Part shown: one piece after another, positions 1 to 64,000 of the stretch
Position numbering within the stretch: position 1 is the first letter of the stretch
Layout of the letters: every line of letters starts with the position of its first letter
Source of the DNA: Sinonovacula constricta
Taxonomy: Eukaryota > Mollusca > Bivalvia > Cardiida > Solecurtidae
Length of the DNA stretch: 64,000 bases
Assembly (NCBI GenBank): GCA_007844125.1
Contig: CM017561.1
Location: 63,841,256-63,905,255, forward strand
Direction: 5' to 3'
The notes under the pieces: generated by a model
The model's input: only the letters and a program-made list of their open reading frames with translations
The model's database searches: none
What the model was told of the DNA's origin: nothing
Position numbers and translations under genes: made by a program

Positions 1-970
1 GAATGAACTATTTTCAAGAAAATCATTCATAACACAATTAATTGCCTTTGTTGTTGTTGACGAGAGTTAATTTGTTTCCCCCCAACCCCTATAAAAAATA
101 ATAGCATTTATTTTATACATTCATTTACAAAAACTTAAACAAAACATGTAATGTAAATTTAAAAAACACATTATAAACGGAAACATTATCTGCTCCTTTG
201 AAAAGGGCTAATAGAGCAATCATTGCCATTGCAGTACATTGCAAACCGGTAAATGGTGCAAAAACTGCGCATCCTTGGTGCATATTTGTTAAATAACCCC
301 TTACCATCGTGACAGAATAATTTCCAAAATTGCGATCAGTGGAAGATGTAAACAACACAACCAGCCTATCAAATCGGGCGATTCAGTTGTTTCCGACCAA
401 AATGACAGTTTTTAATGTGAAAGTCACGACAGTTTTTTTATGTAATATTGGAATTTCAAGATATGTTTTTTTAGATTGTTGCTGTATTATGAACCGTATC
501 GGTAAACATCATGGTAAACTCTTCAGTGGCAATCAGCAAACGTGATCACCGTAGACACCGCTCTTCAGCGCGTCGTCAAACATGTAATATTATCTTGCTG
601 TGACGTCAAGTGTAGTTCAGAGGCAGTGATTTTTTTTATTTATTTTAGCTAATCATATAGAAGAAATGATATCTACATTTACAAGCAGTTTGGTAGATCT
701 TTTTGATGCTGACTTTAAAAATAACCGATTGACTTAAAGGCCGAATCTAGATGTTCATCATATTTAAATACGGTTATTAGGCTTAAACTTATTGAATGCT
801 TGCAAGTGGCAACTGTAAATAATCTTCTTTATTAAAATTACTATTTTCAGATTCCGCTCGCCTACGATGTTACTTAGTCAGTACAAACCTTGATCGGACT
901 GTCACCAGTGCAAGCCATTTTGTTGTTTATCTGTCAAGTGAAAGTCACATGACATTTCGTCGCGTCATTG
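1..970. other. no gene recognised, left edge
   Basis: No reading frame here resembles a known protein. The short open frames lack plausible splice structure and look like chance openings in AT-rich DNA. No repeat or RNA gene was recognised. The right end grades into the TATA-box region at 979. Confidence 0.5.
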
Positions 971-978
971 CGACACGG

Positions 979-986
979 TATAAATA
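979..986 (+). promoter_or_regulatory. candidate TATA box
   Basis: A TATAAATA octamer sits in locally more GC-rich DNA that includes a TGACATTTCGTCGCGTCA stretch resembling ATF/CREB-type half sites. A start site about 25-30 bp downstream would lie near 1010. It would drive the candidate first exon that ends at 1176. No expression evidence is available, so the call rests on sequence alone. Confidence 0.4.
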
Positions 987-1009
987 GCCGCAGTATTTTG
1001 TAAACAATC

Positions 1010-1176
1010 GAAAACCACTGTTTTAACCTGTGAATTCTGTAAACTTGCACTTTCTTTACATTAGTTATACTAATAGAAGCGAATACATGCGTCAACTACT
1101 TTATTGAATTATCCACGAAACTCAAATTCGAAACTCGGATTAAAGGGAAGCCATTGTAATGGCCTGTGTCCAGAAG
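1010..1176 (+). CDS. candidate orphan first exon, six codons
   Basis: Downstream of the TATA box, an ATG at 1159 opens the peptide MACVQK, followed directly by a good donor, AAG|GTAATA, at 1176/1177. The upstream part would be 5' UTR. If the donor is not used, the frame closes within about a dozen codons. No downstream exon joins convincingly: the acceptor near 2150 (TATTCCAG) would bring TGA in phase 0. The gene is therefore unidentified and may be a false positive, an interleaved gene, or one whose remaining exons I missed. Confidence 0.3.
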
Positions 1177-2297
1177 GTAATATCTAGAAACTATGGCACT
1201 TTTAAATAAACTCATACCTTTCTAAGGTAATTTAGAAACCCATCACTCCTTCTATGTCCGGATAAGTAATTCATTTTTCACTTTATTATGCTGTATTGTT
1301 GTCGTTTTTGGAGTTGGCAAGCGCGAACATTCCGCGCATATAAAGTTTTTGTTTTTACAATCATTTGTATGAAGGCCGCCATTTGTATTTTTAAGGAAAT
1401 ATCACTGCGTGACACTAAATATAGGAAAATTTAAAATATGTGTTATTTTTATGCAGCCAATGTCACAATTGTATGTTATTGATATGATATTAGTGTGAGT
1501 TAGTTTATCTTTTGCTTGTGTTATGAAATAGTCCTATATTTCCAATGCTGCATTGGAGCTATTTTCTGCCCCATTTGCTACGTTAAGCATTTATATTTAT
1601 TATGAGAAGTTAGTTACTTATACAAATAGTAACTAATATAAGTTCTATATTGAATGTCGTTAATGTAGTATCTGTGTAAGTTTCAATATAATAATAATAA
1701 ATTAATTTAAACCTTCCAAATTTTGACCAAATAGCTGTAATAAATAAAAGTGAAACCTGCCTCAACTGCACTGTTTAGATTGGTTGCAGCATTATTTTCA
1801 TTATGCAGTCTCGGATGTGTATATAAGCGCGCAACGTTATACTTATTTACAAATAATACTTTAATACAATTGATTCGATAACTTAACTCAAATTGTGCCA
1901 CCTCGGATCCGCCGGTTTAACAACTACATCCCGACGAAAGTTGGAAAACAACTTCTTTGGAGAAAGAGCCACACACACGCGCGCACACACACACGAACGC
2001 ACGCATACACCAGAGGTGGCCTACACCTTTATTTGTCATTACAGTCACCATTTATACTTTAAACTATGCACGACATGCTGATTGCATAGTGCACTTTATT
2101 TAAGCATGTACTTACAGACAGTATGATAATTCTCAATTTGTTATATTCCAGTGATCATATTTTCAACGAAAGAAAAACAACAGCTTCCAGACAGGAAGAA
2201 CAGGGACTTCGATACGAGCATTTTATAACAGTAGAAATGTGCACAATAATTTCTATAAAGTAGATGAAATATGAAAATAAGATATAAATTTTGCTCT
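1177..2297. other. noncoding stretch with a CA-rich microsatellite
   Basis: No gene was recognised. A short imperfect CA/CG dinucleotide run lies around 1970-2005. The right end borders the likely 3' UTR of the minus-strand DJ-1/PfpI gene. Confidence 0.4.
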
Positions 2298-2303
2298 TTT
2301 ATT
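2298..2303 (-). terminator. candidate poly(A) signal of the DJ-1/PfpI gene
   Basis: TTTATT on the plus strand is AATAAA on the minus strand. It lies about 395 bp past the stop codon at 2698, a reasonable 3' UTR length. Other AT-rich hexamers nearby could serve instead. Confidence 0.35.
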
Positions 2304-2697
2304 ATAAAACATTAAAAATGACACACACCTCAACGTGGTTAGAGCTCTGGTTTGTTTTGATTAATGAACAAACTACTTCGAAGCTCTACATTACAACACC
2401 TGAAACATAACAGCCTACTTCACTACAACCCAGCAATTCTTACATTTGGATTCTATTTGTAAGAATATCTATTCTAGAGCAATTCAATTCAATTAAACAC
2501 TTTATACAAGATCGTGTCAATTTTCTACATTTGTCCATTGAGCAGGATAATAACATATCTCACTAATTTGATATTATTATAATTTTGATTATTCAATCTA
2601 CAATTCAAAATGAATTGTGTTTTTAATAGAATATCAAGGTAAGAAGTCAATGAAAATGTCTCGTTTAGTATCCTAGAAACTCTACCGCGTGCGTCAC

Positions 2698-5600
2698 CTA
2701 TTTGATGAGACTTGCCATTTCCTCTCCTACTTTGGTTGCAGAAGCTGGATTTTGACCGGTAACAATCCGGCCAGATATCTGGAAAAAAAAACATTGGTCT
2801 TTGAAACATAACATTTGTGCTTTTGTTTGTTTTGTGTTTTTGTGTGCGTTTTCTTTTATTTTGTGGCATCGCATGGACAGAGATATGGCCATATTGGTGA
2901 TGTTCAGCTAATTAATGGTGGAGGAAAACCTCAGTTTTATGTCTGAGTACAACCCCTGGCTAACGTTGTAAATTTTAAACTGTGTATTGTACTAACACGT
3001 ATTCAGTTATAATTCATATTATTTTAACCTTACGAATTTTTGTAGTTCTACTCACCTATTTGAATTTTAACCTTATTATACACGTTTACCCATAAAATTC
3101 ACAGTTTTCGGCACCGTATGACCTATTAAGTGTCGATGTGCAATAAGTCCCAAAATACATATAGAACACCCGGAGCACAACAGGTCAGCGCCATGGGAGA
3201 CCACTCCAAATGAAAACTCAATAGCGATTTTACTTAATAAATACTATATAAGAACTGTTACAGACTAGACAGTTGGTGGAATGAGTGAATATATCAATAG
3301 ACATGTATATAATTAGACGAATTGGTGTTAATGCTTACACTATTGGTGGTCTGGTGTATTTTGAAAATGTATTCTAAAGTAATAAGTAATAGGTTTTTTT
3401 TCAATTACCACATTTTCTAAACTGCATTAAATTTTCGCCATAAGTCCACTCTTCTAGATGTCATAAAGAAATGCAAATGATCTTCGAACACTTTAAGGCT
3501 GGACTCTTCCATAAATTGCATGTCTGCGGTAAACGGAACATCAAAATAAAAGTATTAAATCAGAGACGATAAGTTAAGTTCACATTAACCTGTACATTAC
3601 ACGCCCAGTTCTCGGCTCCAACGAACTTTGCCCCGAGCTCCTTCAGTTTGGTCTCTAACATAAATGGCATCTCACTGGACAACTGCATAGCGTCTTCCTC
3701 AGCATTGGTGAATGACGTCACTGTCTGTCCCTTCAGTATGGACTCCCCATTGGTTAATTTAACAGGCACCAGTCCTGGAAGAGTAATGGTGGAATTAAGA
3801 TAAGGGGTATACATGGGTGGATCTAGCATGGGGGAGGGGGTATCCCCACCCGAATTGTCATCAAATACCTTTCGTGAAGGTATTTTTCAACATTTCATAG
3901 TGTGTGACATCTTTTTGTGGCGCTAGTAGTATTATTGTAACATATGCTACAAATAAGACGAGTTAGCACATATTTATTCCTAAAATAACATTGAAATTAG
4001 CTAGTATTTGTGTAAAAAATGCTGTCAACTATATGAAATGCAGGAAATGGCTCAATTTGGCTTATAGATGTCAACCTTCTTCTTGTGGGAGCATCCTCCA
4101 GACCCCTAACCACATTCGTATATATGGTTCTAGCTCAATCTGATCTCTTCACTCATCTCATGAAAAATGATTATAGATTATATTTGTTGTCCAGAAAACA
4201 AACAGTTTGGGCTCATGGAAAAAGGGTTTTACCAATTTCTGATATGCAGGAAGTGGCCCTATATTGCTGCTACATTTCAAAAGGTTACTAAGAGTAAATA
4301 CCCCCAGACACTCCCACCCCACACAGGTAGCACCTCTGGTGCTAGCTCAATTAGGACCACTCCATTCCCACCATTCCCTACACCTGAGTTAAATTCCTGG
4401 ACCCTTCCCTGGGTATATGAGTACTTGTTTGTCTTTCTATATGTAAAATGTTTAACACTAACCACTCTTTCAGGACAGTTCCTAAATCAAAAGGAACATA
4501 AAAAGGTCATGTGGGACTTACTTCAACGTTGGTGTTGCCATTGCTTTTTATCTTGTGGTAAATGGATGCATGCGATTCATAACTTGCCGATTCATAACGT
4601 TTTGGTCAAGTATTGATAAACTAGTTTATCCAGTCACTGCAAGTGTGGGCACATGATGGGTGGTTGTCTTACTGAAGGGCACTGGTACCTGAAATGTGGC
4701 CTTATCCTGGCTTCACACTGTGATCACAGCAGGAGGTTAATGGGCTAGGGCAAGGTTGTAGAGGTGGGGTGGGTCAAGCCAAGTGCCCAGCCGTGATTTC
4801 ACAGCATGGTGTTGTCTTTGGGATGGGAGACGGGTGTGGGGGACTCTAAGGAATTATTATAATAATAATTGCATTTCCACTTCTTGTTAAAGCTTCTTGC
4901 TTTATATGTTTCATGTGTGTTGTATCTAAATTATGGTTATGATTATTATGATTATTATTATTATTATTCGGTCAGCCTACAGCTTTACCTCGGGCCTCTC
5001 AAAGGTAAAGAACAAAAAGTGCAGATCCAGAATAATTGATAAGGAATATCAAGCATCATGCATAGTTACCTTACCTTTGCTTTAGAACTTACAGTTCGCA
5101 TGGGTTATTTACAAACGTAGCCATATACAGATTAAAATCTGATTCTTACCCACAGTTCCATGACAGACAGCACCCAAGACTCCGCCTTGCTCGTAGATCT
5201 TAGCACCCAGCTCAGCAATGTCCTTGGCCCCGGGAAGATCGAACATCGGACCGTGGCCACCGGCGTAGAACAGGCCTTTGAAATCACTGGAAACACACAG
5301 TGTGGCAACAGATTCAGGCAATACGCCATGGATAACATATTGTGTAGATGTTAAGTCTAATCGTTGTATTATTGAAAAAATATAGCAATAGTCAAGAAGA
5401 AAAAAATCATTAATGTAACAAGGAGATCAAAGTAAACAGAATTAACTTGTAGATACCGCAAAGTACAACAAAGTCCTCAACTACTGCAATGTGGTCGGCA
5501 AAGCTGGTGTTATTGTTCTGTAAAATATATTGAATCATGTTAATGAAGGCCTTTGGCACATAACGCAGGTACCCATATTCTAGATAAAATGCATGGGCAT

Positions 5601-6936
5601 CATAAAGCCTGAGGTGGGTATTTTTAAACCACAAACACATCAAATGTAAGCTGAAATAATCCTGAACATAAAATGTTCACAATGTCTATTGTTATATTGT
5701 TTGCTTGGGTTTATTGTTGAACCAACAGTGCTTCAGTTTGTTTGAAACGGTGTACTCTTACAGCAAATATAGTGCTGCTTTTACAGTGTATAGCATGCCA
5801 TGAACACATGTCATCCAGTCATGGAACTACTCATTTATTTGCTTGAGCATTAGCAAAGGAGCTATACCACTTGCATTGTAACAATTTTGCTACTTCGCAG
5901 CCAGGGCACACACCAGGGTCCTCCAGTATCTGAAGCTGACTGCCACCAGGTCCTGTGTGTTCCCATTGACAATGACCCGAACCCAGAAACGCTGGACTGA
6001 TGGCAGGTAAGTGAATGATTCTAACTGTTTATTGATATGTTTTACAATGATAACATACGCAGGATTAACGTCCGTAGCTTTCAGTGTCTTGTCAAGCTGA
6101 TCGCCATGATTCTTTAAAAACTCCTGACACACCTTGTCATCCTTGAAGCTTTCCCCGCTACCAACGTCCTAATGAATAGGTAAGCAATTAGCAATTATAA
6201 TTAAAACTATTGTCATTATAATAAATACAAAACTATGTATCAGTAATGAAATTGGTTATTAAGTATGTTTAAATTTAATGATTTGATTAACACAATGTTG
6301 TAAATTGTTCCTGAGGGAACTATTTTTTTTTCTAAAAACACTCACACTCACATTTTTGGTAAATTGCCTTTTTCAATAGCTAAACACAAACAATTGCTCT
6401 TTTTACATTTTTGCAAACGTTCATGTTTGCTGCCATGTGGAATTTAGAAACAATATTATTCTTTTTACATATTTTTGAATTCCCGTATAAGTTAGCTGAT
6501 GGAGCTGAGTTCCATTTTATTGTATGCAATATGAACTAAACACCCTTTCCATGGAAGAGATGTGGATTTTCTTCAAAGAAAATGATGTCGCCAATGTTCA
6601 AGCCTTCATGGACCATACAATCAAAATACTTAAATAAAAAGCCATTTCAACAACTAAAACTTATGCATTATAAATATTTATTTATTCTGTGTGTTTATTT
6701 TATTTTGAACACAACGTGGTCAAATCTATACGAGCAAAGGGGGACAACTGTGATAATCATTGCGTACTCACCATTGGAGATTTGCCTCCCTTCGGACTTA
6801 CGAACACGATCTCGTACCCTGCCTTGGTCAGCACTTCGTACGGATGGGCCACTTCCGGAAGATACCAGCCAGTCTTCTTGTCCGTGCCTCCCAGCTTGGA
6901 GTGACTGGTAACTATGAAGATTATTTTCCCGCCCAT
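2698..6936 (-). CDS. DJ-1/PfpI (Hsp31-like) family protein
   Basis: Five coding exons: 6936-6772, 6168-6059, 5286-5150, 3774-3590 and 2778-2698. All junctions are GT/AG and in phase, giving 225 aa. Residues 1-10 (MGGKIIFIVT) form the first strand of the flavodoxin-like fold. The FYAGGHGPM stretch (98-106) and the nucleophile elbow GAVCHGTVG put the catalytic Cys at 133, followed by His134, with Glu28 as the likely acidic partner. The C-terminal TGQNPASA motif is typical of the Hsp31-like branch. Family members act as glyoxalase III/deglycase enzymes or stress chaperones in the cytosol; which activity applies here cannot be decided. The ATG at 6936 is chosen because it immediately precedes the first beta strand and follows an AG acceptor at 6939-6940, which suggests an upstream noncoding exon. 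The length is normal for the family and I saw no break. Confidence 0.9.
2880..2970 (-). repeat. SINE-B body fragment
   Basis: This short stretch resembles the body shared by the copies at 26740 and 29255 (GGCCATATTGG, AATGGTGGAGGAAAAC). It has no tRNA-like head, so it is a truncated copy upstream of the last exon of the DJ-1/PfpI gene. Confidence 0.4.
5725..5990 (-). repeat. tRNA-derived SINE, family A, degraded head
   Basis: The body shares phrases such as CAGATATAGTGCTGC (here AAATATAGTGCTGC), GCATGCCATGAACAC and CATGGAACTACTC with the copies at 27695, 53105 and 31040 (reversed). The head region near 5885-5990 keeps only remnants of the tRNA promoter. It lies in an intron of the DJ-1/PfpI gene. 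Confidence 0.6.
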
Positions 6937-7868
6937 TCTGATTGTATACAAAAACAACAATCGTAATTTAACTTGTCTTACCACTTTAGAAACAAAATTC
7001 AATTTTAAGATCTAAAGACACAATCAAATATTGTAATAAAAGCAATGTAAAAGTCTGACAGAAATAAACTGAGTCTCGATTCAGTTAATCTTTGGCAGGT
7101 TATTAGTAAAAAGTCACTTAATGTGTCGGTATCTCCGCTAGTTATCCTTTTTACGACTGCCAGTGCTTGGTTGGTCGTTTGATTTCACTACTTGTCTTCC
7201 AAGCAGAAGGTCGCGAATTCGATTTATATTTAAGAGTATTTATTTTGATACATAAAAGTGTTGCTGTTGTTGTTTTTTTGTTTTGTTTTGTTTTTTAAAA
7301 AACTTATGAAACAAAGAAATGAAACAAACGTGTAAAAAGAAACAAAATGTAATATTAAATAAAACATAACAATGCATAAATAAACTTAATTTAAAATCGG
7401 TAGCAAAATTGCGTTTACATTTCTTTATTATGTACCGTCAATAAAAATAAAAATATGTACGACTTCGTCTCACGTAAAAGCACGAATTAACGAACACATG
7501 ATAAAATCTCTCTAGCAACCGTTTGTGACTTTCATAATTCACACAAATGATATAAATATTGACAAATATTTTACAAATTCTGTCCGATCTTGTACTGAAC
7601 AGTACGAGAACTAATCTCAGATAAGTCGCATTTGATTTTTAAAGTGTTATACGAGTATATGTAACTGCAATAAATAACATAACAGTCATATAAATACGGG
7701 TATTTCCAACTATGTGTAAACTCGGAAAATTGTAAACTATATACTGTATGTTAGGAATAGCGTTATAAAGCTTAAATATGGGAATATTTTATTACACATT
7801 TTACTGAATTATATCTATACGTCACAAAACCATACGAAAAATGAAACCATAAGAAAAATGTATTTTGT

Positions 7869-7962
7869 CATAGACAGTTTTGCATAGTGTTGGTATAGGT
7901 CGGAAGTTGGAACATCATAGACAGTTCTGTATAGTGTTGGTATAGGTCGGAAGTTGGAACAT
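7869..7962. repeat. 47-bp direct tandem duplication
   Basis: Two near-identical 47-bp copies start at 7869 and 7916 (CATAGACAGTTTTGCATAGT versus CATAGACAGTTCTGTATAGT). No coding potential was seen. Confidence 0.8.
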
Positions 7963-8077
7963 CTTTAAGAACAGGGTCTGTATGAGTTTATGTTCTGAGA
8001 GATAACCCCGTCGTAAAATCCGTTGTTTGATTTTATGTAAGCGGGTAATGTAGCAAATCGATACTCGTCTTGATTTG

Positions 8078-9212
8078 TTAAGGTAAGAGGGGCCTAAAAG
8101 AAGCTATTAAGAATCCTAAACTAAGCATGTCCATAGTGATAAATATCATATATCAGATATAAAAATGAAATATGAAAGAATTTTACCGTCATGTTTTGGA
8201 AAAATTCACATTTGAATAGGGTGACCACCTCGCCTTGTCCCAGGACCATTTTTTACAAGTGTTTATTGCTAAAAAGTCTAATTTGGGGGATCAAAACTAT
8301 AATACATTTTAGCATCAGTGGTGTAACTTTATAAGCATAACCCTAAACATTAAAAAGAACTCATTTATATTGTTCAAGTACAAACATTTGATGATTTTAC
8401 ACTGAAAAAGGCATCTATACCTCCTCGGAAAATTTCCTTGACACAGAAACATACACAAACTTTCAGAGTTTCTAAATATTTTAATTATACCAGTATATTT
8501 ATAAAATGCATATCAAAATTTGCTATATACATATACCAATCACATAACAAATAATTACAGACTTTCACCGTTTAGTTTTTGAAATATTAGCTTTAAAATT
8601 GTCATATTCCATGTTTTTCTTAACAAAACAACAACAACAACAAACCTGTAAAAAAAGATTTTCTGTCACAATTTTGCACAATACCTTTATGTTTCACAAA
8701 GATCTTTTACAGATCTGATTAAAACTGACTTCTGAATGTGTATCTGTTTAAAATAGAACTTAAATTGTTGATTTTAATGTTTTCCGTTTCACATATCGAC
8801 CTCTGCTGTCACTCGGAACTCCTCGGATAATTCCGTCCTATACATAATCCGAATATATCCGAAGCTTGCCGGAGATCGCCGAGTAGGTACGATTGCTCTG
8901 CTGTCTCTGTCCGCCATTTTGGTATTTTCCGAAAATATAACGTCACGCTTTGGGATCCGAATTTTTTGGTTAATATTTTTTTTATTTGAAGAAATACAAG
9001 ATATTTTTTGTTGAAATTATTACTTGTTTGAAAAAAAATATTATCAATATTTGCAAGATACATAAAGAATAATGATTAAAAATGTTTGCTACGATCAAAT
9101 CCGATTAGTTCCGGAGAACGTGTCGGATACTGCCGAGGGCATTTACGAACTCGATGTCGCCAAACATCGCCGTTTCAGACAGCATTGGCTAATTAGGCCC
9201 CTCTTACCTTAA
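8078..9212. mobile_element. non-autonomous DNA transposon with TTAA ends
   Basis: The left end TTAAGGTAAGAGGGGCCTAA (8078-8097) is the exact reverse complement of the right end at 9193-9212, a perfect 20-bp inverted repeat 1,135 bp apart. The outermost TTAA on each side is what a piggyBac-type target duplication would leave, but the inner bases do not match the usual piggyBac start, so the superfamily is open. No transposase frame was seen inside; the interior has CpG-bearing, CCGA-rich stretches unlike its flanks. Confidence 0.7.
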
Positions 9213-10405
9213 GATCGTATGAGGTTCGTATTTTTAGATATTAAAGGCTATGATGAATTGCATTGCCCAAAAATGCTAAAAACTGTAGATATCGCTGTTT
9301 TAAAGTTGTGCAACAATTATCAATATATCAAAAGCGGCAAGATCAACGCGCTATAGAGCTTATTTCAGTCCTAATATGCAGAGTTTTAAAAAGTGAAGTC
9401 TTGTCATCAAGTCAAATAAGTCCAGAACACTTTGTGTTTGGAGATTATGATCTTGCCATATAGGGAGACTAATTGCACGTACCTTTAGATGTAATATATC
9501 ATTAAGGGAGGTATGTACGAGTGGTTATTGAGATTAGCGACGCACTAATCAACGATGCAGTACATGTTTGTATGGAAGAGATATGGAAATGTAACAATGT
9601 TCAACAAGATTATAAGAATATTCTGACAAACCTAACTGTCAGAGGTGGGTACTCGCTTTAAAACAGAACAAATCACGTGTACATTTTCGTGAATAGGCAA
9701 CTGTCGCCCAACAACAGTATATCACCGAGTTATCCAGTATGTACGACTTGATTAGGCTTAGAACAAGAACAGTGCAGATCTGGTGGATGCTGGTTGATCA
9801 GGATCTAAACTAGGCCCTATTTGCTTTTTTTCAATACCTCATGTAACCTATACATGAAGGTGTCAAGGATAACTGACTATTCTTAACCAATACATGTTGG
9901 TTATAGCATACGCGTTTCTGCCATTACGCACTTTACGCACGTGCGTAACCTCCGTTCGAAAAATCGAAAATCTAAAAATTACCAAAATTGGAAAAACACT
10001 AAGAAAGTCGATGCCTAAGCCGGGTTAGGAATGATATATTTTATTTCCGTAGTTTCTATGTTATTAAATCTTATTACCACACCAATCAAGTTGAAAAGGT
10101 TTAATATGATTAAACTTATACACATCAGGATTTTAGTCGTTTATATATTGCATTAAGTTCCTCGCGTGTCGTATTTTACATGTTAATCATTAGAAAATAG
10201 ATTCAAAAGTATTACTACAAAGGTTATTTCCCTTGTAATTGTGCGTAACTTCAAAAACATCCCAGATACGCGCCTGGGTTATAGTTTTATACATAATGTA
10301 TGTACACGTTCTATGCAATGCACACGCGCATGATAGGTGTATATATCTCGATGTCCATGTGCAATTAATCCCATATTTGTTATTATATTAAATAATGACA
10401 GTTAA
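9213..10405. other. noncoding, likely 5' intron of the DJ-1/PfpI gene
   Basis: No coding exon was recognised. If the noncoding exon at 10410 is real, this stretch is intronic. No named repeat was seen. Confidence 0.35.
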
Positions 10406-10409
10406 TTAC

Positions 10410-10500
10410 CTTGCGTTCCTGTGTATTCCAAGTTTTCCGCACTAGATCTGACAACACCCGATCTGAGTAACAAAGGAATGAAGACTGCACGACTCAGGTA
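10410..10500 (-). other. candidate noncoding first exon of the DJ-1/PfpI gene
   Basis: On the minus strand an ATG-free stretch ends in ACGCAAG|GTAATT, a good donor at 10410/10409. The first coding exon is preceded by an acceptor only a few bases before its ATG, so an upstream noncoding exon is expected and this is the best candidate seen. The 5' boundary is a guess. Confidence 0.3.
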
Positions 10501-10988
10501 TATGAAGTTGACTGGTATGGTATATTGAGTTAACTACTGGTATGTTATTTACAAACTTTACGAGTCTATAGCCCTACCAGGGTACGGCGTCATTACACTT
10601 ATATGGCGATCGAGAAATCGAAGTAGAGATTTGGTAAATTAACAAAGCTTTTAAATAAAAAGAAACGCAGGCACTTACGAAATACACCAATTAAGAGGCT
10701 TAAACAGCTTTGTAAATTTTAGTGCCATTACAAAAAAAGAAATAGCTGTTGAAAGTGACAACATTTCGTGATATATGTATACAATGGTACACATTCAGAC
10801 TACCCATGCCTTGGACAATGATATCGTAGACTAATTTTGTTTATGCTTCACTGATTGCAAAACGTAACTTGAAGTCTAGTACTTGTGCACCTATAAAACA
10901 TAAACGCCCTTAAAAGTATACATGTAAAGCATAACAACCTTAACGTGTATGCATTTTAAAGCCGTATTAATTAACAACCATAGAGCAT

Positions 10989-11345
10989 TAAAGGTGGTAT
11001 CCGAGAGTTTGCCTATATAAATACATGTAACATCCTCTAACCCTCTAAGTCAGAGCTGATTACTCGGATGATCATGAAACGAGTATTCATGATAGAAAGG
11101 TCACGTACTTTTCTTAGTTCAAAAATAGCCAATCCCAATAAACAGCATTTCGTTGGATGTTTTCAGGCAGCAATTACTTCTTTTGTTGCATGAGAGAACT
11201 AAAAAGGACACGACCGTTTGATAAAGTGATATCACCTTTGAAGCCTTACTAACTACCGTGAAGCATTAATAGGTAAATGTTCATTTAAAAAGAAGCACAC
11301 TGTAAGGTGATTGAACAAAACATCAGTCATAAACCCCTCCTTAGA
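10989..11345 (+). mobile_element. MITE family copy 1, partial
   Basis: It begins with TTAAAGGTGGTATCCGAGAG, like the terminal repeat of the copy at 11352, and contains the shared internal phrase CTTAGTTCAAAAATAGCC. No matching right terminal repeat was found, so the right end is truncated or lost where the next copy begins. Confidence 0.5.
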
Positions 11346-11351
11346 CAGGGC

Positions 11352-11704
11352 TTAATGTTGGTATCCGACAGTTTGTCGACATCTTGTATATGTTACAGTA
11401 AATAAGGACGATACGATCGGGATTTATGCTAAAAATAGACATCGACGTTACAGCGGATGACGTGGGTGAGCTAAAACATTAGTGGTCACATGGTTTTCTT
11501 AGTTTAAAAATAGCTAACTGTGCAGCGTGGTTCAAATAGGAAATGCATGTTTGTAATGACGATTGTGGTGTTATGGTTCACTTTTCCGACATGTGTAGGA
11601 CACCAATAAATATCATTTTACGAGATCTGTTCAGATAACAATGATTTACTAAGATGTATAATGAAATTATTTTTGGTACAAACTATCGGATACCACCTTT
11701 AATG
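11352..11704 (+). mobile_element. MITE family copy 2, both ends present
   Basis: The left end TTGGTATCCGACAGTTTGT and the right end (minus strand AAAGGTGGTATCCGATAGTT) are imperfect inverted repeats about 350 bp apart, with no coding capacity. Internal phrases CTTAGTTTAAAAATAGCTAA and ATGCATGTTTGTAAT recur at 53960-54045. Confidence 0.6.
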
Positions 11705-11824
11705 TCAATAAAACTGATAAGCTCCGACTGAAAGCGATACAAATCGTGACATAGGTTACTTTGAAGACTAAGTAAACAGTGTTCGGCTCGTTCTGTATAA
11801 TAAAACTGCATGAATCATAAATGT

Positions 11825-11895
11825 ACCAAGACTTAGTGGCGAGGTCGGTAGAGCAGTGTCGAGTCGTACTAAAATCTAAAGGTTCTGGATTGGAA
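11825..11895 (+). repeat. degenerate tRNA-like SINE head
   Basis: The region holds TAGTGGCGAGGTCGGTAGAG, a box-A-like stretch, and GGTTCTGGATTGG, a decayed box B, at tRNA-like spacing. It would not fold as a functional tRNA. Confidence 0.35.
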
Positions 11896-13600
11896 TTTTT
11901 AAAAAAAGCATGCATGTTTTCCCCTGATGCATTTATGTTTTTCTCTTTTGTTTCACTGGCTAGTAAATGCGAGCCTCCTAATTTTATCAACATGATTCGT
12001 TTTCTTAAATAAGGAACACGAATATGTCCACGGCTGTAGGTCCTTTTAAAAATATATCGTTACGCATTCTGATTGAATGAATTAGCTTCAACAAAGGCAG
12101 ATAAAAATCAAAATCCAGTTCTTTGTAAAGGTCTCTGTATTAGATCCAGATCTTCCTAATACTTATATTAGTGTCGATATGTACATGCAACCATAGATTT
12201 TCGTGTTGAAGGTTTTTTACGGCCTTTGTTAAAAAGGCGACATCCCACAGTTTGTTTATATCGAATACACATGGAACGATAAGACATATCGATGCTTATA
12301 GACTGTGCTGAGTGATTGCTGGCCTTACGTACAGTTTTGTCTTTAGCTTAGACGAGTTTATGTCAGTGATTAGGCAGGGCAAACCACCATACTTTCAATT
12401 GAAACTTACAATAGCCCCTATTTTTGTTTTCTGATTCTTCCTATTTGTCGAATTAGACGTATTGTATAAGCACCGTTAACTAATTCTAAAAACGGTGAAC
12501 TGTATACATAGTTAGGGACCGTCACATCCGGGAAGAAAGACACCGCTATTTTTCACTTCTTCATAAATCTAGGACATGTGTTAAAATAATTCGGTTGAAA
12601 ATATTACTATATTCATGCCTCTACGACCACGTTCTGCTTGAAATGATCCTAAAATGAACTGTGATGGATCTATGTATTGATTTGCTTCAACCAGTGGAAA
12701 TTTACTTAAATGGCAATTCTACGACATAAACACATTGTTTTTGGTTAGGCAGAAATCACAGCTTCATGCTTTTTGAAGGGAAAACTTTCTAGCCATCGCT
12801 GATTTTGGGGCGTAGCGTTATTAAAGTCCTAGTGACGTCTAGGAAAGATATAAGTTTCAAGTTTTATTTCAAATCCAGAAAGTCAAAGGCCTACATGGCA
12901 TAGATATACAATATATACAATACACAATGTACATAAGATCAAACTTATGACAACCAGTCACTAACAAATGTATATACATGTACATAGCAAAACTGTTTTG
13001 ATACAATAAAACAACTAAAACTAGGAGAGGTAAGTATAGTTAGACAACTCCTAATTTGGAAAACTCCTAATATTTAACTCAAGGCCTACTCATAACAACC
13101 CGGACTGTGGCCTTAGGATAAGTATTGTCCTGTTATTAGATACAAGTGTGAAGGAAATAGAAAAAAAATGTTTACGTCTATAACGGGGGCCGGTTTGCTC
13201 TGGCTTTCGTCTGGTTAAAACAATACACTTATGGAACAATATGCATTTATTGATTTTTTTTATTACAAAAGCGGTATGCATGTGCATGGTATTATTATGC
13301 AAGGTGTGTGTATCGTAAACTGAATTATTTACAAGTAAAGGCCTGCATAATACATACTTTCCAAATGTGCCTTTAAACTATAGACACAATATTTCTAATA
13401 AATGTACATGGAAATTAAGGTCGGTATGGTTTTTAAATTGTATGTTTGGATCTGAGGTGTTAATACTTACTAGTTAAAAATAATAAAAGAAGAGCTGTAA
13501 AATGCCGCCCTTCACTTTTATTATTGCCTATATCTGTTACAACTTGAACAAAACCTAAACCAATACAAAAATGATTTAATAAAAATGGCATGCTTTAGCA
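11896..13600. other. noncoding stretch
   Basis: No gene was recognised. A possible diverged MITE relative occurs near 12228 (GACATCCCACAGTTTGTTTA), too weak to call. The segment 12855-13020 is AT-rich and resembles a retroelement tail, but no open frame supports that. Confidence 0.4.
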
Positions 13601-13608
13601 TAGAAAGG

Positions 13609-14210
13609 ACTAAGAAAGACGTAGAAATCTATCGTGTTTAGACTAAGAAAAACGTAGAAATCTATCGTGTTTAGACTAAGAAAGACGTAGAAATCTATCG
13701 TGTTTAGACTAAGAAAGACGTAGAAAACTATCGTGTTTAGACTAAGAAAGACGTAGAAATCTATCGTGTTTAGACTAAGAAAGACGCAGAAATCTATCGT
13801 GTTTCGACTAAAAAAGACGTAGAAATCTATCGTGTTAAGGCTGAGAAAGACGTAGAAATCTATCGTGTTTAGACTAAGAAAGACTAAGAAAGACGTAGAA
13901 ATCTATCGTGTTTAGACTAAGAAAGACGTAGAAATCTATCGTGTTAAGACTAAGAAAGACGTAGAAATCTATCGTGTTAAGACTAAGAAAGACGTAGAAA
14001 TCTATCGTGTTTAGACTAAGAAAGACGTAGAAAACTATCGTGTTTAGACTAGGAAAGACGTAGAAATCTATCGTGTTTAGACTAAGAAAGACGTAGAAAT
14101 CTATCGTGTTTAGACTAAGAAAGACGTAGAAAACTATCGTGTTTAGACTAAGAAAGACGTAGAGATCTATCGTGTTTAGACTAAGAAAGACGTAGAAATC
14201 TATCGTGTTT
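13609..14210. repeat. 33-bp minisatellite, about 18 copies
   Basis: The period is 33 bp, with core AGACTAAGAAAGACGTAGAA followed by ATCTATCGTGTTT. Most units differ by one or two bases. One unit near 13870 carries an extra 11-bp internal duplication (GACTAAGAAAG twice). It lies downstream of the CDC123 stop, possibly beyond its 3' UTR. Confidence 0.95.
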
Positions 14211-15589
14211 ACACTTTCTCCTGACCAGAGTTTGGCTGTGCTTCGTCATAAACCCACCATATTTAATAACCAATAAACCTGTTACATTGCTGATAATGTG
14301 AAATGGTGATTTTGATAAAACTAGAAATTTAAGCAGAAAATCTGAATGAGTTTGTGTGCATCTGTCATACAAAAAATTAGTTACTAGTAGTTTTTATTTA
14401 ATGCTATTACGTACATTTATATTTTGAAGAGGCCTTGCCAAAATGACAATGATAATACCCTCCTAGTGGCCAAGAATGTTAGTATTTTAATGGCATTTAA
14501 AAATATGTTTTAATATGTGCATACACCTGCACTGTCCTTTATTTATACATGTACATTTGTAAATTCTAATGGAAAAATCAATACATAATCAATTCTAGAA
14601 CACTATGGCAAAACAGTTGTGGACAGCAAAATAAGAAACAAAAACGGAACACCAGTCAATATTTTATAAAAATCATTTATAAAACATAATTACTTGTACA
14701 GTTTAGCATTTTGGTCAATACTTGTAATGCCTGCTACAATCATTAACAAAAAATAATCTAAATACAACATGCTTTATTACTGGTAAAAGGAACAATACAA
14801 TCTGTCCATCATTTCCAGGTATGAAAATAGTCACTTTTCACCAGTTCCAAGTATTAAAATACTAGTGAAACTATCTTTTTAGTGAAAGATATGTAAAATG
14901 TCACCTTTTAGTTTATTAAAATACATGTATATTAAAAATAATACCTTAACACACTTAGATTATTAATTAATAATCACAAATATAAGACAGTTTACAATTA
15001 TAGCTTTGTAACAGAACTTGGCACACTGCTGAAATGGCAAGCTGCATAATTCTGACACAAGACAAATGTTTTCCCTTAGATGTAGTGCTACTTTTGTTTT
15101 AGACAGCATTACTGATTATTTTTTATGTTTTATCCTACCGCAACATATTGAAGAAAATGAGCATTTACTTTTTAGCTGCGTAAAGTTATTTTGGTCGTTG
15201 TGCCAACAAAACTGATTTTTGTACCTTTAAACATTTCTGCCAAATGTTAACATTTGCACTCTTACTTATATTAATATGCCTTGTCTTGTTCAATACATAT
15301 GTAACGTTATCAAGTTGTCATCAAATTTTGTTGCAGGATACAGCTTACATCATGGTCAACATATGTCCCTCTAAATACAATAAAACATTTTAAATTTTGT
15401 TTTGGCTGTCATAAAAGCAACTGACTAGACTCTTAGGTTATTAATTGTATCATGTGGAGTTTTTTTAAAAGAGCCTGAAACTTCCTCATTGTTTGTTTGT
15501 ATGCTACAAGGATGTAGGAAGTGATGCCTCGCCTCCAGGCAAGGGTCACCTTGATGGACGAGTGTCAAGAATAAACTAGTTAGAGATGG
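14211..15589 (-). other. CDC123 downstream region, probable 3' UTR
   Basis: No independent gene was recognised. The part nearest the stop at 15590 should be CDC123 3' UTR. Several AATAAA-like hexamers on the minus strand are available (for example near 14391), but the true end cannot be chosen from sequence alone. Confidence 0.35.
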
Positions 15590-18500
15590 TCAAGTTACTG
15601 GGCCAACATCAGGGGCATCATCATCAGAATTATTACTTCTGTTCTCCTGTTCTATTTTCTGAAATGTGCAAACACAACATAAAACACAAACCTACATACA
15701 TTGATTGAATGAAAAAAATTAAGGCCGCCCTTTTCATATCAAAAAAGAATAAGGTGAGATAATAATTTTACATTGCATTTAAAATTTTCAAAAATCTGAC
15801 AGAAACATGAGTAGAGGCTGGTAAACAATGACCACTGTTAAATACACAATTATATGAAGACTATTTTTAATTGAATTTTACTTATTTGTTTTACGATCCA
15901 CAAAGTCAACCAGTTATATTATAGTATGTGTTTAGCAATATGTTAAACTATAACAACAGAAATTTCAAGATTTGTAAAATAAAGTATTTTTTTTATGACT
16001 ATCTTCTATATTTATTAGTTGCTGTATAAATTTATAATAGTTTTTACCAATTTAAGGAGCTCCATAAGTTTCTCTGGGTCCTGCCCTGAGGAAATGTCCA
16101 CAAAATCTTTTGGTACAGCGTATGTGGAGTAGGGGTTGGGTTGCACCCCTCCCGCATCCTCTATACATCGGAACTCGGGCACCTTGATATAAATAAAACA
16201 AATAAAACTATTTTAGATCCTGATGAAGACCCTAGTTGGGTCAGAACATTGATTAATAATAGTTTACTATATCTAATGTTGGTCGTTAGTTCCACTTACC
16301 CACTTCTTGATATGTAAAACTATTTTAAATGAAGGAAAAACAGAAACTTTTGGTACAGTAAAGACAAAGCAGGGTTTGGCCCTTTATACTAGCAGCCAGG
16401 TAAGACAATACAAAGCTGGAACCATAAGCCAATGAATAACACACCCACCCAATGTATCGCCAGCACCTTCTTCCTTTTAAAAAGTCTCTCATTTTAAGTC
16501 TTATATCAGTGCCTGAACAATCGTTTAAAGGGGCAATAAGGCACACATTTGCATTTTAAATACATATTTTAAATACATGTCCCCAGACTATGTCATTTCG
16601 TTAAAAAATGAATAAATATTACAACAGCATACATAAAATCAGATGTAATTTCCGTTTATATCATATATTTATCTATTTGTTTAACTTGACTAAAATGCAT
16701 TTTAGAGTATGTCAAGTATAAACTTTCTCTGAATCCACTAAAACACAATAAAGTTTTCATTTTCTCTTGTTATTTTGTCAATTTGAGCAGAGAACTATTG
16801 AAAAACAAAACAATAGATGTGTTTAATCTATAAACATTAGAATCAAAATCTGTTATCTTATATAGTATAATTCAGTTATTACCTGACATTGTAACTCTGT
16901 GTCTTCCTGTACATGATCATCCTGTAACAACTCATCCCAGGAGAACAGCAAGCTGTCAGTCACAGGACCGTATGGGTTAAAGTCCAGTAATAACAGTTTA
17001 CCCTGCAATGATTGACAGTTGTCAATCAATACTCAACATCTGCTTATATATGTAATATCACAGTTAAACAAATGACAGGACACAGCTCAAATAAAGTAAT
17101 TAAATTATAAATAATTACTTTTTGAAAACTTCTGAGGTTAATGTTTATATTTTTTATAAAATTTACATGTTAAGGAATTGTTAAAGATTATCACAAACCT
17201 TTGAATGTCTATAAACATCAAAGCAATCTGAAATGAAACAGCAGAGCAGTGTTAAAAAAAGATCATTGTACCATAGAGCCAGCTAAGAAGTAAAGCATTC
17301 ATTGTTTTGAAGGAATCTGATAGAATAGTTGATATTGATACATTTGAGAAATTTATGTTTAAAATGTATTTTTTGCAACATTGCATCAACACATGATGGT
17401 GGCGCCCAGCAAATTATTGATGGAGGAAGTCCCCAATCTTAAGTCTGGGTAGGACCTCCGAGGTATCCCCAATGTAGCTGGAAAATCTGCCAACATAAAA
17501 GTTCTCGCCTAAACTAGAACTCAACCCCACATGGTGAGCGGCTGATGTTACTGTTTATTTTTGTGTACTTATGTGTCTTGCTTAAAAAAAACAGAAAACC
17601 AATCCATGGTTATTGCTACATTATCCAAGGAATCTGAAGATTTCAGGCCACCACAAAATATCTTAAGTTTAAACAGTAAGTGTACAATAGACATGAGCCT
17701 CAAAAAAAAACATCATAGAATTTTCTTAATTCATTAAGAATATTAAGATTATTGTTTTGCTTTTATTTTTGAGATACATCAAAGCGACCAATTATAGGTA
17801 GTCTGGGTAGAACCACCGGCACACCACTGGAAGACCTTCCCACATTTTGCCCGGAACTGGACTCGAACCCATGTAGTAGAACTAAGCAGTCATAGGAGTA
17901 ACAAATCAGCACCCCTACCACTATACCACAGACTCCCCCTTATGAGACTAACAATCATGAGCCTGTGGCAGTAAGGAATGATAATTACATAGGAGGATGT
18001 GTAGAACTACTGGTATGTACACCAGAAATAACATCTTGACTGAAAATTAAATGGTTTATGCCAATCAAGAATACACTTAGATTTGAAAGAAAAGGTACAT
18101 GTATGCAAGACTCACTTATTATATAACAATCCTGTAAACAATATATAAGCCAAAAACCATGTAACTGCTAATAGAAAGGTTCCTTTCAATTAATACTAAT
18201 GCTGGGACATATGATAGTTAGAAGACTTACAGTTTTTGTCTGGGAAGTTTCCTTTGATGATGTTGCTGTGAAATGACAGGATGTCTGCTATGATGTCATT
18301 CTTCTCTTCCACCAGATGGTTGTGGAACATGTCATTGTGACGCTGACAGATACCTGAATACAAGAATAGTATCACAGATACAGAATTAACCCTGATCTAG
18401 TATGAATACAAGGATAGTATCACAGATACAGTATTAACCCTGATCTAGTATGAATACAAGAATAGTATCACAGATACAGAATTAACCCTGATCAAGTATG

Positions 18501-21500
18501 AATAGAAGAATAGTATCACAGATACAGAATTAACCCTGATCTAGTATGAAAACAAGGATAGTATCAAAAGTAAAGGATTATCCCTGATCAAGTATGAATA
18601 TAAGAATAGTATCAGAAGTAAAGGATTAACCTTAATCAAGTATGAATACAAGGATAGTATCAGAAGTAAAGGATTAACCCTGATCAAGTATGAATATAAG
18701 AATAGTATCAGAAGTAAAGGATTAACCTTAATCAAGTATGAATACAAGGATAGTATCAGAAGTAAAGGATTAACCCTGAACAAGTATGAATACAAGAATA
18801 GTATCAGAAGTAAAGAATTATCCCTGATCAAGTATGAGTACAAGAATAGTATCAGAAGTAAAGGGTTAACCTTAATCAAGTATGAAAACAAGGATAGTAT
18901 CAGAAGTAAAGGATTATCCATGATCAAGTATGAATTGACAATTCAAATGCGAATTATGTAGATCCAGATCAAAGAGCTTGTGTTGGGTGCTGTCTGGCCA
19001 AGATCTGCAATACTTGCAGCAGTCTTAAACAATTTCTAGTGGCCTATCATAAAATTGAAGCAATAAATAAAAGTTTGTGACGTTTATTAACACATGAAAT
19101 AGCACTAAGTTGAATGTCAAATCTATAATGAAGACTGGATGTATAATATCTGGTACTCTAGGTCTTATGTTGGGCCAACCCCAATCCCATCCCCCACCAC
19201 CCCCTTCCCAAAAGACAACCAATGAAGACCTGACATATTGTCACCATGTGTGGAAATAAATATCTGCTTGTAAATACAAAAAAGACAAGTGAAATAATAA
19301 GAAAAAGCCCAAACACCAGAAGACTGGGAATATTAGCTGATAAGCTGCCATATGTCTCTCTAGTAGCACAGCTTTCACTGACTTTCAATGGACTTATCAG
19401 TCTAATTCAAAAGATTTCCTTAAAAACAAACAAAAATCTATTTGACCAAAGTGCCTAAACAAATAGGATTTAAAACTTTCATACATGTTATGCTTTAAAA
19501 TTACTTGCATCTGATGCTTTTCTAATGCTTCGTTTTTAGTTCAGTAGTCAAATGGGAAACAAGCTCTAACAACTCATATTAATCCCTCTTCACCGTCCAC
19601 ATATATACATTTTATTTTATGTTGTTTTCATTAAGTTTGCATTTACATGGATATATACTCGACCATGTACTTACCTATAACTGTGTTATCCTTTACAAAA
19701 CACCTGAACTCAGAGGCTAGGTTTAGTTCCTGCCATCTCCTCAACACCAGCTCATACTTGACCAGTGCCTCATTTCTTATGTTCTCATCATCAGAACATA
19801 GATGGAATCTGAAAATGAAAGTTTTAACCATTTACTGGCTGGAAACACATTTAGGGTGTGGCATGTTAAACAACAATTTAAACAAAAGTTGTTAACTTTG
19901 CATCAGCCTTAAAACAACCTAAGAATTATTTTTCTTCCATGCTGAAACTTTTCATTGAAGTCTTATTCGGATTCTGACATTAAAGAAATTTATTGAGTGT
20001 TAAAATAAATAATTTCACTTTAAGAAAAATACAAGCTTACATCAAGAAAAAAGAAAAAAATTGTGAGTTTGGACTTTACTATCAGTAATTTTAGTGCATT
20101 TTTCTGGCCATATTTATAATTAATATTAATGCACACTTTAATAAAATACAAAAGCAGTTAAATTTTAATAATTTAATTTATATAGTTGTTTTTTGACCAA
20201 TACTGTAACTTTAAAGTGACTTGATTATAGTTAATCAAAAAGCAACACTTCTCTGAAGAACAATCATAATGGAATACTACATTATCCCTGATCATTATTT
20301 TTTTTTAATATTAAGTATTTTTGCTTGAACCTGTGCTGTCGCAGTTTCGTTGTTTTTTTTAAACTATTTCCACTACTTCTATGCTAAGGACTTTCAACAT
20401 GCATTAGTCCAACTTTAATAACAAAGATATATAGCTACATGTGTTCAAGCACCTGTCTGCTAGAGAACACTTACCACCCCTAATATATATTAGGTCTGTT
20501 CCTTCATCAAAGCCATTTATTCATAAATACAATAAAGCCTTACTAAGAGGACCACCTGTGTTGTTTTGGAAAGTATGCTGCTTAGCGAGGCAGTCCTCTA
20601 AGTGAGTTCATATATAATACTTATATATCTATTAAAAGGTGTAATATTATACTGTATTTATAGTGTATTGATATTATCTTGTGTTACAGTTTATTTGTTT
20701 CATATACCTAAACATAAAATAAAGTACATTTTCAGTATTTGTTAATTTATTTCAAATTTGTGAACTAGAAATTACAAACAGAACATGTTATAAACTGTTT
20801 TTCTTATGTGACAATACATTCAATCAACAGCACATTTAATTTACCAAAGAGCATGTGTCAAATTGTATTTTACTGGAAGAACTGCTAAACGTTATGTCTG
20901 CCTTTAGTATAGTCCTTCAATGCCTGCTACTGGAAGTCTATCTCAATGCCAACAAGAGATGAGGTCACTTCACCAAGATCATATTGTACTGCTTAATGTT
21001 AAAAACGTTTGATCAGACATTAGTTTGTAAACATGAAGCAAATCATCACTTTATGATTACCGTAAGTGAATCGGCAATGTCATAATTTGAAGTTGTAAAA
21101 TGTGTAAACAATCCCTTTCAGTCAAGCAGTGTTGGCAGGCATGATCAACTGATTAATGGCACCTGAATAAGTTGATCACCTGGTGCCACCCTGAGTAGCG
21201 GGGATTAAGAAAAGTGTGAATTGGTTAACTGATTCTGAAATAACTGTCCATTGTAGCATGTTGCCTCACTTGCCGGGATAGGAGGACATTTAAATAAAGA
21301 AAGAATAAAACAGTTATGGAAAAAAGTGTCACACGTAACAGGGTGCCCCGCTTAGTTGGGTGATTTTTTAATGAGATATTAATGTACTGTCTTCTTCTGA
21401 GTTGAAATATTGTGAACTTTTATCATATGTTTCATTTTTACATCATTTTACTTTGCAATTATAGCAACAATCACCATAATTATTATTGAAAATATTATGA

Positions 21501-24500
21501 ATAGCAAAAAAGCAATTATTGCAGCTATGACACCAATTAGTCTACAAACTTCTTCTTGATGCTGTATTGGTTGTGGCAGAAAGTAACCTCAGCATGATCC
21601 CTATATGACCTTGAGCTTCACTCAACGCCATAATATATGCCAACATTTAACAAATTAAAGGCAACTCACGGCTGTGTGAGATCATGGCAGACAAAATCTG
21701 AACTTTTCAAAAGAAGGTAGATATCACTGGGGCAGGTGCACTTTAACGTCTTGTCAAAGGATATCCAGCTGGCATCCTGTGTTAGAGAAACATTTCTGTA
21801 CAGTTTAGCATTTCTAATGGCATGCTTATTTGCTGATTACATATATATATATATATATATATATATTCAAAAGATTCAGATGCACTGCAAGTCAGCTAGT
21901 TGATAAAATAAAGGTTATCAAGAAACCATTTGAACATTTGAATGCTATTATTGGCAAATTTTGCCATACATGGTAATCATCTATAAAAATGATACCTACA
22001 AAATCTATTTATCCATAAAAAAATGTGACATTTGTTCAACATAAGCATGTTTGCTTCTTTTACATACCGGTACACATTTTTTTAAAATGAAATCTGTTTT
22101 TATCTTCTTTCAATGATTTATAATTACATAAACCTAACATAAAATATTTACAAAAAGAATAAAAAAGAAATAAAGACACACAATATAAAAAGATTACCCT
22201 TGGTGCTGACCAATTCAACTTTGGGAAAACCATTCCTCCCAGTTTTTTTATTGCTGCCTTTACTTCTGCTTCAAACTCCGGGAAACATGGTTCCTGCAAT
22301 AGTCAATAGACACTTTCATTCTCTGGGAAACATGGTTCCTGCAATAGTCAATAGACACTTTCATTCTCTGGGAAACATGGTTCCTCCAATAGTCAATAGA
22401 CACTTTCATTCTCTGGGAAACATGGTTCCTGCAATAGTCAATAGACACTTTCATTCTCTGGGAAACATGGTTCCTGCAATAGTCAATAGACACTTTCATT
22501 CTCTTCGAAACTTGGTTCCTGTAACAGTCAATAGACACTTTCATTCTCTGGGAAACATGGTTTCTGCAATAGTCAATAGACATTTTCATTCTCTTCGAAA
22601 CATGGTTTCTGCAATAGTCAATAGACACTTTTATTCTCTTCGAAACATGGTTTCTGCAATAGTCAATAGACACTTTTATTCTCTTCGAAACATGGTTTCT
22701 GCAATAGTCAATAGACACTTTCATTCTCTGGGAAACATGGTTTCTGCAATAGTCAATAGACACTTTTATTCTCTTCGAAACATGGTTTCTGCAATAGTCA
22801 ATAGATACTTTTATTCTCTTCGAAACATGGTTTCTGCAATAGTCAATAGACACTTTCATTCTCTTCGAAACATGGTTTCTGCAATAGTCAATAGACACTT
22901 TTATTCTCTTCGAAACATGGTTTCTGTAATAGTCAATAGACAATTTCAAACTCTGGGAAACATGGTTCCTGCAATAGTCAATAGACACTTTCATTCTCTG
23001 GGAAACATGGTTCCTGTAATAGTCAATAGACACTTTCATTCTCTGGGAAACATGGTTCCTGCAATAGTCAATAGACACTTTCATTCTCTGGGAAACATGG
23101 TTCCTGCAATAGTCAATAGACACTTTCATTCTCTGAGAAACATGGTTCTTGTAATAGTCAATAGACACTTTCATTCTCTGGGAAACATGGTTCCTGCAAT
23201 AGTCAATAGACACTTTCATTCTCTGGGAAACATGGTTCCTGCAATAGTCAATAGACACTTTCATTCTCTGGGAAACGTGGTTTCTTGCAATAGTCAATAG
23301 ACACTTTCATTCTCTGGGAAACATGGTTCCTGCAATAGTCAATAGACACTTTCATTCTCTGGGAAACATGGTTCCTGTAATAGTCAATAGACACTTTCTA
23401 ACTCTGGGTAACATGGTTCCTGTAATAGTCAATAGACACTTTCATTCTCTGGGAAACATGGTTCCTGCAATAGTCAATAGACACTTTCATTCTCTGGGAA
23501 ACATGGTTCCTGCAATAGTCAATAGACACTTTCATTCTCTGGGAAACATGGTTCCTGCAATAGTCAATAGACACTTTCATTCTCTGGGAAACATGGTTCC
23601 TGCAATAGTCAATAGACACTTTCATTCTCTGGGAAACATGGTTCCTGCAATAGTCAATAGACACTTTCAAACTCTGGAAAACATGGTTCCTGCAATAGTC
23701 AATAGACACTTTCATTCTCTGGGAAACATGGTTCCTGCAATAGTCAATAGACACTTTCAAACTCTGGGAAACATGGTTCCTGCAATAGTCAATAGACACT
23801 TTCATTCTCTGGGAAACATGGTTCCTGCAATAGTCAATAGACACTTTCAAACTCTGGGAAACATGGTTCCTGCAATAGTCAATAGACACTTTCATTCTCT
23901 GGGAAACATGGTTCCTGCAAAATTCAATAGACACTTTCAAACTCCGGGAAACATGGTTCCTTCAATAGTCAACAGACACTTTCAAACTCTGGGAAACATG
24001 GTTCCTGCAATAGTCAATAGACACTTTCAAACTCTGGGAAACATGGTTCCTGCAATAGTCAATAGACACTTTCAAACTCTGGGAAACATGGTTCCTGCAA
24101 TAGTCAATAGACACTTTCAAACTCTGGGAAACATGGTTCCTGCAATAGTCAATAGACACTTTCATTCTCTGGGAAACATGGTTCCTGTAATAGTCAATAG
24201 ACACTTTCATTCTCTGGGAAACATGGTACCTGTAATAGTCAATAGACACTTTCATTCTCTGGGAAACATGGTTCCTGTAATAGTCAATAGACACTTTCAT
24301 TCTCTGGGAAACATGGTTCCTGTAATAGTCAATAGACACTTTCAAACTCTGGGAAACATGGTTCCTGTAATAGTCAATAGACACTTTCATTCTCTGGGAA
24401 ACATGGTTCCTGCAATAGTCAATAGACACTTTCATTCTCTGGGAAACATGGTTCCTGTAATAGTCAATAGACACTTTCATTCTCTGGGAAACATGGTTCC

Positions 24501-27500
24501 TGCAATAGTCAATAGACACTTTCCTTCTCTGGGAAACATGGTTCCTGCAATAGTCAATAGACACTTTCATTCTCTGGGCAACATGGTTCCTGCAATAGTC
24601 AATAGACACTTTCATTCTCTGGGAAACGTGGTTTCTTGCAATAGTCAATAGACACTTTCAAACTCTGGGAAACGTGGTTCCTGTAATAGTCAATAGACAC
24701 TTTCATTCTCTGGGAAACATGGTTCCTGTAATAGTCAATAGACACTTTCTAACTCTGGGTAACATGGTTCCTGTAATAGTCAATAGACACTTTCATTCTC
24801 TGGGAAACATGGTTCCTGCAATAGTCAATAGACACTTTCATTCTCTGGGAAACATGGTTCCTGCAATAGTCAATAGACACTTTCATTCTCTGGGAAACAT
24901 GGTTCCTGCAATAGTCAATAGACACTTTCATTCTCTGGGAAACATGGTTCCTGCAATAGTCAATAGACACTTTCATTCTCTGGGAAACATGGTTCCTGCA
25001 ATAGTCAATAGACACTTTCAAACTCTGGAAAACATGGTTCCTGCAATAGTCAATAGACACTTTCAAACTCTGGGAAACATGGTTCCTGCAATAGTCAATA
25101 GACACTTTCATTCTCTTGGAAACATGGTTCCTGCAATAGTCAATAGACACTTTCAAACTCTGGGAAACATGGTTCCTGCAATAGTCAATAGACACTTTCA
25201 TTCTCTGGGAAACATGGTTCCTGCAAAATTCAATAGACACTTTCAAACTCCGGGAAACATGGTTCCTGCAATAGTCAACAGACACTTTCAAACTCTGGGA
25301 AACATGGTTCCTGCAATAGTCAATAGACACTTTCAAACTCTGGGAAACATGGTTCCTGCAATAGTCAATAGACACTTTCATTCTCTGGGAAACATGGTTC
25401 CTGTAATAGTCAATAGACACTTTCATTCTCTGGGAAACATGGTTCCTGCAATAGTCAACAGACACTTTCAAACTCTGGGAAACATGGTTCCTGCAATAGT
25501 CAATAGACACTTTCAAACTCTGGAAAACATGGTTCCTGCAATAGTCAATAGACACTTTCATTCTCTGGGAAACATGGTTCCTGTAATAGTCAATAGACAC
25601 TTTCATTCTCTGGGAAACATGGTACCTGTAATAGTCAATAGACACTTTCATTCTCTGGGAAACATGGTTCCTGTAATAGTCAATAGACACTTTCAAACTC
25701 TGGGAAACATGGTTCCTGTAATAGTCAATAGACACTTTCAAACTCTGGGAAACATGGTTCCTGTAATAGTCAATAGACACTTTCATTCTCTGGGAAACAT
25801 GGTTCCTGCAATAGTCAAAACATATTCAATAAAAACATTTTTCTAAAATGAAACAACATATTTTTTTACCCTTACTTCATTTAACTACATGTTAGAAATT
25901 ATTTATCTTATTTATGTATTTTTCTTATTCCCTTGTTTTGCATTTTTGTTTGTTAATGAACTGTTCCTGGAGATATAAGTTAAATGAGTTACAGTAATGT
26001 TTATTTCTGGTTAACGCTATCCTTAAATCAATAAAACATTTATTTTATTTCTATCTGGTCATTACATCATTTTAATAGCAGACATAGTTTGCTTATTTGC
26101 AAGAAATAATCTGAGTGAAAGCCATAACTAACCTCAGCCACTGCGGCGAACCCCTCTTCACTCTCCCAGTCTACATCATCCTGCAATAAAGATTTTATTC
26201 TCATTATCAGCTAGAATTACAACCTAAAATAAAAAAGAGAAGACTCTCGTATGCTCAGTGATAAAGATGAGACATTTACCCTCAGGACTTTAGTACCTAC
26301 TGTTTGTATGCAGACATCCAAGCTGTCAATCAAACGGGCATATTTAACCAACCAGATTAAGCTAGGTATAATTGCTCACCATACTGGTTGAAAGGCGAAG
26401 GTAAACATAACCATTCGACAATGACTAGGTATAAAGTTGCAAATCAGCTTTTTGTCCGGCATTCTATTATGCATTAGACTGGGAAAAATTACTATCTGGA
26501 GGTTTTCTAGCACCATCAGATTTTTATCATGCTTGTTTCTTGTAACAAGAGATAACACCAGCATGAGATCTACATTACAGTGTCTTATCCAAGTGTTTGA
26601 TGCCATACATGCTGCTGGTTAACATAGGTGTATGAGCATGTGGTCATGCACAGTGTCAGTTACAGTCAGCTTCTGTACTGACATGATTGATATACCAGTT
26701 TGTTTGACTTGTTTTGTCTTTATATTACATTGCACTGAGACAATTATGGTCATATTGGCAACATCCAGCTAATTATTGCTGGAGGCAGACCCCAGACACA
26801 CATCTAGGTAGAACTATCGGCGCACTGCAGATTAGATGCAAAACCTCCCCTCATGAAAGTTCCCACCCCACGCAGCGAGGGGCTGAGGAGCTTCAAGTCA
26901 GTGGCTGTAACTGCTCGGCCACGGGCACCCCCTGATATACCAGTACTACAATGCTAGACTTCAAACAACATTAAAGACATTTTTGATTATGTGCAAGAAT
27001 AATAAACAACCTGCTACTCAACATTGATTACCTGGTCATCCTTGTTCTCCTCTTCATCACTATCATCTCCATCATTGTTAGCTGACAACATGACAGTGCT
27101 GTGAATAGGAAGAAAACACAAGTAGGCATATAACACCTACTTCAAACTCAGATGTACAACTAAACAAAAGATACGGAAGAACAAAGTCTCATAATAATCT
27201 CTGTCTTGATTTAAACTGTGCATGGAAAAATATCTCTTAAGAGTCTTGTATAAATCAGCAGTTCCAAAAAGTTATGTAAGAGATGGAAAATTACTGGGGG
27301 AAACAAACATAATTAATAATGTACATTAATTGCAAAATATCTGATCTACATGCACTGCCCTTGATTTCCTTCCAGACTAGTACATATACATGTATTCAAT
27401 AATAAATCTACATGAAAAAAAGTATTATATTCTTCCAAATCATTATGTAAGAGAAGAAAAAGTAATGGGGGGAACAAATTTTATCATAAACGTACATTTA

Positions 27501-29631
27501 TTGTTGAATATCTGCTAACAATTTCTACTACACTAGTGCATATATTCAACAATAAGTCTTACCCCTCAGGAAGTACAACTTTGTCTGCTAGCAAATAATC
27601 AACAAACTCTGTGGGGAGTGGAAGTATACAACTGAAACAGATAACATACTACATGTAGTTGAAAAAACAATGTTTTTGTTAGTTAGGTTTATCTTCCCAC
27701 CAACAGTATTTCAGGAATTTGGAGATGCTGTCTACTTGAAGCAGATATAGTGCTGCCTTCTCTGTGTAAAACATGCCATGAACACCTGGATTGATACCAC
27801 ATCCAGTCACATTTGCCTGACACCCGGCCAACCAGTCATGGAACAATCCTTATGTTTGCTTGAGGGTTAGCAAGGGAGCTATACCACTACTATTTTTAAC
27901 ACATTTTGTATGCCATGTCTTTGGGGCATACCTTATATATATTTACATTTCAGTTTCATATAAAACGATTCAAAATATATGAGAAAAAAAAGCTGGGATT
28001 TTCAATAAACATGTTTTAGTTGGTTAAATACTTGAATTGTGTATGTATGTTCATGCCAACAACACATCTTTTATTAGGGGTGCCCATGGCCGAGTGGTAA
28101 GATTTTGACTTGTGTATCCTTAACCTCTTATCACATGTGTTTAAATACCAGTCAGGGTGAAATTTAATATGTGGGGTAGTCTTCGAGCTCTCCTGAGGTG
28201 TGCCGGTGGTTCTACCCAGACATCTGTCTGGGGTCTTCCTCCACTTATAATTATTCAGACATTTCCAGTATGGTCACAGTTGTGTCATTGTTATGTAACA
28301 AAAAGCAACTATTCTGATCTATAAGTCAGTATATTGATATACAGATATACCTGGGGGTGGAAGCCCCTTACACCTGTGTAGAACCACTAATGCACATGGA
28401 ATCACGTGGGAGAACAGTTTATTTTCTAAACTGCAACTCAACACCATGCGTCTGGGGTGGAATTATAAATCACTTACTCTAACCATCAGCTGAGTTATAA
28501 ATTACTACTCTAGATATCTGACAAATAAATTTGATAAAACCTGGTACAATAATATAAAGGTAGATAAAACTTCATTTTTTTTTTGCTTTGTTCCAAGACT
28601 TTATTATTTCTAATGTTTTCAAGCTGTATAAATTTAAGTTAAGAAATAAAATTGAAAACTGCCAGTTTATGTCCAAATTCTATTTCTATAAGAACCAAAT
28701 TAAAGTCTTGTTATAGATAGTTTCCATGTGATGTCATCGACACTGATAAGACAGTTTAAGGCAGCCATCTTTGTGGGCAGAAGCTAATGCAGGCCGAAAT
28801 CGGGAAATAAGTGCTGTATTAAACTCACCACTGTGTCTTTATTTTTCAGTCTATTTTACTAAATTTTAAATCAAATTTAACAGCTTTTATAAAGTATTTT
28901 AAATATCAAAACTATATTTTGATAGTTTGAAAGGTTAAAGAAATACAACCGAAAATGATACACTGTTCATTTTGTTTTAAGTATGAGCCAATAGTTTTAT
29001 TTATTTTTGTATATTAATTCTATGGGCATTTATTAATTGTAAAAATATTGTATTCTAAAAATATGAATTTCAAGAGCTTTTCAATGGTGTGTAGCTTTTA
29101 ATTTTCAGACCACAAATGAAGAAATTATAAGAAAATCAAATTTACCCATCTATACAATTTATATGAAAATCCCTTGAAGTTACCATCAAAGATGGCTGCC
29201 ATGATAAGGGATTTTCACTGATGTGGAAACTATCTATATTTTGTTTTTTGAGAAAGAGACCAGTTATGATCATTATGGCAATGACCAGCCGTTATGGTGG
29301 AGGAAAAACCCTGACATGTCTGGGTAGAACAATTGGCACAAAGCAGGTCAGCTGGAAGACCTTTCGACATTAGGTCCCTTGACCCAAATGGGACTTGAAC
29401 CACGTGGTAGGAGGCTGAGCAATCAGAGGAGATATAAGTCAGTGACTTACCACTATGCCAAGGGCACCCAAATTTAATAAGCATTATTAGAATGTCTTTG
29501 TATTTTATCATTAAGCATGTTCACAGTAATAGCAGAATGTATTTTATGAGTAAATACCTCTTGATTGTGTGGTCCTTGAACCTGGAGTACCACTCTGAGA
29601 AGGTGCAATTTAGTACTTCTGATATCTTCAT
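15590..29631 (-). CDS. CDC123: CDC123, eIF2 complex assembly factor
   Basis: Twelve exons: 29631-29558, 27631-27563, 27098-27032, 26180-26133, 22293-22198, 21776-21670, 19808-19675, 18353-18231, 17227-17199, 17002-16883, 16182-16048 and 15658-15590. All junctions are GT/AG and in phase, giving 356 aa (human about 336). CDC123 is a cytosolic ATP-grasp-fold protein that binds eIF2 gamma and promotes assembly of the eIF2 trimer. Diagnostic stretches are [14 protein letters not shown] near the N terminus, an acidic linker (57-80), [14 protein letters not shown] (about 105-118), [39 protein letters not shown] (Asp256 and Asn258 as likely metal ligands), and [13 protein letters not shown] near the C terminus. 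The tail ends in Asp-rich residues as in other animals. The start at 29631 aligns with the human start. Introns 4 and 7 carry tandem arrays that abut the next exon. The gene is divergent from METAP2. Confidence 0.96.
17395..17545 (-). repeat. SINE-B fragment in CDC123 intron 8
   Basis: It shares the family phrases (ATTGATGGAGGAAGTCCCC, GTCTGGGTAGGACC, CAACCCCACATGGTGAGCGG) with the copies at 26740 and 35315. The tRNA-like head is missing, so it is truncated. Confidence 0.55.
17770..17940 (-). repeat. tRNA-derived SINE, family B
   Basis: Read on the minus strand, the head carries TGTGGTATAGTGGTAGG (box-A-like) and GGGTTCGAGTCCAG (box B, covering 17861-17870), followed by the family body with GGTTCTACCCAGACTACC. 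It lies in CDC123 intron 8. Confidence 0.75.
18354..18935 (-). repeat. 48-bp minisatellite abutting CDC123 exon 8
   Basis: About 12 units of 48 bp (plus-strand core AGTATGAATACAAGAATAGT then ATCAGAAGTAAAGGATTA). The array starts at the base next to the exon 8 acceptor (exon boundary 18353). The first four units contain ACAGATACAGAATTA, which resembles the exon/intron junction ACAGATACCTGAATAC, so the unit may derive from the splice junction. In the array the acceptor AG is mostly lost. Because 48 is a multiple of 3, an open frame rich in Leu and Tyr runs through it; this is not a gene. Confidence 0.93.
20533..21372. mobile_element. possible Tigger-like remnant
   Basis: AAAGCCTTACTAAGAGGACC at the left and CGCTTAGTTGGGTG at the right loosely resemble the subterminal GACCACC-rich ends of the element at 48132. 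No transposase frame or exact inverted repeat was seen. It lies in CDC123 intron 6. Confidence 0.25.
21838..21868. repeat. TA dinucleotide microsatellite
   Basis: A run of alternating AT, about 15 repeats, in CDC123 intron 5, close upstream of exon 6 (whose acceptor boundary is 21776). Confidence 0.9.
22280..25818 (-). repeat. 45-bp array of duplicated CDC123 exon 5 splice acceptors
   Basis: About 79 units of 45 bp occupy intron 4 and run into exon 5. On the minus strand each unit reads GAACCATGTTTCCC, then AGAGAATGAA or AGAGTTTGAA, then a 21-nt tail containing TCTATTGACTATTGCAG. The real exon 5 starts GAACCATGTTTCCCGGAG after the same CTATTGCAG, so each unit equals about 24 nt of exon start plus 21 nt of intron end. 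Every unit inspected keeps an AG (TGCAG or TACAG). In the exon frame each unit has TGA within TATTGAC. Two units are 46 bp (near 23280 and 24631). Spurious long open frames run through on both strands because 45 is divisible by 3. Confidence 0.95.
26740..26932 (-). repeat. tRNA-derived SINE, family B
   Basis: On the minus strand the head starts GGGGTGCCCGTGGCCGAGCA, with a Ser/Leu-tRNA-like box A. Box B is degenerate. The body has ATTATTGCTGGAGGCAGACC and CATCTAGGTAGAAC on the plus strand. It lies in CDC123 intron 3. Confidence 0.7.
27695..27915 (-). repeat. SINE family A body in CDC123 intron 1
   Basis: It carries the family phrases CAGATATAGTGCTGCCTTC, CATGCCATGAACACC, CCACATCCAGTCACAT, CCAACCAGTCATGGAAC and TTAGCAAGGGAGCTATACCA. 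The tRNA-like head is not recognisable at its right end. Confidence 0.7.
28077..28325 (+). repeat. tRNA-derived SINE, family B, fullest copy
   Basis: The head GTGCCCATGGCCGAGTGGTA carries a clear Ser/Leu-tRNA-like box A; box B is weak (TTTAAATACCAG). The body includes GGTGGTTCTACCCAGACATC and GGGTCTTCCTCCAC and ends in a short variable tail. It lies in CDC123 intron 1. Confidence 0.75.
29255..29470 (-). repeat. tRNA-derived SINE, family B
   Basis: On the minus strand the head GGGTGCCCTTGGCATAGTGG is followed by box B GTGGTTCAAGTCCC (29391-29404) and the family body (GTGGAGGAAAAACCCTGACA on the plus strand). It lies in CDC123 intron 1, about 90 bp from exon 1. Confidence 0.75.
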
Positions 29632-30531
29632 TCTTGATCTGTTTAGTGATTCTTGAAATGGTAATCAATAATAAAACACCATGTAAGCAAATAAAATTTG
29701 TTCTCTAACAATCTCTAATACAAGCACTGAATTTTATAAGGAAAAGCTTCATGTAAAAGGTCATGTAAGCAAAAGTTGACATTCTCCTTAATCCATCAGT
29801 GTTGTCTTATAAAACTCTAATGTGATATTTTATATGTTTTAACATTTTCTCAGTTTAATAGTAGAGTTAAGAAGTTTACGGCTGAATGGGTTACTGATAT
29901 CTAGTAATCAGCATTATCTGAAAAAAGCTCAAAAATGGTTTAAAAACTTCAAATAAATTTAACACCAAGGTATATTTTTTTAAATAGTCATGCAATTCAA
30001 ATTAGTATAGAAATTAACACTGTGTTACTACATTGCAGTTAAACATGATGCAATAGTTTGAGAAGAAAAATCTTATGCAGTGCTAAAACAATAGTGTCTA
30101 TAATATTCCCATCAATGAAAGCAATGAAAAATGTAATCACATATATATTTTTCAGCAAGTAACTAAATTACGAAAATATACATCAACACAGAATAACCAA
30201 AAGAGTAACCACATGTTACTGTTTACATTTTTTAACACAACAGTCTGACACTAGTGACATGATAAATGTACACACAGAATAATACAAGAAATGTATGAAA
30301 CAATCAACAAATTCGGTTAGATTAAAATTCTTTTTGATCATTTTTAAGTTTATCTAAATTGTTACTTATATGACTCTGTTTTTGTTTTTTTAATTAAAAA
30401 AAAAATATCCAAAACCTTTCTTAGCTGTTTAAATCGACTGTCATTTTTATGTAGGTCACATGTGTTGGTGATTATCACGGGTAATGTAATTTAAACGTAT
30501 CACAAACGAAAAATTGCATGTTTGCTAAACT
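29632..30531. promoter_or_regulatory. divergent intergenic region between CDC123 and METAP2
   Basis: About 900 bp separate the two start codons, which point away from each other, so both 5' UTRs and promoters must fit here. The DNA is strongly AT-rich with no TATA consensus at a convincing distance. A shared bidirectional promoter is inferred from geometry only. Confidence 0.5.
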
Positions 30532-38410
<7,879 letters not shown>

Positions 38411-38905
38411 GCAAAACTTTTAGTTGCTACAATATATTTGGGATTCAATCACAATGTTTTTCAGACTGTACTTCTCAAACACTGAGATATATAATGAGAT
38501 ATTATCTTAGTTTTTTAATCTTGTGAAAGTCTCATTTTTTTTACATTGTTTAGTTTGCAATTTTTTTTTTTACTTAAAACACCATATACTCTTCTGTGAC
38601 TATGGTATATTGAATTTGCAGTTATTGTACACCTAAAACCATATTTTTGTTCTTATTTGTTTTACATATTGAGGATATTACAATTTTCTAGGATAAAATG
38701 AGTTTTGCATTATGCTTGTTTTTTAGACCCATGGCTTGTTTCAGCAATTGTCCTGTTTTTCTGTTGATGTTTTGGTTAAATAATGTGCTGTATTCAAACT
38801 TGTTAAGGTTTGTAGTGATGCTGATCATGGATAGAAAAATGTCTGAGATTACATGAACATATAACCGTCACATTGAAACCCAATAAAAAAAAAACAATCT
38901 TTTCA
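38411..38905 (+). other. METAP2: METAP2 3' UTR with poly(A) signal at 38882
   Basis: AATAAA at 38882-38887, followed by an A-rich run, lies about 470 bp past the METAP2 stop. The UTR end is inferred. Confidence 0.5.
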
Positions 38906-39127
38906 AATAATGGCTGTGTTGTTGTCTTTTTAACTCCTAAATCAATTAAGTATTCTGCTGGCTTTTAATAAATGCTTACTTGGAATAAATATATTAGCCT
39001 ATATATTTACTTTTTAATCATTTAATCTTATTACATGTTATTTTTTTTCATTTTCATTTTTTTTTTTTTTTACCAAAGACTCATGGTGATTCAAATAAAA
39101 GAAATACATGTAACTTTTTTTTAAATA

Positions 39128-41107
39128 TTTATTTATCAACAAGTTTGCCAGTATATGACACAAACATACGTAACAAATGGTTCAATAATCCATGGAGCAA
39201 GAATAAAATTACTGTTAAAGCCCTGACTATTGGGAGCAATGATATAACACAGATAAATAACTTTTATTCAATTTACAGTCAAATGAAATTATCAATAAAC
39301 ATGAATATATAGCGCTCTGATTTGTCCATAATTTTGAAATATCCCTTTTGGTGAATTTTCCAGAAAAAAAGCTATTTAAAGAATGAAGTTAGTAAAAAAA
39401 CATTAACATTGTTAACACCCTTGTCATTAAGAATGAGCTTGAGTATAGATATTATGTGTCAATGTCTCCAGAAAGAGTTACATATGTGAAGGAGAGTGTA
39501 ACACTAAATTAATAACACTGGATTTTTATACAGAATGGAACAGTAATTCTGTGAAACGGCTCCTGTAGCAACAAAATTGAAAGGCAGACAACTGACTATG
39601 TAGGTTGATATTTTGTTCTTGATTGTACATTTTGTTAACATAATATCACAGAACATATTTTCTTACTTGGTATATTTTCACTGTTTCACAGTCTTTATCA
39701 GCTGAGGTTAAAGGATACCACTTAAAAAATTGGGCAATTAAGTCTGATATATCCACTGGGCTAAAGAGGTTACTTCCAAATGCAGCTGTCATGTATTGGT
39801 TATGTGTGCAGCACATATGCTATGCCTATTGACCATTATAATTTTACATTTTAATTGGCAATACAAAATCCTAACAACAGCATGGAAAGGTAGAAAATGC
39901 AGAGACTCAGCAGCAATTAGAACTGTTTCTGATCAAACAGCTCCAAACTGGATTTACACTACATGTTGAAACATAATCAATATGTGTATTGCAAGTTACA
40001 AGTTGAATTGCCATTTTGAATACAATATAAGTACTATATTTCAATAAGTGCAATTTACTGAAGAAACTTATCTTCAAATATATGTTGATGGTTAATTGAT
40101 GTACAAACTAACGAAAAATGGCAACACTCAAACAAATGAAAGTGCTATTTCGGCGGTGTAAGTTTATACCCTGTACTCAATTTATGGAGAGCAAATACTA
40201 GTCAAATTAATTCCATGGTAAACCAAAAGTGCAGACCTCCAAAAAGACACCTAAAATACATATTACTATATTTTTATTATACAGATTTTACATGAGGACA
40301 AAAGTTACAACACAGTCACTAACATCCAAAATTAGGCCTAATTAAATTCTCACAACTGCTACAGGATGCAACTAAAATACACTAAGTTCAAAATTAGTTC
40401 CCAGTTATTTATTTCATTTATACTAAACCAATGTGAATCTAACAATTCTGAGTGTGCCATTTATTTCTGAAGTCCTGCGGTAATTTTCAACTAAGATGCG
40501 GAGATGAAACCAATGACCTCTGTCATAAAAAGACTAGCAGTGAGGCCCCACGCAGGATATTGCAAGTATCTTGGCCTACTAGATTATGCAAAGCTAGTGT
40601 AATAACAGTTCACTCCCCATTTCTACCCTTTCCTCTAGTCACTTACTGAAATTCCTTTGTGGCATTCTTCATTTATAATTTTGAATTTCAAGTATAACTG
40701 CATTACAAAATATTATAACTTGAATTTCTCATTTAAACAGATTACAATATTTATAACATCTGAAGCATGCCTGGACACAATTGATGCATCTAGTCTCCTT
40801 TAATATATTTGTTTCTGTACACATACTACTTCTTCCTAAGCATGACGACTGACAACATGTAGTCAAGGTCATGCAGGGTCAATCCTTCATGCTTCTGAAA
40901 TTCAGCCTTATAACTCTGGATGGTGTTGAATTTGACACCGCCCAACAAGAAATGTTACTCTTGACACAGAAATGTGTCAGAAAGTGCAACTGATATATGA
41001 TGCCTTTCATGGGCACTAAAAAAATCTTGTTTGAGTAACCATTAATTTGCATAGCACAATAAAAACTTTTCTGATGACTGAAATACAAGAACACAAACAC
41101 ATCTTCG
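39128..41107 (-). other. NICN1: probable NICN1 3' UTR
   Basis: No reading frame of note occurs between the NICN1 stop at 41108 and AATAAA on the minus strand at 39133-39128. If that signal is used the 3' UTR is about 2 kb and ends near the METAP2 end. Earlier signals are possible. Confidence 0.35.
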
Positions 41108-44100
41108 CTAAGAGAATGAGAGTAAGTTGATTTCATAGCATCCATCCACCTGGAATTAAACAAGAAATACATTTGTACATGATTGTGTTAACATTCAGAT
41201 TTGCTATACAAATTAAATTGAATGTGTGCAAACCTGATTCAGAAGTGACAGACTAAGTACATGTACAATGTAGTATAATACAAGAGCTCTGTATTGACAC
41301 AACCTGTTTAAACAGCAAACACATCTGTGCTGCTTTTATTTTCATGCTTACAAGAACAATAACTACTGAGTCAGAATGGCTGCTTTAAATTAGCCTGCCT
41401 TTGCTACCAACAGTCCTGCTATGTATGGGTTCATGTCCCAAGTATGGCAAGAAATTTATTCTTCTAGCTTGAATCACCGTCAATTGGTTCTACATATTAT
41501 GGTCAAGATATTGATGATGGTTCTATGATCACAAGCTTGATATTTGTCCAATCTCCTAAGATGATTAAATAACCCATTACTTGCTGGAAACACCGTAAGG
41601 TGTTTTATGTTGATGGAGCAAATAGTGTTACAGCAAGTAAAGAGTTATTTGCAATCAATGACAGGTTTATGTTTTACCAACTGAGCCAATTAGGTTGCTT
41701 ACCATTGCCCAATATTTTCACTTTTTCAGAAGGATATATTTAACTCCCATGTCTCATATTTATATATCATATAATTTTGTAGTGATATGGTCAAACACAG
41801 GTGCTATTGTAAGAGAATGTGACTCTGTCATTTTCTGCAATGTAACTGACCTCATATCGGCCAAGTGCTCTGTTGGTCTGCTGTGCTGCCACCTCCTCAG
41901 ACAAGGCCCATAACTGCTGCAGGTTTGTGGACAAGGCCTCTAGACTGGATATGCCCTGCAATATAGAGGGAGATCATTTCATGTATTGTAAATCTACAGC
42001 TTACAGGGAAATTGACAAGTGGAATGTAGGTAACATCAAATCCAGTCTCCTGTGTTTACACAGGTATGCTCTGATATGTGTAAATGAGCTGACCAAATCT
42101 ACTAAATCTTGGGTGAAAGACTTTTACATGTATAATGTAATGGACAGATAATGTGGTTTGGGTTGGGAATGGTGGCTTTAATCTGCAAACTCTACAAAGA
42201 CTTTGGCAAATTATTATTTATAATGTGATATTTTTAGATAGCAATTACTGGTATTGCAGATGAAAAGTTCACTGTTAAAATTAAGATGTCAAATTTTAAA
42301 TCTTTTAAATGACCACCTCATCATTTTTTTCATTGCCCAGAACTTTTCTCAACTTAATAAGCCATTTTTTTGATTAACACACGTGTAAAGATATTATTGT
42401 GATAATTTTACATACAATTATGGTATGCAAAAATAGGCCTACCACTTTACAAAAAACATATCTTCAGCATAATGAAGCTGCCATAGCATTGTTAATGTGT
42501 ATTAAAACACTTGTGTAGGTGTGCCATTTTTTCCTGCAAAATGACTGCAAAATTGTGTATTTTTATAATGAACTTTAACTGCAGCTTGCTTAATTTAAAC
42601 AGAAAATTCTTTTATAAATCACCAGTTATAATTTATCATACAAACAAGGATGATCAGACATTTACAAGGACAGATTGCTGAAAAATGGCATTTACTGCTT
42701 GCTGAAAGTATGACTAAGTAGACAGAATTTGTCAACAATCTGGCTTTCATGCAGCGAATAACCGTACATGTGAACTTTTTCTAAGGCCAAAGTGGGAGAA
42801 CTTCACTTACAACATGGGAGATTTGTTATTTTCATATAAACAAAGAAGTAGGGAGATTTCTGGAAAATATGTAAAACACGTCTTATTTTCAAATAATTCT
42901 GAACCTTAAAAGTGCCAGTCTCCCCACAAAAGTGGGAGAGTTCACATGTATGTGTAACAAGAAAGCACACTCCACTGAACAAACAATAGTACAGATCTAC
43001 CATACAATCAATATATATCTCATTATTTCTCAATATATCAAACTTATTTTCTTGTACCACAAAAGTTAATATGTGTAAGCATAAAACTGATTCAAATTTA
43101 AATGTAAATGACTTCAATCATCAATATAGACAGATTCCTTGTAGTTATTTCATACGGTTTTGCAAAACCAGAATGTATAGCATCAAGTACAGCTCTGCAA
43201 GAATGCTGTTACTTTCTTACATAGAAGTTACCAGAATGCTGTTCTCATGCAATTAAAATGTTCTGTCAGACATTTTCAGAAACAAATTTCATTTAATTAT
43301 TATTTGCTGTGATTTTTATGAACAGTATGTAACTATGTACAATTATTCCCTATAGCAAAACTAGTAAGATGATCAAATTGTTGATTTATAATTAATTAAG
43401 ATTTATATTCTCAGAAACTGGTTATAATTATGAACAGTCATATTGTCAACCTTTATCTTTCACATATTCCTTTCAAATAATCTAACTGGATGACAACAAA
43501 GTGGTCTGCAACACAAAGACAACAAAATTAGTAGACCATTGTTTATAATTGAATGCCAATGCCAAATGTACATGCATATAATATATTAATAGTACGAAGC
43601 TATGGCACTATAGTAAGCAGTACACGTGTTTAAAATATAATAGTGTAATATAAGTCTATTCATACAATAGGTGCATGTGTAAAAATATGACCAACCTACT
43701 ATGAAAAAAAAGTTAATTCAAAATAAATAAGCATCTAGATAATGTTTGAAGACAAAAACAAATAATAAAAGACATGGAAGTGGTGGACAGTGTAAGCCAT
43801 ATGCATTTTACAAATATTGATCGCAATGCTTACAGATCAAGTGCAGGCTACATTTACAGAGACTGCAGTATAAGCAGGCTACATTTACAGAGACTGCAGT
43901 ATATGCAGGCTACATTTACAGAGACTGCAGTATATGCAGGCTACATTTACAGAGACTGCAGTATATGCAGGCTACATTTACAGAGACTGCAGTATATGCA
44001 GGTTATCATTTGGTTTGTGTAACATAAAATTCATACCCGGTATGTTATACTTGACTACTTATATAAAGAGCATCACATAATGGTATTCATCACATATTTA

Positions 44101-47100
44101 TATTCCTTGCTTCATCACATATTTATATTCCTTGCTTCATCACATAACTCAATTATCTTACTTTTACTTACTAATATTCTTACCATAAATCATCACATAA
44201 TTATATTTTTAATTCTCTGAAAAATTTCTATAAAAACATCATTGTGTAAATTTCTCAACATGCTCACGTAGAAAATTGTAGTCTTACTGTCTATTTTGGC
44301 TAAATATGTACCTTATTTGAGTAAAAATAAAAACATATTTCAGTTAAAGAGATGCAAAAAAATGTATATTCCGATGATTCTAGGTTATGTATCATATGTG
44401 AGTTTGTGTTCATTGCTGTAACTAAAAGCTATTCACACAAAGTCACTCAAAGCACAAACCAATTCATGCTACAACAGACACAATCTACTGGATAAAGTCA
44501 ACCATTTCCAACATACAATAACCATTTCATTGTTTAGTCTTGCCATTCAAACCTTCCCTCAACATAAACATTATTACAAAATTAAAATATATACATAAGT
44601 ATAATGTAAATTGTATTATCATTCTAAAGGTTGTGTTTACAGCTTTGTCAAAAGGTAAAAATTATAAAAGGTAAAAAAGCCAAATGACGGAGATATATAT
44701 ATTTAAAGAATCAAACTTGTTAATTTCAAACAGAGACAGTAAATCCCCTGTTAAAAGCTATAGTTAATGAAGACACTGGTGTTTCCATATTAATGAAAAC
44801 CTGAATTTCATTTTTCTGTGACTACTTAATTATTGAAACATAAATTAACAACAGTTTGTTGTAACCCCACATTGTGTGAGTTCGAGTCTCAGTAGGGGAG
44901 AGAACTTTCATATAGGGAGATCGTCTAGCTAAACTCAGGTGTGCTGGTTCTTTTAACCAGACATATTTCTGTGGAGTCCATTCACCAATAATTAGCAGGA
45001 CATCAGCAGCATGACCATGACAAAAAAAATGTTAAATGTTGTTGTTTTATTTTATTAGGCTTCGAATTGCACTAATAATCCGTCAATAATCTGGATACAG
45101 TGTTTACATGAAATACTCTAAGTGCTGCCGTCAGTATGCATTGAACATAATACCATGCCCCTTTAGATAGTTGTTGAGGGAAGCTTTGTTCTATTACCAC
45201 AACAAAGCCCCCAGGTAAACATCATACATGAGTCAGAACTCATTGGTTAGTGCTAATCTTACCATTACATCAGCATCCTTATGAGCAATTGTTGGTGGAA
45301 AACGATCCTCATCCGATAGCTTTTATAGTGATAGAGTGAGCAAAACAATGTGATCATATGAGGGAACAAAATCACATCTATAAAAATGAACAAAAATAAA
45401 AATGCTTGCTAATTGTCTTCTACATGTACCTTTACAATAAATTTGTAATGTGTCTAGCTATATTTTAAACTACTTACAACTTAACTTAAAATTACTACAA
45501 GTATTGCTTGACTCTGACAGTCTGAAGTTAAAGGTAATCCAATGATATATCATCTAGCAAATGCATTGCAACCTGTTGACAACAGAAATTAATGCCACCA
45601 TCTTATTCAGCAAATATGATGGATCTCAATGTGCAATGTAACCAATGTGTAATGTAACCAATGTGTAATTTAACCAATGTGTAATGTAACCAACATGTAA
45701 TGTAACCAATGTGTAATGTAACCAACATGTAATGTAACCAATGTGTAATGTAACCAATGTGTAATTTAACCAACATGTAATGTAACCAATGTGTAATGTC
45801 ACCAATGTGTAATGTAACCAATGTGCAATGTAACCAACATGTAATGTAATCAAGGTGTAATGTAACCAATGTGTAATGTAACCAACATGTAATGTAATCA
45901 ATGTGTAATGTAACCAACATGTAATGTAACCAACATGCAATGTTACCAATGTATAATGTAACCAATGTGTAATGTAACCAATGAGTTATGTAACCAATAT
46001 GTAATGTAACCAAAATGTAATGTTACCAAAGTGTGATGTAACCAATGTGTAATGTAACTAATATCTAATGTAACCAATTTGTAATGTAACAAATGTGTAA
46101 TTTATTCATTTGTTACTAAATCTCAGTAATACCTTTTCTTACAAATGCCCCTAAAATAAAGGCATTTTGCTTAGTTAAGACACAACATAAACAAAATGTA
46201 TAAAAAATGTGTACGTTAATCTATTTGGCAGATAATTACTAAAACAACCTGTTAATACTGTAATCCTAAAAAGTATGATTAGACATTTCAAGCATTAGTA
46301 AGACTGGTCATCAAAATGCTGATAGCCATTCCATGTAATAAAAAATAAGCCAAAGAAAAAAGGAAAATAATGTTTTTAACTGTGAGATAACTACGAGCAA
46401 ATTTTCTTTTTACTTGATTCGTTTGAGTGAGTGTGTATGCATATAAACAAACCAGATAGTATAAGAAATTGTATATTTAGTACCAAAATATTTAACAAAA
46501 ATATACTAAGCAGATATTTGCATATGTTTACAAAAGATATTTTACATTTAAATATCACTACAATTAAAAAAATTATAGATGTTACATCCACAGAATGTTA
46601 CTGAAGGGGATTTCTTGTCTAAATGTCAGACCCATGGTTCATTCCAAGCTTCTGTGGGCAATTTTTCATGTTGAATTTGAATATTTACAAAATATTTATG
46701 TCAGTATTATGTAATCATTTCACAGAACTCAAGACATATATAGAAAAATTGCCTTCCTAGCCATAGCCTTCTGGATCAAAATTTCATAAGAGTATCCTAT
46801 TTTTAAGCAATATAACATGTCCAAACACATACCTCGATTTTCCTTTTACCAGTTGAATCCTTAGAGTCCGTCAGCCAGGCAGGTAAAGGATTAGTTCTTG
46901 TTGACTGCAAGAGAAGGCACATTATAACAAGAAACAATTGAAACTTTAAGAGTATTTGTAGCAAACTTTATTCAGAGTAAAAAATCTGAGTAAATGAGGC
47001 AGTATATTATATAATTTTCAATGAAATTTTATATTATGTACGTATAACAAGACAACTGTAAATACAGCATAAAAGTAACAAAATGAATATAAGGAGAAAT

Positions 47101-50100
47101 AGTGATATGACAAATACAGACAAATTAACAATTGTTCCTAAAAGATTAAGTCAGCCAAGAAGCTTTAGAGTTTTACTATATAGCCATACATGGAAAAATG
47201 GCCACACCCCTGGCAGCCATGTTTTTGACAAATCTTATATCTTTAAACACATTTTGATAGAGGGCTTCTCTATTTATATTTTATATTTAAATTTATTTTT
47301 TACATTTATAACAAAATAATTGTAATTCAAGTAACCAAAATAGTGTAAGGAGAAACAATCATGTTTACTAACAATATATATCCCATTACTGATGTTTTCA
47401 TTTTTGATTTTGCTCATTTTGTTGTTTAAAGGTGTGTGTTTTATTTTCAAAAGTTTGGTTAAAGAATATTATTTAAAGATAAGGCCTTGCAGCCTGACTA
47501 AGACAGTGAGGTGCAATTCTAAAATATGAATTAAATCCTATACCTCTTGCAACACAATTTTATAAAAAATGGTTTCCCCATATAAAAACTGTTTATTTTT
47601 ATTTTTTTACATGGAATGGAAAATAACACCCTAAAAATCAACTTTACCTCAGATGACCTGAATATCTTGAGATCTTCAATCTTGAACTCCCTCCACACTG
47701 GTGAGGGCTGTTGTAAAATAATCCTTAGGGCAGAAACATTCACCAGCTCAAACTTCATCTGGAAGGAAATTGTCAAATTTAAAAAAAAAAAGATTTAATA
47801 TTTTTGCAGCATTACTCAACCCTTTTTATGCAAAGCTTTCAATGAAACGGATCTCCACCTAACACTAACAACTGCGTTAGGAAGTCAACTCTTTTCATCT
47901 GAGTTTACAGTATTGGCTTCTTACTTTGGTTCAAATCCTACTTGGTTTAGAGGTATTTTTCAAGTAATATTGGTTCTTTTTATGCTGTCAGTTGTAAAAT
48001 GGGAATTTCTCTGAGAATAACAATAAATGTTAAAAATAAACTTTGACAGCAAAAATGGATTAAAGACATTAGAAATGATGACTTCATCAGAGGTCAAAGG
48101 TTAGGGCATAACTAACTCAACTCTTGGTATACAGTCAAACCTGACCATACGACCACCCCTAACCGGCGACCACCTGCTCTATGCGACCACTTCAAAGCCG
48201 CCCGATCATATTTGTTCTGTAATTGTAATGTAATTAGCGCCCACCTTTGATCTGCGTCCAGCGACCACACATAAACATGTCAAACATGCTTTAATTATAC
48301 CCTAGTAGGCGACCGCGTTAATCCACTCACACATTAGTTACGACCACACAATAAGCAATTAATTTACACGTTTGCTCTTCTATGCTAATCACTGCAATCG
48401 ACCGTGTCAAACTGGGAAATTACGTAATGTCACTGGGTCGATGTACACATCAAGCCCGCGCTCGATTCACACCTAATCGAGTGTGCCCTATTACCGCTCG
48501 TATTGACACTTATTGACCATGTTCCGACTTCGGTTTCTTTAAAAGTAAATCAAAGTTATGTTTGTATGAATCACGATAAGCTGATTTGCTAAAAACTTAA
48601 AATATACAATCATAAAGCGCAAACTGCAATTGGATACAGTAATGTAATGGAATATCTGGAACAGTTGTTCTTTGTTGCATTACGCATCAACATTTCTAAA
48701 CGAATGGGCCTTACAATAGACGATCGTGTCCAAGTTGTCAAACTTTTGAACAGTGGGAAAAGTTGTCGTGCTGTTGCATCTGAGCTTGGTGTCGGAAAAA
48801 CGCAGATTCAGAACATTGCAAAACGAAAACGTGAAATAATGGACGAATATGAACATGGAAATTCGAAAGTAAAACGAGTTAAACGTTCAACTCAAAATGA
48901 CTCGCTGAAAGATTTATGTTATCGTTGGTTTCTGGATGCGACCGGACGTCAAGTGCCAGTGTCACATTCTAATTGACATGCGAATGACATCATCTGTGAA
49001 ACAAACTACCATTCATGATTATTTCAGTGCTAAATGATGATTTTAGAACTGTTGTTTGAAATTTGATGACAGGTAAATTGTAGTGTATATACTTTAATTA
49101 CATACTAATTTTATTACAAGACGACAGAGGATTTAGCACAAAATACAAACTGACTGTGAAAATCCAGGAGGAATGTACACAATACAAAATGCACAAACCC
49201 AATATTTGATAAACATACATGTATTAATGTGCTGATTTTTTTTAATTTTATAGACATTAGTTGACCTTTACAGGCCTAACTTTTCTGTTACACTGATACA
49301 ATATATTGATGTTATTGCTTTCTCTGCTCCTTGCTTATACAACACAATTTGTAAATTTCAAGTGTGGTTCTCACAAAAAGTAACCATGCTGCATTAAGAG
49401 ACCACCTGTCTTAAGAGACCACTTTTGCCCTGTCCCGAGGGTGGTCTTTTAATACAGGTTTGACTGTATATATATCTGTGTTGTGTATATAACCAATCAA
49501 AAACAACTACATAAGGTAGTTGACTCTTTAGTTCAGTGGTTACAGTATTTGCTTCTCACTCCATCAGCCAGAGTTTGAAATCCACCCACTATGGAAAAAT
49601 CTTTCACACATTGCTATGTTATGGCATTCATCACGAGAATATATTTTTGGGCAAGTCAGCATAATATTGTCATTGACCATTCATAAAATAAGTACTACAA
49701 TATGGATGTAAATGATATAAACAAAGTTTACATAAACTTTGACACTCAAACATTTTCGTAACAAAGTAAAATATTAATTTATTTTCTTATTTGAAAAAAG
49801 GATGCTCATTTTTGTTAATAAATGAAACAAAATATAAGTACAGCACTTAAAGTTTAAGACACAAGATTAATAAAAAAAATGTCAAAAGTCGGTTTTCTTT
49901 ATGCAAATGTACAAATCAATCACTTGTTTATCAGACTTCTTTAAAAGCAGAAGCTAAACTTCCAGTCCTAAGGCAAAAGCTTTGGACCAAGTCCACCAGA
50001 AATCTGTCAGTTCAGTAAAATTTTGTCTGATCCAGTAGAAGTTTTCTGATTGGTAGACATAAGGTGGAGTAGTTCTTAACTTTATTCTGAAGACTGAATT

Positions 50101-53100
50101 ATTCTATAAGTTAACCTGTTTCCTAGTGATGACAAAGTAATCCTGGGCTCCTGTCTCAACATGTGGACTTGGCATCAACCTCATCTTCTTGATACATGTT
50201 CGCCACTTCACCTCGTTACCTGCACAATTGTGTTTCTCAAAATAAATATTTTTACTGATGAAAAACAATTAACAGGTGGATATAAATTCAAGCAATAATA
50301 ATAAAAACAGGGCAGCTAGAAGCTTTGCATGTTTTAATCTGGACCATGACTTTATCCAGTGCTGTGAGAAACTGAGGAGATACAGGTTAACTCTTGTCTA
50401 AGAGTGCCCACTTCAAACTCTATGCTGGACTAATGAGATAATATATAAACAGAACTCTAATTTATTTTATGTTTTTTTTCTGTTACCACATATCCATTTA
50501 TTCTTGACTTAACCCTTTAAGTAAAAATGTGAGAACCCATTATAATATTCAAATCATGACGATTCTAACAAGTACCAGGTATAAATGGTTTGTAGGAGAA
50601 AGTAAAAGAGTTTCCAGGAGGTTAACTCCACCTGTCTGAAGCTATAAGACAAGAACTGTTAAAAGCAAGGATTCTTTTAACATCTATTAGGCACATTACA
50701 ACTCAGCACAAATAGCTGACATCCATTGTTACAACATTCATTAAATAAACTAAACTACTGCTTAAGTAAAAATCTTTTCCTCTGGACAATAGAGCTTTCA
50801 ATGACCAAATACACAATTATCATATCTTAAATTGTTCACTTGTACACAACTGTTACTGTTTTAAATTATGCACAAAATAAGTAATAATGACTCTTATAGT
50901 ATAGCAGTAAAATTTATTGTTTGGAATACCAATCATACCTCCATCTTTGCCATCCACAAACCGACATTTGGCTTTCAGTGTGAGAAATGCAACATAGCTA
51001 TTCTTGAAATGGATTTCTCCTACCTGAAAATGCAGATAATAGACAATCATAAGGTTCAGATAATGCTTATATGTAGTTTAATAACGCAGGACCTGGCACT
51101 AGATCAGAGAAATTTGTTGTTTTTGTTATGTTTTTCAACAATTAAATTTGTTAAAATCATGTTTTGACATTTCCAAATTCCAGCAGTATTATAAAAGCAT
51201 ATTTAAGAAGCTGATATTTCAAAATTAATGATGTCAAAGTATCAGAAGAATAACACAACACAATTCTTAAAAAACCTTAGTTAAACATGAAAAAGGGCAG
51301 TGAGTATTCTGTATGAATATGTTGGAAGAGACTGCCTTTAATATTGATTAATTAAATATTGTATTTTATCATTTAATATTCATCAATCAAATGTTGTGGT
51401 CTAATTTAAATTTGATTTAAGCTTATAATGACATAGATCACAGCAGATGTATTATTTGAAACTGATGAACATAAAAGCTATAATATGTGCTACAATTTAC
51501 TGTGACTTTGTGTTTATTACCATCTAAGACAAAATGAACAATACAGTATATTTTTTAAATATCACATCAACACAAATAAGCATACACCTAACATAAATTA
51601 CGTAAGACAACAATGAAAAATTACTCTATACATTTACACATAACGTAGAAATCTACCAAACTTAATTATAGAAAGACATCTACCGATACTTTTTAAATCT
51701 AACAAGAGCACAGCAAGGCACTACATGCCTGTAGGTCAAGCCAAAAAGGAACATAAATATGATTCATTTGTGAAGAAACAATGCAGAGAAATAAAAGACA
51801 TGTTACCTGCACAATTATTTGCTAAGAAAAATAACATCAGGAAATAACTCAGGAAATAAATGCAATCTGTTTTATCTCAACTTTAAGCATAATTTCACAT
51901 CAGTAACTATCATCCATACATTTATGAAGAAATAACAATGAATAATTTAGGAGCTGTTTGCAGAAGAATTTCTAAGAAAAGCAACAAATGGCAATAACTC
52001 CAGAATAAACAATGTAATCTGAATTATCTCACCTTCACCTACAACCATACAAATATAAATCATCCATGCAAATATGAATAAATTTGGGTAAGTAATAAAG
52101 GATAAGTTCTTTGTACAAGAAACTGCCAACAAACAGACAAATGTCAGACTGTGAATGCCATACCAGAATACAAACTTTTATGTATTTATGAAGGAATGCT
52201 AAATACATTTCATGAGATACTACTATTACAAACAAAGCACATTTCATAAAGTTAATAAAAACAGATTACAACAAAGCACATAAATACATAAACAGTTGCA
52301 TATACTTAAACTACAAAGTGTTTCTGTACATGTATTTGACATCACAACTACTTATAATTAATCATTACAGTATAATTAAGTTTTTGCCAATTTTATAATT
52401 GTTACTTCAGCCTTTGATAATTTGAAACAAACATTAGCCTCTGATGGATTTTAAATAAACCATCACATGAATCCTTAAAGCAACTTCCCACCATTGTTCT
52501 GCATAGGTATGTGACACACAGAACCATAAGATTTGCACTTCATATATAGATACATGTTAAGTTATTGTCACTGTCGATTCAATTTGCATAATGTTTATAA
52601 ATGAGACACATGTATATCCATGATATATTTTAAGTCATGGCTTCATGCTCAGTTTTGAAATTTATGACATTGTTTTAAACTAGAAACAGCGTAAACACTT
52701 GAAATCACCACAACGCTTTTAATTCTCCAAAACAATTAAATTCTTTGAAATTCAAATTTGACCAACTGTGACTAGGTTTCTTTAAACTTGTGTTGGGTCA
52801 ACGCTTTCATGCCTTGGACCATGTGCTATTGTGCTACCTGAACCCTGAAAATAATTTGCAACCATCTCATTATAGCAGTGACGTAAAAAGACTAAAGAAA
52901 TGTACATTACACTAATAAACATGTTAGCTGTAACCATATGTATGAAGTATGAAGCAATATTACAAAAAAATATGGGTTGGCATTCCATATTATGGAAAAT
53001 ATATAAAATAACAAGGGATATAACTATATCTGACATGCAGTTTAGTACAATCGATCAACATGTAATAGATATACAGAAGGTACATGTTGGTTTGTTTGTT

Positions 53101-56100
53101 GACTTGTTGGATTTATTGTCCCACCATGAGTATTTCAGTTATCTGGCGACAGTGTCCACTTGAAGCAGATATAGTGCTGCCTTCACTGCATATAGCATGC
53201 TGTGAACACCAGTGAGTGGCATGATACCACACCCAGTCACATTATCCTGACACCGAGCCAACCAGTCCTGGAACTAACATTATATTTGCTTGACCGTTAG
53301 CAAGGGAGCCATACCATTACCTTTTTTATGACCTTGGTATGTCGTGGCCTGGGTTCAAACCTGGGGCCTCCTGTACCTGCAGCCAACACTCTACCAATTG
53401 TGCTACCAGGTCCAGTGTGTTTAAATATGATACCGACAAATGTGTATGGCATTATCATATAATAATTCTGGTTTTCAGAGAGTGGTTATGTTTTTACTAT
53501 TTTATTTTCCAAGCTATTAGAGATTTATGGTAATGAGTTTGAGCTTGACAAAATAAATAAACCTGAAAATGAAAACTACATGTCTGTATTACTGTAGGAA
53601 CTATAGGGGGAAAATCACACTTGAACATAATTATGTATTAACACAAAAGGTCTTTAATAAAAAAAAAATTTACAAATGAATTATTAACTTTTAAGTCTGT
53701 GTCAGGTTAAAAGTGGTATCTGACAGTGTGTTGATATTATTATCAAATAAACGATCATTTCAATAAATTATCATAATCTTACCCATGTTTTATTATTTTT
53801 ATGACTTTCTCATTTGCAAAACAGTACAATTTATGAAAACCAATCACTCTCAATGTTCATTCTTTTCAGGTCTGTATATAAGCAAAATAGGCTTTCTGCT
53901 GAAAAAATATATTAATGCCACAGTAGATTAACAAGATGATAATATAACTCGATCTCATAGGTAAGTGATCATGTGGTTTTCTTAGTTCCAAAATAGCTAA
54001 CTATGCAGTGTGGCTGAGATAGGAAATACATGTTTGTAATTTCACAAAGATGTAGTACATCAATTATAACATATGGTTTTATCTTTTCAGATTACAATCA
54101 ACTATCTGGATGTTTAAGAAAACATTGGTCCAAACATTTGGACACTACTTTCAATAAACATTTTACAATGTTAGCTTTGCAGAAAAAGGGAGATTGAAGA
54201 CTATCTATCATAATAAACAAAAAATGAGAAAAGGGCCCAATAAGTGCATGTGTGCATTATTAAGATTATAGACCTAAATTATAAAAGTAAACAAACATGT
54301 CGTCTTTTATAATTCGAAAACAAAAAGGAGCAGAAAACAAGTTGTCAAATTATTATATAAAAATATATATGATCTAGGATGTGAATAAAAAGTTCAGAGT
54401 TAATATGCTACATCTATGTTTGTGAAAGATCAATAAGATGTGCTATCTGTTTAATGCTGATAAATAATATTATTTAACATATTCAAAAATTTGAAACATT
54501 TTACTTCATCTGGAATAGTGCATAAAACATGGCCCTTTTCTCATCAAGAATAATTTTACATAACATAGGTGCATTCTTACCTCTTCTATTTCATCTTTAT
54601 ACTTAGATCTTCCACTTCTTGCACTTTTAACATCTTCTCTATTTGACTATCATAAAGTTGTATAAAACATTAGATTATGAGCTAAATAAAAACCAGGTTA
54701 TTTTTCAACCACAGTATTAGAATATTCACTAAATACATGCGCGGATCTGGGATTTCAAGTTAGAGAAGGCATGATTTTATTCAAATAATTGTTATGATAA
54801 AGGAATGTTTAAACAGCCTCAATTTATCAAAATTGTTTTGAAATTAAATAAATGCAATCTGGTAATATCTCGACCAAAATTGATACTTATATATGTTTAT
54901 ACAATTTAATTTATACAATATATTTATTATTATATATTACTTCCCTTAATCTGCTACCGTACAGTTGATCAGTTATAGAATTATGACATTTGTGTTTTAC
55001 AAAATCCCAAGATAGTGAGATTTTCCAAAATTTTCTTTTTTTCCCACACCTCGATAGCAATGTTAAGACAGTATCAGCCTTAGTTATTGGATCATATAGA
55101 CATGATGATGGATCAGGTATGGGTATGTGATGGCTTATTTCTAGGGCTAATTATTACTCAGCAAACACACAATGTCTGAATGAATGATGTCACTTGTATT
55201 ATTTGTTGTATTTTTAATTTTTTTATCATAACTTCGGCAACCAAAAAACAAATGTTGAACTAATGTTAAATTATGGTTGTTAGAAAAATGTCAAAGACTG
55301 ACATCAGTTCATGGATGCTACTGTTAAACATGTCCTTGATTATATCATTTTAAATGGACATGTAACAATAAGTATGTCTCAACTTAAAATTAAGTACATG
55401 TAAAATGTGTTTCTGTTATTTAATAAGTTTAGTTACTAACAAAGGCCTTATTCTTTTACTTTTTAACATCATTTGTCTAAAAGCTGATAAGAAACTCTAA
55501 GAACACTACAATATATTAATTATTCAGTAATTTTTGGTCATCAGTAGACTTATCATAGTTTTGTAACAGGAGCAGAAAAAGTGAGCATCCACTGAGATTC
55601 AAACCACAGACCTCCCCAATACTAGTGGGTTGCTGTACCGAGCTATAGGGGCTCTGTCAATGAACTACCAGTGGAACTGCTACAGTTTATGTCTAATTAC
55701 TTTGAAAAAAGAGAAATAGATTAATAGTAATTTATAGCAGTAAGGTAGGAAATTGATTTGATGTATTTGTTTTTAGTCAGCTGTTTTAGCTACTATGCCT
55801 AGCATGATGGAGCCAAGATGATGTCATTGTCAAGCTGGTCACAGATGCCGATGAAAATGGAATGAATGGTAGATGTTCAGTTCAACATTATTTAGTTAAT
55901 GCCATTTAGTAATTCATATGTTCTCATCTTGAATAGTTCTCGGCAATGTCACTGTGTATACAATTAAAATGAAAGACTTGATTTTATCATTTGATCTCTC
56001 TGTCTTTAAGACTATATATGTTTGCATGTTAGTGTCTCATAATGTCATTTAGCATTTTTCATAACTGTAATAAAATATAACACAAAATACATAAGGTTTG

Positions 56101-56941
56101 GGAGCCTTGTCCAGTGGACATTGGTTCTGTTTACTTGCTGATATTTTCTGCATCACTGGACACACTATCATAAAACAGGATTTTGTTTCTGAAAAAAAGG
56201 TGATGGGTCTGGGGCCTTTAAGAAGGGGAACATTTTATGGCATTTTATATAAAAAAAAGAAGAAATAATATGATTATATCTGATGTATCAGCATGTTTGT
56301 TTTTATTCCTGAATAGGCCAAACATCTGTTGACGAGACATTAGCTGGTCAAGGTCTGCATTACAGAAGTATGCACCTATATGTAGTTAATAGTTATATGA
56401 CAATTCCCTTAGAATTTTTGTGAGACAATTTCAAATACAGATGACTTAAATTTTGGTTGTAAGGTGGCTGGTTTAAGATTAAAATTTGGTTAACAAAGGG
56501 TAGAGAAAAAGTTATGGTGTAGTGATGCAAGTAAAAAAAGATGTCTACAAAACTTTCATAGTTGAACATAACAACCATAACACATCGGTTATATGCCATC
56601 GGACTTTGACTGAAAATGTGATGGTAGGGTGAGGTCATGTGGTTGCTATAGAGCACTCTTCATGGGATTTGATTTTGTTTAAAAAAATGTAAAACACAAT
56701 GGTAAAATATATAATCAAATGGTAAAAAAACTTATAATGCAAAAATAAAACTGCTTCCTAACAAGGGCACAATATTATGTTGTACATAAACAAGTTTCAT
56801 TAGTTTGCTTACCTCTGGGTTGACAATGTTAGCCAAAGACACATCAATTATACGGCACCCTGAGTGGAATTCTGACTTTAAATCGGGTATAGTAATTAAA
56901 GCCGGATTCTTTATTGTGCAATGCAATGGTCTTTCTGCCAT
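41108..56941 (-). CDS. NICN1: nicolin-1, tubulin polyglutamylase complex subunit
   Basis: Nine exons: 56941-56813, 54646-54581, 51023-50939, 50219-50116, 47758-47648, 46904-46833, 45319-45263, 41955-41851 and 41149-41108. All junctions are GT/AG and in phase, giving 256 aa (human 213). Nicolin-1 copurifies with the TTLL1-containing tubulin polyglutamylase complex. Recognition rests on GEIHFKNSYVAFLTLKAK (human EITFKNYYTAFLS), LMPSPHVETGAQDYF (human LMPDPHSEEGAQEY), LRIILQQPSPVW, LPAWLTDSKD, QQLWALSEEVAAQQ and the C-terminal GRYEVDGCYEINLLSFS. Extra length comes mainly from exon 2, a 22-residue Ser/Lys/Arg-rich stretch that the short human form lacks. Exon 2 could be alternatively spliced since it is 66 nt and phase 0. 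Introns hold 16-bp and 31-bp minisatellites, SINEs and a DNA transposon. Confidence 0.93.
43845..44002. repeat. 31-bp minisatellite, five copies
   Basis: Units of GCAGGCTACATTTACAGAGA followed by CTGCAGTATAT are nearly identical, suggesting a recent expansion. It lies in NICN1 intron 7. Confidence 0.93.
44104..44155. repeat. 28-bp tandem duplication
   Basis: CATATTTATATTCCTTGCTT with CATCA spacers occurs twice in direct succession in NICN1 intron 7. Confidence 0.75.
44855..45035 (+). repeat. tRNA-derived SINE, family B
   Basis: Box B GAGTTCGAGTCTCAG (around 44880) is followed by family-like body AGAACTTTCATATAGGGAGA and ACCAGACATATTTCTGTGG. It lies in NICN1 intron 7. Confidence 0.6.
45625..46105. 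repeat. 16-bp minisatellite, about 30 copies
   Basis: The unit is AATGTAACCAATGTGT, alternating with AATGTAACCAACATGT variants. Three units make 48 bp, so open frames rich in His, Leu and Thr appear on the minus strand; they are not genes. It lies in NICN1 intron 6. Confidence 0.95.
47870..48020 (+). repeat. possible tRNA-headed SINE, family C
   Basis: CATCTGAGTTTACAGTATTG (box A region) and TTGGTTCAAATCCTACTTGG (box B) match the layout at 49505. It lies in NICN1 intron 4, directly before the Tigger-like element. Confidence 0.5.
48132..49466 (+). mobile_element. Tigger/pogo-like DNA transposon, internally deleted
   Basis: The ends CAGTCAAACCTG and CAGGTTTGACTG are exact inverted repeats, 1,335 bp apart and flanked by TA on both sides, as for Tc1/mariner-superfamily elements. 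Subterminal GACCACC motifs occur at both ends. A partial transposase lies inside. It is inserted in NICN1 intron 4. Confidence 0.85.
48647..49037 (+). pseudogene. Tigger-like transposase remnant
   Basis: The first frame (48647-48976, 109 codons) encodes a CENP-B/Psq-type helix-turn-helix: LTIDDRVQVVKLLNSGKSCR, then ASELGVGKTQIQNI, and the beginning of the second DNA-binding domain at LCYRWFLDATGRQVPVSH. It then stops. A second frame (48978-49037) gives VKQTTIHDYFSAK and a stop, typical of the extreme C terminus of Tigger transposases. The DDE catalytic core between them is absent, and the frame differs, so an internal deletion joined the two ends and no active transposase is made. Confidence 0.8.
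49505..49700 (+). repeat. possible tRNA-headed SINE, family C
   Basis: TAGTTCAGTGGTTACAGTAT (box A) and AGAGTTTGAAATCCACCC (box B) sit at tRNA spacing. It resembles the copy at 47870 and lies just past the Tigger-like element. Confidence 0.5.
53105..53420 (-). repeat. tRNA-derived SINE, family A, best preserved head
   Basis: On the minus strand box A TAGCACAATTGG (53405-53394) and box B GGTTTGAACCC (53361-53351) are spaced as in tRNA genes. The body continues leftwards with the family phrases at 53160-53310. The layout resembles the V-SINE/RUDI type described from molluscs, but that match is from general memory. It lies in NICN1 intron 2. Confidence 0.8.
53707..54153 (+). mobile_element. MITE family copy 3
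   Basis: It starts TTAAAAGTGGTATCTGACAG, ends (minus strand) AAAGTAGTGTCCAAATG, and shares CTTAGTTCCAAAATAGCTAA and AAATACATGTTTGTAAT with the copy at 11352. It has no coding capacity and lies in NICN1 intron 2. Confidence 0.55.
55560..55670 (-). repeat. tRNA-like SINE head
   Basis: On the minus strand TATAGCTCGGTACAGC (box A) and GGTTTGAATCTCAG (box B) occur at tRNA-like spacing. No body match to families A-C was seen. It lies in NICN1 intron 1. Confidence 0.5.
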
Positions 56942-58232
56942 ATCTTTAGGAAAACATGAGAAAATTATAAAATAAAGTGGTACAATTATTTACAATATAA
57001 GTGTTGCCAATGAAGCCATGGCCCGTTTAATTGTAGTCAAATATACTACGCCGGTTTGCCTGGCAGAATGGGTTCTAACTATTCTCAGGGGTGTGTCTTA
57101 AAGGCTGACGCGCGACGCTGACAATATATAAACAGTAGGAAAACGCGGGGCTATGATTTCTGGATGTGACAAAATGGTTTATTCGGACAAAAATCGCTTT
57201 AATACACATTGTTATTTGAACTGTTTGTCTGTTGTATGTATTATTTGGCAAAAATGAGTAATATTTGTGAAATTGTTGAAAATTATGGCACAGTTCTGCG
57301 TAAGTGTTGCCTAGGAAATGGCAATTGAAATCACATATATATAGCCCTACTGACCAAACATAAAATACACACATTTACGGTTTACCGTACCTTCTTTAAA
57401 CTACAATAGAAAACATTTTTAGAAAAAATTATCTCATTTAAATGGGCATGTTTTAAATAGTTAAATTTTGTTATTTATTGATGATTATTTTTGTCACCTT
57501 ACAATTAGTTTTAATTTTGTCACATCTCTTATATTACTTATTATTATTCATATATTTTAAACTAATTACGACATGGTAACGAAATAATCATTTACATTTA
57601 ACTTCTAATAAGTACGATAGAAAAAACATTTTTTTTTTCAACAATTTATAATCAGTTTATTAACTTAAGGGCCATCTTTTAAGGTTAAAATTTGGCATGT
57701 TTACGAAATTGCTAACAAGAACGGTATACACATCTATACACATCTTATTGTACAAGGTCACAAAATAACAACTTTAACAGCGTCCTTTTAGATAAGAAGT
57801 AAGAGAGACTGTTGGCTGTAATGTGCCTTAGTAGACAGCATTGTTTTTGTCGCGTTATTGGGTGCTGTCAACGAAGATCGAAAATACGTCACGGAAACAG
57901 CCGATGTATGACGACCAGACCAATCATCCAATCATTCATGGATTAAATGTACTCGGCGGCGATCGGATTAATCTTTTTTAAGTAGGGACTGGGTGGTTTT
58001 ACCAAATAACATCGTCCGTAACCAGAAACAAAGTTTGTCACGCATTTCCACGACAAATCTTAATCGTTAGAAACGCATGGCAACAAGTCCAAGCATATCG
58101 AAGGTTCTCTCTTATAAATACTGGGAAAAATAAGATGGAAAAGCACAAACTAAATCTCGCATCCAAGGACAGTAGACGAACAAAAGTTGTGATTTTTGTG
58201 CTAAAAGTTATTATTAACAACATTTGGACAAG
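56942..58232. promoter_or_regulatory. divergent region between NICN1 and the caveolin gene
   Basis: About 1.3 kb separate two divergent start codons, so both promoters and 5' UTRs lie here. The part at 57840-57990 has more CpG (GTCGCGTTATTGG, TACTCGGCGGCGATCGGA) than the rest and may be the caveolin promoter. No TATA box is obvious. Confidence 0.4.
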
Positions 58233-59384
58233 ATGGGCGGAGAAGTTGATATGATCAACCGAGATCCCAATGACCTGAACAGTCACATTAAAGTAAGTGA
58301 TTTTTAAACGTTCAACATAAGATATTGTTTAAAGCTTAACAATTGATGTTTTCTTTCACAATTTAAATTTAACAAATAATGTCATAGAAGCGAAACAAAC
58401 GGCCGTGAAGTTACATTTTGATATTCGTAAATGGTTATTTATACATTTGGATATGTTTTATTCGTATATTGGCGCGTTGCGTACACTTCTTGAACAATGT
58501 TTACTGATAAAAAAGAAAGAAAAAGAAACGCACCAATCTCCTCCTTGTTATTTCTTTCAATGATGTAAATACAGATTTTAAAAAAACATTTGATTCTGAG
58601 GTCAAAAGAATGGAGTTTTCATCTCCATCCTCATGTTTAATGACTATTTTTATACGAAAAGAAGCATCACCCATTTCAATAAGCTTTTGACTAAGTTGAT
58701 TTTGTTTACATTGTTAACAATCACAGAAAGTACACAGAGGCATATGATGCGTTTCTTTGTTATAATTACCGGTAGTATATATTTGTGAAATTTAAATATT
58801 GCACTTAAACATCCAACCATGCATAGTTGCTGGAACGTGTTCAAGCTCTCTTACTTTATGCTGTAGCTATAATTAGTAATTATGAATTATTAATAAGTTG
58901 TATTATCCATTTTACGTGGATTATAAATATCCCTTTTACTGTTTTGAGGTTGATAAGTATGTAATATAGAACCTATTATTTAAGCCATGAATGTCTTTTA
59001 TTGCAATCATGTCAACTTAATTATCTTTCAAGTAACACTAATCATCTTTCCACCTTCCAGTGTACCTTCGAAGACGTCCTTGGTGAACCGGAAGGTGCTC
59101 GCTCGATCGACTGTGTGTGGAAACTTGCCTACACCTGCTTCAACCTGTGGCTGAACCTCTGCTACAAGATCTCAACACTGCTTTGTGGCATCTGTATCGC
59201 TGCTGAGTGGGGCTGTCAGTTCGCGTCCATCGCCTTTTCTCACGTCTGGTTCATCACGCCTTGCTTCAAGGTCCTGGAACTAAACTGTGGCATCTTTAAA
59301 AGGCTCTGTGGAGAGTGTACATCATGCTGTGTTCAACCATTGTGTGAAGCGATCGGAGGAATCTTTATCCACTTTAAGAAATAG
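58233..59384 (+). CDS. caveolin family protein, compact
   Basis: Two exons, 58233-58292 and 59061-59384, joined in phase 0 by GT/AG, giving 127 aa (vertebrate caveolins 150-180). The signature FEDVLGEPEG sits at 23-32, followed by the scaffolding segment (37-56, DCVWKLAYTCFNLWLNLCYK), a hydrophobic intramembrane stretch (about 57-90) with Pro87 at the place of human CAV1 Pro132, and a C-terminal domain ending FIHFKK. Fourteen cysteines are present, with a CGECTSCC cluster at 103-110 that is a likely palmitoylation site by analogy. Caveolins oligomerise in the inner leaflet and bend plasma membrane. Oddities are a very short N terminus and Glu69 inside the hydrophobic stretch. It is a caveolin by domain; which vertebrate paralogue it matches best cannot be told. 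Confidence 0.9.
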
Positions 59385-59762
59385 GATGGTTGGCTCTTAA
59401 TGTGTAACCAGTCAGGGGGTTAAGACCAAATTGAGTGATTGACTTTGTTGTTGTTGTTTTTAAGAAATACCGAAGGTGAAGTAGGATTGTTGATACAAAT
59501 CAAGTTCAGAATATGGCGTCGAATTTCCAATGTGGTATTTTTTATTATCGATTGTTTGTTGTTATATAATTGCACAATACAAGTTCTTGTTACAGAAAAC
59601 AAATATATTTATTTTAATAAGCATGTTATATGAACTTAATGCAAATTATGTTTGTTGTGTTTAAGTACAGTGCCACTGTGATACCTTACTTGTTTTGTTA
59701 TATTTGCGAATGTTAACTGCCAATTGGCTCACAGTATACATGCATAAATCTCGGATAAAACT

Positions 59763-59768
59763 AATAAA
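59763..59768 (+). terminator. poly(A) signal of the caveolin gene
   Basis: AATAAA about 380 bp past the stop codon, in an AT-rich 3' UTR. Confidence 0.5.
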
Positions 59769-59769
59769 A

Positions 59770-60870
59770 CAATTTAAAATTGATCTGCGCCTTAGTTGCA
59801 TTTAACATTTCCTCCACTTTCCTCACACTGTTCGTTCACGAAACACCTGAAATATATTTGCAAGCGGTGACTTTATTGTAAAGGTCTATATTACGACAGA
59901 CGCAGACTTGCACACTACCTCCAATCGAAGCGTTTCTGTAAATAAATAAACGAGAAGAACGACAAATCACACTGAAATAAAGGTCGTGAGTTCAAACTAC
60001 AAAAGGGCCAAGAAAATTTCTTTTCTATTGTCTCTTTGACTACAATTTCTGTAGTTCGCACATCCCATGACAAATGAACGATGTGGTTTATTTCTTATTC
60101 AAAAATATATCAACTGCATAAATCATACTTAATTTGAAAATAAATTTGGTTCCTGGGATATTTTAAGTCTAACAAGAGCAAATCTACTGATCAAAATTTT
60201 GTATTAACTATTGGCAAGATCATTGATATTAATTTATAGAAACTGTGATTAACTTTTTAAACATGTATCTTCATATAAAAGGTATTAACTTTTAACCAGG
60301 ATCCCTTAGCAGAAACAATGGCAGAGCCTTAAAATAAGTTGGGTAGGATAACAATGTATAAGATATTTCAAATACTTAAAGTAAAAAAATATCATTAAAC
60401 ATATTTGATCTGTTTGCTTCATGTTAATATTTGGTTCTACATAAAACTTGATGGCAAATAGAGAAACAATGGTTCGAAGATAATGTTACACATAATAACT
60501 AATTTAAAAATAAAAATAGAGACCATAAAATGTTCAAGTTTTTCGCAAGTAAGTATGTCCAATTGTGGTGGTTATTTTTTAAAATGTATACGTAATAATT
60601 TATTGATTACTTTCAAAATTTACCTTAAGCTTTTTATAGCTTATAGTGATTGCCTTTGTGTTTATTCAACTACATGTATACAATGAAATTTATTGTTTTT
60701 CTGCATAAAAAGACTATACTTATTAAGGAGAAGTTTATACAAAAACTAAACTGCTGTGTTGGTTCTAGTTTCATTGGAAACGTTGCGAGATCAGCATTCG
60801 CAAATTCGCATTAAAAGTTCGTCGAGCTTCTTTTCCACAGATTCGCATTATTTTGCCAAAAAACAAGCAA
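59770..60870. other. noncoding stretch
   Basis: No gene was recognised. GTGAGTTCAAACTAC near 59988 looks like an isolated box B, without a matching box A. Confidence 0.4.
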
Positions 60871-60879
60871 TGTGTACAA

Positions 60880-63760
60880 GGCAGTGTGTACCTCTTCGTC
60901 TTTACTTGGTCTAGGCAGCGTGTGCCTCTTCGTCTTTAGTTTCTCTAGGCAGTGTGTACATCTTCATCTTTACTTACTCTAGACAGTGTGTACCACTTCG
61001 TCTTGACTTACTCTAGACAGTGTGTACCTCTTCGTCTTTATTTAGTCTAGTCAGTGTGAACCTCTCCGTCTTTCCATACGCTAGGCAGCGTGTACCTCTT
61101 CGTCTTTACTTACTCTAGGCAGCGTGTACCTCTTCGTCTTTATTTAGTCTAGTCAGTGTGAACCTCTTCGTCTTTACTTACGCTAGGTAGTATGTACCGC
61201 TTCGTCTTTATTTACTATAGGCAGCGTGTACCTCTTCGTCTTTACTTACTCTAGGCAGCGTGTACCTCTTCGTCGTTACTTGCTCTAGGCAGCGTGTACC
61301 TCTACGTCTTTACTTACTCTAGACAGCGTGTGCCTCTTCGTCGTTACTTGCTATAGGCAGCGTGTACCTCTTCGTCGTGACTTACTCTAGCCAATGTGTA
61401 CTTCTTCATCTTTAATTACTTTAGGCAGCGTGTACCTCTTTGTCTTTACTTACTCTAGTCAGTGTGTACCTCTCCGTCCTAACTTACTGTAGGCAGCATG
61501 TACCTCTTCGTCCTGACTTACTGTAGGCAGCATGTACTTCTTCGTCTTTACTTACTCTAGGCGGTGTGTACCTCTTCGTTTTTACTTACTCTAGACAGAG
61601 TGCACCATTTCATCTTTACAGACTCTAGACAGCGTGTATCTCTTCGACTTTACTTACTCAAGGCAGCGTGTACCTCTTCGTCGCAACTTACTCTAGGCAG
61701 TGTGTACCTCTTCGTCTTTACTTACACTAGGCAGTGTGTACCTCTTAGTGTTTACTTATTCTCGGCAGTGTGAACCTCTTCGTCTTCAATAATCTAGGTA
61801 GCGTGTATCTCTTCGTCTTTACTTACTCTAGACAGTGTGTACCTCTTCGTCTTTACTTACTTTAGCCAGCGTGTACTTCTTCGTTTTTACTTACTCTAGG
61901 CAGCCTGTACCTCTTCGTCTTTACTTACTCTAGGCAGTCTGTACCTTACCTCCTCGTCTTTACTTACTCAGGTCAGTGTGTACCTCTTCGTCTTTACTGA
62001 CTTAGGCAGTGTGTTACTCTTCGTCTTTACTTACTCTAGGCTGTGTGTTACTCTTCGTCTACACTTACTCTAGACAGTGTGTAGCTCTTGGTCTTTACTT
62101 ACTTTAGGCAGCGTTTCTCTTCGTCTTTACTTACTTTAGGCTGCTTGTTACTCTTCGTCTTTACTTACTTTAGGCAGTGTGTTACTCTTCGTCTTTATTT
62201 ACTCTAGACAGTGTGTAGCTCTTCGTCTTTACTTACTTTAGGCAGTGTGTAGCTCTTCGTCTTTACTTACTTTAGGCAGTGTGTAGCTCTTCGTCTTTAC
62301 TTACTCTAGACAGTGTGTACCTCTTCGTCTTTACTTACTCTAGACAGTGTGTACCTCTTCGTCTTTACTTACTTTAGGCAGTGTGTAGCTCTTCGTCTTT
62401 ACTTACTCTAGACAGTGTGTAGCTCTTCGTCTTTACTTACTCTAGACAGTGTGTACCTCTTCGTCTTTACTTACTTTAGGCAGTGTGTAGCTCTTCGTCT
62501 TTACTTACTTTAGGCAGTGTGTAGCTCTTCGTCTTTACTTACTCTAGACAGTGTGTAGCTCTTCGTCTTTACTTACTTTAGGCTGCTTGTTACTCTTCGT
62601 CTTTACTTACTCTAGGCAGTGTGTTACTCTTCGTCTTTACTTACTCTAGGCAGTGTGTACCTCTTCGTCTTTATTTAGTCTAGTCAGTGTGAACCTCTTC
62701 GTCTTTACTTACGCTAGGCAGTATGTACCGCTTCGTCTTTATTTACTATAGGCAGCGTGTACCTCTTCGTCTTTACTTACTCTAGGCAGCGTGTACGTCT
62801 TCGTCGTTACTTACTCTAGGCAGCGTGTACCTCTACGTCTTTACTTACTCTAGACAGCGTGTGCCTCTTCGTCGTTACTTGCTATAGGCAGCGTGTACCT
62901 ATTCGTCGTGACTTACTCTAGCCAGTGTGTACCTCTTCATCTTTAATTACTTTAGGCAGCGTGTACCTCTTTGTCTTTACTTACTCTAGTCAGTGTGTAC
63001 CTCTTCGTCCTAACTTACTGTAGGCAGCATGTACTTCTTCATCCTTACTTACTCTAGGCGGTGTGTACCTCTTCGCCTTTACTTACTCTAGACAGAGTGC
63101 ACCATTTCATCTTTACAGACTCTAGGCAGCGTGTATCTCTTCGACTTTACTTACTCAAGGCAGCGTGTACCTCTTCGTCGCAACTTACTCTAGGCAGTGC
63201 GTACCTCTTCGTCTTTACTTACTCTAGGCAGTGTGTACCTCTTCGTCTTTACTTACTTTAGCCAGCGTGTATCTCTTCGTCTTTACTTACTCTAGACAGT
63301 GTGTACCTCTTCGTCTTTACTTACTCTAGACAGTCTGTACCTTACCTCTTCGTCTTTACTTACTCAGGTCAGTGTGTACCTCTTCGTCTTTACTTACTCA
63401 GGTCAGTGTGTACCTCTTCGTCTTTACTGACTTAGGCAGTGTGTTACTCTTCGTCTTTACTTACTCTAGACAGTCTGTACCTTACCTCTTCGTCTTTACT
63501 TACTCAGGTCAGTGTGTACCTCTTCGTCTTTACTTACTCAGGTCAGTGTGTACCTCTTCGTCTTTACTTGCCTTAGGCAGTGTGTTACTCTTCGTCTTTA
63601 CTTACTCTAGGCAGTATGTACCTCTTCGTCTTTACTTTCTTTAGGCAGTATGTACCTCTTTGTCTTTACTTACTCTAGTCAGCGTGTACCTCTTCGTCCT
63701 TACTTACTATAGGCAGTGTGTACCTCTTTGCCTTTACTTACTGTAGGCAGCATTCCGACC
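60880..63760. repeat. 34-bp minisatellite, about 85 copies
   Basis: The unit is GGCAGTGTGTACCTCTTCGT followed by CTTTACTTACTCTA. Units vary (GTGTTACTC, GTGTAGCTC and GTCGTTACTT subtypes) and cluster by subtype. The block 61140-61700 recurs at 62640-63190 with an offset of 1,497 bp (44 units), marked by the rare phrase GAGTGCACCATTTCATC in both. Short open frames of 66-90 codons are by-products. Confidence 0.95.
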
Positions 63761-63767
63761 CACTCTA

Positions 63768-64000
<233 letters not shown>

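Follow-up and report, generated by a model that had tools for sequence, protein, structure and literature searches.

Intron 4 of the CDC123 gene of Sinonovacula constricta was found to contain a long tandem array of its own 3′ splice site. The array is likely a minisatellite mirage of the intron 4/exon 5 junction, in which copy 79, the last one, is likely spliced and the other 78 copies are likely tolerated as decoys. The evidence was drawn from the window, the whole stretch of 64,000 nucleotides that was analysed, together with searches of the genome, of protein collections and of the literature.

The CDC123 gene and the array in intron 4

The window was found to contain a complete and intact CDC123 gene with a coding span of about 14 kb. 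The gene stands head to head with a gene on the plus strand, which we take to be METAP2-like from its translation. The features needed here are as follows.

15590..29631, minus strand: coding span of CDC123; 12 exons, 356 aa; spliced open frame with GT-AG at 11 of 11 introns
26133..26180, minus strand: exon 4, 48 nt; donor TGAG/gttagt, phase 0
22294..26132, minus strand: intron 4, 3839 nt; 314 nt without the array
22198..22293, minus strand: exon 5, 96 nt; its first 24 nt are the same as in the array units
22294..25818, minus strand: intronic part of the mirage array, 45-bp unit (TRF and splitting at the exon-start motif)

The spliced product of 356 aa was found to match PDB chain 8phd (Cell division cycle protein 123 homolog; E 1.6e-96), and the Pfam domain D123 (PF07065) was matched by exon 5 (E 4.4e-10). 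Among the matches listed (best 120 of 1879), the CDC123 of the best named relatives was that of Ruditapes (63%), followed by those of Mya (62%) and Mactra (60%).

The array was placed by TRF at 22276-25818 with a period of 45, 78.7 copies, 95% matches and a score of 6137, which is far beyond chance. When the array was cut at the exon-start motif, 79 copies of the junction were obtained between 25805 and 22293, with spacings of 45 nt in 76 of the 78 cases and of 46 nt in the other 2. Each 45-bp unit was found to contain about 21 nt of intron end followed by 24 nt like the start of exon 5, and copy 79 (22293) continues into the full exon 5. The first-pass annotation had named CDC123 as the gene, intron 4 as the site and the junction as the repeat unit, and all three were confirmed by the spliced gene, TRF and the splitting into units. 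Its count of about 79 tandem copies agrees with both the 79 of the splitting and the 78.7 of TRF, and the relation of the unit to the exon 5 start, 24 nt of which are shared, was confirmed as well.

The complete exon start was found to be present in two of the extra units.

25242..25265, minus strand: exact 24-nt exon 5 start in unit 13 (unit comparison)
23936..23959, minus strand: exact 24-nt exon 5 start in unit 42 (unit comparison); the acceptor reads GAAG

One exact unit near 23940 had been described previously; it was found at 23959, but a second one was present at 25265, 29 units apart from it. The exon-like half of the units shows the drift expected of non-coding DNA: CCA stands in place of the CCG codon of the exon start in 66 of the 78 extra units and AA in place of the TT in 55 of the 78. 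The mean likeness among units of equal length was 93.7%. A long exact repeat was also found inside the array.

24685..25065, minus strand: 381-bp exact repeat, first copy
23334..23714, minus strand: 381-bp exact repeat, second copy, at a distance of 1351 from the first

This repeat suggests that a block of about 30 units was duplicated.

Acceptor copies and reading frame

The acceptors of the 79 sites were found to contain CAG in 74 copies, AAG in 3, GAG in 1 and CAA in 1, so that the AG was kept in 78 of 79.

23149..23151, minus strand: the sole copy with the AG lost (CAA, before unit 60; unit comparison)
22294..22295, minus strand: AG of the productive acceptor, copy 79 (frame test and join in protein P0001, described below)

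Identity with the real site extended over the final 20 intron nucleotides in 46 of the 78 extra sites, over positions -45 to +3 (48 nt) in 22 of 78, and over the 20 intron nucleotides plus all 24 exon nucleotides in 0 of 78. Since 22 of the 78 decoys are identical over -45 to +3, local sequence cannot separate these from the real site, and as far as the sequence tells, copy 79 can be singled out by its position and wider context only.

The copies were found to differ sharply in reading frame. An in-frame TGA was present 33 nt past the acceptor in 78 of the 78 extra copies, which bears out the premature stop that had been predicted for earlier copies. A total of 313 AGs was counted in the array with the real site included, and the frame stayed open to the end of exon 5 for 1 of the 313, namely that at 22293. 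The addition of 45n nt by an earlier copy, which had also been proposed, is exact downstream of both 46-nt units and does not hold for the copies upstream of them. The nucleotides GT directly after the boundary AG (ACAG/GTACC) were found in 2 of the 78 extra copies, at 25625 and 24229.

Evidence for the acceptor in use

In the protein search, a protein of 356 aa (P0001) from a public contig of 1222 nt was found among the best 120 of 1879 matches. P0001 was identical to the spliced CDC123 at 355 of 356 residues, and the lone difference was H to L at residue 279 in exon 10. The join of exon 4 to exon 5 in P0001 was found exactly at 22293. The source tag of the contig, lgn, presumably stands for the Logan assemblies. 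The contig very likely represents spliced RNA, because its 1222 nt compare with a coding span of 14 kb and because of this tag; the RNA would come from a different haplotype or individual.

There is thus strong indication that exon 4 is spliced to copy 79 in real mRNA. P0001 points to the use of copy 79 but not to its frequency, and an assembler favours the isoform free of repeats. Of the 79 copies, only the last one is indicated to work as an acceptor. The productive acceptor had been placed at 22293 in the first pass, and that position was upheld by the frame and by the join in P0001.

A retrocopy was considered as the source of P0001 and was rejected. Ten D123 matches, the best candidates alone, were scored in the genome; 5 of them belonged to the CDC123 described here, 4 to two distant copies on contig C10 and 1 was a weak match elsewhere on C10. 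No near-identical second CDC123 gene or retrocopy was seen among these 10 candidates, and the two distant D123-domain copies on C10 gave no tblastn match to P0001. The junction query was searched against the 1.22-Gb genome (177 contigs), a search which skips very common words, and matched at the CDC123 locus only among the matches listed (35 of 35). The truncated isoform predicted from decoy use gave 1 candidate in the protein collection, which was not significant, and such a collection is unlikely to include short products prone to decay. The open frame of the array gave 3 candidates in the protein search, none of them significant.

Probable splicing to the exon-proximal copy

The unit may have been born by tandem duplication across the junction, followed by growth through unequal exchange. 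An alignment of the unit with the intron tail that precedes copy 1, beyond the shared TTGACTATTGCAG, gave a score that was reached by 926 of 2000 shuffles. The tail thus aligns no better than shuffles, so that the first duplication cannot be reconstructed, and the conjecture of a TTGAA microhomology at this duplication was not supported by the test.

Splicing probably takes place mainly to the exon-proximal copy, through exon definition. Recognition was reported to pass from the intron to the exon at an intron length of 200-250 nt, and exon definition to favour the sites closest across the exon (PMC9225289). The introns flanking exon 5 were found to contain 3839 and 421 nt, and exon definition is expected for exon 5 because both exceed 200-250 nt. 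If the spliceosome defines exon 5 as a unit, the acceptor at the shortest distance from the exon 5 donor would have the advantage, and copy 79 would win. The prediction is that copy 79 would be the main site, with some use of its near neighbours. For 3′ sites under exon definition, section 9 of the same source describes an upstream preference that is significantly reduced and not plainly reversed (PMC9225289), and a preference that is reduced rather than reversed means that decoy use could be substantial. Transcripts spliced to a decoy would meet the stop codon and would be lost by nonsense-mediated decay.

Each unit may carry the signals of an additional acceptor: a candidate branch A on its exon-derived side, and the pyrimidine tract with the AG on its intron-derived side. 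The candidate branch A of the real acceptor was found in a TGA at -23, within the exon-derived half of unit 78, and with the branch A of copy 79 in unit 78 every unit would bring its own acceptor signals.

Comparison with known systems

Tandem repeats across an exon-intron boundary were reported in Adh3 of amphioxus and named 'mirages' (PMC3087553). The same report describes mirages in the globin genes BflGb6 and BflGb9, for which RT-PCR suggests that regular splicing is undisturbed, as well as instability of length, and a later report added a mirage in PGBD5 and cited troponin C (PMC3902484). As in the amphioxus mirages so described, the tandem unit in CDC123 spans the intron-exon boundary and the splice signals are kept in many copies. 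The BflGb6 mirage resembles the CDC123 unit further in that it contains the 3′ intron end followed by the 5′ portion of the downstream exon; two BflGb6 haplotypes were reported with 6 and 3 units, whereas the CDC123 array contained 79 copies (PMC3087553). The host also differs, being a bivalve here and amphioxus in the published mirages. The CDC123 array was found to share three features with mirage minisatellites, namely tandem units of minisatellite size (45 bp x 78.7, 95%), a unit across an authentic intron-exon boundary with intact exon 5 adjoining, and splice signals kept in the copies.

The VNTR in intron 18 of human ABCA7 has a unit of 25 bp in about 12 to 427 copies and includes the donor of exon 18 (PMC5954066). 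It resembles the CDC123 array as a minisatellite with an authentic splice site in the unit, but the donor is repeated in ABCA7 and the acceptor in CDC123. In that report a retained single unit, the product of a cryptic donor, leads to a frameshift and a premature stop, and the length of the VNTR is described as affecting splicing and disease risk (PMC5954066). The polyubiquitin gene UBC, as described in PMC10809524, also contains one splice site per tandem unit. Unlike the CDC123 array, its AG/GT sites serve as donor and acceptor, its units are coding and its copies are really used; a dual-specific array of this type, with AG/GT at each unit boundary, was not found in CDC123. Rival acceptors within one transcript are shared with the splice-site cis-competition of Reed and Maniatis (cited in PMC9225289), where the distance to the partner site is given as a main variable. 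Those experiments used laboratory constructs, whereas CDC123 offers a natural set.

Amplified acceptors had been taken in the first pass for an undescribed class, which does not stand in view of the reported amphioxus mirages (PMC3087553, PMC3902484) and ABCA7 donor VNTR (PMC5954066). What is new is the size and the host of the CDC123 array, a further case elsewhere in this genome, and the natural test of acceptor choice that the array provides. No mollusc mirage was recognised in the open-licence literature searched. To our knowledge, the mirage class is known from lancelets only, and the present array extends it to a mollusc. Experiments on the choice among equal acceptors usually involve a few sites in competition. 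The CDC123 array provides 79 naturally, of which the 22 extra ones identical over 48 nt differ in donor distance and wider context only. The use of the acceptors per copy would separate 5′ scanning (copy 1), exon definition (copy 79) and stochastic choice.

Alternative explanations

The array could act as a regulator, in which a set share of transcripts takes the decoys and is degraded because of the TGA, the copy number thereby tuning the amount of CDC123, an eIF2 assembly factor. This is unlikely. In its favour, the decoys are intact, with the AG almost always present and each with a predicted stop, and the splicing of ABCA7 is reported to be altered by VNTR length (PMC5954066). However, selection at the decoys was not apparent. 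Among the 27 distinct substitutions across the 78 units, 3 were located in the acceptor core, which takes up 3 of the 45 columns, against 1.8 expected; an inserted A was found at the acceptor core in two units besides these. A constraint on the decoy acceptor cores was therefore rejected, as variants were not depleted there. RNA structure that would hide the decoys was rejected too, since folding was no stronger than in shuffles in three stretches (z 0.24, 1.14 and 0.22). With variants not depleted and folding not increased, nothing points to a selected regulatory role, be it the slowing of splicing or the tuning of CDC123 that had been proposed in the first pass. The failure to find the truncated product in the protein collection also speaks against a regulator, as weak evidence, and the published mirages were reported without disturbance of splicing (PMC3087553, PMC3902484).

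A wider proposal, that minisatellites spanning acceptors are recurrent in this bivalve genome and that the CDC123 ladder is a copy-number rheostat, appears doubtful to a similar degree. If the rheostat were true, each added acceptor would divert transcripts to a stop and the array length would set the level of eIF2 assembly.

Stepwise removal of the intron by recursive or nested splicing, with the copies as intermediate acceptors and 25625 and 24229 as acceptor-plus-donor points, is very improbable. The motif CAG/GTACC is present in two units, and dual-specific AG/GT sites in tandem repeats are reported for UBC (PMC10809524). However, the other 76 of the 78 extra copies do not contain the GT, GTACC looks poor as a donor when judged by eye, and both units may stem from one through block duplication.

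A copy number due for the most part to assembly error, by false expansion or merged haplotypes, is just as hard to credit: the 381-bp exact repeat could reflect merged haplotypes and an amphioxus mirage was reported as misassembled in the draft genome (PMC3087553), but the window contains 0 Ns, the 27 distinct variants and several unit subfamilies are spread along the array, and the runs of identical units align at offsets of 29, 30 and 31, so that the blocks differ by single units. Such an error would alter the copy number and not the existence of the array. A tolerated mirage in a minisatellite-rich genome, described here from one assembly, is the preferred reading.

Other arrays in the genome

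A second array was found in CDC123 itself.

18354..18935, minus strand: 48-bp x 12 array in intron 7 of CDC123 (TRF); its last partial unit is the final 20 nt before exon 8

This array was rejected as a mirage, as its exon match was of 8 nt and not contiguous with the intron tail; an exon match of at least 8 nt was reached by 107 of 1000 shuffled exon starts (a chance of about 1 in 10).

The minisatellite load was assessed in twenty 10-kb stretches (contigs C1-C7, 200 kb). These contained 12 arrays with a length of 450 bp or more, and arrays of any size with a period of at least 10 made up 9.9% of their bases. Scaled up, this corresponds to about 73,000 arrays of at least 450 bp genome-wide. 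Hundreds of mirages could arise before selection, because about 1% of random 45-bp seeds contain an acceptor, an estimate which assumes some 250,000 acceptors in the genome.

Ten exon loci of peptidase M24, fetched regardless of arrays and with at least 2 pairs sharing a gene, were all scanned for mirages. A clear mirage was found in 1 of the 10 (L039), the exon of which was best matched by METAP1D (E 2.3e-31). The METAP1D-like gene holds the second mirage of this genome, which is older than that of CDC123. The presence of two in one genome suggests that mirages may arise wherever the density of minisatellites is high. The locus was found to contain 4 extra copies of the acceptor followed by the first 9 exon nucleotides (7 or 8 of 9 matching), with spacings of 52-54, and the AG was kept in 3 of the 4 extra acceptors. 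As many close matches to the exon start after NAG were reached in 1 of 5000 shuffles.

Repeats at intron-exon boundaries

Intron 7 of CDC123 was found to contain a 48-bp array of 12 copies at 18354-18935, reaching up to the acceptor of exon 8, and the final 20 nt of the intron, including the tract and the AG, were found to be the last partial unit of this array. The sequence GTATCTGT was common to the start of exon 8 and the four exon-adjoining 48-bp units and was absent from the remaining units. In the 45-bp array of the same gene, two units were found to contain ACAG/GTACC, at 25625 and 24229, and these are possible acceptor-plus-donor points.

A second mirage, that is, a tandem repeat whose unit spans an authentic intron-exon boundary, was found elsewhere in the genome at a METAP1D-like exon (L039:1702-1979), where four extra copies of the exon acceptor together with the first 9 exon nt were present at a repeat spacing of 52-54 bp, the copies being more diverged.

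Other arrays and D123-domain copies

Downstream of the CDC123 coding span, a 33-bp array of 18 copies (13608-14215) was found to read open in minus-strand frames, giving an 11-residue repeat. The region 60879-63750 contained about 84 copies of a 34-bp unit with 84% matches, followed by the presence of an AG-rich run almost to the window end. Across the twenty 10-kb genome stretches (L009-L028), 9.9% of the 200 kb sampled was found to lie in tandem arrays, a high load.

Contig C10 contained two distant copies of the D123 domain (L030 and L031) with similar scores, separated by about 0.87 Mb. In both copies the open frame was 238 aa long.
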